Source: Dechloromonas sp.
GTDB taxonomy: Bacteria > Pseudomonadota > Gammaproteobacteria > Burkholderiales > Rhodocyclaceae
Direction of reading: 5' to 3'
DNA: 45,447 nt
Assembly (NCBI GenBank): GCA_016790815.1
Contig: JAEUOG010000050.1
Coordinates: 1-45,447, forward strand
The position numbers and the translations under genes were made by a program. Position 1 is the stretch's first letter, and the number at the start of each line of letters is the position of its first letter. Shown piece after piece: positions 1 through 45,447 of this stretch. The notes beneath the pieces were generated by a model. That model was not told the origin of the DNA and ran no database searches. It worked only from the letters and a program-made list of their open reading frames with translations.

Positions 1-999
1 GACAAGGTCATCAAGGTCATCCGCGAATCGGATGATCCGAAGGCTGACCTGATCAAGCACTTCAAGCTCTCCGAAATCCAGGCCGAAGACATCCTCGAAA
101 TCCGCCTGCGCCAGTTGGCGCGGCTGGAAGGCATCAAGATCGGCGAGGAGCTCGCCAAGCTGCGCGAAGAAGCCGCCGGCCTCAACAAGCTGCTGAATTC
201 CGACGAAGCCATGCGCGCTTGCGTCGCGGCCGAAATCGAAGCCGATGCGAAAAAGTACGGCGATGACCGCCGCACCTTGATCGAAGCCGATGCCAAGGTG
301 ACCATGTCGGATGCAAAAACAGTCTCCATCGTCGATGAGCCGACCACGCTGATCGTCTCCAGACACGGCTGGCTGCGCTCGCGTCAGGGCCACAATATCG
401 ACCCGACGCAACTCTCTTTCCGTTCCGGCGACGAACTATTGGCCTGCCTGCCCTGCCGGACAGTCGATAACCTGATCCTGCTCGACACCAAGGGCCGCGC
501 CTACTCGATTCCCGCTTCGGACATCCCCGGCGGCAAGGGTGACGGCATCCCGGCCACCTCGCTGGCCGATTTCCAGGACGGCGGCAAGCCCTGCCTGGCC
601 GTGGCGATCAAGAATGAAGCGCTCTATCTGGTCGCTGCCAGCGGTGGCTACGGCTTCCGCTGCCAAGGCGCCGATCTCCTGTCACGCGGCAAGGCCGGCA
701 AGGCATTTATGACATTGCCCGAAGGCGAATTGCCGGTTGTTTTCGCGCCGGCACCGCAAGGTGAAATTGCCTGCGTGACTAAAGATGGCCGGGCGCTGGT
801 ATTCAATATCGTCGAGGTACGCCAGTTGCCGAAAGGCCGAGGCCTCAAGCTGATCGATGCCGATCCCGGCAAGACGGCGCTGGAAGACATCATCCCTGTC
901 GTCGATGGCGTGGCCGGCAAGCTCAAGGGCGAACGCCTGGATATCTGTCGCGGCAACCGCGGCGGCAAGGGCAAACCGATGAAGGCACCGCGCAAATAA
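1..999 (+). CDS. parC: DNA topoisomerase IV subunit A (ParC), C-terminal part
   Basis: The reading frame is open from base 1 and ends in TAA, so this is the last 332 codons of a gene that starts outside the window. ParC is the DNA-cleaving subunit of topoisomerase IV, which decatenates daughter chromosomes. What is visible is the end of the coiled-coil tower and then the C-terminal beta-propeller with repeating blades (for example DTKGRAYSIP, TKDGRALVFN). The tail is basic and Gly/Lys rich (RGGKGKPMKAPRK). GyrA is the alternative, but no GyrA-box-like motif (QRRGGKG) is seen and the blade sequences read as ParC. A strong hairpin follows four bases after the stop. Confidence 0.88.
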   Translation, partial: DKVIKVIRESDDPKADLIKHFKLSEIQAEDILEIRLRQLARLEGIKIGEELAKLREEAAGLNKLLNSDEAMRACVAAEIEADAKKYGDDRRTLIEADAKVTMSDAKTVSIVDEPTTLIVSRHGWLRSRQGHNIDPTQLSFRSGDELLACLPCRTVDNLILLDTKGRAYSIPASDIPGGKGDGIPATSLADFQDGGKPCLAVAIKNEALYLVAASGGYGFRCQGADLLSRGKAGKAFMTLPEGELPVVFAPAPQGEIACVTKDGRALVFNIVEVRQLPKGRGLKLIDADPGKTALEDIIPVVDGVAGKLKGERLDICRGNRGGKGKPMKAPRK

Positions 1000-1002
1000 A
1001 AA

Positions 1003-1036
1003 AACCGGGCGGGCTCAACAAAGAGCCGGCCCGGTT
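1003..1036. terminator. bidirectional terminator between parC and a convergent small gene
   Basis: A 14-bp stem with one mismatch (AACCGGGC-GGGCTC against GAGCCGGCCCGGTT) has a loop of about six bases. The T-run is longer on the minus strand, because seven A's precede the stem on plus. It lies between parC and the convergent small gene, so it can serve both. Confidence 0.8.
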
Positions 1037-1055
1037 GTCTTTTCAGCAAGCCCTA

Positions 1056-1247
1056 TCAGGCATCGGCAGAATGCCGGGCTTCAACCTCTTCATGCTCCCA
1101 GTCCTTGATGGTGTCCGAGACAAGGCGCGCCTTTTCATGGGCATCCGGCTGGTGGTGATGCACTTCCTCGAACACCTCGAGGGCGTCGTGGATGGCTTCA
1201 GCTTTCGTGTGGGCGTGGGTGTGTGGCATGGCGATGTTCATTCCCAT
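1056..1247 (-). CDS. small hypothetical protein, His/Glu rich (63 aa)
   Basis: No family recognised. The product is hydrophilic and acidic, with a His-rich N-terminus (MPHTHAHT) and a second His cluster (EVHHHQPDAHE), so weak metal binding is conceivable but unproven. It has no signal peptide or membrane segment. Three starts are possible: ATG at 1247, ATG at 1241 (MNIAMPH, with a purine-rich GAGAAATGGGA just upstream) and ATG further in. The gene starts only about 10 bases past the phasin terminator hairpin, leaving no room for a promoter of its own between them. Expression would need read-through from phasin or a promoter overlapping the hairpin. The opposite-strand open frame here is considered the shadow. 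Confidence 0.5.
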   Translation of the reverse strand: MGMNIAMPHTHAHTKAEAIHDALEVFEEVHHHQPDAHEKARLVSDTIKDWEHEEVEARHSADA

Positions 1248-1257
1248 TTCTCAAAGA

Positions 1258-1288
1258 AAAAAAGCCCTTGAATTTCAAGGGCTTTTTT
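1258..1288. terminator. terminator downstream of phasin
   Basis: A short perfect hairpin, GCCCTTG-AATTT-CAAGGGC, is flanked by A-run and T-run on both sides, so it can work in either direction. It follows the phasin stop by about 50 bases on the minus strand. Confidence 0.8.
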
Positions 1289-1338
1289 ATCAATTACCGC
1301 AGACGAGCTCCGGTTCTTGAAGCTTGGCGCATTCAGGC

Positions 1339-1893
1339 TTAGGCAGCCTTCTTGGAAGCCTTCGGAGCGGCGGCAACGTTGGCAGCCTTCATCGTGGCGC
1401 TGGTAGCAGCGGCAACGCTGGCTTCGGCAACTTCAGCAGCCTGCTTGGCAGCCTTGTTGAGGCCTTCGTAGGCTTCGTTGGCGGTCTTGATGGCGGTCTT
1501 GACTGCAGCGACGGCAACTTCGGAACCGGCCGGAGCGGAAGCCAGAGCCTTTTCAACCATGCCGGAAACCTTGGCGGTGTTTTCTGCAACCTTGGTTTCA
1601 ACTTCCTTGGCCAGCTTGTCCTTGGTTTCGGAAGCGATGGCGATCACGTTACGCGAGTATTCCATGCCCTTTTCGATGGACGGGGAAGCCAGTTCCTTCT
1701 GCAGGGAAACGAAAGCCTGGACATCCTTGGCACCGAGCAGCGCGTTGAAGTTGGACATGGCGCCTTCGAAAACGGAACGGGCGGCGGCGAGGTTCAACAG
1801 GGCCAGACGCTCGATGCCATCAAAGGTGGTGTTGGCAAAGAACAGGGCGGTGCTGATACCGGACTTGGCGAAATCTTCGGGTTTGACGAACAT
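1339..1893 (-). CDS. phasin family protein (polyhydroxyalkanoate granule-associated)
   Basis: Phasins coat polyhydroxyalkanoate storage granules and control their size and number. The product of 184 residues begins MFVKPEDFAKSG and continues with the phasin core (ALFFANTTFDGIERLALLNL, then FEGAMSNFNALLGAKDV). An Ala/Lys-rich tail with heptad-like AAxxAA spacing fits an amphipathic helix or coiled coil. The start at 1893 is preferred over an upstream in-frame codon at 1932 because CAGGAGA lies about 9 bases before it. It is monocistronic: its own promoter is upstream and a terminator follows. A near-consensus sigma-70 promoter and an inverted repeat resembling a PhaR operator sit in front. The family call is firm; which PhaP paralogue it is cannot be said. 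Confidence 0.9.
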   Translation of the reverse strand: MFVKPEDFAKSGISTALFFANTTFDGIERLALLNLAAARSVFEGAMSNFNALLGAKDVQAFVSLQKELASPSIEKGMEYSRNVIAIASETKDKLAKEVETKVAENTAKVSGMVEKALASAPAGSEVAVAAVKTAIKTANEAYEGLNKAAKQAAEVAEASVAAATSATMKAANVAAAPKASKKAA

Positions 1894-1940
1894 GGTTGCT
1901 TCTCCTGGAGGTTGGGGTGATTTATTCGCCACAGCCTTTT

Positions 1941-1957
1941 ATGTTGCACTGCAGCAT
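1941..1957. promoter_or_regulatory. imperfect palindrome at phasin start site, PhaR-operator-like
   Basis: ATGTTGCACTGCAGCAT is a 17-bp near-palindrome (14 of 17 positions symmetric) lying directly downstream of the predicted phasin -10 box. It contains TGCACTGCAGCA, which agrees with the TGC-rich recognition sequence I recall for the PHA-responsive repressor PhaR. Its position fits repression. The binder is inferred. Confidence 0.5.
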
Positions 1958-1963
1958 GGCTCC

Positions 1964-1991
1964 ATTCTAGTCACAGAGAAGCGCTTGTCAA
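1964..1991 (-). promoter_or_regulatory. sigma-70 promoter of the phasin gene
   Basis: On the minus strand, TTGACA (1991-1986) is followed by a 16-base spacer and TAGAAT (1969-1964). This is 11 of 12 consensus bases, and the predicted start lies near 1957, inside the palindrome. Confidence 0.7.
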
Positions 1992-2049
1992 CAGCTTTTT
2001 GTGCACCGCACCATTTCTTCGAAACGATGTGTTGGAAATTTCCAACTAT

Positions 2050-2844
2050 TCAGGCTGGGCGAGGCTCCAGAGCCAGCCTTTCAAGAATCGCAGTCATCGC
2101 TTCAACAGCCCCGAGCGGCAGGTAATAATCGACAATGTCAGTGAGCATCGTTCGTGACGGATTGATTTCCACCGTCGGAATTCCACTGCCTGCCGCCAGC
2201 ACGACCGGCTGTGTGATGTAGGGGAAGATGCTTGATGTCCCGATCGTAAAAACAATGTCAAAACCTGTCTGGAAGGCGTCGATGAAGCGATCCAGCGGCT
2301 CCTCGGGCAAGGCTTCGCCGAAAAGCACCACCCGCGGCCGCAGAACGGCACCGCACGCAGGACACAGCGGTGGCACTTCCCGACCGCTCAGGTCCGCCGC
2401 AACTTCCTCATGGCTGCACTGGGTGCACTCGAGCTCCTGCAGGTTGCCATGAATCTCGACGATGTCCTGACTGCCAGCTTGGCGATGCAGTCCATCAACG
2501 TTCTGCGTGAAGACCATGACCCGATCGAGATGCTCGTCCAGTGACGCAATGGCCAGATGTGCCGAATTCGGCTTGGCGCCGCGGCAGTTCTCTTCGATCT
2601 GGATCAGGTATTTCCAGGTGATGTCCGGGCGCATGGCAAAAACATCTCCGGACAATGCATCCTCGATGCGCAAGCCCTCTTCCGTTGCCTCGCTGTCATA
2701 AAGCCCGCCAACCCCACGATAGGTGGGCAGGCCGGAATCGGCAGAAATGCCAGCACCGGTAATGAACAAGGCACTGCGCGCATGGCGAAGGTGCTCGGCC
2801 ACGGCATCCAGGGCAGCGTCGACAGCTTCCGAATAGGACTTCAT
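2050..2844 (-). CDS. cobB: NAD-dependent protein deacylase, Sir2 family
   Basis: Sirtuins remove acyl groups from lysines using NAD and release nicotinamide and O-acyl-ADP-ribose. The 264-residue product shows the expected order: NAD-binding GAGISADSG near residue 31, TQNVDGLH near 115, the catalytic-His motif HGNL, two CxxC zinc pairs (CTQCS and CPACG), then RPRVVLFGE and GTSS. This is a complete, normal-length enzyme. An AGGA ribosome-site lies a few bases before the ATG. The FliL-like gene is 18 bases upstream on the same strand, so they may be cotranscribed. The cobB symbol is by family; substrate preference cannot be read from sequence. Confidence 0.9.
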   Translation of the reverse strand: MKSYSEAVDAALDAVAEHLRHARSALFITGAGISADSGLPTYRGVGGLYDSEATEEGLRIEDALSGDVFAMRPDITWKYLIQIEENCRGAKPNSAHLAIASLDEHLDRVMVFTQNVDGLHRQAGSQDIVEIHGNLQELECTQCSHEEVAADLSGREVPPLCPACGAVLRPRVVLFGEALPEEPLDRFIDAFQTGFDIVFTIGTSSIFPYITQPVVLAAGSGIPTVEINPSRTMLTDIVDYYLPLGAVEAMTAILERLALEPRPA

Positions 2845-2862
2845 CGGCTGGTCCTGTCCTGC

Positions 2863-3243
2863 TTACTGGATCAGGAAGCGGGTGAACAAGGCTTCCTTGA
2901 CCCCGGTTTTCTCATCCTCTCGAATGGCAAGATTGGCCAGCTCGACAAGCTCTTCAATCAACTCTTTCTTGCCTTCCAGTGTGCGCAACTTGGCCATGTC
3001 CTTGCCCGCCATCAGCAAAATGATCGCGTGCTGTATTTTCGGCTTGTAGGCGGCAATGGCGCCAGCCGCCTCCGGAATGGCCGGCTCCAGGATCAGCCCG
3101 AACTGCAAATAGTTTGCTGTACCAATGTTGACCGTAAATACCATCGGCTCCTGCGCCCCGCCACCACCGTGATCGCCAGCCTGGGTAGCGAAGGGCAAAA
3201 CAAACGCCACGAGGGCAACCAGCATCCGTAGTGCGATATTCAT
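2863..3243 (-). CDS. fliL: FliL-like flagellar basal body-associated protein (orphan)
   Basis: FliL is a single-pass inner-membrane protein near the flagellar stator with a periplasmic domain. This product has one N-terminal hydrophobic segment (MLVALVAFVLPFATQA) that could be an anchor or a cleaved signal. It then shows the FliL pattern: FTVNIGTANYLQF, a helix with IQHAIILLMAGKD, LRTLEGKKEL and a C-terminal EALFTRFLIQ. The start at 3243 is favoured by GGGATTGAG upstream; a second in-frame ATG lies at 3261. No flagellar gene is nearby, so it is an orphan or paralogue. It probably shares a transcript with the sirtuin gene downstream. Confidence 0.75.
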   Translation of the reverse strand: MNIALRMLVALVAFVLPFATQAGDHGGGGAQEPMVFTVNIGTANYLQFGLILEPAIPEAAGAIAAYKPKIQHAIILLMAGKDMAKLRTLEGKKELIEELVELANLAIREDEKTGVKEALFTRFLIQ

Positions 3244-3377
3244 TCTCAATCCCGTGTTCATTCTGTACGCGTGCCGGCCAAGGCCGAAGTTCTATGGCGT
3301 TATACCGTCTGAACGGCAAAAATGCCACCGTGAAATCATGTCTCCATGGTTGCTCCCCGACGCCTTTTGCCAGCGCC

Positions 3378-3394
3378 TGCGGCAATATGTCGCA
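3378..3394 (+). promoter_or_regulatory. RegA/PrrA/RegR-like box upstream of the copper cluster
   Basis: TGCGGCAATATGTCGCA is an imperfect palindrome containing GCGGC-N5-GTCGC, the half-site arrangement of the redox response regulators RegA/PrrA/RegR. It ends just before the expected -35 position of a weak promoter whose -10 could be TAGGAT at 3418-3423. A second copy precedes the NosL genes at 12200. The regulator is inferred. Confidence 0.5.
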
Positions 3395-3449
3395 TCCCCT
3401 GCGCAGCCCAAACTGGGTAGGATGGCGCAAACGCGTTAGGGAGAGCGCC

Positions 3450-3626
3450 ATGAATCAAAAACAGACAACACAAAATCAGCCAGAAATGGCTTCCTTGCTG
3501 CTTGGCGCTGGCTTTGCACTGGCCTCGCTGATCATCCTGCCGGCCGTTGCCCAGCGCGTCGGCCTCGGCTCGGCGGTGACCATCGCCCTGCGTGGCGCAC
3601 TGATGCGGGCCTCGAACCGTTTTTGA
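3450..3626 (+). CDS. small single-pass membrane protein (58 aa)
   Basis: The peptide begins MNQKQTTQNQPEM. It has one hydrophobic stretch (LLLGAGFALASLIILPAVA) and a basic C-terminus, so it should be a small inner-membrane protein. AGGGAGA lies 6 bases before the ATG, a good ribosome site. No family recognised. It is the first gene of the copper cluster region and is separated from SCO by a terminator-like hairpin; the RegA-like box and its promoter sit upstream of it. Its Gly-rich helix resembles the hydrophobic part of the Met-rich protein at 8035, but that may be convergence. Role in copper handling is only inferred from position. Confidence 0.65.
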   Translation: MNQKQTTQNQPEMASLLLGAGFALASLIILPAVAQRVGLGSAVTIALRGALMRASNRF

Positions 3627-3656
3627 TCTGAGCGCTGTCGTAGCGGCATCACCACA

Positions 3657-3685
3657 GGCAGACTTCGTGTCTGCCTTTTGTTTTT
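3657..3685 (+). terminator. terminator or attenuator just upstream of the SCO gene
   Basis: GGCAGAC-TTCGT-GTCTGCC is followed by TTTTGTTTTT. The T-run ends 7 bases before the SCO start codon, so the hairpin occupies the place where its ribosome site and promoter would be. SCO transcription must either read through it or be attenuated by it. Confidence 0.7.
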
Positions 3686-3692
3686 CCGGACC

Positions 3693-4250
3693 ATGAAAAA
3701 ATTTGCCTTGATGGCCCTCGCCCTGGCGATGACACTGTTGATCGGTTGCCAGCAGGCACGCGATCCGAAACTGCCGGTCGGCGCCGATTTCGTCCTGCAG
3801 TCGGCCGACGGCCCGGTGGACTCGAAAGCCCTGCGTGGCAAGGTGTTGCTGGTCTATTTCGGCTACACCAACTGCCCTGACGTCTGCCCCGCCTCGCTCG
3901 CCTCCGGCGGCCAAGCGCTGAAGGCGTTGAGTGGCGAGGAGCGCAGCCGGGTCAAGCTGATCATGATCTCGGTCGACCCCGAGCGCGACAGCGTCAAGCA
4001 TCTGAAGGAATACACGGCCTTCTTCCATCCGGAAATGATCGGTGCCACCGGCACGGTCGAGGAAATCGCCACGCTGGCCAAGGCCTACGGTGCCGGATAC
4101 ATACTGCAGCCGAAGCGTGCCGATGGCAGCTACGCAGTCGATCACACGACCTCGACCTACGTCATCGGGCCGGATGGCAAACTGGCCAGCGTTCTTGAAC
4201 TCGGCGCACCGACCGACAAGGTAGTCGCGGCGGTAAGAAAGCTGCTTTGA
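3693..4250 (+). CDS. SCO1/SenC/PrrC family copper chaperone lipoprotein
   Basis: SCO proteins are membrane-anchored, thioredoxin-fold copper chaperones that metallate the CuA or CuB centres of respiratory enzymes or act as thiol reductants. The product (185 aa) has a lipoprotein signal with Cys19 in LLIGC. The copper-binding CPDVC follows at residues 61-65, and a distal His in VDHTTS near residue 150 completes the usual Cys-Cys-His site. The fold motifs VYFGYTNCPDVCP and ISVDPERD are intact. The start follows the hairpin terminator directly and no strong ribosome site is visible. Its stop overlaps the next start by one base, making it the head of a long overlapping operon. Confidence 0.92.
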   Translation: MKKFALMALALAMTLLIGCQQARDPKLPVGADFVLQSADGPVDSKALRGKVLLVYFGYTNCPDVCPASLASGGQALKALSGEERSRVKLIMISVDPERDSVKHLKEYTAFFHPEMIGATGTVEEIATLAKAYGAGYILQPKRADGSYAVDHTTSTYVIGPDGKLASVLELGAPTDKVVAAVRKLL

Positions 4251-4579
4251 TGCGGCCGTCGACGTTCGCACTCGGATTGCTGGCGGCGCTCGTCGCCGTC
4301 TGCCTTTTGATTTTTGGCCTGTTTTTCCGGTCGACCGTAGCAAACGAGGAAAAACTTCAAGCCAACCGCGCGCTGGTCGAAAAACTCGGCCTGACCGATC
4401 TCGCACTATTCACCGAAGCCCGCTACACCCGCCACCCGACCCAGGCCGACCTGCATTCGGCCCTGCAGGACCATCCCGGCGCCTTCGACCATTTCCCGAG
4501 CGGCTCGCTGCTTCCTCCCCCGGCTATCCTGACCCAATCCCATGCGAATCTGGCTGGAAAAACAACGTCACCTGATTGA
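4250..4579 (+). CDS. hypothetical membrane-anchored protein (109 aa) carrying an internal repeat copy
   Basis: No family recognised. One N-terminal transmembrane helix (ALGLLAALVAVCLLIFGLFF) is followed by a hydrophilic domain facing the periplasm, ending in a Pro-rich segment. It starts one base inside the SCO stop (TTTGATG) and overlaps the permease start by 38 bases, so translation is probably coupled. The dispersed 37-bp repeat (4305-4341) lies wholly inside the frame. It encodes the end of the membrane helix and the residues after it (FRSTVANEE), so part of this protein seems to have come from the repeat. Confidence 0.65.
   Translation: MRPSTFALGLLAALVAVCLLIFGLFFRSTVANEEKLQANRALVEKLGLTDLALFTEARYTRHPTQADLHSALQDHPGAFDHFPSGSLLPPPAILTQSHANLAGKTTSPD
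4305..4341 (-). repeat. dispersed 37-bp element, copy 1 (inside a gene)
   Basis: Reverse-oriented copy: GATTTTTGGCC, then the T-run, then TTTTTCCGGTCGACCGTAGC. Near full length; only GGTCGACC differs from the more common GGTTGACC core. Confidence 0.75.
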
Positions 4580-5675
4580 CTTCACGCTGGCCTCGCTGGC
4601 CCGGCGCAAGACGAAGAACATCGGCCTGCTGCTGGCCTACACGCTGCTCGTCTTCGTGCTCGCCTCGCTGACGCTATTCACCCACGCCTTGCGCACGGAG
4701 GCCACCTTCGTCCTGGCCGGTTCGCCGGAAGTGATCCTGCAACGCATGGTGGCTGGCCGGCACGATCTGATTCCGCCCGGCTACCTCGACAAGATCGGCC
4801 GCATCCGTGGCGTGCAGAAGAAGGAAGGCCGGCTCTGGGGCTATTACTACGACCCGGTGCTGAACGCCAATTACACCTTCATGGCGCGGCCGGCCGATGA
4901 GGTGGCGGACGGTCACATCATGGTCGGCAACGCGCTGGCCCGCGAGCGGGGGCTGGACAAACACAACACCATTTCCTTCCGCTCCTATTCCGGCAAGCTG
5001 TTCACTTTCGAGGTCTCGGCCGTGCTGTCGCCGGATTCCGAACTCCTCTCGGCCGATCTCGTGCTGCTCTCGGAAAACGACTTCCGCAGTTTCTTCGAGT
5101 ACCCGGCCGGGCACTACACCGACATTGCGCTGTCGGTGGCCAATCCGCAGGAAGTCCGCACGGTCGCCGCCAAGCTGTCGAGCGCGCTACCCGATTCCCG
5201 CCCCATCCTGCGCGAGGAAGTCCTGCGCACCTACCAGAGCGTTTTCGACTGGCGCGAGGGCATCATCCTGACGGTACTGGCCGGCGCCATCCTCGCCTTC
5301 GCCATCCTCGCCTGGGAGAAGGCATCCGGGCTGTCGGCCGAGGAAAAGCGCGAGATCGGCATCCTCAAGGCCATCGGCTGGGAAACCGGCGACGTCATCC
5401 GCATGAAAACCTGGGAGGGCCTGCTCATTTCGCTGACAGCCTTCCTGCTCGGCTTCATCGCCGCTTACGTGCATGTCTTCCATTTTGGCGCGGCGGTCTT
5501 CGAGCCGGTGCTCAAGGGCTGGTCAGTGCTTTACCCGAAATTCACGCTGGTCCCGGCGGTGGACGGCCTGCAGATCGCCACCCTGTTCTTCTTCACGGTG
5601 TTTCCCTACACGGCGGCAGTATTGGTGCCGATCTGGCGGGCGGCAATCACCGACCCTGATGCGGTGATGCGATGA
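4542..5675 (+). CDS. ABC transporter permease, FtsX/MacB type
   Basis: The 377-residue product has the layout of an FtsX-like permease: a first transmembrane helix (NIGLLLAYTLLVFVLASLTLF), a large periplasmic domain of about 190 residues, then three C-terminal helices. The coupling region EEKREIGILKAIGWETGDVIRMK before helix 3 is diagnostic of the family. It should pair with the ATPase that begins inside its stop codon (GATGA). Members of this type extrude or reposition lipoproteins, peptides or drugs instead of importing solutes. Here, flanked by SCO, TlpA and NosL genes, it may work on a copper chaperone or its target, as NosFY does for nitrous-oxide reductase; that analogy is inference. 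Confidence 0.88.
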   Translation: MRIWLEKQRHLIDFTLASLARRKTKNIGLLLAYTLLVFVLASLTLFTHALRTEATFVLAGSPEVILQRMVAGRHDLIPPGYLDKIGRIRGVQKKEGRLWGYYYDPVLNANYTFMARPADEVADGHIMVGNALARERGLDKHNTISFRSYSGKLFTFEVSAVLSPDSELLSADLVLLSENDFRSFFEYPAGHYTDIALSVANPQEVRTVAAKLSSALPDSRPILREEVLRTYQSVFDWREGIILTVLAGAILAFAILAWEKASGLSAEEKREIGILKAIGWETGDVIRMKTWEGLLISLTAFLLGFIAAYVHVFHFGAAVFEPVLKGWSVLYPKFTLVPAVDGLQIATLFFFTVFPYTAAVLVPIWRAAITDPDAVMR

Positions 5676-6346
5676 TCGAACTCAGCAACATCAAGAAAGC
5701 CTTTAACCAGAACCAGCCCAACGAATACTGGGCGCTGCACGGTATCGATCTGACGGTCGAAGCTGGCAAGGTCACCGCCTTCCGCGGCCCGAGCGGTTCT
5801 GGCAAGACCACGCTGCTGACCATCGTCGGCTGCCTGAGCCGACCGACCAGCGGCCGCGTGCGCTTCAAGGGCGAGGACATTTCCGGCCTGCCCGAACGCT
5901 TCCTGACCGACATCCGCCGCCAGAGCTTCGGCTTCGTCTTCCAGCAATTCAACCTGATCAAGGGCCTGTCGGCGCTCGAAAACGTCATCCTGCCGGCCTT
6001 TCCGACCGGCCGGCCACGCGCCGAACTGGTCGCGGCCGCCGGCGAACTCTTCGACCAGCTCAAGCTCGGCCACCGCAGCGCGGCCAAGGTCGAATGGCTG
6101 TCCGGCGGCGAACAGCAGCGCGTCGCCATCGCCCGCGCCCTGATCAACAACCCGGAAGTGATCATCGCCGACGAGCCAACGGCCAATCTAGATACCGCGC
6201 TATCCAAGGAATTCATGGCCATCCTCGAAGGCTTCACCGCCGCCGGCAAGACGGTGCTGTTGACCAGCCACGACCCGCTGGTCGTCGAATCGAGCGCCGT
6301 GCATCGCGTCGTCGGCATGCGCGACGGCCGCCTCGTGGACGGCTGA
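5672..6346 (+). CDS. ABC transporter ATP-binding protein, LolD/MacB type
   Basis: The 224-residue ATPase has all motors of the family: Walker A GPSGSGKTT near residue 39, Q-loop FVFQQFNLI, signature LSGGEQQRVAIARAL near 139, Walker B VIIADEPTANLD and the switch His in LLTSHD. Its length and sequence fit the LolD/MacB/FtsE group that drives FtsX-type permeases. It overlaps the permease by four bases and the next gene by one base, so all three are translationally coupled. Powering the adjacent permease is a safe inference; the transported substrate is unknown. Confidence 0.92.
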   Translation: MIELSNIKKAFNQNQPNEYWALHGIDLTVEAGKVTAFRGPSGSGKTTLLTIVGCLSRPTSGRVRFKGEDISGLPERFLTDIRRQSFGFVFQQFNLIKGLSALENVILPAFPTGRPRAELVAAAGELFDQLKLGHRSAAKVEWLSGGEQQRVAIARALINNPEVIIADEPTANLDTALSKEFMAILEGFTAAGKTVLLTSHDPLVVESSAVHRVVGMRDGRLVDG

Positions 6347-7353
6347 TGCTCTTCCAGCCCGCCATCATCGCGCTGCTCATGGCCGCCGGCGTCGCGGTAC
6401 TCATGCTGCTCGCCGCTGCGCCCTTCGCCGTGCAGGTCATCCGCCACTGGGACATCAATAGCGGCTCCGAGCGGCAACTGGCCCTGGAACGCCGTACCTA
6501 TCTGTTCTCGACGCTGCTGTCCTTCGTCATGCTCGCCCAGCTGGCGGCGCTGCTGCTTTTCGTCTTCAACGCCGACCGGCTGTCGGTCATGTTCGTCGGC
6601 GCCATGTGCGCGGTCGGTACGCTCAATGTCAATGGCTATGGGTTTCCCTCGTTGCTGACCCAGATCGCAGTCTTCTTTCTGGCGGCCATGTGGCTGGCCA
6701 TCAACCACGTCGACACCCAGGCCCGCGATTACCCGCTAGTTCGCATCAAATACGGTTTGCTGCTGCTCCTGCTGCCCGTTCTGGTCAGTAGTTTCTGGCT
6801 GGAATTCCAGTATTTCTCCGCCCTCAAGGCCAACGTGATCACCTCCTGCTGCGGCAGCATGTTTTCGGAGGAGTCGAAGACCATTGCCGCCGAGGCCTCC
6901 GGTCTGGAACCGCTGCCGGCCATCTGGCTGTTCTACGGCGCGATGGCTGCTGCCATCGGCGTCGCCTTGTGGCACTGGCGACGCGGCGGGCGAGTCAGCG
7001 GCTATCTGCTGGCCCTGACCAGTGCCGGCGGCTTCGTTGCTGCCATCACCGGCGTGTTGTCCTTCATTTCGCTCTACATCTACGAGCACCCGCACCACCA
7101 CTGCCCGTTCTGCATCCTGAAGCCGGAATACGATTACCAGGGCTACTGGCTCTACATTCCGCTCTTCGTCGCCACGGCGGCCGGGCTGGGCGCCGGGGCC
7201 ATGCAGCCCTTCGCCCGGGTGCCGAGTCTGGCCAGAATCATTCCTGCCATTTCCAGCCGTTTTTCCGGGTTGACCGCAGCAGGCTATATTCTGTTCACCG
7301 CGCTGGCCACCTGGTTCGTGCTGACTTCCAACCTGATCCTGATCGAACACTGA
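6346..7353 (+). CDS. polytopic membrane protein with Cys/His motifs (335 aa)
   Basis: No family recognised. About eight hydrophobic helices are visible. Two clusters could bind copper or form redox pairs: adjacent cysteines in ITSCCGSMF near residue 168, and HPHHHCPFC near residue 248. The start is the ATG overlapping the ATPase stop by one base. A Cys-rich, His-rich membrane protein between an ABC exporter and a TlpA-like thioredoxin suggests thiol or copper transfer across the membrane, perhaps functionally like DsbD/CcdA, but sequence similarity to those is not evident. A degenerate repeat copy (7250-7280) lies in frame near the last helices (SSRFSGLTAAGY). Confidence 0.7.
   Translation: MLFQPAIIALLMAAGVAVLMLLAAAPFAVQVIRHWDINSGSERQLALERRTYLFSTLLSFVMLAQLAALLLFVFNADRLSVMFVGAMCAVGTLNVNGYGFPSLLTQIAVFFLAAMWLAINHVDTQARDYPLVRIKYGLLLLLLPVLVSSFWLEFQYFSALKANVITSCCGSMFSEESKTIAAEASGLEPLPAIWLFYGAMAAAIGVALWHWRRGGRVSGYLLALTSAGGFVAAITGVLSFISLYIYEHPHHHCPFCILKPEYDYQGYWLYIPLFVATAAGLGAGAMQPFARVPSLARIIPAISSRFSGLTAAGYILFTALATWFVLTSNLILIEH
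7250..7280 (-). repeat. dispersed element, copy 2 (degenerate, inside a gene)
   Basis: CCGTTTTTCCGG-GTTGACCGCAGC keeps the T-run and the GGTTGACCG core with one extra G. The distal GATTTTGGCC block is largely lost. Confidence 0.5.
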
Positions 7354-7354
7354 A

Positions 7355-7843
7355 ATGCGCCTTTTTCTCCTGATTCTCGCCCTGTTTCTAAGTGCCTGCG
7401 GCAAGGAAGCGCCCAAGGCCAACATCAACATCGGCAGCATTGCCCCTACCTTCCAGACCTCCCGGGTCGATGGCGGGGCTGAGCATTTTCCCGCCGCCTA
7501 TTTCGGCAAGCCGCTGGTCGTCCGTTTCTGGGCCGACTGGTGCAAGTATTGCGAAGGCGAAATGAAGGCCATCGAAACGGTCTATCAGGCAAACAAGGGC
7601 AAGCTGCAGGTGCTGGCCATCAACGCCGGGCAGGACAAGGCAACGATCAACGCCTTCATCAAGAAGATCGGCGTCACCTACCCGGCGCTGCTCGATGAAA
7701 ACTCGGCCATCGCCCGCAGCTACGGCGTCGTTGGCCTGCCGACGACCTTCTTCATCGACGCCAAGGGCATCGTGCGCGGCAAGATCGTCGGCGAGGCCGA
7801 TGAGGCCACCTTCGCCCGCCACGTCCAGGAATTGCTGCAATGA
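7355..7843 (+). CDS. TlpA-like thioredoxin-fold lipoprotein
   Basis: The product (162 aa) has a lipoprotein signal with Cys15 in LSAC. A redoxin/TlpA domain follows with active site WCKYC (Cys63, Cys66) and the cis-Pro loop VGLPTTFFIDAKG. TlpA-type proteins reduce cysteines of copper chaperones such as SCO so they can load metal, which matches this neighbourhood. It starts two bases after the previous stop and overlaps the next start (ATGA). The exact electron donor is unknown; the polytopic Cys protein just upstream is a candidate. Confidence 0.9.
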   Translation: MRLFLLILALFLSACGKEAPKANINIGSIAPTFQTSRVDGGAEHFPAAYFGKPLVVRFWADWCKYCEGEMKAIETVYQANKGKLQVLAINAGQDKATINAFIKKIGVTYPALLDENSAIARSYGVVGLPTTFFIDAKGIVRGKIVGEADEATFARHVQELLQ

Positions 7844-8022
7844 GCGAGAACCGCGCCTGCGACCTGTGCAGCCTCGACGTCGGGATCAAGCCCTTCGTCC
7901 TGAACACGCCGGAGAAGCAGTACCAGTTCTGCTGCGAGGGTTGCCGGGGAATTTATGAGATGTTGCATGACATCAAGGAAACGCCGGTTCAAAATAGCCA
8001 GAATGCAGACAAGAAATCCTGA
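7840..8022 (+). CDS. free-standing heavy-metal-binding domain, like the N-terminus of CcoI/FixI ATPases
   Basis: This 60-residue protein has the pattern CDLCSLDVG then FCCEGCRGIYEML. That is the cysteine module found at the N-terminus of CcoI/FixI copper ATPases (I recall it as Pfam ATPase-cat_bd, PF12156). In those enzymes it is fused to the ATPase; here it is a separate protein encoded two genes upstream of the ATPase. Five cysteines in this arrangement should bind Cu or Zn. It overlaps the TlpA-like gene by four bases and has no signal peptide, so it should be cytoplasmic and could hand copper to the ATPase. Confidence 0.8.
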   Translation: MSENRACDLCSLDVGIKPFVLNTPEKQYQFCCEGCRGIYEMLHDIKETPVQNSQNADKKS

Positions 8023-8034
8023 AAGGAAACGACC

Positions 8035-8412
8035 ATGATGACCGAAGAAATGATGAAGAACATGCCGCACATGATGAGTCAGGCCGGCCACATGATGAGC
8101 AAGCCGATGGCCACCGGCGCGATGATGGCGGGCGCCGGCTTTGCCGCCGGCAAGGGCCTGCTCGGCGGCGCCCTGCTACGCAATCCGCTGGCCCTGCTGG
8201 CCGTCGGCGCGGCGGGCGGGATTGCGGCCGGTTTCCTGTTCTTCAAGTATCAGAAGGAAATCGTCGAAGGTCTGTCCAAGGCGACCGGCATGGGCAAGGA
8301 TTTCGCGCTGCACCAGAAGGAAAACCTGAACGACCTGATGGCCGAAGCTGAGGACAAGCTCGCCGGCAATCCGCCGCCGGCCGCAGCGGCCAGCGAAACC
8401 CCGGCTGCCTGA
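8035..8412 (+). CDS. methionine-rich small membrane protein (125 aa)
   Basis: Twelve of the first 31 residues are Met, with His12 and His19, in MM and MxxM spacings (MMTEEMMKNM, HMMSQAGHMMS). This resembles the Met clusters that bind Cu(I) in CopA/PcoA-type proteins and CTR transporters. A glycine/alanine-rich hydrophobic region follows (about residues 34-76), probably one or two membrane helices. A charged helix and a Pro/Ala-rich tail end the protein. AAAGGAAAC precedes the ATG. No family recognised. Copper capture or delivery at the membrane is inferred from composition and neighbours. Confidence 0.75.
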   Translation: MMTEEMMKNMPHMMSQAGHMMSKPMATGAMMAGAGFAAGKGLLGGALLRNPLALLAVGAAGGIAAGFLFFKYQKEIVEGLSKATGMGKDFALHQKENLNDLMAEAEDKLAGNPPPAAAASETPAA

Positions 8413-8422
8413 CGGAGGCCGC

Positions 8423-9019
8423 ATGACGCAAACCGCCGAACTGGCGCAACGCATCGTCGTTCTGCACCGCGAGCCGGGCTATCTGCGCCTCGAACTGCCG
8501 GCCGAAATCTGCGGCGAGACCGCCGTGGTCGCCCTCGAAGAGGGCATGAAATCTCTGGCCGGATTGAGCAGTGCTGCGGTCGACCGTGGCTGGAAGCGGA
8601 TTTCCATCCGCTTCGATGCGCTGATTTTAAGCACGTCCGAGGTCGCCCGCCACCTGTTCAGCCTGCTGCCCGGCCTGCCGCTGGATGCAGCACCGGCTGC
8701 AGAGCCGGAAGTCGCCCCGTCCTTAGACCTGAATAACGGCTTGCAGCCGCTGCTCGACAAGCTCAAGGCAATGATCATTCCGGTCGAGCCGCCGCCCGAA
8801 GGTTCGCTGCAGGCCCGTTTCCAGCCGATGGTCGAAAGCGCCCTGACCGAGAAGGCAATCACAAATTTCTTCAACGACATCGTCGCTTTCTACCTGATCC
8901 GCGTGCATTGGGACCTGATCACCAAGCGCTGGCTGCAAAATCCGGTGGCCAACAGCAATGCCTGGCTGACGGTGTTCTACCTCGTCTTCCTGCTCGTCCG
9001 CTACCGCAAAACCAAATGA
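8423..9019 (+). CDS. hypothetical protein with HMA-like N-terminus (198 aa)
   Basis: The first 75 residues (HREPGYLRLELPAE, then WKRISIRFDALILS) have the beta-alpha-beta rhythm of a heavy-metal-associated domain but lack the CxxC pair. This resembles the degenerate HMA region at the start of the next gene's product. A Pro/Ala linker and a C-terminal region with one or two hydrophobic stretches (AWLTVFYLVFLLVRY) suggest membrane attachment. It overlaps the ATPase start by four bases (ATGA). It may be a partner or docking subunit of the ATPase; no named family can be assigned with confidence. Confidence 0.65.
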   Translation: MTQTAELAQRIVVLHREPGYLRLELPAEICGETAVVALEEGMKSLAGLSSAAVDRGWKRISIRFDALILSTSEVARHLFSLLPGLPLDAAPAAEPEVAPSLDLNNGLQPLLDKLKAMIIPVEPPPEGSLQARFQPMVESALTEKAITNFFNDIVAFYLIRVHWDLITKRWLQNPVANSNAWLTVFYLVFLLVRYRKTK

Positions 9020-11448
9020 CTCCCAAGCATTTCCGGATCGCCCACCGCCTGCGCCGCCGCCTTCGGGTGCTGGCGCCCGCGCTCGAAAAAGAGCAGGAGC
9101 GGTGCTACATCCTGGAAATCCTGCTGCGCAAGCATCCGGCCATCAAGGAGGTACGCATCGTCGCCGACATCGGTTCGCTGGTCGTCGAATACGACCCCGC
9201 GGCCTTGCCGGAAGAGCGGCTGCTGGCGACGCTGGACGCCGTGCTCGGCAACCTGATCGCCGCGCCGAAAGCGGCGCCGGTCGTTGCCGCGCCGGTCGAC
9301 GGCCCGGTGCAGGAATGTTCGCTGGCCATCGAAGGCATGAGCTGCGCCTCCTGCGCCCTGCTGATCGAAATGAAGCTCAAGCGCGACCCGCGCGTGCGCT
9401 ACGCCTCGGTCAACTTCGCTGCCGAGACGGTGACGGTCAATGGCGTCATCGACCGCGAAGCGGTGTCGAAAGTCGTCGGCGCGCTGGGTTACTCAACGCG
9501 GCCGATGGACACGCTGAGCCAGCGCCGGCTGATCGTCGAGCGTGAAAAAGAGCGCGTCGAGGAAGCCAAGAAGCGTTTCATCCAGGCAGCCATCCTGACC
9601 GTGCCGGTGATGATTTCCGGCATGGCCATGCATCGCTCGCCGGCTTTGCGCGTCATGGAGTTCGCCCTGTCGTCGGCCATCCTCTTCGGCAGCAGCAACA
9701 GCATTTTCCGCAAGGCCTGGATGCTGGCCAAGCAGGGCGAGGCCAACATGGACACGCTGATCGCCATCGGCGCCGGCGCCGCCTGGGCCTACAGCATTCC
9801 CGGCGTGCTGAAGATGCACCACCACGTCTATTTTGAGTCGGCCGCCGGCATCTGCACCTTCGTGTTGCTCGGCCGCTACATGGAAGAACGCGCTAAGGGC
9901 AAGGCAGGCGAGGCAATCCGCAAGCTGATCGAACTGCAGCCGGAAACGGCACTGCGCATCGAGGCCGACGGCACCGAATTCGAAGTGGCCATCGACGACG
10001 TGCAGATCGGCGACCGCCTGCGCGTGCGGGCCGGCGACAAGATTCCGACCGACGGCTGCGTGCTCGAAGGCGCTTCCTCGATCGATGAAGCGATGATTAC
10101 CGGCGAATCTCTGCCGGTGGCCAAAACCACCGGCGACAAGGTGATCGGCGGCTGCCTGAACGGCAACGGCAGCTTTGTCATGACCGTGACCGCGGTTGGC
10201 GGCGACACCGTCCTCTCTGGCATCGTCAAGCTGGTCGACCAGGCGCAGGGCAGCAAGCTGCCGGTGCAGAAACTGGCCGACCGCATTTCGGCCCGCTTCG
10301 TGCCGGCTGTCGGCGGCATTGCCGCGCTGACCTTTGGCGGCTGGGCCATGGCCGGCGCCCCGGTGTCCGCAGCACTGGCCCATTCGGTCGCCGTGCTGCT
10401 CATCGCCTGCCCCTGCGCCCTCGGGCTGGCCACGCCGACTGCCATCATGGTCGGTACCGGCCAGGCCGCCAAGCGCGGCATCTACATCCGCAACGGCGAA
10501 GCGCTCGAAACGGCGGCCAAGCTGACCACCATCGTTTTCGACAAGACCGGCACGATCACCGAAGGCAAGCCGGTCGTCACCGACACCTTCATCCTACCTG
10601 GCATCGACGAAGCCCGACTGGCCGGCCTGATCGGCGCTGCCGAAGCGGGTTCCGAGCATTTCCTGGCGCGCGCCCTGGCCGAGTGGAGCAAGCCACGCCG
10701 GAAAGACACGCTGGCCGCCGAATCCTTTGCCGCCCACCCGGGGCGCGGCGTCACGGCGCAGGTCGATGGGCTGGACATCGTCATCGGCAACGCCGCCTTG
10801 CTCGACGAAATGGGCATTGCCTGCGCGCCGCTGGCCGATGAAGCGCACCGCCTGGCCGAACAGGGCAAGACGCCGGTCTTTGCTGCGGTCGACGGCCAAC
10901 CGGTGGCCATTTTTGCCATTGCAGACCAGGCCCGCCAAGGCGCCCGGGAAGCCATCGCCCTGCTCCATCACCTCGGCCTAAAAACCGTGATGGCGACCGG
11001 CGACCTGGAAGCCGTCGCCAGCCACGTCGCCCGCGAAGTCGGCATCGACCATGTACTGGCCCGCTGCACCCCGGCCGACAAGCTGGCCGCCATTCGCCAG
11101 CTGCAGGAAGCCGGCGAAAAGGTCGGCATGATCGGCGACGGCATCAACGACGCGCCGGCCCTGGCCGCCGCCGACGTCGGTTTCGCCATCGGTGGCGGCG
11201 CCGACATCGCCGTCGAATCGGCCGACATCACGCTGGTCGGCGGCGATATCGCCCGTGTTGCAGCCGGCATCGACCTGTCGCGGCGGACCATGGCGATCAT
11301 TCGCCAGAACCTGTTCTGGGCGCTCGGCTACAACGTCATCGCCATCCCCGTCGCCGCCGCCGGCCGGCTCAACCCGATGATCGCTGCGGCAGCGATGGCG
11401 ATGAGCTCGACCTCGGTTGTTGCCAACTCCCTGCGCCTGCAACGGTGA
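9016..11448 (+). CDS. P1B-type copper-translocating ATPase (CopA/CcoI group)
   Basis: The 810-residue pump exports Cu(I) from the cytoplasm. Order of domains: a degenerate HMA-like region without cysteines (about 1-80), an HMA domain with GMSCASC near residue 107, and membrane helices with CPC near residue 465. Then come the phosphorylation site DKTGTITEGKP near 509, and GDGINDAPALAAADVG with the final helices FWALGYN and AMSSTSVVANS. TGES is present. One oddity: the nucleotide-binding HP dipeptide normally read as SEHPLA is SEHFLA here (His near 548), so the Pro is missing. Full length otherwise. Genes for copper chaperones on both sides suggest it loads a periplasmic cuproenzyme instead of conferring resistance. 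Confidence 0.92.
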   Translation: MTPKHFRIAHRLRRRLRVLAPALEKEQERCYILEILLRKHPAIKEVRIVADIGSLVVEYDPAALPEERLLATLDAVLGNLIAAPKAAPVVAAPVDGPVQECSLAIEGMSCASCALLIEMKLKRDPRVRYASVNFAAETVTVNGVIDREAVSKVVGALGYSTRPMDTLSQRRLIVEREKERVEEAKKRFIQAAILTVPVMISGMAMHRSPALRVMEFALSSAILFGSSNSIFRKAWMLAKQGEANMDTLIAIGAGAAWAYSIPGVLKMHHHVYFESAAGICTFVLLGRYMEERAKGKAGEAIRKLIELQPETALRIEADGTEFEVAIDDVQIGDRLRVRAGDKIPTDGCVLEGASSIDEAMITGESLPVAKTTGDKVIGGCLNGNGSFVMTVTAVGGDTVLSGIVKLVDQAQGSKLPVQKLADRISARFVPAVGGIAALTFGGWAMAGAPVSAALAHSVAVLLIACPCALGLATPTAIMVGTGQAAKRGIYIRNGEALETAAKLTTIVFDKTGTITEGKPVVTDTFILPGIDEARLAGLIGAAEAGSEHFLARALAEWSKPRRKDTLAAESFAAHPGRGVTAQVDGLDIVIGNAALLDEMGIACAPLADEAHRLAEQGKTPVFAAVDGQPVAIFAIADQARQGAREAIALLHHLGLKTVMATGDLEAVASHVAREVGIDHVLARCTPADKLAAIRQLQEAGEKVGMIGDGINDAPALAAADVGFAIGGGADIAVESADITLVGGDIARVAAGIDLSRRTMAIIRQNLFWALGYNVIAIPVAAAGRLNPMIAAAAMAMSSTSVVANSLRLQR

Positions 11449-11449
11449 A

Positions 11450-11487
11450 TATTTCAATTTTGGCCGTTTTTTACGGTTGACCGTAGC
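11450..11487 (-). repeat. dispersed element, copy 3 (between ATPase and TauE/SafE genes)
   Basis: Full-length reverse copy: TATTTCAATTTTGGCC, then the T-run, then ACGGTTGACCGTAGC. It occupies nearly all of the 48-base gap between the two genes. Confidence 0.85.
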
Positions 11488-11496
11488 AAGGCACTC

Positions 11497-12198
11497 ATGG
11501 ACCACAGCCAGCACCACGCCATCGCCGAGTTTTCCTACATGCTCGCCTTCATGACCGGCCTGCTCGGCAGTGGCCATTGCCTGGGCATGTGCGGCGGGCT
11601 GGTTTCCGGATTCTTCATGAAGCTGGGCGCCAAGGGCGTCTGGCCGTATCTGGCCTATCACGGGGCGCGGGTCGGCATCTACACGGTCGTTGGCCTGATT
11701 GCCGCGGCGATTGGTGCAGTGCTCATTTCCACTGGCCAGTTCGGCAAGCTGCAGGGCGTGCTGCAGATCGTTGCCGGTATCGTCGTCATCCTGCTCGGTC
11801 TCGATCTGCTCGGCGTCTCGCCCTTCCGCAACCGCCTCGGTTTCGCGCCCATCGCCTGGCTACGCAAACAATTCATGCTGGCTGTTCAGAAAGGCCCGGT
11901 GGTCGGCGCGCTGATCGGCGGTGCCATCAACGGCCTGATGCCGTGCTCAATGACCATGGCGATGGCCGTCAAGGCCACCACGGCGCCTTCGGTGCTGGAA
12001 GGTGGCCTGCTGATGCTGGCCTTCGGTGCCGGCACCCTGCCCTCGATGCTGTCGGCTTCCTTCCTGTTTGGCAAGCTCGGCCCGAAACTGCGTGGCTGGC
12101 TGCTCAAAGGCGCTGCGCTGTTCGTTATCGCGCTGGGCGTATCGACGCTCTGGCAGGGCATCCGTTACTACGCCGTGATGAACAAGCTGCTCGGCTGA
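11497..12198 (+). CDS. TauE/SafE (UreH/DsbD-like) family membrane protein
   Basis: The 233-residue protein has six predicted helices. It carries the family's paired motifs, GSGHCLGMCGG at residues 25-34 and NGLMPCSM near 146-153, whose Cys residues lie in or near the membrane. Proteins of this type are commonly encoded beside CcoI/FixI ATPases and SCO genes in betaproteobacteria and are thought to move copper or electrons. A His-rich N-terminus (MDHSQHH) could add metal ligands. It is separated from the ATPase only by a repeat copy and from NosL by about 80 bases that contain a new regulatory site. Annotation as a sulfite exporter would be misleading here. Confidence 0.85.
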   Translation: MDHSQHHAIAEFSYMLAFMTGLLGSGHCLGMCGGLVSGFFMKLGAKGVWPYLAYHGARVGIYTVVGLIAAAIGAVLISTGQFGKLQGVLQIVAGIVVILLGLDLLGVSPFRNRLGFAPIAWLRKQFMLAVQKGPVVGALIGGAINGLMPCSMTMAMAVKATTAPSVLEGGLLMLAFGAGTLPSMLSASFLFGKLGPKLRGWLLKGAALFVIALGVSTLWQGIRYYAVMNKLLG

Positions 12199-12199
12199 G

Positions 12200-12216
12200 T
12201 GCGACACTATGTCGCA
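12200..12216 (+). promoter_or_regulatory. RegA/PrrA/RegR-like box upstream of nosL genes
   Basis: TGCGACA-CTA-TGTCGCA is a perfect 7-bp inverted repeat containing GCGAC-N5-GTCGC. It lies just upstream of a possible -35 TTGGCA (12220). The site at 3378 has the same layout and shares TATGTCGCA apart from one base. Probable operator for the nosL pair. Confidence 0.55.
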
Positions 12217-12278
12217 GGCTTGGCACATCACCGGGCGCTAATATTGAATGGCTAACAAACAATGAAAGGGAGAGCAAA

Positions 12279-12884
12279 ATGAAACGCCGTGACCTTCTCA
12301 AACTATCCGCCCTGTCCGGCCTCGCCACAGTCTCTGCACAGGCCGGGGCCAATACCGCCTGCGCTACCGACGGCACGCCGAACCAGTTCATTCCCAAGAA
12401 AGCGGCCGACGCCAAGCCGCTGGAAAACGAATTCGAGAAATACCCGAAGTGCCCGTATTGCGGCATGGATCGCAAGGAGCATCACCGTGCCCGCATGCTG
12501 GTCCAGTACGCCGATGATCTGAGCGATGGCGTCTGCTCCATCCACTGCCTGGCACTCAGCCTGGGCGTCAATATCGACCGCGAACCGAAGAACATCTGGG
12601 GCCCGGATTACGGTTCGACCGTCGAACCGCGTCCGCTGCTTCCGGTCGACAATCTGACCTACCTGATCGGTGCCGATCTCAAACATGCAATGACCAAGAA
12701 AAGCAAGCATTCCTTCGCCTCGGCCGACATTGCCAAGGAATTCCAAGCCAAGCATGGTGGCACACTGGGCAATTTCAACGATGCCTTGCGTGAAAGCTAT
12801 CTCGGCATGGCCGACGACGTGAGCATGATTCGCAAGAACCGCGAAGAACGCCGCAAGCGTGCCGCAGAAATGAAGAAGGGCTAA
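12279..12884 (+). CDS. NosL family copper-binding protein 1 (Tat-type signal)
   Basis: NosL proteins bind Cu(I) and support assembly of nitrous-oxide reductase or related copper enzymes. The product (201 aa) starts MKRRDLLKLS, a twin-arginine-like signal with no lipobox, followed by the diagnostic CPYCGM (Cys58, Cys61, Met63). A second Cys region is DGVCSIHCLAL. GGGAGAG precedes the ATG. The next nosL starts on the last base of its stop codon. No nosZ is in the window, so the recipient enzyme is unknown; the link to copper is strong, the link to denitrification is inference. Confidence 0.88.
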   Translation: MKRRDLLKLSALSGLATVSAQAGANTACATDGTPNQFIPKKAADAKPLENEFEKYPKCPYCGMDRKEHHRARMLVQYADDLSDGVCSIHCLALSLGVNIDREPKNIWGPDYGSTVEPRPLLPVDNLTYLIGADLKHAMTKKSKHSFASADIAKEFQAKHGGTLGNFNDALRESYLGMADDVSMIRKNREERRKRAAEMKKG

Positions 12885-13366
12885 TGAAACGCCGCGCCCT
12901 TCTCGGCCTCGGGCTGGCGCTCTGCGCCAGCCTGGCCTTTGCCCAGGCCGTGCCCAAACCCGGCGCCAAGGATCTATGCCCGGTGTGCGGCATGCTGGTA
13001 TCCAAGTACACGAACTGGGTAGCTGTCGTTACCTGGAAGGATGGTCACGCCCATTTCTTCGACGGTGCCAAGGACATGTTCAAGTTCCTGCACGACCTGC
13101 CCAAGTACGCGCCGAATCATCGCAAGGAAGACATTGCCGGCATCTTCGTCACCGATTTCTACAATCTGGAACGGATCGATGCACGCAAGGCGCTGTTCGT
13201 CATCGGCTCCGACGTTCTCGGCCCGATGGGCCATGAACTCGTGCCGCTGGCCAGCAAGGTCGATGCCGATGATTTCCTGAAGGACCACAAGGGCAAACGA
13301 ATCATCGCCTTCGACCGCGTCACAGCCAATATTCCGGTCGCCCTGGACTCGGGCAAGTTCGACTGA
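12884..13366 (+). CDS. NosL family copper-binding protein 2
   Basis: The second NosL-type protein (160 aa) has a Sec signal (MKRRALLGLGLALCASLAFA, cleavage likely after AFA) and CPVCGM at residues 32-37. The family core DGAKDMFKFL follows, with FVTDFYNLERIDARKA further on. It lacks the lipid-attachment Cys typical of NosL lipoproteins and lacks the extra Cys pair of its neighbour, so the two are not simple duplicates. The 1-base overlap TAATG couples their translation. It ends the copper cluster; trmA follows after 145 bases without a shared signal. Confidence 0.88.
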   Translation: MKRRALLGLGLALCASLAFAQAVPKPGAKDLCPVCGMLVSKYTNWVAVVTWKDGHAHFFDGAKDMFKFLHDLPKYAPNHRKEDIAGIFVTDFYNLERIDARKALFVIGSDVLGPMGHELVPLASKVDADDFLKDHKGKRIIAFDRVTANIPVALDSGKFD

Positions 13367-13511
13367 TTCATCCGAAGGCGGCGGGGTGGCATGCCCCGCC
13401 CGGATTTGCCAGCAATACTCCCCTAAGTATCCAGACCGGCGTATATTTCGCCCTCCGTCAGTGGCCGCAGCGCATTTTTCGGCCCGAAACAGCATCAAAC
13501 CGCGTCAAACC

Positions 13512-14600
13512 ATGCCACTTCCAATATTCGACCCGGCCGGCTACCCGGCCCAGCTTGCCAGCAAATTCGCCCATTTCGAGCAGACCTTTGCCGCGCTCGG
13601 CGTGGCCAATACCGTTGCCCACGCCTCGACGCCGCTGCACTACCGTCTGCGCGCCGAGTTCCGCATCTGGCACGACGGCGACCGCCTCGACTACGCGATG
13701 TTCGACCCGGAAGACCCCAAGGTGCCGATCACGCTCGACACCTTCCCGCCCGCCGCCGAATCCATCTGCGCATTGATGCCGCGCCTGCGCGACCGCCTTG
13801 CCATCAGCCCTACCCTGCGCCGCAGCCTGTTTCAGGCCGATTTTCTCGCCACGCTGAGTGGGGACATGCTGGTCACGCTGATTTATCACCGTAACCTCGA
13901 CGAAGCCTGGGAAACCGCCGCCCGCGAGCTTGCCGGCGAACTCGGCATCCGCATCATCGGCCGCAGCCGGGGGCAAAAGCTGGCGCTCGACCGTGACTGG
14001 GTGCTCGAAGAATTCGAACTCAACGGCCGCCAGCTGCGCTACCAGCAGGTCGAAGGCAGCTTCACCCAACCCAACGGCGGCGTAAACCGCCAGATGCTCG
14101 GCTGGGCCTGCCAGCAGGCTGCCGGTATTGGCGGCGACCTGGTCGAGCTGTATTGCGGCAACGGCAATTTCACCATCGCGCTGGCCCCGCTGTTCGACAA
14201 GGTGCTCGCCACCGAAGTCAGCAAATCCTCCGTCCATGCCGCGCAATACAACCTCGCCGCCAACAACGTTGAAAACGTCGCCATCGCCCGCATGTCGAGC
14301 GAAGAGTTCAGCGATGCCCTGTCCGGCCGCGAAACCTTCACGCGCCTCAAGGACATCGACCTCGAACCCTTCCGCCACGCCACGCTCTTCGTCGACCCGC
14401 CGCGCAGCGGGTTGGATGCCGTGACGCTCGACCTGGCGCGCGGCTTCGACCGCATCCTGTACATCTCCTGCAACCAGCAGACCCTGTTCGAGAACGTCAC
14501 CGCCCTGCAGGACACCCACCTGATCGCCGCCTCGGCGGTTTTCGACCAGTTCCCCTACACGCACCATCTGGAGTGCGGCCTGCTGCTCACGCGGCGCTAA
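13512..14600 (+). CDS. trmA: tRNA (uracil-5-)-methyltransferase TrmA
   Basis: TrmA makes 5-methyluridine at tRNA position 54. The 362-residue product matches the usual length (about 366). It shows QPNGGVNRQML, the SAM site ELYCGNGNFTIALA, FVDPPRSGLD, and the nucleophile region ILYISCNQQTL with its catalytic Cys, plus a C-terminal FPYTHHLECGLLL. The ATG at 13512 gives MPLPIFDPAGY; the frame is open further upstream, but those codons do not look like TrmA. A DEAD-box helicase gene follows on the same strand. Confidence 0.93.
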   Translation: MPLPIFDPAGYPAQLASKFAHFEQTFAALGVANTVAHASTPLHYRLRAEFRIWHDGDRLDYAMFDPEDPKVPITLDTFPPAAESICALMPRLRDRLAISPTLRRSLFQADFLATLSGDMLVTLIYHRNLDEAWETAARELAGELGIRIIGRSRGQKLALDRDWVLEEFELNGRQLRYQQVEGSFTQPNGGVNRQMLGWACQQAAGIGGDLVELYCGNGNFTIALAPLFDKVLATEVSKSSVHAAQYNLAANNVENVAIARMSSEEFSDALSGRETFTRLKDIDLEPFRHATLFVDPPRSGLDAVTLDLARGFDRILYISCNQQTLFENVTALQDTHLIAASAVFDQFPYTHHLECGLLLTRR

Positions 14601-14679
14601 GCGGATTGCACCCCGCCGCGATCAGTGCGGCGGGTTAAACTCGCTCCTCTGCTGACCACGCGTTTTCCCCTCCCCGCCC

Positions 14680-16032
14680 ATGACCTTCTCCGCCCTCAGC
14701 CTTGCCGAAACGCTGCTCCAATCCCTCGAAACGCTCGGTTACAAGACGCCGACGCCGATTCAGAAGCAGGCCATTCCCGCCATTCTCGAAGGGCGCGACG
14801 TGATGGCCGCCGCCCAGACCGGCACCGGCAAGACCGCCGGCTTCGCCCTGCCCATCCTGCACAGCCTGGCCACCGATGGCATCAAGGTCGGCAGCAATTC
14901 CGTGCGCGCCCTCGTCCTCGTGCCGACGCGCGAACTGGCCGAACAGGTCCACGCCAGCTTCCGCCAGTATGGCGAACACAGCGGCGTCAGCACCTACGCG
15001 GCCTACGGCGGCGTCAGCATCAACCCGCAGATGATGCGCCTGCGCCGTGGCGTCGATGTCCTCGTCGCCACCCCCGGCCGCCTGCTCGACCTCTACAGCC
15101 AGAACGCCCTCAAACTCAACAAGGTGCAGGTGCTCGTTCTCGACGAAGCCGACCGCATGCTCGACCTCGGCTTTTCGACCGAACTCGACGCCGTCTTCGC
15201 CGCCCTACCCAAAAAGCGGCAAACGCTGCTCTTCTCGGCCACCTTCTCCGAAGTCATCCGCAGCCTGGCCAAGGCCCGCCTGCGCAACCCGCTGACCATC
15301 GAAATCAGCCCGCCCAACAGCACCGTCAAGGCCGTCAAACAGTGGATGGTGCCCGTCGACAAGAAGCGCAAGACCGAACTCTTCCTGTTCATGCGCAAGG
15401 ACAGGAAATGGGGCCAGGTGCTCGTCTTCGTCAAAACCAAGCGCGGCGCCGACGACCTGGTCGGCATCCTCCAGGCCAAGCGCATCAAGGCCGATGCCAT
15501 CCACGGCGACAAGCCGCAACCGGCCCGCCTGCGTGCGCTGGAAAGCTTCAAGGCCGGCGAAATACAGATTCTCGTCGCCACCGACGTCGCCGCCCGAGGG
15601 CTGGACATCGACGACCTGCCGCAAGTCGTCAATTTCGACCTGCCCATCGTCGCCGAAGACTATATCCACCGCATCGGCCGCACCGGCCGCGCCGGCGCCA
15701 CCGGCGAAGCCATCTCACTGATCTGCGCCGACGAAGCCCCGATGCTCGCCGCCATCGAAACGCTTCTCAAGCAAACCCTCAGCCGCGAAGAAGAACCCGG
15801 CTTCGAACCCGACCACCGAATCCCGCTGACCGGCGCCGCCGCAATCGCCGCGAAGAAGATCAAAAAACCAAAGGTAGCCGGCGGCCGAGGCGGCAAAGGC
15901 ACGCCCAGCAACTGGGTCGGCTTCGACGACGCCCCCAAACGCCCCGGCGCCGGTCCCACAGCCCGTCAGGGCGGAATCCCACGGTCAACCGGAAAAAATG
16001 GGCAAAAACAAAATCGTTCAGGTGGGCGCTGA
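14680..16032 (+). CDS. rhlE: DEAD-box RNA helicase, RhlE type
   Basis: This 450-residue ATP-dependent RNA helicase acts in ribosome assembly or RNA decay. Motifs in order: Q motif (YKTPTPIQKQAIP), AQTGTGKT, PTRELAEQ, TPGRLLDL, DEAD in VLDEADRML, SAT in FSATFSE, then VATDVAARGLDID and HRIGRTGRAG. The C-terminal tail is basic and low in complexity. The last part of the tail (RSTGKNGQKQNRS) is encoded by a forward copy of the dispersed repeat at 15978-16015, so the repeat supplies coding sequence and brings the stop near. A strong terminator follows. Confidence 0.92.
   Translation: MTFSALSLAETLLQSLETLGYKTPTPIQKQAIPAILEGRDVMAAAQTGTGKTAGFALPILHSLATDGIKVGSNSVRALVLVPTRELAEQVHASFRQYGEHSGVSTYAAYGGVSINPQMMRLRRGVDVLVATPGRLLDLYSQNALKLNKVQVLVLDEADRMLDLGFSTELDAVFAALPKKRQTLLFSATFSEVIRSLAKARLRNPLTIEISPPNSTVKAVKQWMVPVDKKRKTELFLFMRKDRKWGQVLVFVKTKRGADDLVGILQAKRIKADAIHGDKPQPARLRALESFKAGEIQILVATDVAARGLDIDDLPQVVNFDLPIVAEDYIHRIGRTGRAGATGEAISLICADEAPMLAAIETLLKQTLSREEEPGFEPDHRIPLTGAAAIAAKKIKKPKVAGGRGGKGTPSNWVGFDDAPKRPGAGPTARQGGIPRSTGKNGQKQNRSGGR
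15978..16015 (+). repeat. dispersed element, copy 4 (rhlE C-terminus)
   Basis: CCCACGGTCAACCGG-AAAAAATGGGC-AAAAACAAAATC. The left block is exact apart from one base and the right block is degenerate. It lies in the last 55 bases of rhlE. Confidence 0.75.
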
Positions 16033-16055
16033 AGGGGAACTCATAGGCTGAAATG

Positions 16056-16088
16056 AAAAATGGCACTTCGTTGGAAGTGCCATTTTTT
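16056..16088 (+). terminator. terminator downstream of rhlE
   Basis: The 14-bp stem AAAAATGGCACTTC / GAAGTGCCATTTTT has a GTTG loop. It is T-rich on both strands and could act in both directions. Confidence 0.85.
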
Positions 16089-16189
16089 CTTGGGAAAATT
16101 CAAAATTGCCACCACCAGTCAACGATGAAACTGGGTGTCTTGGAAACTAATGGTTATCTCCCACAGCGGGGGGTAAATAACCAATGCGG

Positions 16190-17125
16190 CTAGCAATGCT
16201 CCCAGAATTGCTCATTCCATGGACGAATATCCATTTCACTGGTCCATGCAGTTTTTGGTTGTCGATGAATTGAGACTACAGCTTCAGCTATCTGCTTAGG
16301 ATCCGACGATGTTCCAAGATCACCTTCCGAATCATTCTCGCTAATATCTGCGTCAATGAGGAGATGTGCGACATGAATTCCGACAGGCCAAAGCTCTCTA
16401 GCCAATACCTGCGCGATAGCACGCTGGCCAAATTTGCCAGCAGCCAAGTTTAGATGGCCAGCCCTACCAATAATCGACGATGTAGAGCCAACTAGGATTA
16501 TCGACCCTCTGCCCAATGGCGACATCATCCTTGCCGCACTTCTCGCTACTAGAAACGAGCCAAGGCAATTGTGTTTCCATCCATCCTCGAAGGCAGGAAC
16601 CTCTATATCTATCACCAATCCTGGGCCAAAGTTCTGAAGAGAATAGACAACCAGATGAGGCACCCCATGCGCCTTACCAATTAATGAAAACAAATCAAGC
16701 ACCGAGGTTTCGCTCGTAGCATCGCATCCGTACGCGCAGGCGAACCCACCAGACTCACGTATCTCTAGCACCAAATCATCCAGATGGTGTGCGTTTCTGG
16801 AAACTAAGACTACGCCAATACCATCGTTGGCCAAGCGACGAGCAAGGGCATATCCAAACCCCGGTCCAACACCAACAATAACGGCAAATTGATGCCCATC
16901 GTCGGCATGTGTAACCAAACTCCTAGAGTTATTGGTATTCGGATGATCTGAATGCTTTGTACGCTTCGTTCTCCAAACACGATGTAGTTCGGAGGCCCTT
17001 TTCCAATGGGTGTGAGTATTGGAAGTGAGGGCTACCGAGCGCTCAAACTTGAACGCGAAAGCTACCGGACCAAATCGGATTTTCCGAGTTTTTTTTAGCA
17101 CGCGCCATATATTATTCGTTTGCAT
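16190..17125 (-). CDS. atypical SDR-family oxidoreductase with N-terminal extension
   Basis: Residues from about 80 onward form a Rossmann fold of the short-chain dehydrogenase type: GVGPGFGYALARRLANDG binds NAD(P), then VVLVSRN, GSTSS with the catalytic Ser region, and AAGKFGQRAIAQVLARE. The catalytic Tyr of YxxxK is replaced by a hydrophobic residue, as in a non-classical subgroup ending GIHVAHLLID. The first 75 residues are basic and unlike SDRs. A perfect AAGGAGG five bases before the ATG at 17125 supports this start. The gene is AT-rich compared with its neighbours and sits downstream of tRNA-Arg genes, suggesting transfer. Substrate unknown. Confidence 0.7.
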   Translation of the reverse strand: MQTNNIWRVLKKTRKIRFGPVAFAFKFERSVALTSNTHTHWKRASELHRVWRTKRTKHSDHPNTNNSRSLVTHADDGHQFAVIVGVGPGFGYALARRLANDGIGVVLVSRNAHHLDDLVLEIRESGGFACAYGCDATSETSVLDLFSLIGKAHGVPHLVVYSLQNFGPGLVIDIEVPAFEDGWKHNCLGSFLVARSAARMMSPLGRGSIILVGSTSSIIGRAGHLNLAAGKFGQRAIAQVLARELWPVGIHVAHLLIDADISENDSEGDLGTSSDPKQIAEAVVSIHRQPKTAWTSEMDIRPWNEQFWEHC

Positions 17126-17337
17126 CAATGCCTCCTTATTGGTGAATTGAACATATATTCAGCCAATCCCTTCGAATAAAACAAAAGGGAATATGGATAC
17201 ATGGATACGATTAGGCTACGCCATATGCATGAATGATACAAGAAAAACCTGCCCCCCAGCGAATCATTCAGCATTCTATGCTGCAGGTTTATGCACCGAA
17301 TTCTCAAGGTGCCACGGCTCCGAAATCCGGAAAACAA
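17126..17337. other. AT-rich spacer between SDR gene and tRNA-Arg pair
   Basis: Holds the SDR ribosome site and presumably its promoter. I see no further gene; the open frames that cross it run into the tRNA sequence. Confidence 0.5.
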
Positions 17338-17361
17338 AAAAGCCACCCGAAGGTGGCTTTT
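17338..17361 (-). terminator. terminator of the tRNA-Arg pair
   Basis: AAAAGCCACC-CGAA-GGTGGCTTTT is followed on the minus strand by further T's. It lies 12 bases past the CCA end of the second tRNA. Confidence 0.8.
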
Positions 17362-17372
17362 CCGTGAATTTT

Positions 17373-17449
17373 TGGTGCGCCCGGAGCGATTCGAACGCCC
17401 GACCCCTTGGTTCGTAGCCAAGTACTCTATCCAGCTGAGCTACGGGCGC
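17373..17449 (-). tRNA. tRNA-Arg (anticodon ACG), copy 2 of the pair
   Basis: 77 bases including an encoded CCA. The acceptor stem is GCGCCCG / CGGGCGC, the D-arm AGCTCAGCTGGATAGAG, the anticodon loop CTACGAA and the T-arm GTTCGAATC. ACG is the A34 (inosine) decoder of CGN codons. The mature sequence is identical to the copy 60 bases upstream. Confidence 0.96.
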
Positions 17450-17509
17450 ACACCTAAACTGCTTTTTACTGCGTTGCCGAAACTTTCAACTTTCGGCGGG
17501 TTGTTCTGC

Positions 17510-17586
17510 TGGTGCGCCCGGAGCGATTCGAACGCCCGACCCCTTGGTTCGTAGCCAAGTACTCTATCCAGCTGAGCTACGGGCGC
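17510..17586 (-). tRNA. tRNA-Arg (anticodon ACG), copy 1 of the pair
   Basis: Same 77-base sequence as the gene at 17373, with CCA encoded. It is the promoter-proximal copy; both are probably processed from one transcript. Confidence 0.96.
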
Positions 17587-17602
17587 ACTGTCAGAGCGGC
17601 GC

Positions 17603-17630
17603 ATTATACGTAGACTGGCGTAGAATGCAA
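17603..17630 (-). promoter_or_regulatory. promoter of the tRNA-Arg pair
   Basis: On the minus strand, TTGCAT is followed by a 16-base spacer and a perfect TATAAT. The predicted start is about 10 bases before the first tRNA. Confidence 0.7.
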
Positions 17631-17651
17631 GGTTTCCGCCGAAAATAGCTG

Positions 17652-17918
17652 ATGTCTTTTTCCTTTGTCCGCATGCCGAAATACCCCGAGTGCTGGTCGA
17701 GTTGCGGCTCGTGCGCGAGCGGCGATGTGTTCATTCTGGAGTTGCTGGTGAAGGTGGGCGACAGGGTGGAGCGAGACGATTATGTTCTGACACTGGAGAC
17801 GGGCAAGGTGGCACTGGATATTCCCAGCCCGCACGCGGGCCGGGTGGTTCAGGTTCATGTCACAGAGGGCGATACAGTCGCCGAAGGCGCGCTACTGGTG
17901 ACTCTGGAATCAGACTGA
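17652..17918 (+). CDS. free-standing biotinyl/lipoyl-like domain protein (88 aa)
   Basis: The product is a single biotin/lipoyl-attachment fold: LLVKVGDRVERDDYVLTLE, then the hairpin ETGKVALDIPSP with the candidate modified Lys, then VHVTEGDTVAEGALLVTLES. The spacing of Gly-Asp turns fits the E2 lipoyl domain. It has an unusual Cys-containing front (CWSSCGSCASGD), and no dehydrogenase or carboxylase gene is adjacent, so its enzyme partner is unknown. A second ATG at 17673 (MPKYPECW) is an equally possible start. It is divergent from the tRNA operon and ends 37 bases from the convergent BON gene. Confidence 0.7.
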   Translation: MSFSFVRMPKYPECWSSCGSCASGDVFILELLVKVGDRVERDDYVLTLETGKVALDIPSPHAGRVVQVHVTEGDTVAEGALLVTLESD

Positions 17919-17954
17919 TCAGCGCCTTGAGGAGGCCGGTGCTGACCTCTTCCC

Positions 17955-18296
17955 TCACTTTGGGAGATCGACCTCCAGGGCGTTTCGCACTTCACGTACG
18001 CCGCGCACTTCACTGGCGAGGTTGAGCGCCCGGCGCAGCGCGTGTTCATCGGGCACGGTACCCGCGATGGTGATCACGGCGGATCTGGCCAGGATGCGTA
18101 TCTGCGAGCCTGCCAGGCCGACGTCGGAGCGCAGCAGGGTTTCGACCTTGTCGCCAAGCGCCATATCCTGCGCTGCGGAATTGGCCACCATGGCGGCCAG
18201 CACTTGCGGGTCGTCGGTGGCGAAGGCTGAGAGGCCGAGACCGGCAAAGGTGGCGGCAGCGGTGATGCTGGTGACCATGAGGTGATGTTTTAGCAT
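17955..18296 (-). CDS. periplasmic BON-domain protein
   Basis: This 113-residue product has a Sec signal (TSITAAATFAGLGLSAFA) and one BON domain: VETLLRSDVGLAGSQIRILARSA, then ITIAGTVPDEHALRRALNLA and VRGVREVRNAL. BON proteins such as OsmY bind membrane surfaces and respond to envelope stress. AAAGGGAAT precedes the ATG. Upstream lie a sigma-54 promoter (18334-18349) and a GlrR-like site (18415-18432), and glrR itself is the next gene on the same strand, so it is a probable GlrR target. The domain call is firm; the regulation is a prediction. Confidence 0.85.
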   Translation of the reverse strand: MLKHHLMVTSITAAATFAGLGLSAFATDDPQVLAAMVANSAAQDMALGDKVETLLRSDVGLAGSQIRILARSAVITIAGTVPDEHALRRALNLASEVRGVREVRNALEVDLPK

Positions 18297-18333
18297 GGCT
18301 ATTCCCTTTTATTGTTGATTGCCATTGCTCCAT

Positions 18334-18349
18334 TGCGAAGTCCGTGCCA
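18334..18349 (-). promoter_or_regulatory. sigma-54 promoter of the BON gene
   Basis: The minus strand reads TGGCACG-GACT-TCGCA, with GG and GC at the canonical spacing. One base differs from TGGCACG-N4-TTGCA. It is followed by ATGG as in the bactofilin promoter. The predicted start is near 18324, 28 bases before the ATG. Confidence 0.7.
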
Positions 18350-18414
18350 GGAAATTCTTTTCTTTTTTAATCAATCAACTATGCCGAGCTGATGATTTTT
18401 GACGACGTGCATTA

Positions 18415-18432
18415 CGTCGTGATGTAACGACA
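18415..18432. promoter_or_regulatory. GlrR-like enhancer site upstream of the BON gene
   Basis: CGTC-N10-GACA differs in one base from TGTC-N10-GACA, the GlrR site known from enterobacteria. The extended symmetry GTCGT-N6-ACGAC is present. Its centre lies about 88 bp upstream of the -12 element. Confidence 0.55.
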
Positions 18433-18516
18433 GCCATTTCGCGAGTCGGTCAGCTATTTAGATGCGGGAAGCGGAGCCCCCGGCACGTTGAGGTCGGGAG
18501 TGACAGCGCCGTTTCC

Positions 18517-19929
18517 CTAGGCTGCGCCTGGCTTGTCACCGCCGGAGGGCGGGCTATCGCCTTCGCTACGGAACATGGCTGGCGTAAGGTCGTGCTTTTG
18601 CAGCAGGCGATAGAACTCGGTGCGGTTGCGTTCGGCCAGTCGTGCCGCATCTGCAACGCTGCCATCGGTCAGTTTGAGTAGCTGGACGAGGTAGTTGCGC
18701 TCGAAACGCTGTTTGGCTTCGGCGTAGTTGAGTGCATCCATGACCGGCACGCGGAGCGCGCGCTGGACGAGGGTGAGCGGGATGAGTGGCGTCGAGGTTA
18801 GCGCGCAGCTTTGTTCGACGACGTTGAACAGTTGCCGGACGTTGCCCGGCCAGGCGGCGGTGGCAAGGGCTTCGAGGGCTTCTGGGGCGAAGCCGTTGAC
18901 CTGCTTGCCGTATTTTCCGGCGAGCAGTTTGACGAAATGCAGTGCCAGCAGCGGGATGTCTTCGCGCCGCTCGTCGAGACGCGGCAGGGTCAGCGAGACA
19001 ACGTCGAGGCGGTAATAAAGGTCTTCGCGGAACTGGCCCTGGGCCATGGCGAGATCGAGGTCGCGGTGTGTCGCCGAGAGCAGACGGACGTCGACTGGCT
19101 CGGCCTTGGTGGTGCCGACCGGGCGAACGACACGTTCCTGGAGCACGCGCAGGAGCTTGACCTGCAGGGCGAGCGGCATGTCGCCGATTTCGTCGAGGAA
19201 AAGCGTGCCTCCGTTGGCCGTCTGGAACAAGCCGACACGGCTGGCGCCGGCGCCGGTGAAAGCGCCCTTGGCATGGCCGAAGAGTTCGGATTCGAGAAGT
19301 TGTTCGGGAATGGCGCCGCAGTTGATGGCGACGAACGGCCCCTTGGCGCGCGGGCTGGCGCGGTGGATGGCGCGGGCCAGAACTTCCTTGCCGCTGCCGC
19401 TTTCGCCGCGAATCAGCACGCTGGCGTCCGAGGCGGCGACCATGCGCGCCTCGGCCATCAGTTCGGCCATCTTGCTGCTACGGAACACAACGCCTTCCAT
19501 CCAGACGTTGTCGCCCTTCCCTGCATCGCCGGGTTCGTCACCGGGACTTGAGGTCGGTGCCGACAGTTGCAGGGCACGATCGATCTTCTCGAGCAGTATC
19601 TGGCTGTCGAAAGGCTTGGTCAGATAGCCGAAGACACCCCGTGACGTGGCGGCGACGGCGTCGGGAATGTTGCCGTGGGCGGTGAGCAGGATGACGGGAA
19701 GCGTCGGCCGGGTGCGGCGGATTTCTTCGAACAGCGCGAGGCCGTCGATACCCGGCAGGCGAACGTCGCTGACCACGACGCGCGGCGGATCGACGGCGAT
19801 CTGGGCCAGTGCCTGCTCGGCCGAGCCGACGGCGGTGATGCGGAAGCCCTTGGCCCGCAGGCGCATGGTCAGTAGTTTGAGGATGTCTTCGTCGTCATCG
19901 ACGACCAGTACGTGTGCGCCGGCTGCCAT
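18517..19929 (-). CDS. glrR: sigma-54-dependent response regulator GlrR (QseF)
   Basis: This 470-residue activator has a receiver domain (VLVVDDDEDIL, phospho-acceptor Asp55 in VVSDVRLPG, Lys in YLTKPFD). Next comes the AAA+ domain with GESGSGKE, GAFTGA for sigma-54 contact and FLDEIGDMPL. A C-terminal helix-turn-helix (SVADAARLAERNRTEFYRLL) completes it. Gene order kinase, QseG-like lipoprotein, regulator with overlapping ends is that of enterobacterial glrK-qseG-glrR. The start overlaps the qseG stop (TAATG). Enterobacterial GlrR activates glmY/glmZ small RNAs; no such RNA is seen here, and the flanking BON and bactofilin genes are the likely local targets. Confidence 0.92.
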   Translation of the reverse strand: MAAGAHVLVVDDDEDILKLLTMRLRAKGFRITAVGSAEQALAQIAVDPPRVVVSDVRLPGIDGLALFEEIRRTRPTLPVILLTAHGNIPDAVAATSRGVFGYLTKPFDSQILLEKIDRALQLSAPTSSPGDEPGDAGKGDNVWMEGVVFRSSKMAELMAEARMVAASDASVLIRGESGSGKEVLARAIHRASPRAKGPFVAINCGAIPEQLLESELFGHAKGAFTGAGASRVGLFQTANGGTLFLDEIGDMPLALQVKLLRVLQERVVRPVGTTKAEPVDVRLLSATHRDLDLAMAQGQFREDLYYRLDVVSLTLPRLDERREDIPLLALHFVKLLAGKYGKQVNGFAPEALEALATAAWPGNVRQLFNVVEQSCALTSTPLIPLTLVQRALRVPVMDALNYAEAKQRFERNYLVQLLKLTDGSVADAARLAERNRTEFYRLLQKHDLTPAMFRSEGDSPPSGGDKPGAA

Positions 19930-20489
19930 TACCGCTTGCCTCCATCAGGCCTGACGACGCGCGGGCGCGGGATCAGGGCTTGTTCAATATTGGCCAGGCT
20001 GTCGAGTTTTTCCTGCAGCTCGGCCGTCTTGCGCTGGCTATCCTTCAGCTGCTGGTTCAACGACTGGCTCTGCTTTTCCAGCTGGCTTTCGAGTTTCATG
20101 CGTTCCTGATAGTTGTCAGCCAGTTGCCGGGCAAGCGGGTGGAAAGGCGCCGCCGCCGGTTCGGCCGATTTGAGCACGCTTTCAAGCAGTGCCAGCCCCC
20201 TGCCCAGATCTTGCTGCACGCGCGGGTGGCCGAGCAGCAGCGCCAGCCGGACCTGCGTGAAGGGCGTCTGCGGCACGGCAGCGAGCACCGTGCGTTCGCG
20301 CCCCAGTTCAGCTGGTGTCATGCGCGACAGGCTCTGGTTATAGACCAGCGCCGCATCCGGGCTGGTGTCTTCGAGGTGCAGTTTCCTGGCCAGCGGACCG
20401 GAAGCACACCCTGCTACGGTCAACCCGAAAAAAAGGCTAAAAATGAAAACCGCCAGGCGGCGGGATAAGGCGTAACAATTACTGCTCAT
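19929..20489 (-). CDS. QseG-like outer-membrane lipoprotein
   Basis: The product (186 aa) begins with a short signal and lipobox Cys in LTVAGC. A helical region follows with TPAELGRERTVLAAV and QVRLALLLGHPRV, then a long coiled coil rich in Gln/Lys/Leu (QERMKLESQLEKQSQSLNQQ). In enterobacteria QseG is an outer-membrane lipoprotein that binds the kinase GlrK to control signalling; the position between kinase and regulator fits that role. The start overlaps the kinase stop by 11 bases. Similarity is mainly by layout and position, so the name is kept tentative. Confidence 0.8.
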   Translation of the reverse strand: MSSNCYALSRRLAVFIFSLFFGLTVAGCASGPLARKLHLEDTSPDAALVYNQSLSRMTPAELGRERTVLAAVPQTPFTQVRLALLLGHPRVQQDLGRGLALLESVLKSAEPAAAPFHPLARQLADNYQERMKLESQLEKQSQSLNQQLKDSQRKTAELQEKLDSLANIEQALIPRPRVVRPDGGKR

Positions 20490-21882
20490 CAGGTATTTCC
20501 ACACGAAAATGGGCGCCCGTTTCCTGCGGGACGAGAAAAACCGTGCCGCCCATCGCGCGGACCAACTCGCGCACGATGGAAAGGCCCACACCACTGCCCT
20601 GGCGCGGCGCCGGTGCAGCACGCTGGCCCTGGACGAAGGGCTCGAAAATGCGTTGCCGATCTTCTTCGGCGACGCCCGGTCCCTGGTCGATGCACTCAAA
20701 ACGCCACAAACCGTCGACATGACTGACCGAAAGACGGATTTCGCCATTTTCCGGGCTGAAGTCGATAGCATTGGATAACAGGTTGTCGAGGACGACCGAC
20801 ATCTTTTCCGCGTCCAGCATGGCCGTTTCCTGGGACGACTCGACGACAATCTTCAGCTGCCGCGACTGACTGTGCAGTTCGCGACGCTGAACAACCGTAC
20901 TGAGAAGCTTGCGCAGGCGTGTTGGCGCAATTTGCAGGCGGCGTGCTTCGAAGGCAGCCGCGTTCAGCGTCAGCAGGCTTTCGATCTGCGCCTGCAGGCC
21001 GGTCACATTGTGCTGCAGAATATCGACCACCTCGCGCTGCCCCGTCGCCAGTGGCCCGGGAACCTCCTCGCGAAGCAGCGAGACCCCCTCTTTCAAGGCG
21101 GTAAGCGGCGTTTTCAGTTCATGCGAGACGTGACGCAAGGCGCGTTCACGGTCGGCTTCGAGTTCGGCCAGGCGCTGGCGCAACCAGTCCAGCCGCTTGC
21201 CGAGCTGACGCAAGTCAGCCGGGCCGCCCACGGTGACGGGTTCGTCGAAGCGGCTTGCGCCAAGGCGGATGATCGCGTGCTCAAGATGGCGCACCGGGCG
21301 AACCAGCCACCAACCCATGGCCAGTGCCACCAGCAGCGCGCCACAGAGCGCCAGGGCGATGCGTGCGCCGAGACGCATGCGATTGGTTTCGAGATCATCA
21401 AGGGACTTGCGATTCTGCCCTTCGATCCAGCGTTGCCCGGCCAGCTTCAAAAGGCCGTCCAGCTCGGCCATCCGGGCCAGCAGGGGAATGATCTCGGCCT
21501 GCGGAATATTCTGGTCCAAGCCGCTGCGCAGCGCCTCGGAAACCATCCGCCAGCCGCCAAGCAAGGGCTGCAGCGGCTCGGCTGCCAGCGTATCGAGCCG
21601 GTCGACAACCGCCAGCGACTGACTGAGATGCTCATCGAAGCGTTGGCGGAAGACCGGGTTGTCGAGAACCAGATACTGCCGGGCACTGCGTTCGATATCG
21701 ATGGTGCGCTCGCCCAGCTCCTGAATCGATGCCGTCAACTGGATGGCCTGCTCGCTGCTGCGCCGGCTCTGCTCAACCAAGCGCTCGACGACCAGCCAGC
21801 TCTGCACGGCCGCGCCGCCAAGCAGCAGGACGATCAGCGCAAAGCCCAGCAACATTCCCTGACGGAAAGAAATTCGATTCAT
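20479..21882 (-). CDS. glrK: sensor histidine kinase GlrK (QseE)
   Basis: Inner-membrane kinase with a first transmembrane helix (GMLLGFALIVLLLGGAAVQSWL), a periplasmic helical domain of about 140 residues, a second helix (IALALCGALLVALAMGWWLV) and a HAMP segment. The H-box is RHVSHELKTPLTALKEG, followed by the ATPase boxes DNLLSNAIDFSPENG, CIDQGPGVAEEDRQ and GSGVGLSIVREL. The SHELKTP signature with LxxKEG is typical of GlrK. The start at 21882 is the first ATG; a GTG two codons earlier is possible, and no clear ribosome site marks either. It is the first gene of the three-gene operon. Confidence 0.9.
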   Translation of the reverse strand: MNRISFRQGMLLGFALIVLLLGGAAVQSWLVVERLVEQSRRSSEQAIQLTASIQELGERTIDIERSARQYLVLDNPVFRQRFDEHLSQSLAVVDRLDTLAAEPLQPLLGGWRMVSEALRSGLDQNIPQAEIIPLLARMAELDGLLKLAGQRWIEGQNRKSLDDLETNRMRLGARIALALCGALLVALAMGWWLVRPVRHLEHAIIRLGASRFDEPVTVGGPADLRQLGKRLDWLRQRLAELEADRERALRHVSHELKTPLTALKEGVSLLREEVPGPLATGQREVVDILQHNVTGLQAQIESLLTLNAAAFEARRLQIAPTRLRKLLSTVVQRRELHSQSRQLKIVVESSQETAMLDAEKMSVVLDNLLSNAIDFSPENGEIRLSVSHVDGLWRFECIDQGPGVAEEDRQRIFEPFVQGQRAAPAPRQGSGVGLSIVRELVRAMGGTVFLVPQETGAHFRVEIPDEQ

Positions 21883-21973
21883 CGGCACACGGTGTCTGAA
21901 AACTGGAGTTTAAACCGCCATGCAACTGAGCAAGGGTGGAGGCATTTCCATCTAGCCCTGAAAGCGGCAACCG

Positions 21974-22002
21974 GATATAGAAATTTATTGCTTTAAACTC
22001 AA
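21974..22002 (-). promoter_or_regulatory. possible sigma-70 promoter of glrK-qseG-glrR
   Basis: On the minus strand, TTGAGT is followed by a 17-base spacer and TATATC. The start would be near 21967. The GlrR-like site at 22016 lies just upstream, so autoregulation is possible. Confidence 0.4.
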
Positions 22003-22015
22003 TAACTTACAAAAC

Positions 22016-22033
22016 CGTCTCATTTTAACGACA
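22016..22033. promoter_or_regulatory. GlrR-like site, distal, between glrK and bactofilin
   Basis: CGTC-N10-GACA is one base off TGTC-N10-GACA and identical in its fixed bases to the BON-gene site. It is centred about 160 bp upstream of the bactofilin -12 element. Confidence 0.5.
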
Positions 22034-22081
22034 GCCCTGCGGACTAGATTAGCTGTCTTTACGACGATTACGAAAAATATC

Positions 22082-22099
22082 TGTCGCAATTTCACGACA
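22082..22099. promoter_or_regulatory. GlrR-like site, proximal, upstream of bactofilin
   Basis: TGTC-GCAATTTCAC-GACA is an exact match to TGTC-N10-GACA with extended symmetry (TCTGTCG / CGACAGA). It is centred about 97 bp upstream of the -12 element of the sigma-54 promoter, a normal enhancer distance. Confidence 0.65.
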
Positions 22100-22173
22100 G
22101 ATCGCGATGTTTTTCTATGAAACAACTTTCAATTTCGATTCTAATACACTGGTTTAATTGATATTCGTTTACA

Positions 22174-22189
22174 TGGCACGCTTATCGCA
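22174..22189 (+). promoter_or_regulatory. sigma-54 promoter of bactofilin
   Basis: TGGCACG-CTTA-TCGCA has correct GG/GC spacing and one mismatch to consensus. It continues ATGG, as in the BON-gene promoter. The predicted start is near 22200, about 38 bases before the ATG. The 355-base gap from glrK holds this promoter, two GlrR-like sites and the glrK promoter. Confidence 0.72.
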
Positions 22190-22237
22190 ATGGTGTTCCG
22201 GTCAGATATTCATCGCAACCTCAGAACGGGAGTCACC

Positions 22238-22780
22238 ATGTTCAGCAAACCCAGCATCCCCAACCGCAACGACACCATCACCCGCAAGGAGGTCAACAAT
22301 ATTCTGGGCAGCTCAGCCAGCACCATCCAGCCGGCCAACACCGAGCCAGTACCGAGCGCCACCCCGGAAAAAGTGGAATCGCCTGCCGAAAACGTCATGG
22401 GCGCCCGCTTGATTGTCGGCCCTGACGTCAAACTCAAGGGTGCCGAAATTCTCGATTGCGACACGCTGGTCGTTGAAGGCCGCGTCGAAGCCACCATGGA
22501 CAGCCGGGTGATCCGCATCGCCGACAACGGTTCGTTCCAGGGCAAGGTCAGTATCGACATTGCAGAGATACATGGCCGCTTCGAAGGCGAATTGACCGCA
22601 CGCTCGCAATTGATCATCCACAACACCGGCAAGGTGATAGGAAAGATCCGCTACGGCAAGCTGGTCATCGATGAAGGCGGCGAACTCTGCGGCGACATCA
22701 ATGCGCTATCCGCCGAGAAAGCCACGCCCTTTCAGCTCCGCGACGAGCCTGCCAAGGCGCTTAGTGCTGTTGCAGGTTGA
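22238..22780 (+). CDS. bactofilin (polymer-forming cytoskeletal protein)
   Basis: Bactofilins self-assemble into filaments that position cell-wall and envelope enzymes. The 180-residue product has a disordered N-terminus (Pro/Ser/Thr rich, about residues 1-55). The right-handed beta-helix core follows in repeating steps (ILDCDTLVVEGRVEATMDSR, VSIDIAEIHGRFEGELTARS, LIIHNTGKVIGKIRYGKLVI). A short polar tail ends it. GGGAG lies before the ATG at 22238. The sigma-54 promoter and GlrR-like sites upstream tie it to the divergent two-component operon. The FeeM-like gene follows after two bases. Confidence 0.9.
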   Translation: MFSKPSIPNRNDTITRKEVNNILGSSASTIQPANTEPVPSATPEKVESPAENVMGARLIVGPDVKLKGAEILDCDTLVVEGRVEATMDSRVIRIADNGSFQGKVSIDIAEIHGRFEGELTARSQLIIHNTGKVIGKIRYGKLVIDEGGELCGDINALSAEKATPFQLRDEPAKALSAVAG

Positions 22781-22782
22781 TT

Positions 22783-23445
22783 ATGAAATGCATTGATCAT
22801 AGAATGATGAGCATGCAAAACGTCATACCACCGGTACCGAGTACGCCTGCCGCAGCAATGCCGGGGTCGCATATTCTGGACCAGGCTGGCTTGTTGCCCG
22901 ACTTTGGCCAGACGTTCGAGCCTGCGGAGCTGTTGGTAGCCCCGGCCGTTACCTATCAGCAGCACCGCGCCTGCAGCGCCCTGGTTCGCCGCATGTATGC
23001 CTGGCGCGGTTACCGGATGTCGTCGGCACGGCAGATCATCGAAAATCCCAATCATGCGACCTTGGGCGCCTGGATGGACGGAGAACTCGTAGCGACACTG
23101 ACCGCCTCCCGCGACTCAAGCGCAGGATTGCTCGCTGACAACCTTTACGCGGAAGAGATGGCCAAGCTGCGCAAACCTTCACATGTTCTCTGCGAGGTAA
23201 CACGACTGGCAGTCGACCTGAACTCCCCTGACCCCGAGCTGCTCAAATCGCTTTTTCGCTCCAGTTACAAATACGCGCGGGCCATTTTCGGGGTCACCGA
23301 TGTGGTCATCGAAGTCAATCCGCGTCACGCCAGGTACTACCGTCGGGAATTCGGGTTTTCGCAGATCGGTAGCGTTCGTACCTGCCCCAGGGTTGATGCG
23401 CCGGCCGTGCTCCTGCACCGTTCACTGGGCAACCTGCGCTTCTGA
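22783..23445 (+). CDS. FeeM-like N-acyl amino acid synthase (GNAT fold)
   Basis: The product of 220 residues has the acetyltransferase-fold pattern seen in N-acyl-amino-acid synthases of the FeeM group: ALVRRMYAWRGYR, ATLGAWMDGELVATLTASRD, LYAEEMAKLRKP, VCEVTRLAVD-like (LCEVTRLAVDL), and VIEVNPRHARYYRREFGF. The EVTRLAVD and NPRH motifs are typical. Such enzymes join fatty acyl chains from acyl carrier protein to amino acids. It begins two bases after bactofilin and so shares its sigma-54-dependent transcript. Several Met codons near the start (22783, 22804, 22807, 22813) are possible; the first follows GCAGG. Product unknown. Confidence 0.7.
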   Translation: MKCIDHRMMSMQNVIPPVPSTPAAAMPGSHILDQAGLLPDFGQTFEPAELLVAPAVTYQQHRACSALVRRMYAWRGYRMSSARQIIENPNHATLGAWMDGELVATLTASRDSSAGLLADNLYAEEMAKLRKPSHVLCEVTRLAVDLNSPDPELLKSLFRSSYKYARAIFGVTDVVIEVNPRHARYYRREFGFSQIGSVRTCPRVDAPAVLLHRSLGNLRF

Positions 23446-23462
23446 TTTCTCCGTCCTACTCT

Positions 23463-23506
23463 GCAAATGACCAGCCCCCGAACATCGGGAAGGCTGGTCA
23501 TTTGCT
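23463..23506. terminator. long hairpin after the bactofilin operon
   Basis: A perfect 14-bp stem GCAAATGACCAGCC / GGCTGGTCATTTGC encloses a second stem CCCGA-ACA-TCGGG. No long T-run follows, so termination may be partial. Confidence 0.65.
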
Positions 23507-23560
23507 TTGAAGCCCCGTAGACTCGCGCATCATCAATCTTTACGACTACAGGTAGGTTCA

Positions 23561-25225
<1,665 letters not shown>

Positions 25226-25231
25226 AAAAGC

Positions 25232-25264
25232 AATTGGCCGAAATTTCGATTTCGGCCAATTTTC
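25232..25264 (+). terminator. ettA terminator formed with a repeat copy
   Basis: A perfect 13-bp stem AATTGGCCGAAAT / ATTTCGGCCAATT has a TTCG tetraloop and TTTT after it. The 3' arm and T-run are the GATTTTGGCC-like end of the repeat at 25241-25279. Confidence 0.85.
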
Positions 25265-25279
25265 CCGGTTGACCGCAGC
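25241..25279 (-). repeat. dispersed element, copy 5 (in ettA terminator)
   Basis: ATTTCGATTTCGGCC, a T-run, then CCCGGTTGACCGCAGC. Full length with a few substitutions. Confidence 0.8.
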
Positions 25280-25306
25280 AAGCAGTTTTTCCGGAATACA
25301 AACGCA

Positions 25307-25338
25307 AAACGGGCGCCGCTTGGCGCCCGTTTATTTTT
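25307..25338. terminator. second terminator between ettA and the convergent small gene
   Basis: AAACGGGCGCC-GCTT-GGCGCCCGTTT is an 11-bp perfect stem followed by ATTTTTCT. It can serve ettA (plus) and, less well, the minus-strand gene. Confidence 0.85.
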
Positions 25339-25375
25339 CTTCCTCCCGCCGATGCGGAAGGCCGAAACCTCTAAA

Positions 25376-25654
25376 TCAGTGCTTCAGGTTAGCAGAAAAA
25401 ACCGCCTTGGTCTTTTCGGAAATGTGGAATTCGTTGAAAGCGCGGCTAATTTCAGCCTCGTTGCGACCTTCAGAATGATCTTCAAAATTGATGCCGATAA
25501 CCTTGCCGTTGGCGGCCAGGGTCTGGAAGGCAAAACGCCAGCGTTGCGCTTCAGCCAGTCGCTCGCGCAGTTCGACTTCGTTGGAAATGGTAATACCGGC
25601 TTTCTTCAGGGAATCCAGAAATTGATCGAAGGATTCGTTGCTCAGACTGCCCAT
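25376..25654 (-). CDS. small hypothetical protein (92 aa)
   Basis: No family recognised. The sequence is hydrophilic and probably all-helical (SFDQFLDSLKKAGI, VELRERLAEAQRW, then FAFQTLAANGKVIGINFEDH). It has no signal peptide, Cys motif or membrane helix. ACGGAGAT precedes the ATG. It is convergent with ettA across a pair of terminators and divergent from the methyltransferase gene at 25765. Codon usage looks like that of a normal resident gene. Confidence 0.7.
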   Translation of the reverse strand: MGSLSNESFDQFLDSLKKAGITISNEVELRERLAEAQRWRFAFQTLAANGKVIGINFEDHSEGRNEAEISRAFNEFHISEKTKAVFSANLKH

Positions 25655-25764
25655 TTATATCTCCGTAGATTTGCGGTGTTTGATCACCATGGATCGAATA
25701 ACGACTCGACGTTGATTCGGTTGACACGAATGTGACAGAAATTTGAGTGCGATAATGACGCCCC

Positions 25765-26598
25765 ATGAAGAAGCCCAACACCACCGCCGACATTCCTGAA
25801 ATCCGTCCCGGGCAGTCCATCGAACTGCTCAAGGAACTCCACATCCTTACCCGTGACGGCAAGCTCAACCAGGACACCCGACGCAAGCTCAAACAGGTCT
25901 ATCACCTCTACCAATTCATCGAACCGCTGCTGGATGGCGCCGAGACGCTGGTCGACCATGGGGCCGGCAAGTCATACCTCGGTTTCATCCTCTATGATCT
26001 CTGTATCAAGAATCGCGCCACCGGCGAGATTATCGGCATCGAAACCCGCCAGGAACTCGTCGAAAAATCCCGCGAACTGGCCACCATGCTTGGCTTTGAG
26101 CGCATGCGCTTCCTCGCCTGCACGGTCGAGGATTCGCTGACTGCGACCGAGCTGCCAGCCAGCGTCGATGTCGTGACAGCCCTACACGCCTGCAACACCG
26201 CCACCGACGACGCGATCCGTTTCGCCCTGACCAAGAACGCCCGGCATATTGTCCTCGTCCCTTGCTGCCAGGCCGAAGTAGCCGCCACCATGCGGGCCAG
26301 AAAGAACGAATCACTGTCGCAGAAACCGCTGTCCGAACTTTGGCGACACCCCATCCATACCCGCGAGCTCGGCAGCCACCTGACCAACGTCCTGCGCTGC
26401 CTGCTGCTTGAATCGCACGGCTACGACGTTACCGTCACCGAGCTGGTCGGTTGGGAACATTCGATGAAGAACGAGCTGATCATCGCCAGCCGGCGTGACA
26501 AAAGCGGCGGCAACCCACGCAAAAACGCCCGCGAACGGGCCGAAGCCATCCTGCGCGAGTTCAATCTTGAAGAACTTGCCCCGCGTTTCACGTACTAA
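25765..26598 (+). CDS. class I SAM-dependent methyltransferase (Methyltransf_32-like)
   Basis: The 277-residue product has a Rossmann methyltransferase core: motif I LVDHGAGKSYLGFILYD, motif II IIGIETRQELVEKS, then VDVVTALHACNTATDDAI and IVLVPCCQAEV. The CCQ-containing loop and the LHACNTATD motif recall the group that includes RNA-methylating glutathione-S-transferase-like C-terminal proteins, but the substrate cannot be named. The RlhA gene begins six bases after its stop, so the two form an operon and a link to rRNA modification is plausible. Confidence 0.75.
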   Translation: MKKPNTTADIPEIRPGQSIELLKELHILTRDGKLNQDTRRKLKQVYHLYQFIEPLLDGAETLVDHGAGKSYLGFILYDLCIKNRATGEIIGIETRQELVEKSRELATMLGFERMRFLACTVEDSLTATELPASVDVVTALHACNTATDDAIRFALTKNARHIVLVPCCQAEVAATMRARKNESLSQKPLSELWRHPIHTRELGSHLTNVLRCLLLESHGYDVTVTELVGWEHSMKNELIIASRRDKSGGNPRKNARERAEAILREFNLEELAPRFTY

Positions 26599-26604
26599 GT
26601 CGCC

Positions 26605-28497
26605 ATGACCCGAATTCAACACCCGCTCGAACTCCTCGCCCCGGCCAAGAACGCTGATTTTGGCATCGAAGCCATCAAGCACGGCGCCGATGCCGTTTAC
26701 ATCGGCGGCCCGGCTTTCGGTGCGCGTTACGGCGCCGGCAACGATGTCACCGAAATCAAACGCCTTTGCGATTTTGCCCATCGTTACCGCGCCAAGGTTT
26801 TTGTCGCGCTCAACACCATCCTGCACGATGACGAACTCGAAGGTAGCCGCCTGCTGGCCTGGGAGCTTTACGAAGCCGGCGTTGATGCGCTGATCATCCA
26901 GGACATGGGTTTGTTGGAAATGGATCTGCCGCCCATCCAGCTCCACGCCAGCACGCAGACCGACAATCGCAACGCCGACAAGGTGAAGTTTCTCGAAGAT
27001 GCCGGCTTCTCGCAGGTCGTTCTGGCGCGCGAATGCAGTTTAAACGAAATTATTAATATAGCTTCGCAAACCAATGTTTCATTGGAATATTTCGTTCACG
27101 GAGCACTGTGTGTCGCGTTCAGCGGCCAGTGCTACATCAGCCAGGCCCACACCGGGCGTAGTGCCAATCGCGGCGAGTGTTCGCAGGCCTGCCGCCTGCC
27201 CTACACGCTGGTCGACGACAAGGGCAAGACGATCACCGAGAACCAGCATCTGCTGTCGATGAAGGACAACAACCAGACCGACAACATGCTCGATCTGGCC
27301 CGCGCCGGGGTCTGTTCGTTCAAGATCGAAGGGCGACTGAAGGATCTCAGCTACGTCAAGAACATCACCGCGCACTATCGTGGTCTGCTCGACGAGATCA
27401 TCGCCAACAATCCCGAATTCACCCGCGCTTCGAGTGGTCGCAGCACGTATACCTTCACCCCGCAGCCTGAAAAGACGTTCAACCGCGGCTACACCGATTA
27501 TTTCGCCAACGACCGCCAGGACGACATCGGCGCCTTCGATTCGCCGGCTTTTGTCGGTGAACTGATAGGCGAAGTCGTCGATGTTGGCGATGGCTTTTTC
27601 ACCGTCAATGCTGAAAAGCCCTTCCACAACGGCGACGGCGTCTGTTTCTACAACGCCCACGGCGAAGTGGTCGGCATGCGCATCAACCGCGCCGATGGCA
27701 AAACCCTTTTCCCGGCCGAAATGCCGGAAGAACTGACCGCCGGCGCCACCCTTTTCCGCAACCGCGACCAGGAATTCGAGCGCTCTTTAGAAAAGGAATC
27801 GGCCGACCGGCGTATTTCAGTCAAACCGGTGCTGACGGAGACCGAAGATGGCTTCGCACTGACCCTGACCGACGAAGATGGCGTGACTGCTACGGTCGAC
27901 CGGAAAAACGGGCCAAAATCAGAATGGCAACTCGCCCAGAACCCCGAAGCGGCAATGGCCAAGCTCTCCGAGAACCTCGGCAAATTCGGCAACACGATGT
28001 TCGTCGCCGAGCCTGTCGAGCTCAAGCTCAGCCAGCCCTGGTTCATGCCGGTCAGCGCCATCAATGCCCTGCGCCGCGAAGCCACCGAACAGCTCGAAGC
28101 CGCCCGCATAGCCAGCCACCCGCGCCCGCCGCGCGCAGCCCCGGCCGCCGACCCCGTGCCCTACCCTCAGGACGAACTGACCTACCTCGGCAACGTCTTC
28201 AACGCCAAGGCCCGCCAGTTCTACGAGAAACACGGCGTCAAGCTGATCGAGGAAGCCTACGAGGCCGGGAACGAAAAAGGCATGGTCTCGCTCATGATCA
28301 CCCGCCACTGCCTGCGCTACAGCTTCAACCTCTGCCCGAAGGAAGTGAAACACCTCAAGCCGGATCCGATGACGCTGATCAACGGCAACGAAAAGCTGAT
28401 CCTCAAATTCGACTGCAAAGCCTGCGAAATGCACGTCGTCGGCAAGATGAAAAAGGGCGTGACGCTCAACCTCGGGAGCATCCGCCCCGCCGCCTGA
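26605..28497 (+). CDS. rlhA: 23S rRNA C2501 hydroxylase RlhA (peptidase U32 family)
   Basis: RlhA (formerly YdcP) hydroxylates C2501 of 23S rRNA. The 630-residue product carries LELLAPAKNADFGIEAIKHG, ADAVYIGGPAFGAR, ALNTILHDDELE, HASTQTDNRNADK, and EYFVHGALCVAFSGQCYIS with the U32 signature, then CSQACRLPY. Cysteines expected for an Fe-S cluster are present. A DUF3656-like C-terminal domain with CPKEVKHLKPDP and CKACEMHVVG follows. A repeat copy (27889-27925) lies in frame in the C-terminal half and encodes ATVDRKNGPKSE. The gene ends immediately before the convergent methyltransferase stop. Confidence 0.93.
   Translation: MTRIQHPLELLAPAKNADFGIEAIKHGADAVYIGGPAFGARYGAGNDVTEIKRLCDFAHRYRAKVFVALNTILHDDELEGSRLLAWELYEAGVDALIIQDMGLLEMDLPPIQLHASTQTDNRNADKVKFLEDAGFSQVVLARECSLNEIINIASQTNVSLEYFVHGALCVAFSGQCYISQAHTGRSANRGECSQACRLPYTLVDDKGKTITENQHLLSMKDNNQTDNMLDLARAGVCSFKIEGRLKDLSYVKNITAHYRGLLDEIIANNPEFTRASSGRSTYTFTPQPEKTFNRGYTDYFANDRQDDIGAFDSPAFVGELIGEVVDVGDGFFTVNAEKPFHNGDGVCFYNAHGEVVGMRINRADGKTLFPAEMPEELTAGATLFRNRDQEFERSLEKESADRRISVKPVLTETEDGFALTLTDEDGVTATVDRKNGPKSEWQLAQNPEAAMAKLSENLGKFGNTMFVAEPVELKLSQPWFMPVSAINALRREATEQLEAARIASHPRPPRAAPAADPVPYPQDELTYLGNVFNAKARQFYEKHGVKLIEEAYEAGNEKGMVSLMITRHCLRYSFNLCPKEVKHLKPDPMTLINGNEKLILKFDCKACEMHVVGKMKKGVTLNLGSIRPAA
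27889..27925 (+). repeat. dispersed element, copy 6 (inside rlhA)
   Basis: GCTACGGTCGACCGG-AAAAACG-GGCCAAAATCAGAAT. Near full length, in frame with the gene and reading A-T-V-D-R-K-N. Confidence 0.8.
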
Positions 28498-29208
28498 TCA
28501 GGCCGGCTTGCGGAGCAGATCAACGCGCTGCGGATTGAGGAAGGTGGCGCCGTCCGGGCCCATGAAGGACTCGAACTTTTCCTGCACCTGCCGGTAAAGC
28601 TCCGGAGCAAGCCGGTGATCGGTGTGCGTGACCTGGATCATCCGGGTATCGAACTGGGCAAAACTCTCGAAATAGCTGCGGGTGTTGAAGAACATCTGCT
28701 TGTCGAGGTTCAGGCTGCCTGCATCCACCGCCTTGCAGATCGCCGCGAAAGCCGCCTCGCGGACCAGTTGCTCGTTGTGGAACAAACGAAAAACCTCGTT
28801 CAGGTTGCCGGCAAAAACCGGTTCGGAAATCCACGCCAGGCCCCCCGGCTTGAGCACACGGGCAATCTCGGCCAGTGCACGGTCCATGTCGGCCACCGGC
28901 ACATGGTGCAGCGATTTGAACATCAGCACGATATCGACGCTGGCGTCATCGACCGGAATCGCCTCCGCACCGCCATGGCTGAAGCGCACCGTCTGCAAAT
29001 CGGCAATCTCCAGATTGCGCGCATGCTGGATGGTGTCGACTTCGAGGGCAATGATTTCACTCGGCCGCCCGGTTTCCGCCAGAAATCGCGTCTTTTCTGC
29101 CTTGCCGCAACCAAGTTCGAGGATACAGGCGCCATCGAGCGGCAGTTCTTCGAGCAAGAGCTTCATTTCGTTGCACAGTGTGGTCTGGGCGGGATCAGCG
29201 ATCTTCAT
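28498..29208 (-). CDS. class I SAM-dependent methyltransferase (UbiE/Methyltransf_11-like)
   Basis: The product of 236 residues has motif I ILELGCGKAEKTRFLAE, IIALEVDTIQHARNL, the motif IV region VDIVLMFKSLHHVP and ARVLKPGGLAWISEP. This is the standard small-molecule methyltransferase fold. The GKAEKT variant of motif I is a little unusual. Substrate unknown. It abuts rlhA tail to tail with no intergenic base, so neither has room for its own terminator. The start codon at 29208 has no neighbour on the same strand for 800 bases. Confidence 0.8.
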   Translation of the reverse strand: MKIADPAQTTLCNEMKLLLEELPLDGACILELGCGKAEKTRFLAETGRPSEIIALEVDTIQHARNLEIADLQTVRFSHGGAEAIPVDDASVDIVLMFKSLHHVPVADMDRALAEIARVLKPGGLAWISEPVFAGNLNEVFRLFHNEQLVREAAFAAICKAVDAGSLNLDKQMFFNTRSYFESFAQFDTRMIQVTHTDHRLAPELYRQVQEKFESFMGPDGATFLNPQRVDLLRKPA

Positions 29209-29323
29209 GGCACATCCGGAGGTTAGGGGCGAAACCGAATTTTAGCGGATGCTGATGCAGTGGCGCACGCCATGACGGAAAAGCAGCGCTATAGTCACGC
29301 CTGTCGCACCGTACCCGATCACC

Positions 29324-30040
29324 ATGAAGCCCATTCCCTGCCCATCCTGCCAGCAAACGATGACCAAACACCGTTTCGAGCGAATGCATCATGGCGAAGT
29401 CATCCTCGACATGTGTTTCAGCTGCCACGGTATCTGGTTCGACGAGTTCGAGAGCGTCCAGATCACGCCGGGTGGCATTGTCGAACTTTTCAAGGCGCTG
29501 CATGACCACCATGACGACCAGCGTACGCCGCTGCGCGACCCGCTGAAATGTCCGCGCTGCAATGAAAAACTGCTGCATGGCCTCGATGTGGCCAAACATG
29601 GCGGCAAGTTCAACTACCACCGCTGCCTCCAGAAACACGGCCGTTTCACGACTTTTGCCCAGTTCATGATCGAAAAGGGCTTTGTCCGCCAACTCAACCC
29701 TGCCGAAATCGACGAACTGTCGGCCAAGGTCGGCATCATCCGCTGCATGGGCTGCGGCGCCCCGGTCGATATCCGCTGCGACCACGCCTGCGGCCACTGC
29801 CGGGCACCGATCACCATCCTCGACCCGACCGCCGTAGAACAGGCGCTGAGCCGCTACCAGCACGCCGAAGTCCGCCGTACAACGCGCGACGTCGAGCAAA
29901 TCGGCGACGCCATCGTGATGCGCGAACGCGAGAAATCGCGCCTGAAGCGCAAGCAGGAGCTGGAGAAAGCCGGAATCATCGATGCCGTCGACCTGCTCTC
30001 GGCCGGCGCCGAATTTGTGTGGACGCTTATAAAGCGTTGA
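29324..30040 (+). CDS. zinc-ribbon (zf-TFIIB-like) protein
   Basis: The 238-residue protein has an N-terminal double zinc ribbon: CPSCQQTM and CFSCHGIWFDE. A second region follows with CPRCNEKLLHG, and a third with CMGCGAPVDIRCDHACGHCRAP. The first pair with GIWFD is the zf-TFIIB pattern. The C-terminus is a charged helix rich in Arg/Glu/Lys. It could bind nucleic acid or serve as a structural hub; no pathway is indicated by neighbours. It ends at a terminator shared with the convergent OmpA-like gene. Confidence 0.78.
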   Translation: MKPIPCPSCQQTMTKHRFERMHHGEVILDMCFSCHGIWFDEFESVQITPGGIVELFKALHDHHDDQRTPLRDPLKCPRCNEKLLHGLDVAKHGGKFNYHRCLQKHGRFTTFAQFMIEKGFVRQLNPAEIDELSAKVGIIRCMGCGAPVDIRCDHACGHCRAPITILDPTAVEQALSRYQHAEVRRTTRDVEQIGDAIVMREREKSRLKRKQELEKAGIIDAVDLLSAGAEFVWTLIKR

Positions 30041-30050
30041 TCGGAAAACA

Positions 30051-30078
30051 AAAAAGGCGAACCGAAGTTCGCCTTTTT
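30051..30078. terminator. shared bidirectional terminator
   Basis: AAAAAGGCGAAC-CGAA-GTTCGCCTTTTT is a 12-bp perfect stem with T-runs on both strands. It lies between two convergent genes. Confidence 0.9.
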
Positions 30079-30094
30079 CCAAACAAAACCCGAA

Positions 30095-30562
30095 TTACTG
30101 AACGCGAATCTCGACGCGACGACCCTCTTCCGGGCTACCGGCGCCAACGGTCGATTCCGGCTTGCGGAACTTGACCCGCTCGGTTGCAACACCGCCAGCC
30201 ACCAACGCATCGCGCACTGACATGGCGCGCTGCTTGGCCAGCTCGGCATTGCGTGCCGGATCACCGGAAGGATCATGGAAACCGGAGAGCAACACGATAG
30301 CGTTCGGGTTCGCGCTCAGGGACTCAAGTGTCTTGGCAACGACACCTTTGTCGGCATCATCCAGCGCAGCCGCGCCCACGGCGAAATAGACCTTGGCCAG
30401 AGCCTCGCCAACAGGTGCAATCTCGGCCTGCTCGGTTTTCGCTGCCGGCTGAAAATTCTTGCCAGCGCTGGAACCATAAACCACTGCCACAACAGCCAGC
30501 ACGATACCGGCCAGAACACCGACGATTACCGCTGTGGATTCGTCATCATCATTTGCTGCCAT
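30095..30562 (-). CDS. OmpA-family membrane-anchored protein
   Basis: The product (155 aa) has an acidic N-terminus, one membrane helix (TAVIVGVLAGIVLAVVAVVYG) and a C-terminal OmpA-like peptidoglycan-binding domain. That domain shows KVYFAVGAAALDDADKG, IVLLSGFHDPSGDPARNAELAKQRA, SVRDALVAGGV and GRRVEIRVQ. It should sit in the inner membrane with the domain in the periplasm. GAGGGG lies about 6 bases before the ATG at 30562; a GTG two codons earlier is less likely. The yaeQ gene lies upstream on the same strand. Confidence 0.85.
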   Translation of the reverse strand: MAANDDDESTAVIVGVLAGIVLAVVAVVYGSSAGKNFQPAAKTEQAEIAPVGEALAKVYFAVGAAALDDADKGVVAKTLESLSANPNAIVLLSGFHDPSGDPARNAELAKQRAMSVRDALVAGGVATERVKFRKPESTVGAGSPEEGRRVEIRVQ

Positions 30563-30613
30563 AGTCACCCCTCAAAAAAATTGTTCGAAGCCCAAAGAAT
30601 ACATTCCAAGATT

Positions 30614-31168
30614 CTATGCCAAACTGCTATCAAAGAGAACTCTCGGCGCAAGCTCAACGTGTTCCTGCTCCCCACCCAGCCAGATCACGCCATCCTGAAT
30701 CGTGCATTGCAGGCGCATGCCGCGTGCCGCCAGCGACGCCAGCGCCTTGCTCTCCTCCACGCTCAGCGAAAGCACGCGCAGATTCTTCTGCCCCGACACT
30801 TTGCCTTGGGTCTGTTGCCACCAGATTTCAGCGGTCCGCCCGCCATAACTCAGCACCATCACCTGCCGCGCCCGGTTGCAGGCCCGGCGAATCAGCTTCT
30901 CATCAGGCAGGCCGACGTCGATCCAGCGATCGACGCTCCCGGTCGCATCCAGATCCTGCAGGTCGGCCTCATCTTCCGTCGCCGACAGGCCGCGCCCGAA
31001 TGTCAGCGTTTCTGATGCATTCAGCGCAAAGGCCAGCAAACGAACCATCATTCGCTCATCCGTTTCCGAAGGGTGTCTGGCAATGGTCAGGGTGTAATCG
31101 CCAAAATGCGAACGGTCGAGGTCGGCGAGCTGCAATTCTGCCTTAAAGATGGTGGATTTGAGCGCCAT
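30614..31168 (-). CDS. yaeQ: YaeQ family protein
   Basis: The 184-residue product matches YaeQ: MALKSTIFKAELQLADLDR, LTIARHPSETDERMMVRLLAFAL, WIDVGLPDEKLIRRAC and GGRTAEIWWQQTQ, then MRLQCTIQDGVIWL. YaeQ has a PD-(D/E)XK nuclease-like fold, and the conserved Glu/Asp positions (SETDERMM, DVGLPDEK) are intact. Its cellular role is unresolved; in E. coli it was linked to suppression of RfaH defects. The length is normal. It is encoded 50 bases upstream of the OmpA-like gene and may be cotranscribed. Confidence 0.92.
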   Translation of the reverse strand: MALKSTIFKAELQLADLDRSHFGDYTLTIARHPSETDERMMVRLLAFALNASETLTFGRGLSATEDEADLQDLDATGSVDRWIDVGLPDEKLIRRACNRARQVMVLSYGGRTAEIWWQQTQGKVSGQKNLRVLSLSVEESKALASLAARGMRLQCTIQDGVIWLGGEQEHVELAPRVLFDSSLA

Positions 31169-31290
31169 GGCTGCCCCGGAAAAAGGGTAGATTATCCCAT
31201 GCGGACGGGAACCCGGCGGCCGGCGATGCGGTCAATTGGCGAACAGAACTTAAAGTCTATAATCAGCGTTTTCTGATAAACGAGATTGAC

Positions 31291-31731
31291 ATGCACCACC
31301 TGCTCCTAGCCTGCCTGATCGCCGCCACCGGCCTCGCCCACGCCGAAGTCTTCGACATCGACAACGCCCAACTCGAAAAACTGCGCCAGAGCGGCGTCCC
31401 AGTCATCGACATTCGCCTGCAATCGGAATGGGAAGAAACAGGCATCGTCGGCGGCAGCAAACTGCTCACCTTCTTCGACGAAAAAGGCCGTGTCGATGCC
31501 CCGGCCTGGCTCGAAAAGGTCAAACCTCTCGCCAAGCCGAACGAGCCGGTCATCGTCATCTGCCGCACCGGCAACCGGACCAAGGCGGTCAGCCAGTTCC
31601 TCTCGCAACAAGCCGGCTACACCACCGTTTACAACGTCAAGGCTGGCATCAAAGGCTGGATAGGCGCCGGCGGCCCGGTTGTCCAGGCAACGCAAACCAT
31701 CGCCTCGTGCAAGGCCGCAAAAACTTGTTGA
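31291..31731 (+). CDS. secreted rhodanese-like protein
   Basis: The product (146 aa) has a Sec signal (MHHLLLACLIAATGLAHA), then a rhodanese domain: VIDIRLQSEWEETGIVGGSK, and the active loop VICRTGNRTKAVSQFL with catalytic Cys in CRTGNR. The domain ends NVKAGIKGWIGAGGPV. It should carry sulfur or handle thiols in the periplasm. Two C-terminal Cys (ASCKAAKTC) are outside the usual domain. Its stop overlaps the TTG start proposed for a Cys-rich mini-protein. Confidence 0.88.
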   Translation: MHHLLLACLIAATGLAHAEVFDIDNAQLEKLRQSGVPVIDIRLQSEWEETGIVGGSKLLTFFDEKGRVDAPAWLEKVKPLAKPNEPVIVICRTGNRTKAVSQFLSQQAGYTTVYNVKAGIKGWIGAGGPVVQATQTIASCKAAKTC

Positions 31732-31940
31732 ACCACGCCGTCGACCGCAAACGCTGCGCCAGTTGCGAGCGCTGGAGCGGTTGGCGCCAACCCGGCGAAG
31801 AGCCGGGAACGGTCCTCATCGAAGCCGAAACATCAGAAGGCCTCTGCCAGGGTGGCGGCTGGGACAACTCCGAACGCCGCGCCCGTTCGGCCTGCGGGCA
31901 TTGGCGAATATGGCCGGTTCTGAATCAGACGCCGCCGTAG
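31728..31940 (+). CDS. Cys-rich mini-protein (70 aa), TTG start
   Basis: The frame begins with a TTG overlapping the rhodanese stop and encodes RCASCERWSGWRQPGE, then EGLCQGGGWDNSERRA, then ACGHWRIWPVLNQTPP. The pattern CxxC, C, C with flanking Trp suggests a small zinc-binding fold. No ATG or clear ribosome site precedes it, so translation is probably coupled to rhodanese. A fragment at 36427 repeats the last 13 codons with only third-base changes, which argues that the frame is truly protein-coding. A third, worn copy lies at 35295. A repeat element follows the stop by 17 bases. Function unknown. Confidence 0.55.
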   Translation: MNHAVDRKRCASCERWSGWRQPGEEPGTVLIEAETSEGLCQGGGWDNSERRARSACGHWRIWPVLNQTPP

Positions 31941-31957
31941 CCGAGGAATTCTCGGTT

Positions 31958-31993
31958 GCCACGGTCAACCGGGAAAAAAGCCAAAATTGCAAT
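31958..31993 (+). repeat. dispersed element, copy 7
   Basis: GCCACGGTCAACCGGG-AAAAAA-GCCAAAATTGCAAT. Full length, 17 bases after the mini-protein stop, as also for the relic at 36427. Confidence 0.85.
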
Positions 31994-32095
31994 CGAGCCA
32001 AGGCGTTGAGGCGGCTGCAAGGCCTCATGCGCGTCGGGTAAGTTGTGAACCTGGAAGGCCCGGATCGAATTGCAGATACCAGTGACGCCGTTAGC

Positions 32096-34300
32096 CTAGC
32101 GAGGAAAAGTCGTCGCCCCGGCCCGAGCCCTGTGCAGTTTCTGGTAGCTATCGATCAGGCGCTGGTGCCGGTCGAGCCCTTCCAGTTTCATGCTGGTTGG
32201 CGTCAGGCCGAAGAAGCGCACGCTGCCGTCCACCGAGCCAAGCACCGCATCCATGCGCGGGTCGCCGAACATGCGGCGGAAATTGGCCTCGTAATCGTCC
32301 AGTTCCAGTTCGTCATCGAGCATCACTTCGAGCACGACGTTGAGCGCCTGGTAGAACAGGCCGCGCTCGACGGTGTTTTCGTTGTACTGCAGGTAGGCCT
32401 CGACCTGTTCCTTGGCCGCCTCGAAATCCTGCAGCGCGAGGTTGATCAGCAGCTTCAACTCCAGAATCGTCAGCTGCCCCCAGTCGGTGTTCTCGTCGAA
32501 TTCGACGCCGATCAGGGTGATGATGTCGGTGTAGTCGTCGAGTTCGCTCTCTTCCAGACGCTCCAGCAGCACTTCCAGACCGGCGTCGTCGAGGCGGTGC
32601 AGGTTCAGGATGTCTTCGCGGAAAGCCAGCGCCTTGTTGGTGTTGTCCCAGATCAGGTCGTCGACCGGGTAAATTTCCGAGTAACCCGGCACCAGGATGC
32701 GGCAGGCGGTGGCGCCGAGCTGGTCGTAGACCGCCATGTACACGTCCTTGCCCATGGCTTCGAGAATGCCGAGCAAGGTGGCGGCTTCATCGGCATTGGA
32801 GTTTTCGCCGTGGCCGGAGAAATCCCATTCGACGAATTCGTAATCGGCCTTGGCGCTGAAGAAGCGCCAGGAGACGACGCCGCTTGAATCGATGAAATGC
32901 TCGACGAAGTTGTTCGGCTCGGTGACGGCATTGCTCTCGAAGGTCGGGCGCGGCAGATCGTTCAAGCCTTCAAAACTGCGGCCTTGCAACAGTTCGGTCA
33001 GACTGCGTTCGAGTGCGACTTCCAGACTCGGGTGGGCGCCGAAGGAGGCAAACACGCCGCCGGTGCGCGGGTTCATCAGGGTCACGCACATCACCGGGAA
33101 TTCACCACCCAGCGAGGCATCCTTGACCAGCACCGGGAAGCCCTGTTTTTCCAGCTCCTCGATGCCGGCGACGATGCCGGGGTATTTCGCCAGCACCTCG
33201 GCTGGCACATCGGGCAGTGCGATTTCGCCTTCGAGGATTTCGCGCTTGACCGCCCGCTCGAAGATTTCCGACAGGCACTGCACCTGCGCTTCGGCCAGTG
33301 TGTTACCAGCGCTCATCCCATTGCTGAGAAAGAGGTTGTCGATCAGATTGGTCGGGAAATACACCGTCTCGCCATCCGACTGGCGGACATAGGGCAGCGC
33401 GCAAATGCCACGCTCGGTATTGCCGGAATTGGTGTCGTAGAGATGCGAGCCACGAAGCTCACCATCCGGGTTATAGATTTCCAGACAATATTCATCAAGC
33501 AGGCCCTTGGGCAGCGCGTCCTTCTTGCCCGGCTTGAACCAGCGCTCGCTCGGGTAATGCACGAAGGCCGCGTTGGCGATCTCTTCGCCCCAGAACTGGT
33601 CGTTGTAGAAGTGATTGCAACTCGCCCGCTCGATGTACTCGCCCAGCGCCGAGGCCAGCGCGCTCTCTTTGGTGGCGCCCTTGCCGTTGGTGAAGCACAT
33701 CGGCGAGTGCGCATCGCGGATATGCAGCGACCAGACATTGGGCACCAGATTGCGCCACGAAGCGATTTCGATCTTCATGCCGAGACCGGCCAAAATGCCG
33801 GACATGTTGGCGATGGTCTGCTCCAGCGGCAGATCCTTGCCGGCGATAAAGGTGCTCGCTGCCGAATCGGGATTCAGCGTCAGCAAGGCCTGCGCATCAG
33901 CATCGAGATTTTCCACCTCCTCGATCACGAACGCCGGCCCGGCTTGCACGACCTTCTTGACCGTGCAGCGGTCGATGGAGCGCAGGATGCCCTGCCGGTC
34001 CTTGGCGGAAATATCCACCGGCAACTCGACCTGAATCTTGAAAATCTGCTGGTAGCGGTTTTCGGGATCAACAATGTTGTTTTGCGACAGGCGGATGTTC
34101 TCGGTCGGGATGTTGCGCGTGTCGCAGTACAGCTTGACGAAGTAAGCCGCACACAAGGCCGACGAAGCCAGAAAGTAATCAAACGGCCCCGGCGCCGAGC
34201 CATCGCCCTTGTAGCGGATCGGCTGATCGGCGATGACAGTGAAGTCGTCGAACTTGGCCTCGAGACGAAGCTTGTCTAGAAAATTAACCTTGATTTCCAT
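32096..34300 (-). CDS. OsmC-domain / YcaO-domain fusion protein
   Basis: The 734-residue product starts at 34300 (MEIKVNFLDKL). About 140 residues form an OsmC-like domain (FTVIADQPIRYKGDGSAPGP with FDYFLASSALCAAYF and its Cys). A YcaO cyclodehydratase-type ATPase domain follows: GKGATKESALASALGEYIER, and EAQVQCLSEIFERAVKREIL. A C-terminal helical region (LLERLEESELDDYTD onward) resembles that of E. coli YcaO, which aids RimO-dependent methylthiolation of ribosomal protein S12. E. coli YcaO lacks the OsmC part. No peptide-precursor gene lies alongside, so a thiazole/oxazole antibiotic role is unlikely. GGAATTCTGC precedes the ATG. Confidence 0.88.
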   Translation of the reverse strand: MEIKVNFLDKLRLEAKFDDFTVIADQPIRYKGDGSAPGPFDYFLASSALCAAYFVKLYCDTRNIPTENIRLSQNNIVDPENRYQQIFKIQVELPVDISAKDRQGILRSIDRCTVKKVVQAGPAFVIEEVENLDADAQALLTLNPDSAASTFIAGKDLPLEQTIANMSGILAGLGMKIEIASWRNLVPNVWSLHIRDAHSPMCFTNGKGATKESALASALGEYIERASCNHFYNDQFWGEEIANAAFVHYPSERWFKPGKKDALPKGLLDEYCLEIYNPDGELRGSHLYDTNSGNTERGICALPYVRQSDGETVYFPTNLIDNLFLSNGMSAGNTLAEAQVQCLSEIFERAVKREILEGEIALPDVPAEVLAKYPGIVAGIEELEKQGFPVLVKDASLGGEFPVMCVTLMNPRTGGVFASFGAHPSLEVALERSLTELLQGRSFEGLNDLPRPTFESNAVTEPNNFVEHFIDSSGVVSWRFFSAKADYEFVEWDFSGHGENSNADEAATLLGILEAMGKDVYMAVYDQLGATACRILVPGYSEIYPVDDLIWDNTNKALAFREDILNLHRLDDAGLEVLLERLEESELDDYTDIITLIGVEFDENTDWGQLTILELKLLINLALQDFEAAKEQVEAYLQYNENTVERGLFYQALNVVLEVMLDDELELDDYEANFRRMFGDPRMDAVLGSVDGSVRFFGLTPTSMKLEGLDRHQRLIDSYQKLHRARAGATTFPR

Positions 34301-34487
34301 GCAGAATTCCAAAAATGGCGTGCGAGACGAATTGGCCGCCATTATCCGGATTTCCACGCAGTAAATCCGGGACAATTCACCAGCTCGAATGCTCACGGAT
34401 CAACCTGGAACAGCGCCATGCATGGATTCATGCCTGGCGGTCGACGAACCAGCGACCGATATACATTCAACTGAAGGAGGGCAAAAC

Positions 34488-34556
34488 ATGCTGTCCTGCT
34501 TCGGCAGAATGGGAAGCGGCTGGAGCGCGCATTTCGGTGTCAGGGAAGGCCGTTGA
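34488..34556 (+). CDS. 22-codon leader-like frame or decayed gene start
   Basis: AAGGAGGG lies 6 bases before an ATG that opens a short frame (MLSCFGRMGSGW..., ending EGR). The ribosome site is near perfect. After the stop, the neighbouring frame continues with Cys/Arg-rich codons (EYCKPAPLERHC), so this may be a real small peptide or the intact start of a frameshifted Cys-rich protein. It has no similarity I can name. Confidence 0.3.
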   Translation: MLSCFGRMGSGWSAHFGVREGR

Positions 34557-34647
34557 ATACTGCAAACCCGCACCATTAGAAAGACACTGCAACGGGCGGA
34601 AATCTATAGCTTCGGGGCAAGGACAATAAGCTGAACCTTGTTGTCGT

Positions 34648-34684
34648 GCACGGTCAACTCGGAAAAAACGCAAAAAATCGAAAT
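34648..34684 (+). repeat. dispersed element, copy 8
   Basis: GCACGGTCAACTCGG-AAAAAACG-CAAAAAATCGAAA. Full length with a few substitutions. Confidence 0.8.
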
Positions 34685-34792
34685 TGTGTGAGGTGGCTAC
34701 AAAGCCAAAACAACCGGACATAAATAAACCCCTGGGCGTATCCCCAATTGCCCCGTTAAACTGTCCCGCTGGAAACGTCAGCCTTTGACTTC

Positions 34793-35230
34793 ATGAAAAC
34801 ACCTATCCACAGCCTTCGCATCGTATTCGCGCTGAGCACGCTAGCCTGCTCAGTCATCCTGGTGCTATTTGTCCACGGCAGAGCCCAATGGACGCCTGAG
34901 TTCTGGCTCCAACTCCTTGCCACATCCCTTGCCATCAGTACCACAGCCTGCTTCGCTGCCTTTCGCAAGGGGAAAATGCAGGTTATAGATGTTCCGCTGG
35001 CGGACTTTGTCGGGGTGTTTGTTCGTCAGCTGTTGGTCACCTATGTCGCATCTGCCATAGCACTCAGCGCAATTGGCTGGGCCTTCATCTACCTGGTAAC
35101 GCGTACTGCACCCAATTCGCTGGCACTGGCCATTCTCGCCGGATCGTGGCTCTCACTCTGGCTTGCGCCGGGTATAGCGTCCGTCACCAGCTGGCGCAAA
35201 CTGCGAGCCGTGAGAAAAAGCGATGCCTAA
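34793..35230 (+). CDS. hypothetical membrane protein (145 aa)
   Basis: No family recognised. Four hydrophobic helices are visible (about residues 10-28, 36-56, 77-104 and 110-132), with basic loops (AFRKGKMQ, SWRKLRAVRKSDA) that place the termini in the cytoplasm. It resembles small integral proteins of unknown function in layout only. No clear ribosome site precedes the ATG. It sits alone between two gene-poor stretches that carry repeat copies. Confidence 0.65.
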   Translation: MKTPIHSLRIVFALSTLACSVILVLFVHGRAQWTPEFWLQLLATSLAISTTACFAAFRKGKMQVIDVPLADFVGVFVRQLLVTYVASAIALSAIGWAFIYLVTRTAPNSLALAILAGSWLSLWLAPGIASVTSWRKLRAVRKSDA

Positions 35231-35257
35231 GACTGGGCCACAATAGGACTCAAAACC

Positions 35258-35289
35258 CGATTTTTCCTGCAACTTTTCTCTGACCGCAA
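35258..35289 (-). repeat. dispersed element, copy 9 (strongly degenerate)
   Basis: CGATTTTTCCTGC-AACTTTTCTC-TGACCGCAAT keeps the order of blocks but only part of each. The orientation is reverse. Confidence 0.35.
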
Positions 35290-35294
35290 TTGTT

Positions 35295-35380
35295 CTGAAA
35301 GGCCTCTGCCCAGATGGCCTCTGGGACAGCTCAGCCCACCGAGCCCACTCCGCTTTCGGGCGCTGGCGGGGCGGCAGCCC
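35295..35380 (+). pseudogene. relic of the Cys-rich mini-protein gene
   Basis: The frame reads LKGLCPDGLWDSS then HRAHSAFGRWRG, matching EGLCQGGGWDNS and RRARSACGHWRI of the gene at 31728. One Cys is replaced by Phe, and the N-terminal half and the ending are missing. Nucleotide similarity extends over about 75 bases. Confidence 0.6.
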
Positions 35381-35469
35381 GTTGGCGCCAGCTACCGAGT
35401 GTTGATCTGTACGGATAGAAAAAATCGCTCGAAATCGCCTGTAGACCAACGTCCCGAGCCTCTACCGCC

Positions 35470-35497
35470 TTGACCCCCCCTGATTCCGGACTATGCT
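35470..35497 (+). promoter_or_regulatory. possible sigma-70 promoter for the gene at 35560
   Basis: TTGACC, a 16-base spacer, then TATGCT. The start would fall near 35504, about 55 bases upstream of the ATG. Confidence 0.4.
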
Positions 35498-35559
35498 GAA
35501 ATCATGGGGTAGAAATCATCCGACCCTGATTCAGTTCTTCGTAAAAAGGGAGAGAAAAA

Positions 35560-36186
35560 ATGACCGACGTCAAGAATCTCGCAACCGCACTCGGCAGCAA
35601 GATCATCGTGGACCGCCCGCCCTTCCGCCCGCCGCCCAACCTGCGCCGAACCGTCATGATCGACTTCGAAAGTGTGCCCAGCGGCACCGCCGTCGATAAT
35701 GCCTTCGCCGCGCTGAGCGTCACCTTCTCCAGCCTGACCACCAACCCGGCCAAACGCTGGTCCGCCTACGCCATGGCCATGACGCTGGGCGCTGCCCAAA
35801 GCGGCAAGAATGTGCTCACCATCATGAACGGAACCGGCGCGCCCTTGTTCGACGCCCGCTGGGGTGCCGTGGAAGCCGTCTTCAGCCAACTGCAGCAATC
35901 CATCAGCGTCTGGGCCTACGCCTTGGACTCCCCGGAATGCCTCGGCAGCAGCGACAACCGGCCGTTCATGGAAGCCTACGACAGCAACGGCACCTACCTC
36001 GGCAAGGCCAGAACCCAGCTCGGCCCGAAAGACGCCAACTTCTTCGGCCACTGGCACCCACTGAGCTTCTCGTCGCCCAGCCGCAACATCCAGCGCATCC
36101 GCCTCTCATCGCAAGCCCAGGGCTGCCCGTGGGTCTACACCGCATTCGACAACCTGACCTTCGACCGGAACATCCTGCTCAGCTGA
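35560..36186 (+). CDS. hypothetical protein with beta-sandwich-like motifs (208 aa)
   Basis: The core (IDFESVPSGTAVDNAFAALSVTFSS split over the first third, then YDSNGTYLGKA and RIRLSSQ, TAFDNLTFD) follows the pattern of secreted carbohydrate-binding or PEP-CTERM-associated beta-sandwich proteins. Yet no signal peptide or PEP-CTERM tail is present, so it seems cytoplasmic or misses its export signal. The N-terminus is Pro/Arg rich (RPPFRPPPNLRR). AAAGGGAGAG precedes the ATG. Function unknown; neighbours give no clue. Confidence 0.6.
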   Translation: MTDVKNLATALGSKIIVDRPPFRPPPNLRRTVMIDFESVPSGTAVDNAFAALSVTFSSLTTNPAKRWSAYAMAMTLGAAQSGKNVLTIMNGTGAPLFDARWGAVEAVFSQLQQSISVWAYALDSPECLGSSDNRPFMEAYDSNGTYLGKARTQLGPKDANFFGHWHPLSFSSPSRNIQRIRLSSQAQGCPWVYTAFDNLTFDRNILLS

Positions 36187-36199
36187 GCGTGTGACCTGA

Positions 36200-36240
36200 A
36201 ATCGGAGGAATTCAGCCAGAGCGCCCGGAATCCTCCGATT
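36200..36240 (+). terminator. weak hairpin after the gene at 35560
   Basis: AATCGGAGGA / TCCTCCGATT is a 10-bp stem with a 21-base loop and no T-run. Confidence 0.4.
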
Positions 36241-36249
36241 GGCCGAATC

Positions 36250-36286
36250 TCACTGTCAACCGGAAAAAACGGCCAAAATCGAAATA
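36250..36286 (+). repeat. dispersed element, copy 10
   Basis: TCACTGTCAACCGG-AAAAAAC-GGCCAAAATCGAAATA. The right block is an exact consensus match. Confidence 0.85.
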
Positions 36287-36350
36287 TCCAGGGCCAAGGT
36301 GTCGCCAGCCGAATTCATAGTTTCCGGCTACGTTTCACTACACAAGCCCG

Positions 36351-36400
36351 AAAAAGCAAAAAGCCCAGTCATTTGACCGGGCTTTTTGCTGGTACTTCTT
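36351..36400. terminator. terminator similar to the tRNA-Asn terminator
   Basis: GCAAAAAGCCC / GGGCTTTTTGC is an 11-bp stem around AGTCATTTGACC. About 45 bases here align at roughly 85% with 39601-39650, including the bases outside the stem. Confidence 0.8.
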
Positions 36401-36426
36401 AACAATAGTGGTCTGTCCCCTTTTAA

Positions 36427-36468
36427 TGCTGGCGGATTTGGCCAGTGCTGAATCAGACGCCGCCATAA
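36427..36468 (+). pseudogene. 3' end fragment of a Cys-rich mini-protein gene
   Basis: The fragment encodes CWRIWPVLNQTPP and a stop. It matches HWRIWPVLNQTPP of the gene at 31728; in the 12 shared codons and the stop, every difference is a synonymous third-base change. The upstream part is absent, replaced by sequence with TCTGTCCCCTTTT. Confidence 0.6.
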
Positions 36469-36483
36469 CCCAGCATTCCGCTT

Positions 36484-36520
36484 GCCACGGTCAACCGGAA
36501 AAAATACCGAAAATAGAAAT
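36484..36520 (+). repeat. dispersed element, copy 11
   Basis: GCCACGGTCAACCGG-AAAAAATAC-CGAAAATAGAAAT. Left block exact. Its distance from the relic's stop codon is close to that of copy 7 from its gene. Confidence 0.85.
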
Positions 36521-36537
36521 CGGGTAGCGCAAGCATT

Positions 36538-36568
36538 TATACTCACTTCTAAATTACGTGAGTATAAT
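36538..36568 (+). promoter_or_regulatory. promoter with overlapping operator for a probably leaderless gene
   Basis: TATACTCAC and GTGAGTATA form a perfect 9-bp inverted repeat with an 11-base spacer. TATAAT (36563-36568) overlaps the right arm and lies six bases before the ATG at 36575, so transcription should begin at the start codon. A repressor on the repeat would block the promoter. Confidence 0.6.
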
Positions 36569-36574
36569 TTCATC

Positions 36575-37651
36575 ATGAAACGACTTTCTGAAACCTGCGC
36601 CACCTTGTATGCCGACCTCAAGGACCGGGCCTGCGGGGATACCGGCCGACTGCCTCCGGGCGGCGCGTTCACCAAGAAAACCGTCAACGGAGGGATCTAC
36701 TGGTACTACCAGACACCTCAGGTCGACGGGCAACGGCGCCAAATCTCGCTGGGCAGGGAATCCGACGAATTGCTGGCAAAAATCGACCAGTGGCGGACAG
36801 CGCAGTCAGATGCCGCAGGCTTGAGCGACGCGCGCAAACGACTCGTCGCCATGTTGGGCGTAGGTGGCGCCCATCTGGAGCCAGGGCGCCCCGCAAAATT
36901 GTTGTCACGCATGAGCCAGGCGGGCCTGTTTGACGCCGGCGGCGTCCTCGTTGGTTCCTTTGCCTTCGCTTGCTACGGGAACATGCTGGGAGTCTCCTTC
37001 GGCTCGGCCCTGATGCGAACAAGCGACATGGACTTTTCCCTGGAGCGGGAACTCGATATCGGCCTCCAGCGCTCAATACCGGACGATCTTCGGCTAGCCG
37101 AGCCGGCCCTGAAGTGGCCGCCACAACTGTTACCAAGCTCTCCCCCCTTCAACCTGATTGCCCCTGACGGCTTCAAGGTCGAATTCTTAACCGCACAACA
37201 CGCTGCGACAGAGCGAACACCCGTGCTCATTGAGCGCTTCTCCGTTCACGCCATGCCGCTTCCTTACATGGACTACCTTCTCAACCAAACTCAGGACGCC
37301 GTGGTCCTCAACGGCGCGGGAATCCCGGTAAAAGTGCCGGACCCAGCGAGGTTTGCACTTCACAAACTGGCCGTTTCCCAGCTGCGCCCGGTCGGTGAGA
37401 AAACAAAATCCGACAAGGATATACGCCAGGCTGCGCAACTCCTGGAAGTACTCCTGGCGGACAACCCGGGGTCCGCGATACTCGCCGCCGATGCCGTCAA
37501 CGAACGGGAAGACCGTCTCGGAAACTTGATCCTAAAGGGTGCAAGTCGCTTACCACCAGAAATGCAGGAGTCCTTGCGCGGCTGGGTTCACGAGAAGGTT
37601 TGGGATGGCGAACTTGGCAAAGCCATCACTGGAGAGCCGAAAGAACGATGA
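36575..37651 (+). CDS. GSU2403-family nucleotidyltransferase-fold protein
   Basis: The 358-residue product begins MKRLSETCATLYADLKDR. It contains FTKKTVNGGIYWYYQT, a region QRRQISLGRE, and then a nucleotidyltransferase-like core (LVGSFAFACYGNMLG, then TSDMDFSLERE). The two acidic residues of DMDF are the expected metal ligands. Proteins of this group are poorly characterised; the fold is shared with AbiEii-type toxins. No ribosome site is present, and a TATAAT box lies just before the ATG, pointing to leaderless expression under an inverted-repeat operator. It is flanked by repeat copies on both sides. An immunity partner is not evident next to it. Confidence 0.7.
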   Translation: MKRLSETCATLYADLKDRACGDTGRLPPGGAFTKKTVNGGIYWYYQTPQVDGQRRQISLGRESDELLAKIDQWRTAQSDAAGLSDARKRLVAMLGVGGAHLEPGRPAKLLSRMSQAGLFDAGGVLVGSFAFACYGNMLGVSFGSALMRTSDMDFSLERELDIGLQRSIPDDLRLAEPALKWPPQLLPSSPPFNLIAPDGFKVEFLTAQHAATERTPVLIERFSVHAMPLPYMDYLLNQTQDAVVLNGAGIPVKVPDPARFALHKLAVSQLRPVGEKTKSDKDIRQAAQLLEVLLADNPGSAILAADAVNEREDRLGNLILKGASRLPPEMQESLRGWVHEKVWDGELGKAITGEPKER

Positions 37652-37664
37652 CCTCCGGGTGACG

Positions 37665-37702
37665 GTTACGGTCAACCGGAAAAAATGGCCAAAATTGAAA
37701 TA
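37665..37702 (+). repeat. dispersed element, copy 12
   Basis: GTTACGGTCAACCGG-AAAAAATGGCC-AAAATTGAAATAT. Nearly identical to the consensus. It lies 14 bases after the previous stop. Confidence 0.9.
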
Positions 37703-37703
37703 T

Positions 37704-37716
37704 CTCTGACCCCTTT
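37704..37716 (+). repeat. 13-bp inverted repeat, left copy
   Basis: CTCTGACCCCTTT is the exact reverse complement of 39508-39520. It begins right after a dispersed element and 27 bases before the ATPase stop. A similar TCTGTCCCCTTTT occurs at 36410. Confidence 0.65.
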
Positions 37717-37742
37717 TATGCCAATATCACTGATTATATAAA

Positions 37743-39323
37743 TCAACTGCCTGAATAGACCAGTGAAGCCTTTCGTATATTTTCATCCATGCCAGAAGCG
37801 CCAAGATCGACAATAGTAAATTCATGCACTTTTCGAGCAGCTGTATATTGACTTAAATCCAACATATATGCTTCGAACAACTCACCTGCTGCACCTTTCT
37901 TTAAAGTCACCCTTGAACGCACGGGATGAATTAATCGAAGATCAATTAACTGATCTATCGATTCGCGTACCTGCCCGGATAATTTTTGAGAAACCAAAAA
38001 CACATTACATTTTGAAGTTTCAGTACAAAACTCCACGAGTTTACCAAACGCAAATTCTAATATCTCACGCTCGGTGGCCGAATCAACCTTAAACTCCTCT
38101 TGCTTAAGAGGAGAATAATCTCCGGTAGCGAGATTGACATCCTCCGCCCCAATTCGGGGCCCTCTATGATGTTCTTTCCCGCGATTTTTTGCTTGCGAAA
38201 TAGAATTAGAAAAAATACCTATAAAATCCCGAGTAACCCCACCTGATGCAATGATTAGGCGATCAATGGCTGTAGGGTTCAGAAGCCCACTTAAGGTTAG
38301 TGGAGGAGTTTCGAGCATCAAATTAGCTAGAATTTTTTTCAAGAAATCGCGAAGTGTTTCAAACTTCTCAAGAGAGATATCAATATTTATCTCCTTCGCA
38401 TCATCTCCAAGTTTCACCCCAATCGGAGGGTCCGAATGTTCATACCATTGACTCCGGTGCTTAATTGTTCCGATTTTCAGCCAGAGGCTGTTACCTTTGG
38501 CAACACGATGGAAATAATCAATAACTTTTGCCTGATCAGACTTTCGGATATGGTAGAGATCATCCAATATTAAAAATGATGAGCCGCCAGAAAGCTCTGA
38601 CAGTTTCTTAAAAAATCGTTGAAAACCAAGAATGTTTTGGTGCAAGTACTCTACTTTGTGTGAAACATACTTAGATTGCTCCTCCATTGCACCAAGAGTT
38701 TTTTTGCCAAGCGCTATTTTATTTTTTACACCGATTCCAGGTGCCCCTCCATCTACCGACAAATCAACGGTAGCAGTATTCTCATCTGAAACCGTTTGCT
38801 TTGTTTGCTTCTCGCTAACCTCAGGCATGCGCAGCTGAGCTTCTAATGCTTCAATAAGCTCATTTAGTTCCGCACTTAGTACGCCAGTACGGGACTTATT
38901 AAATGGTGAACGCACCGGAATTGCATTATATAGTTTTTGCCAAAATGTTTTTTTACTAGCAGGAGCGGTCGCAGCTGAATCTAACCATAATTTAAACTCA
39001 TGGAGACTTTTTATTAAAACACTAATAAGAACATCAGGATAAGAGTGCCCTTTAAATGTTTCCATATCCACGAACGCTATCGGGCGTCGATCTAACGTCA
39101 AATCAGCGGCTGACTTCCTCAACAAACTTGACTTACCAGAGCCTCGTCGACCGAAAACGATATGGTGTTGATTTGATTTAGCACGAGAAAGTACTCCAGG
39201 AGCTGGCTCAATAAATCTCCGGGCGCCTTCTGGAGTTGCGCGCGTAACCTCTTCACATAAGACCAGCAGCTTATCTACTGCTTCCGAATCCAATTCGGAC
39301 ACCACTTTTTTACCGCTTGCCAT
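37743..39323 (-). CDS. AT-rich P-loop ATPase (Sll1717-like), possible defence gene
   Basis: The 526-residue product has Walker A FGRRGSGKSSLLR near residue 58 and Walker B SFLILDDLYHI near 250. A C-terminal winged-helix-like segment (QVRESIDQLIDLRLIHPV) completes it. It resembles orphan P-loop ATPases annotated after Sll1717, some of which are near defence genes. It is far richer in A+T than its neighbours, lies between 13-bp inverted repeats and sits at the 3' side of tRNA-Asn, all signs of transfer. GAGG precedes the ATG at 39323; an earlier in-frame codon at 39335 is less likely. No effector gene adjoins, so a single-gene system or a remnant are both possible. Confidence 0.7.
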   Translation of the reverse strand: MASGKKVVSELDSEAVDKLLVLCEEVTRATPEGARRFIEPAPGVLSRAKSNQHHIVFGRRGSGKSSLLRKSAADLTLDRRPIAFVDMETFKGHSYPDVLISVLIKSLHEFKLWLDSAATAPASKKTFWQKLYNAIPVRSPFNKSRTGVLSAELNELIEALEAQLRMPEVSEKQTKQTVSDENTATVDLSVDGGAPGIGVKNKIALGKKTLGAMEEQSKYVSHKVEYLHQNILGFQRFFKKLSELSGGSSFLILDDLYHIRKSDQAKVIDYFHRVAKGNSLWLKIGTIKHRSQWYEHSDPPIGVKLGDDAKEINIDISLEKFETLRDFLKKILANLMLETPPLTLSGLLNPTAIDRLIIASGGVTRDFIGIFSNSISQAKNRGKEHHRGPRIGAEDVNLATGDYSPLKQEEFKVDSATEREILEFAFGKLVEFCTETSKCNVFLVSQKLSGQVRESIDQLIDLRLIHPVRSRVTLKKGAAGELFEAYMLDLSQYTAARKVHEFTIVDLGASGMDENIRKASLVYSGS

Positions 39324-39648
39324 ACAAAACCTCAACTATTCTTAATTTGTTATCTTGCAAGAGGCCATCCCGTCCAAAAAACGGGGATCAAGGATGCGTA
39401 TAAAAATATAAGTTTATGTCATTTGCAATGATAGTCGCAATGAAATATCCACAAATTTTCGGCATAAGAAGCGGCAAAGTGAGTGGCGAACGATCAAATC
39501 ACGAATCAAAGGGGTCAGAGTCATTTACTCTTACCCCAGCCATTGCTACTCACGATCCACCATCGCACTCGTTGGTCACATTTCAGCCACGGTCGTCTGG
39601 AAAAGAAAAAAGCCCAGTCTTTTGAACTGGGCTTTTTGCTTGTATTTT
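39324..39648. other. 325-base spacer between ATPase and tRNA-Asn
   Basis: Holds the ATPase ribosome site, the right 13-bp inverted repeat, a doubtful repeat copy (39587-39617, GCCACGGTC then GGAAAA) and the tRNA terminator. AT-rich. No intact gene seen; an open frame across it reads into the tRNA. Confidence 0.6.
39508..39520 (-). repeat. 13-bp inverted repeat, right copy
   Basis: AAAGGGGTCAGAG is the partner of 37704-37716. The pair brackets the ATPase gene at a distance of 1.8 kb. Confidence 0.65.
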
Positions 39649-39650
39649 TG
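39601..39650 (-). terminator. terminator of tRNA-Asn
   Basis: On the minus strand, AAAAAGCCCAGT and ACTGGGCTTTTTT pair around a short loop and are followed by more T's. It starts about 10 bases after the tRNA CCA end. Confidence 0.85.
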
Positions 39651-39724
39651 GCTCCCCGACCTGGGCTCGAACCAGGGACCTACGGATTAACAGTCCGGCG
39701 CTCTACCAACTGAGCTATCGAGGA
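39649..39724 (-). tRNA. tRNA-Asn (anticodon GTT)
   Basis: 76 bases with encoded CCA. Acceptor TCCTCGA / TCGGGGA (with a G-U pair), D-arm TAGCTCAGTTGGTAGAG, anticodon loop CTGTTAA, T-arm GGTTCGAGCC. A TATAAT box lies upstream at 39765-39760 (minus), with a weak TTGCAG 18 bases before it. Confidence 0.95.
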
Positions 39725-39824
39725 ACGGTGCAGTCGGCCTGGTGGCGGACAGCGCGCGGATTATATACAAATCTGCTGAGAGGCTGCAATAGTCAGCGTC
39801 TTGCAGCAGCAAATAAATTGAAAA

Positions 39825-40748
39825 TCAGACTTTTCCGTCGTCGACCGCAAGATCCGGATTCACCGGAAGTTTGCCCGCGGCCTTCAACTCGGCTTGCCGG
39901 GAAGCCCGCAGCGCTGGCGTTTCCAGGCTGATGCGGCCGAGCGCGCCGGAGCGGTAGTCGAGGATCAGGATGGCGGCGGCTCTTTCCATGTCCAGTTCGC
40001 CGCCCCGCCCCTTGATCACGCAGCCGCGCTTTTTGGCGATGGCTTCGATGACGCCGACAGCATCCATGGTTTCGGTGGCGAATCCGTAGCGTGCCATGAG
40101 CAGCTTGGGATAGACCTCAAGCAGGTAGTTGGCGAGCCAGGTGCCGACTTCTTCGTCGATGTAGGCATTGATGCCGACGGCGTGGCTGGCGGCGAGCATG
40201 AGGCCGTCGATGGGGTGGTCGATCTTCGGCCAGAGCATGCCCGGGGTGTCGTAGAGGGTCAGGCGGTTGCTGATGTCGATGCGCTGCTGGGTCTTGGTGA
40301 CGGCCGGCTGGTCGCCGACGGCGGCGACTTTTTTCTTGACCAGCGCGTTCATGAGTGTCGATTTGCCGACGTTGGGGATGCCCATGATCATCAGGCGCAG
40401 CGGCTTGACGGCGTCGTTGCGGTGCGGCGCCAGCTTCTGGGCCAGACCGGGGATGCGCGCCACGTCGCTGGCTTTCTTGCAGGAGATGGCGACGGCCTTG
40501 ACGCCGGGCTGGGCATCAAAATAGGCGAGCCAGGCTTTGGTTGCTTCGGGGTCGGCCAGATCGGCCTTGTTGAGCAGCTTGAGGCACGGGCGCTGACGGA
40601 AGACACGCAGCTCGTGGATCATCGGATTGCTGCTCGCCTGCGGCAGGCGGGCATCGAGGACTTCGACGACGACATCGGCCACAGCCAGCGTTTCGCCGGC
40701 CTTCTTTCGGGCCTGGGTCATGTGCCCCGGGAACCATTGGATGGACAT
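39825..40748 (-). CDS. ylqF: ribosome biogenesis GTPase YlqF/RbgA
   Basis: A circularly permuted GTPase needed for late 50S assembly in the family's model members. The 307-residue product has the N-terminal WFPGHMTQARK, then G4 LLNKADLAD before G1 GIPNVGKST, then G2 Thr in VTKTQQ and G3 DTPGMLWP, which is the permuted order. The C-terminal domain (AAILILDYRSGALGRISLE) is complete. GAAAG precedes the ATG. It lies 17 bases downstream of moaD on the same strand, which is an operon without obvious functional link. A TTTTCCG..TCGACCGCAAG stretch at its 3' end may be a degenerate repeat. Confidence 0.92.
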   Translation of the reverse strand: MSIQWFPGHMTQARKKAGETLAVADVVVEVLDARLPQASSNPMIHELRVFRQRPCLKLLNKADLADPEATKAWLAYFDAQPGVKAVAISCKKASDVARIPGLAQKLAPHRNDAVKPLRLMIMGIPNVGKSTLMNALVKKKVAAVGDQPAVTKTQQRIDISNRLTLYDTPGMLWPKIDHPIDGLMLAASHAVGINAYIDEEVGTWLANYLLEVYPKLLMARYGFATETMDAVGVIEAIAKKRGCVIKGRGGELDMERAAAILILDYRSGALGRISLETPALRASRQAELKAAGKLPVNPDLAVDDGKV

Positions 40749-40765
40749 TTTTTATCTTTCTATTT

Positions 40766-41014
40766 TCAGCCGCCGGTTACGGGCGGGAAGAAGGCGATTT
40801 CGTCGCCGTCCTTTATTGTGGCATCAAGCTTGGCCATGTCCTGATTGACGGCGCAGCGCAGGTTTTTGGCGGTAGCCAGCTTGTCGCGCCCCTGGCCGAC
40901 CAGCCAGTCACGCAAGCCGCCGACGGTGGCGACGCCGGCTGGCAACTCGACGGTTTCGGTGGGTAGGCCGAGGGCCTCCTTGAGGCCGGCGAAGTAGAGA
41001 ACCTTGACGCTCAC
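40766..41014 (-). CDS. moaD: molybdopterin synthase sulfur-carrier subunit MoaD
   Basis: The small ubiquitin-like carrier donates sulfur to precursor Z in molybdopterin synthesis. The 82-residue product begins with GTG (MSVKVLYFAGLKEALG) and ends FFPPVTGG, with the required C-terminal Gly-Gly. The GTG overlaps the moeA stop by four bases (GTGA), so translation is coupled. A longer frame upstream is ignored because it overlaps moeA fully. MoaE is not in the window. Confidence 0.92.
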   Translation of the reverse strand: MSVKVLYFAGLKEALGLPTETVELPAGVATVGGLRDWLVGQGRDKLATAKNLRCAVNQDMAKLDATIKDGDEIAFFPPVTGG

Positions 41015-42231
41015 GACAGCAGCTCCGCGAAGGATACAAAGCGCACCGTGTCGCCGACGGCGATGGTATTGCCCGGCGGGTTGAGAACCAGCCCGTCGCT
41101 CCAGCACAGCGAGGTGACGACGGCCGAGCCCTGGTTTTTATACAACTCGACAGCGCCGTCGTCGTTGAGCCAGCCGCGCAGGAATTCGAGGCGGGCACCG
41201 TCTGCCCTGCCCCACACCGAGGCGCACGGCAGGTTCAGGACGCGCGGCGAAACGCTGGCCGCGCCCTGCAACCGCAGGATGAAGGGGCGAACCATGGTCA
41301 GAAAGGTGACGAAGGCGGCGACGGGGTTGCCCGGCAAGCCAAGGAACCAGGCTTTGCCGTCGGCCTTGCGAATTTCGCCGAACGCCAGCGGCTTGCCGGG
41401 CTTGATGGCGATCTTCCACATGTCGAGCTGGCCTTCGGCCTCGACGGCCGGCTTGACGTGGTCTTCTTCGCCGACCGAAACGCCGCCGCTGGTCAGCACC
41501 AGATCGTTGTCGGCAGCGGCGCGGCGCAGGGCGTCGCGGGTTGCTTCGAGCGTATCGGCGACGGCGCCGAGGTCGCGCACTTCGCAGCCCATGCCTTCGA
41601 GCAGGGCGCGCAGGGCGTAACGGTTGGAGTTGTAGATGGCGCCCGGTGGCAGCGGTTCGCCCGGCTGGACGAGTTCGTCGCCGGTGAAGAAGACGCCGAC
41701 GCGAACGCGGCGATAGACCGGCAGTTCCGGCAGGCCGGCCGAGGCGGCCAGGGCGATTTCCTGCGGGCGCAGCTTGACGCCGGCCTTGAGGATTTCGGCA
41801 CCGACCGAGATGTCTTCACCGGCCCGGCGGATGTTCTCGCCATCGTGCGGGACGTGGTTGATGACGACGCCGCTGGTGTTGCCAACCTCACCATGCTCGC
41901 AGCATTCCTGCATGATCACCGCGTCGGCGCCGGCCGGGACCGGGGCGCCGGTGAAAATGCGGGCTGCGGTGCCCGGCTGCAATGTGGTGCCGACCGTGCC
42001 GGCGGGAATGCGCTGGCTGACCGGCAGGCAGACGCCAGCCGCGGTGATGTCGGCAACGCGCACGGCGTAACCGTCCATGGCCGAGTTGTCGAGCGGCGGG
42101 ACGGCTACGGTCGACTGCTGCGAAACGGCCAAAATGCGGCCGGCGGCAGCGGTAATCGGCAGCGAGCGGATTTCCTCGACCGGCTGGGCGGCAGCCAGCA
42201 GCTTTTCCAGGGCTTGTTCAAAACTCAGCAT
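41011..42231 (-). CDS. moeA: molybdopterin molybdenumtransferase MoeA
   Basis: MoeA inserts molybdate into adenylated molybdopterin. The 406-residue product matches the family length and order: PPLDNSAMDGYAVR, RIFTGAPVPAGADAVIMQE, GVFFTGDELVQPGEPLPPG, YNSNRYALRALLEGMGCEV, LTSGGVSVGEEDHVKP, FLGLPGNPVAAFVTF. It overlaps mobB by seven bases and moaD by four. In the N-terminal region a stretch at 42104-42136 (plus strand) resembles a degenerate copy of the dispersed repeat. Confidence 0.95.
   Translation of the reverse strand: MLSFEQALEKLLAAAQPVEEIRSLPITAAAGRILAVSQQSTVAVPPLDNSAMDGYAVRVADITAAGVCLPVSQRIPAGTVGTTLQPGTAARIFTGAPVPAGADAVIMQECCEHGEVGNTSGVVINHVPHDGENIRRAGEDISVGAEILKAGVKLRPQEIALAASAGLPELPVYRRVRVGVFFTGDELVQPGEPLPPGAIYNSNRYALRALLEGMGCEVRDLGAVADTLEATRDALRRAAADNDLVLTSGGVSVGEEDHVKPAVEAEGQLDMWKIAIKPGKPLAFGEIRKADGKAWFLGLPGNPVAAFVTFLTMVRPFILRLQGAASVSPRVLNLPCASVWGRADGARLEFLRGWLNDDGAVELYKNQGSAVVTSLCWSDGLVLNPPGNTIAVGDTVRFVSFAELLS
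42104..42136 (+). repeat. dispersed element, copy 13 (degenerate, inside moeA)
   Basis: GCTACGGTCGAC, a changed middle (TGCTGCGAAAC), then GGCCAAAAT. Both ends match but the A-run is lost, so this could be chance. Confidence 0.4.
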
Positions 42232-42731
42232 GGGCGGGCCTGCAAATTAAGGTGGTTCATGACGAAATCGGCCATCGCGGCGTAGTCGTTGAGCGGCAGT
42301 GTCGGCAGGTCGGTATCGATGGCTGCATCGGTGGCCACGGCGACGATGTCGGTGCGCTCGGGGAAGAGCGGCGGCTTGCCGTTCTCCGGCCGGTAGACTT
42401 CCAGCTTGGGCACCGGTTCCTGCTTGAAGCCTTCGATCAGCACGAGGTCGCAGGGCGAGAGGTGGCCGATCAGTTCGTCGAGCGTCGGCTCCACTTCGTC
42501 GCGCCGCTCGTGCATGAGCGCCCAGCGGTCGCCGCAGGAGAGCAGCACCTCGGTGGCGCCGGCTTCGCGGTGGCGGTAGGAGTCCTTGCCCGGCTTGTCG
42601 ATGTCAAAACCGTGGTGGGCGTGCTTGATCACCGACACCTTGAGGCCACGCGCCGTCAGTTGGGGAATGAGCTTTTCCAGCACGGTCGTCTTGCCGGAAC
42701 CGGAATAACCGGCAATACCGAAAACTTTCAT
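42225..42731 (-). CDS. mobB: molybdopterin-guanine dinucleotide biosynthesis protein MobB
   Basis: GTP-binding partner of MobA in making the dinucleotide form of the molybdenum cofactor. The 168-residue product has P-loop GYSGSGKTTVLEKLI, VIKHAHHGFDIDKPGKDSYRHREAGA (split in two runs here: VIKHAHHGFDIDKPGKD and SYRHREAGA), and LVLIEGFKQEPVPKLEV. These are all family signatures. Its end overlaps moeA by seven bases. Length normal. Confidence 0.94.
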   Translation of the reverse strand: MKVFGIAGYSGSGKTTVLEKLIPQLTARGLKVSVIKHAHHGFDIDKPGKDSYRHREAGATEVLLSCGDRWALMHERRDEVEPTLDELIGHLSPCDLVLIEGFKQEPVPKLEVYRPENGKPPLFPERTDIVAVATDAAIDTDLPTLPLNDYAAMADFVMNHLNLQARPC

Positions 42732-42748
42732 GGGCGGATTTTACTCGC

Positions 42749-43882
42749 TCAGGCCACGAAAACCGGGGCAAAACCGCCGCCCGGCGTCCGGAAATTGGTG
42801 GTTTGGCCCTGGTACAGGCGGGCGGCGACGAGCTGGATGCGGCCAGCGTAAACGTAGCAGCGGATGTCGGCCTTCATGGTCGTTTCGACACCATCGACCG
42901 GGACGACATGCTCGGACGGATGCGCGATTTCCTGGGCGATGTAGCCGCCGTGCAGTATCTCTTCGAACACGCGCTTGGTCAGCTTGTCGCCGCGATAGGC
43001 CGCGCGGCTGCCGAAACCGGCCGGCGGCTTGAAGAACCAGCGTTTGCGCTCGGCCCAGAATTGCTCGCCCTGCTCCGGCGTGACGGCGACGGTTTTCGGG
43101 ATGCCGGCGAGCAGGGTTTGACGGGTGGATTCGTCGACACCCAGCGCCTGCAAGGCGGCCCCGTCGGAGAGCTGCATGAGGTTGCGCTTGTCTGCGTACA
43201 GGGCGTGGGCGCGCGGATGCGGCGTGATGACGACGCCACCCGATTCAAAAATTGAGCGAATTTTCCGGTTGACCGTGGCATCAAGCGAAAAGTCAGTCAG
43301 TCGGTTGTAGATCAGGTCGACGGGCTGGCCGGCATGCAAAAGTTGCTGGCCGTCGCTCGTGAATTCGCCCGGGTCGGCGACCACGGCGGCGATGCCGTGT
43401 TGCTCGAACAATTCCTTGAACAGCGCGAATTCGGGGGCAAGAAACTGTTCGGCCGGGTTTTCGTCGACGATGGCGATGCGGCGCAGCGGTGCATCGCCCC
43501 GTTCCAGACGCCATTCTTCGCGGAACATGGCGACGTATTCATCGCGAATCCGCGCGGCCTCTTCCACCTTGCCGTGCGAGGCGAGCAGGTAGGCGTTGAG
43601 CAGGCCGCCGCCGGCGTTGGTGTTGATCTCGATGAGCTTGGGGCCGGTCTCGGTCAGGTGGAAATCGTAGCCCATGAAGACGCCGCGCGATTTCACCGGC
43701 AGGCGGGCGATTTCCGGCGCCTGGGCGAGCGCGTGCGCCTGATAGGCCGGCATGGCGACGACCGATTCGATGGCCGTGATGATATCGGCCATCTCTCGCA
43801 TAGCTTGAGTGGAAATGGTGATCGCCGCTTCTGAGAAGAACTGCGACTCTTGCTGATACAAGACCTTGAAGGTTGAGTTCAT
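42749..43882 (-). CDS. ATP-grasp-like protein upstream of the molybdenum-cofactor genes
   Basis: No precise family. The 377-residue product has RGVFMGYDFHLTE with LIEINTNAGGG, then VDLIYNRLTDFSLD, and an ATP-grasp-like stretch RWFFKPPAGFGSRAAYRGDK split around GDKLTK, and GGYIAQEIAHPSEH. The order, with the acidic ligand motif EIN ahead of the Lys loop, suggests a permuted ATP-grasp fold as in glutathionylspermidine-synthase relatives. It should ligate an amino or carboxyl group, substrate unknown. It is the first gene of the mobB-moeA-moaD-ylqF strand. A reverse repeat copy lies in frame and encodes ATVNRKIRS. The ATG at 43882 is preferred over a GTG at 43891. Confidence 0.65.
   Translation of the reverse strand: MNSTFKVLYQQESQFFSEAAITISTQAMREMADIITAIESVVAMPAYQAHALAQAPEIARLPVKSRGVFMGYDFHLTETGPKLIEINTNAGGGLLNAYLLASHGKVEEAARIRDEYVAMFREEWRLERGDAPLRRIAIVDENPAEQFLAPEFALFKELFEQHGIAAVVADPGEFTSDGQQLLHAGQPVDLIYNRLTDFSLDATVNRKIRSIFESGGVVITPHPRAHALYADKRNLMQLSDGAALQALGVDESTRQTLLAGIPKTVAVTPEQGEQFWAERKRWFFKPPAGFGSRAAYRGDKLTKRVFEEILHGGYIAQEIAHPSEHVVPVDGVETTMKADIRCYVYAGRIQLVAARLYQGQTTNFRTPGGGFAPVFVA
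43243..43279 (-). repeat. dispersed element, copy 14 (inside the ATP-grasp-like gene)
   Basis: On plus: ATTCAAAAATTGAGCG then AATTTTCCGGTTGACCGTGGC. The GGTTGACCGTGGC core is exact and the distal part is worn. The host gene reads it as A-T-V-N-R-K, the same frame as copy 6 in rlhA. Confidence 0.65.
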
Positions 43883-43922
43883 GAAGTTCACTTAGCGTAC
43901 TAGTTCCGTAACATGGGGCGCG

Positions 43923-45310
43923 CTATCGACTCTCATCAAAAACAGACTGGAACATCGGCGTCAGCAATTTGTTTCCTGTTTCGCTTAAATGATTGCTATC
44001 CATATAAAGCGGTTGCAGATTCCGGCTACCGTAGCAACGAGAGGCATCACAAAGATAGGGAAGCGGGTCAAGTATCCTGACGCCACAGCGTTTTGCCGCC
44101 GCATCCTGTGCCGCCCAAACCCATTGATTGCGCTTACGATAATCATCAAGGCTAATAGAAACGTCCTCCTTTAGACCAAGCGCAAGACGGCGAGAAAGCG
44201 TCTTGGGAACGTCGAATCCCATTTCTGGTATTGGACGAACCAGGTAAACACGCCGCTGCTTTGCTATTTCACAGGCTGTATCAACAATACGCTCTCCGAA
44301 CTCTTCAAGAAACTCAGGTGAAGCGCGGTGGTGAATCTTCGAAAAGTAAACGCGCGGTCTTTCCGATTCCGAATTGATTTCATTCAGACCAAACGCTTGA
44401 GCAGCGTATCGGTTGAGAATCACCACAGGCAACTGTGGCGGCAGGATAGCCAATTGGCTACGTGCCCACTCAACAAAACCTTCACACTGATAGTCGCTTC
44501 CCAATTTGCCAACATTTACCCGATTTATCTTCACACCAAGGATGAATGGACAGCCACTATAGGACCATTGAACAACACCAGCGCTTTTATGGGCCGCTGC
44601 TATCGCTGATACGACGACTGAAATGTGGCTATCGCCCAGAGCGATTACTTTCCATTCACTGCCCCCCCATATGCAGGATGGAGAGACATTACCTTTGTCG
44701 GCATGGCACTCTTTGACTCTGGGATTTACGTTATTTGACTCAGCGGCGACCTTCTCAACGACTGGAGGAAGGCGCCCGCCGACACCATTCATCAACCTGA
44801 CCGTTAGCGCAGGGAGCGCCACAACAAGAAGCGCGAGAATCAAGATGGCAGCAAAGTGAAAGGATTTGGCTTGCCCCAAAAAACGTCTCGATGGGTTCTC
44901 AACCCATCGAGACGAGATGTCTCCCAATATCATAGTCAGGGCTATCCCGATCGCGACAGCCCAATACGCTCTGTGCAGCTCGCCATATACCAGCGCGACA
45001 AAAACTGGCCAGTGCCACAAATAAAGGGAATATGAACGGTCACCGAGCCATTGAGCAAGACGACCTCCGGTCCACAGTGACCCCTGAATGTTTGCCAGCA
45101 GAATCATCATTGCCCCAAGGACCGGGACTGTGGCCCGCCATCCGGGCCATGAAGACTCCATATCGAAAATCAAGATCGACATCACGACCAGCGCGAATCC
45201 GCCGGACTCCATCCAGCGCCGAGAAGCTTCGGCTGGACGCAGAGCCGGGGAAAAGATGAAAACCACCCCTCCAGCTAGCATTTCCCATGCCCGCATCGGC
45301 AATAGAAAAA
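43923..45310 (-). pseudogene. OafA/YrhL-type acyltransferase with SGNH domain, N-terminus missing
   Basis: What remains is the second half of the membrane acyltransferase (FLLPMRAWEMLAGG, YSLYLWHWPVFVALVYGE, SSRWVENPSRRFLG) and the full C-terminal SGNH hydrolase-like domain (VIALGDSHISVV, DSNHLSETG). Such proteins O-acetylate cell-surface glycans. The usual first 200 residues with the catalytic His are absent. Upstream of about 45310 the sequence changes to a different frame that looks like a transposase end. The open frame itself continues to a GTG at 45341, but the added codons (AFNMLRV) look foreign. AT content is a little above its neighbours. A pseudogene by truncation is likely. Confidence 0.7.
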
Positions 45311-45312
45311 GG

Positions 45313-45447
45313 CTATGTACCCGTAACATGTTGAACGCCACCGATCCCCAAAGCGGCGCGTAGGAAATCGGCAGAGGACATATTCCGGTCGTATCGCTCG
45401 ATCAGTCGTCGCCATCCCAGATAGTTACCCAGATAGCGAGTGGTCAC
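45313..45447 (-). mobile_element. C-terminal end of a putative transposase, running off the window
   Basis: On the minus strand the last 44 codons of a frame read TTRYLGNYLGWRRLIER, YDRNMSSADFLRAAL and GGVQHVTGT, then TAG. From memory, the RYLxNYLGWRR pattern near the end with a short xVT tail resembles IS1595-type transposases. The stop lies within a few bases of where the acyltransferase sequence resumes, so an insertion-sequence end is probably at about 45305-45311. The call rests on a short fragment and is tentative. Confidence 0.45.

Follow-up and report, generated by a model that had tools for sequence, protein, structure and literature searches.

A cluster of 14 open reading frames spans positions 3450-13366 of a 45,447-nucleotide window from Dechloromonas sp. 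(the whole stretch of DNA that was analysed). All lie on the forward strand and their ends mostly overlap, with 8 of the 13 gene junctions overlapping or one base apart (Table 1). Every part named by the initial annotation was recovered there, its view that these parts are copper-handling families is supported, and position 3378, where it starts, is where a regulatory palindrome begins. No published description of the cluster was found among open-licence PMC papers. Judging from sequence, the conserved gene set probably collects copper and passes it to N2O reductase.

Table 1. Genes and regulatory features of the cluster, in window positions.
Feature	Position	Strand	Evidence
Palindromic regulatory box TGCGGCAATATGTCGCA, 55 bases before p62	3378..3394	+	TGCGRCA-N3-TGTCGCA
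Candidate -10 hexamer TAGGAT, 23 bases past first box	3418..3423	+	TA-N2-AT, same spacing, 15 close relatives aligned
p62, 58-aa small membrane protein	3450..3626	+	No significant Pfam family
Terminator-like hairpin and T run between p62 and SCO	3656..3676	+	Recurs in close relatives
SCO1/SenC-type protein, lipoprotein-like	3693..4250	+	PF02630 3.2e-39; CxxxC and His conserved
sm110, one predicted membrane anchor and short domain with three conserved His	4250..4579	+	No family matched
FtsX-type (LolC/MacB-like) ABC permease	4542..5675	+	PF02687
ABC ATPase, LolD/FtsE/MacB kind	5672..6346	+	PF00005 3.6e-32
335-aa polytopic membrane protein, eight helices	6346..7353	+	Conserved Met/Cys/His
TlpA-like thioredoxin lipoprotein, CxxC	7355..7843	+	PF00578 5e-24
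60-aa TRASH / ATPase-cat_bd Cys domain	7840..8022	+	PF12156 27.2 bits vs cut-off 27
Met-rich membrane protein	8035..8412	+	Met count in homologues
HMA_2-like protein without CxxC, 198 aa	8423..9019	+	Sequence comparison
P1B-1 Cu(I)-transporting ATPase, N-terminal HMA_2 and HMA domains	9016..11448	+	TIGR01511 6e-170, PF19991, PF00403
DsbD_2 membrane protein	11497..12198	+	PF13386 3.2e-40
Second box copy, exact palindrome, before NosL1	12200..12216	+	TGCGRCA-N3-TGTCGCA
Candidate -10 hexamer TAATAT, 22 bases past second box	12239..12244	+	TAA(T)AT kept at same spacing, most of 18 aligned sites
NosL1, NosL-family, Tat-like signal	12279..12884	+	PF05573 4.6e-12
NosL2, NosL-family	12884..13366	+	PF05573 6.4e-28

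The core kept in relatives consists of sm110, the FtsX-type permease, the ATPase, and the 335-aa protein, usually with TlpA and often with two NosL proteins. The expectation that these genes would cluster in other genomes is borne out, as all 62 loci with sufficient sequence have the permease and ATPase genes next to the 335-aa gene and 61 of the 62 have sm110 there too. A TlpA gene lies near the 335-aa gene in 51 of 66 loci, p62 is found within 4 kb upstream of it in 32 of 58, and a NosL pair is in range in 27 of 41. The SCO gene is present in 29 of 58 loci, and the block encoding the TRASH domain, Met-rich protein, HMA_2-like protein, and P1B ATPase also occurs in 29 of 58, always with all four genes together (each of the first three in 29/29 P1B-bearing loci). 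Neighbour counts in the low-GC loci L078, L080, and L147 are lower bounds because the codon model, trained on the high-GC window, missed most genes there. Since the P1B block is optional, the initial description of one complete 14-gene module is too strong.

Among PDB sequences the permease matched LolC (2.4e-7), and its structure model (pLDDT 76) matches LolCDE (E 1.6e-15) and MacB (2.8e-12). The ATPase has intact Walker A, LSGGE signature, and Walker B motifs. Permease fold and kind of ATPase are thus shared with the FtsX-type, type VII ABC transporters, and this closeness in structure and sequence to LolC/LolE and MacB would suit a LolCDE-like transporter for lipoproteins or envelope stress whose co-transcription with copper genes is incidental. 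Such a role is highly improbable, since there is a single permease gene, which scores 39.1 bits against the LolCE equivalog TIGR02212 (cut-off 362.45) and is tied to the 335-aa protein in every testable locus and to nosZ in two lineages. Nor is the fused ATPase-permease model for MacB (PRK10535) reached, the two separate proteins scoring 10.9 and 189.9 bits against a cut-off of 966. Unlike LolCDE and MacB, the unit stands in an operon of copper proteins that lacks MacA, LolA, and LolB.

The partners of this unit carry conserved residues of their own. In sm110, H63, H76, and H82 (numbering of the 110-aa form) are kept in at least 98% of 61 sequences. The 335-aa protein has no Pfam or NCBIfam match at E 0.1, and its conserved M82, M87-C88, C168-C169, and H251-H252-C253-x2-C256 lie in loops of one face, which by the positive-inside rule would be periplasmic (4 K/R in 98 residues versus 12 in 85). 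A lipobox pattern is present in 48 of 55 homologues of the TlpA-like protein.

In the P1B block, C7, C10, C31, C32, and C35 of the TRASH domain are invariant across 37 sequences, and the Met-rich protein averages 9.2 Met in its first 35 residues (35 homologues, range 1 to 12) versus 2.2% Met elsewhere. The ATPase carries CPC, N-x6-YN-x4-P, and M-x2-SS-x5-N, all three transmembrane motifs of the set (CPC, YN, MxxSS) that we take to mark P1B-1 Cu(I) ATPases. The 198-aa HMA_2-like protein, initially read as an HMA-like copper chaperone, is not a CxxC chaperone because it has no Pfam match and a single Cys, with no Cys conserved across 36 sequences. The DsbD_2 protein, at first assigned to TauE/SafE, has invariant C28, C32, C150, and several Met in 30 sequences. 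The SCO protein exceeds the PF02630 cut-off with 134 bits, and C60, C64, and H150 are kept in 100%, 94%, and 100% of 33 sequences.

P1B-1 ATPases, Met-rich proteins, and TRASH domains also occur in efflux systems, so the ATPase and periplasmic binders might protect against copper excess. Copper tolerance is nevertheless a very unlikely purpose, given that half of the loci (29 of 58) lack the P1B block, that the window holds no CueR-like operator with up to three mismatches, and that the regulatory box is shared with a copper-import receptor, which points to supply.

Both NosL-family proteins exceed the PF05573 cut-off of 24 (46.9 bits for NosL1, 98.1 for NosL2). Invariant residues are C57, C60, M62, C85, and C89 in NosL1 (47 sequences) and C32, C35, M37, M115, and H135 in NosL2 (40 sequences). 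An RR-x-hydrophobic pattern occurs in 37 of 46 NosL1 homologues, and NosL2 matches the solved NosL structure 7og7 (6.6e-8). A lipobox pattern within the first 35 residues was found in 0 of 39 NosL2 and 0 of 46 NosL1 homologues; the NosL of P. stutzeri has an N-terminal lipobox (PMC7558416).

Genome context elsewhere points to a client. Three Thauera genomes place the core behind a clade II nosZ operon on the same contig, in the order clade II nosZ, cytochrome c, nosD (TIGR04247, 367 bits), nosG/nosH-like, ABC, nosL/nosY-like, then sm110-FtsX-ABC-335-aa-TlpA-NosL1-NosL2. In Magnetospirillum aberrantis the core and clade II nosZ point away from each other, separated by one small gene, and T. aminoaromatica S2 has only a clade I nosZ, on the core's contig. 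The earlier observation that no N2O reductase is included thus holds for the present cluster but not for Thauera or M. aberrantis. NosDFYL likewise combines NosL-family carriers with an ABC transporter, is nosZ-linked, and likely has the same client. The cluster differs from it in an FtsX-type permease (PF02687) in place of NosY, in two NosL proteins, and in the additional 335-aa protein, sm110, and TlpA; no NosD match was obtained among the 14 products (NCBIfam run on 10 of 14). Because the Thauera core stands beside a complete nosDFYL-like set, the cluster is an addition to NosDFYL, not a substitute.

Co-presence gives a divided picture. Across the order (399 genomes), nosZ is found in 8 of 10 genomes with the cluster and 20 of 389 without it (p 8.6e-9, a value that ignores relatedness). 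Within the family (6/7 versus 5/6) and, for clade II NosZ, within the genus (11/16 versus 15/20) there is no association, and simple co-presence as proof was rejected at both levels. Many genomes evidently do without the cluster, as 15 of the 20 genus members lacking it have clade II NosZ. Conversely, nosZ is absent from G005 (100% complete), which has the cluster and boxes, from G214 (99% complete), which has the 335-aa gene, from G011 (85% complete), and from the present assembly, G000 (76% complete). At E 1e-20 it is absent from 20 of 50 cluster-bearing genomes, whose completeness is not stated. Several Gallionellaceae-like MAGs also have cluster and box without nosZ, and such genomes count against clade II N2O reductase as the exclusive client.

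The box supplies a second connection. With up to one mismatch it stands ahead of the cluster in 40 of 59 loci, versus 0.94 expected from its rate elsewhere in the same loci, and before NosL1 in 11 of 34 testable loci. The exact sequence TGCGRCANNNTGTCGCA occurs at four places in the searched part of G000 and the reversed pattern at none; in G000, G029, G031, and G034 together, exact boxes number 10 and reversed ones 0. Nine of these ten are upstream of the cluster, NosL1, nosZ, TonB-type receptors, or tonB-exbB, and one follows a TonB receptor gene. Clade II nosZ has the box upstream (up to one mismatch) in 26 of 28 loci, 25 of 26 within the genus, and in all 11 of the other cluster-bearing genomes that had enough sequence; this survey left out the nosZ upstream regions of G071 and G076, and L183 (G066) was too short. 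The box is absent from Thauera, the alphaproteobacterial loci, and six other loci. Since the control site is shared with nosZ in relatives and nosZ adjoins the core in others, the cluster probably serves N2O reductase. The remote cuproenzyme initially proposed is the likely client, and operon linkage and the shared box allow it to be named as clade II N2O reductase.

Other genes preceded by the box are those for OprC-like TonB receptors, tonB-exbB, regBA, and an SCO-PCuAC operon, whose PCuAC member is presumed such from its sequence. This operon is divergent from nosZ in the three box-nosZ loci that were read and is present without nosZ in G005. Seven of eight receptors checked at boxes have both CxxxM and HxM, and the receptor at G000:C70 lacks the OprC motifs. 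These two motifs are the Cu(I) motif reported for OprC (PMC7558416). The likeness to NosA/OprC with SCO and PCuAC chaperones lies in these receptors, whereas here the receptor and SCO-PCuAC genes are encoded apart from the cluster and joined only via the box. Among 30 box sites in eight further genomes, six have no assignment and three lie by cyaY.

The half-sites GCGRC and GTCGC resemble RegA-type sites and give the box its likeness, at the level of sequence, to the RegBA/PrrBA/RegSR redox regulon. In Bradyrhizobium, the promoters of nosR and norC are bound by RegR, with boxes such as TGCGGC- and TGCGAC- (PMC4064962). The near-perfect palindrome with fixed spacing seen here, a putative RegA site, contrasts with PrrA sites, which are reported to be degenerate and to vary in spacer length (PMC4263372). 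RegB/RegA genes stand at a box in six genomes among the sites listed, with the quinone motif GGXXNPF in five of six, and a RegA homologue occurs in 8 of 10 genomes searched, the exceptions being G014 (one box of the GC-rich core) and G105 (no box). FNR/DNR control was rejected, as TTGAY-N4-RTCAA with up to one mismatch occurs four times in the window versus 2.9 expected and never at 3.3-3.6 kb. A CRP/FNR-like protein considered as box reader is present in 5 of 15 genomes; RegA fits better because that protein is absent from G031 and five box-bearing Gallionellaceae-like genomes. The promoter behind the 3378 box would be activator-dependent, since its -10 hexamer is conserved and no -35 consensus precedes TAGGAT. 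The hairpin after p62 recurs, with its position kept, in close relatives (L018, L019, L021, L024, L025, L031, L034, and L045 among them), for which reason p62 may be partly a separate transcript, but with 14 terminator-like sites in the region versus 9.2 expected the hairpin is weak evidence alone.

The reading we favour, with some confidence, is that these genes form a redox-controlled regulon that supplies copper mainly to clade II N2O reductase. General low-oxygen copper supply, in which cbb3-type or other oxidases take priority and N2O reductase is served only if the genome has it, is a less probable account. The combination of P1B-1 ATPases with DsbD_2 and SCO proteins is reminiscent of cbb3 biogenesis, and cluster and box do occur in nosZ-less genomes. 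A CopA2-type role is described in PMC7558416, and PMC13068155 offers a nosZ-less precedent in Parageobacillus, where a NosDFY/NosL locus is suggested to serve nitrite reductase (FtsX is mentioned there in a reference on cell division). Against oxidases as the first client, the cluster contains no ccoNOP, none was noticed by eye among the box sites listed, and the sites in the genus belong to nosZ, copper uptake, and copper carriers.

Under the favoured supply of N2O reductase, the cluster would be a redox-regulated envelope system for copper acquisition and handover, and its main client in this lineage is fairly likely to be the clade II (Sec-type) enzyme encoded elsewhere in the genome. A reduced quinone pool would lead RegA to switch the box-bearing genes on together. 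Copper would enter via the TonB receptor, or Cu(I) would be exported by the P1B-1 ATPase, fed by the TRASH and Met-rich proteins. NosL1 and NosL2 would carry periplasmic copper towards CuZ, and SCO and PCuAC towards CuA. With sm110, the FtsX-type permease and ATPase may spend ATP on making a copper carrier dock or let go, as NosDFY does for CuZ, and the 335-aa protein with TlpA and DsbD_2 may keep Cys ligands reduced or pass Cu(I) along its Met/Cys/His loops. More tentatively, the core could work beside NosDFY as an additional ABC machine, of the FtsX type, that assembles the copper centres of N2O reductase. ATP would then drive a NosL1/NosL2 handover station at the inner membrane, the periplasmic Met/Cys/His loops of the new eight-helix protein would either bind Cu(I) or transfer thiol electrons, and OprC-like copper uptake would fall under the same RegA-type switch.

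N2O is a greenhouse gas whose only known biological sink is N2O reduction, and NosZ fails without copper. Two families without functional context, sm110 and the 335-aa protein, are now given one. If the module loads clade II NosZ at low copper, the sourcing of copper for CuZ and CuA of this enzyme becomes testable by simple deletions, and the module would be a genetic marker of N2O reducers active under copper limitation.

The copper-delivery cluster proposed in the initial annotation is real and belongs to a conserved module. Its 14 ORFs are tightly packed, 8 of the 13 junctions being overlapping or one base apart, and encode recognised families (SCO, FtsX permease, ABC ATPase, TlpA, PF12156/TRASH, P1B ATPase, DsbD_2 and two NosL) alongside five proteins (p62, sm110, 335-aa, Met-rich and HMA_2-like) for which family searches returned no family of their own. 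The flanking genes (FliL, SIR2, phasin, tRNA methyltransferase) are unrelated to the cluster. No published description of the module was found in the open-licence PMC literature searched.

Coordinates of the cluster and associated features
Sequence	Position	Strand	Feature
Window	3378		Box before p62
Window	3450-13366	+	Cluster of 14 ORFs
Window	3656-3676		Terminator-like hairpin directly 3' of p62
Window	12200		Box before NosL1, followed by TAATAT
Window	17373-17586		Tandem tRNA-Arg(acg) gene pair
Locus L032	6806-7370		Tandem p62 pair; three boxes before and between the copies
G063:C9 (Gallionellaceae-like MAG)	102585		Box by cyaY (frataxin)-like gene
G069:C10 (Gallionellaceae-like MAG)	63804		Box by cyaY (frataxin)-like gene
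G077:C32 (Gallionellaceae-like MAG)	589980		Box by cyaY (frataxin)-like gene

Searching 84,980 species for the 335-aa protein, by a method that picks up close relatives only, yielded 73 loci in Rhodocyclaceae, Thauera, Gallionellaceae, Sulfuricella, other beta- and gammaproteobacteria and a few alphaproteobacteria. Gene presence was counted at loci with enough sequence and within a fixed search distance, genes displaced further not being counted (in L029, L053 and L087 one or more lie ∼10 kb off). The FtsX and ATPase genes were found at 62/62 loci, sm110 at 61/62, TlpA at 51/66, p62 at 32/58, SCO at 29/58, NosL1 at 28/41, NosL2 at 27/41 and DsbD_2 at 18/41. The P1B ATPase is present at 29 of 58 loci and the TRASH, Met-rich and HMA_2-like genes at all 29 of those, which resolves the cluster into a core and an optional block, putatively for cytoplasm-to-periplasm Cu(I) export. 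Near the cluster in L019, L026, L040, L043, L083 and L087, a NosL1-like gene lies on the opposite strand; judged by eye from sequence, it adjoins a TonB receptor (L019, L026, L043, L083), in addition sigma-factor and FecR-like genes (L026, L043), and a formylglycine-enzyme-like gene (L026, L083). These neighbourhoods perhaps represent another copper-related set.

The permease model resembles LolE/LolC and MacB, and the ATPase retains its motifs intact, which makes a mechanical cycle powered by ATP likely. The 335-aa protein carries three conserved motifs on one face, predicted by charge count to be periplasmic. A Tat-like signal occurs in 37 of 46 NosL1 proteins, which are perhaps exported folded. 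In contrast to Pseudomonas stutzeri NosL, neither NosL1 nor NosL2 has a lipobox pattern, and both may be soluble shuttles. Ca. Nitricoxidivorans perseverans, in a culture that reduces NO and N2O, is reported to express two consecutively numbered nosL genes remote from nosDFZ, the product of one being detected in the proteome at an abundance like that of NosF (PMC10390337). The two are candidate counterparts of NosL1 and NosL2. The cluster is present in the second member of the culture, Ca. Nitricoxidireducens bremensis (L083).

Genomic position links the core to nosZ. The core lies ∼9 kb behind clade II nosZ on one contig in Thauera butanivorans and in two Thauera MAGs (L072, L064, L061), with cytochromes, nosD (TIGR04247), NapG/H-like ferredoxins, an ABC ATPase and nosL/nosY-like genes in the interval. 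In Magnetospirillum aberrantis it is divergent from clade II nosZ with one small ORF between, and the clade I nosZ of T. aminoaromatica S2, preceded by regBA-like genes, lies ∼11 kb from it on the same contig.

The second link is the palindrome TGCGRCA-N3-TGTCGCA, the sole strong block common upstream of p62 among 15 aligned close relatives, in which TA-N2-AT follows 23 bases after the box. The hairpin after p62 is kept in close relatives and suggests that a box-driven promoter yields a short transcript of p62, with part of the transcription reading through into the cluster. Allowing up to one mismatch, the box lies no more than 400 bases 5' of the cluster at 40/59 loci versus 0.94 expected; it is absent there from six Thauera loci, from seven alphaproteobacterial or unplaced loci and from L028, L037, L068, L069, L076 and L088. 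It precedes NosL1 at 11/34 testable loci. Upstream of clade II nosZ it occurs at 26/28 loci: 25/26 within the genus (the remaining locus, L118, has a site with two mismatches) and one of two from other families. It also precedes clade II nosZ in 11/11 additional betaproteobacterial genomes that carry the cluster and offer sufficient sequence, but at 0/8 loci from Thauera, Sedimenticola, alphaproteobacterial or unplaced genomes. At nine nosZ loci (L091, L094, L095, L109, L112, L114, L116, L180, L182) a second, more degenerate copy directly follows the first, unlike the single cluster box.

Co-presence with nosZ depends on taxonomic depth. Among 399 genomes of the order, 10 encode the 335-aa protein, and clade II NosZ occurs in 8 of these versus 20 of the 389 others (p 8.6e-9). 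This does not extend to the family (6/7 with the protein versus 5/6 without) or to the genus (clade II NosZ over cut-off in 11/16 genomes with the cluster versus 15/20 without); given the family counts, the association is between lineages. Among 50 genomes reached through the loci, clade II NosZ is over cut-off in 24, and 30 have any match at E 1e-20. The suggestion of delivery to a remote cuproenzyme holds in part: position and box indicate clade II N2O reductase, but not exclusively, since G005, a 100% complete genome, has the cluster, boxes, regBA and SCO-PCuAC and lacks NosZ. In Parageobacillus, a NosDFYL locus without nosZ has been suggested to serve nitrite reductase (PMC13068155).

Other box-bearing genes point to a candidate regulator. 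Four genus members hold 10 exact boxes (1-4 per genome) and no match to the reversed pattern. Nine of the boxes precede the cluster (2), NosL1 (1), nosZ (3), TonB-type receptors (2) and tonB-exbB (1), and the tenth sits 3' of a TonB receptor gene and 5' of a BNR-like gene. Eight further genomes, six of them Gallionellaceae-like MAGs, contain 30 sites and five of the reversed pattern. The 30 fall at the cluster (13), between a TonB receptor and regB-regA (5), at regBA (1), an SCO-PCuAC operon (1) and a CRP/FNR gene (1), and by cyaY (3), with six unassigned. Seven of eight box-associated receptors checked (exception at G000:C70, in the source genome) have both CxxxM and HxM, the reported Cu(I) motif of OprC (PMC7558416). 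Divergent from nosZ at L122, L126 and L127 is a conserved operon in which a membrane-anchored protein of ∼178 aa is encoded with SCO and a PCuAC-like protein; G005 retains this SCO/PCuAC-like operon and its box although it lacks nosZ. RegA homologues occur in 8/10 genomes searched, with regA directly before the cluster in G005 and ∼4 kb from nosZ in genome G034, and GGXXNPF, described as a RegB motif (PMC8191878), is present in 5/6 RegB proteins. The box half-sites match RegA-family boxes, which in Bradyrhizobium include those of nosR and norC (PMC4064962), and this fit makes RegA a candidate regulator at the putative sites. The initial interpretation gains partial support in a more specific form, with clade II N2O reductase as the probable main, though not exclusive, client of the module and RegA as its candidate regulator.
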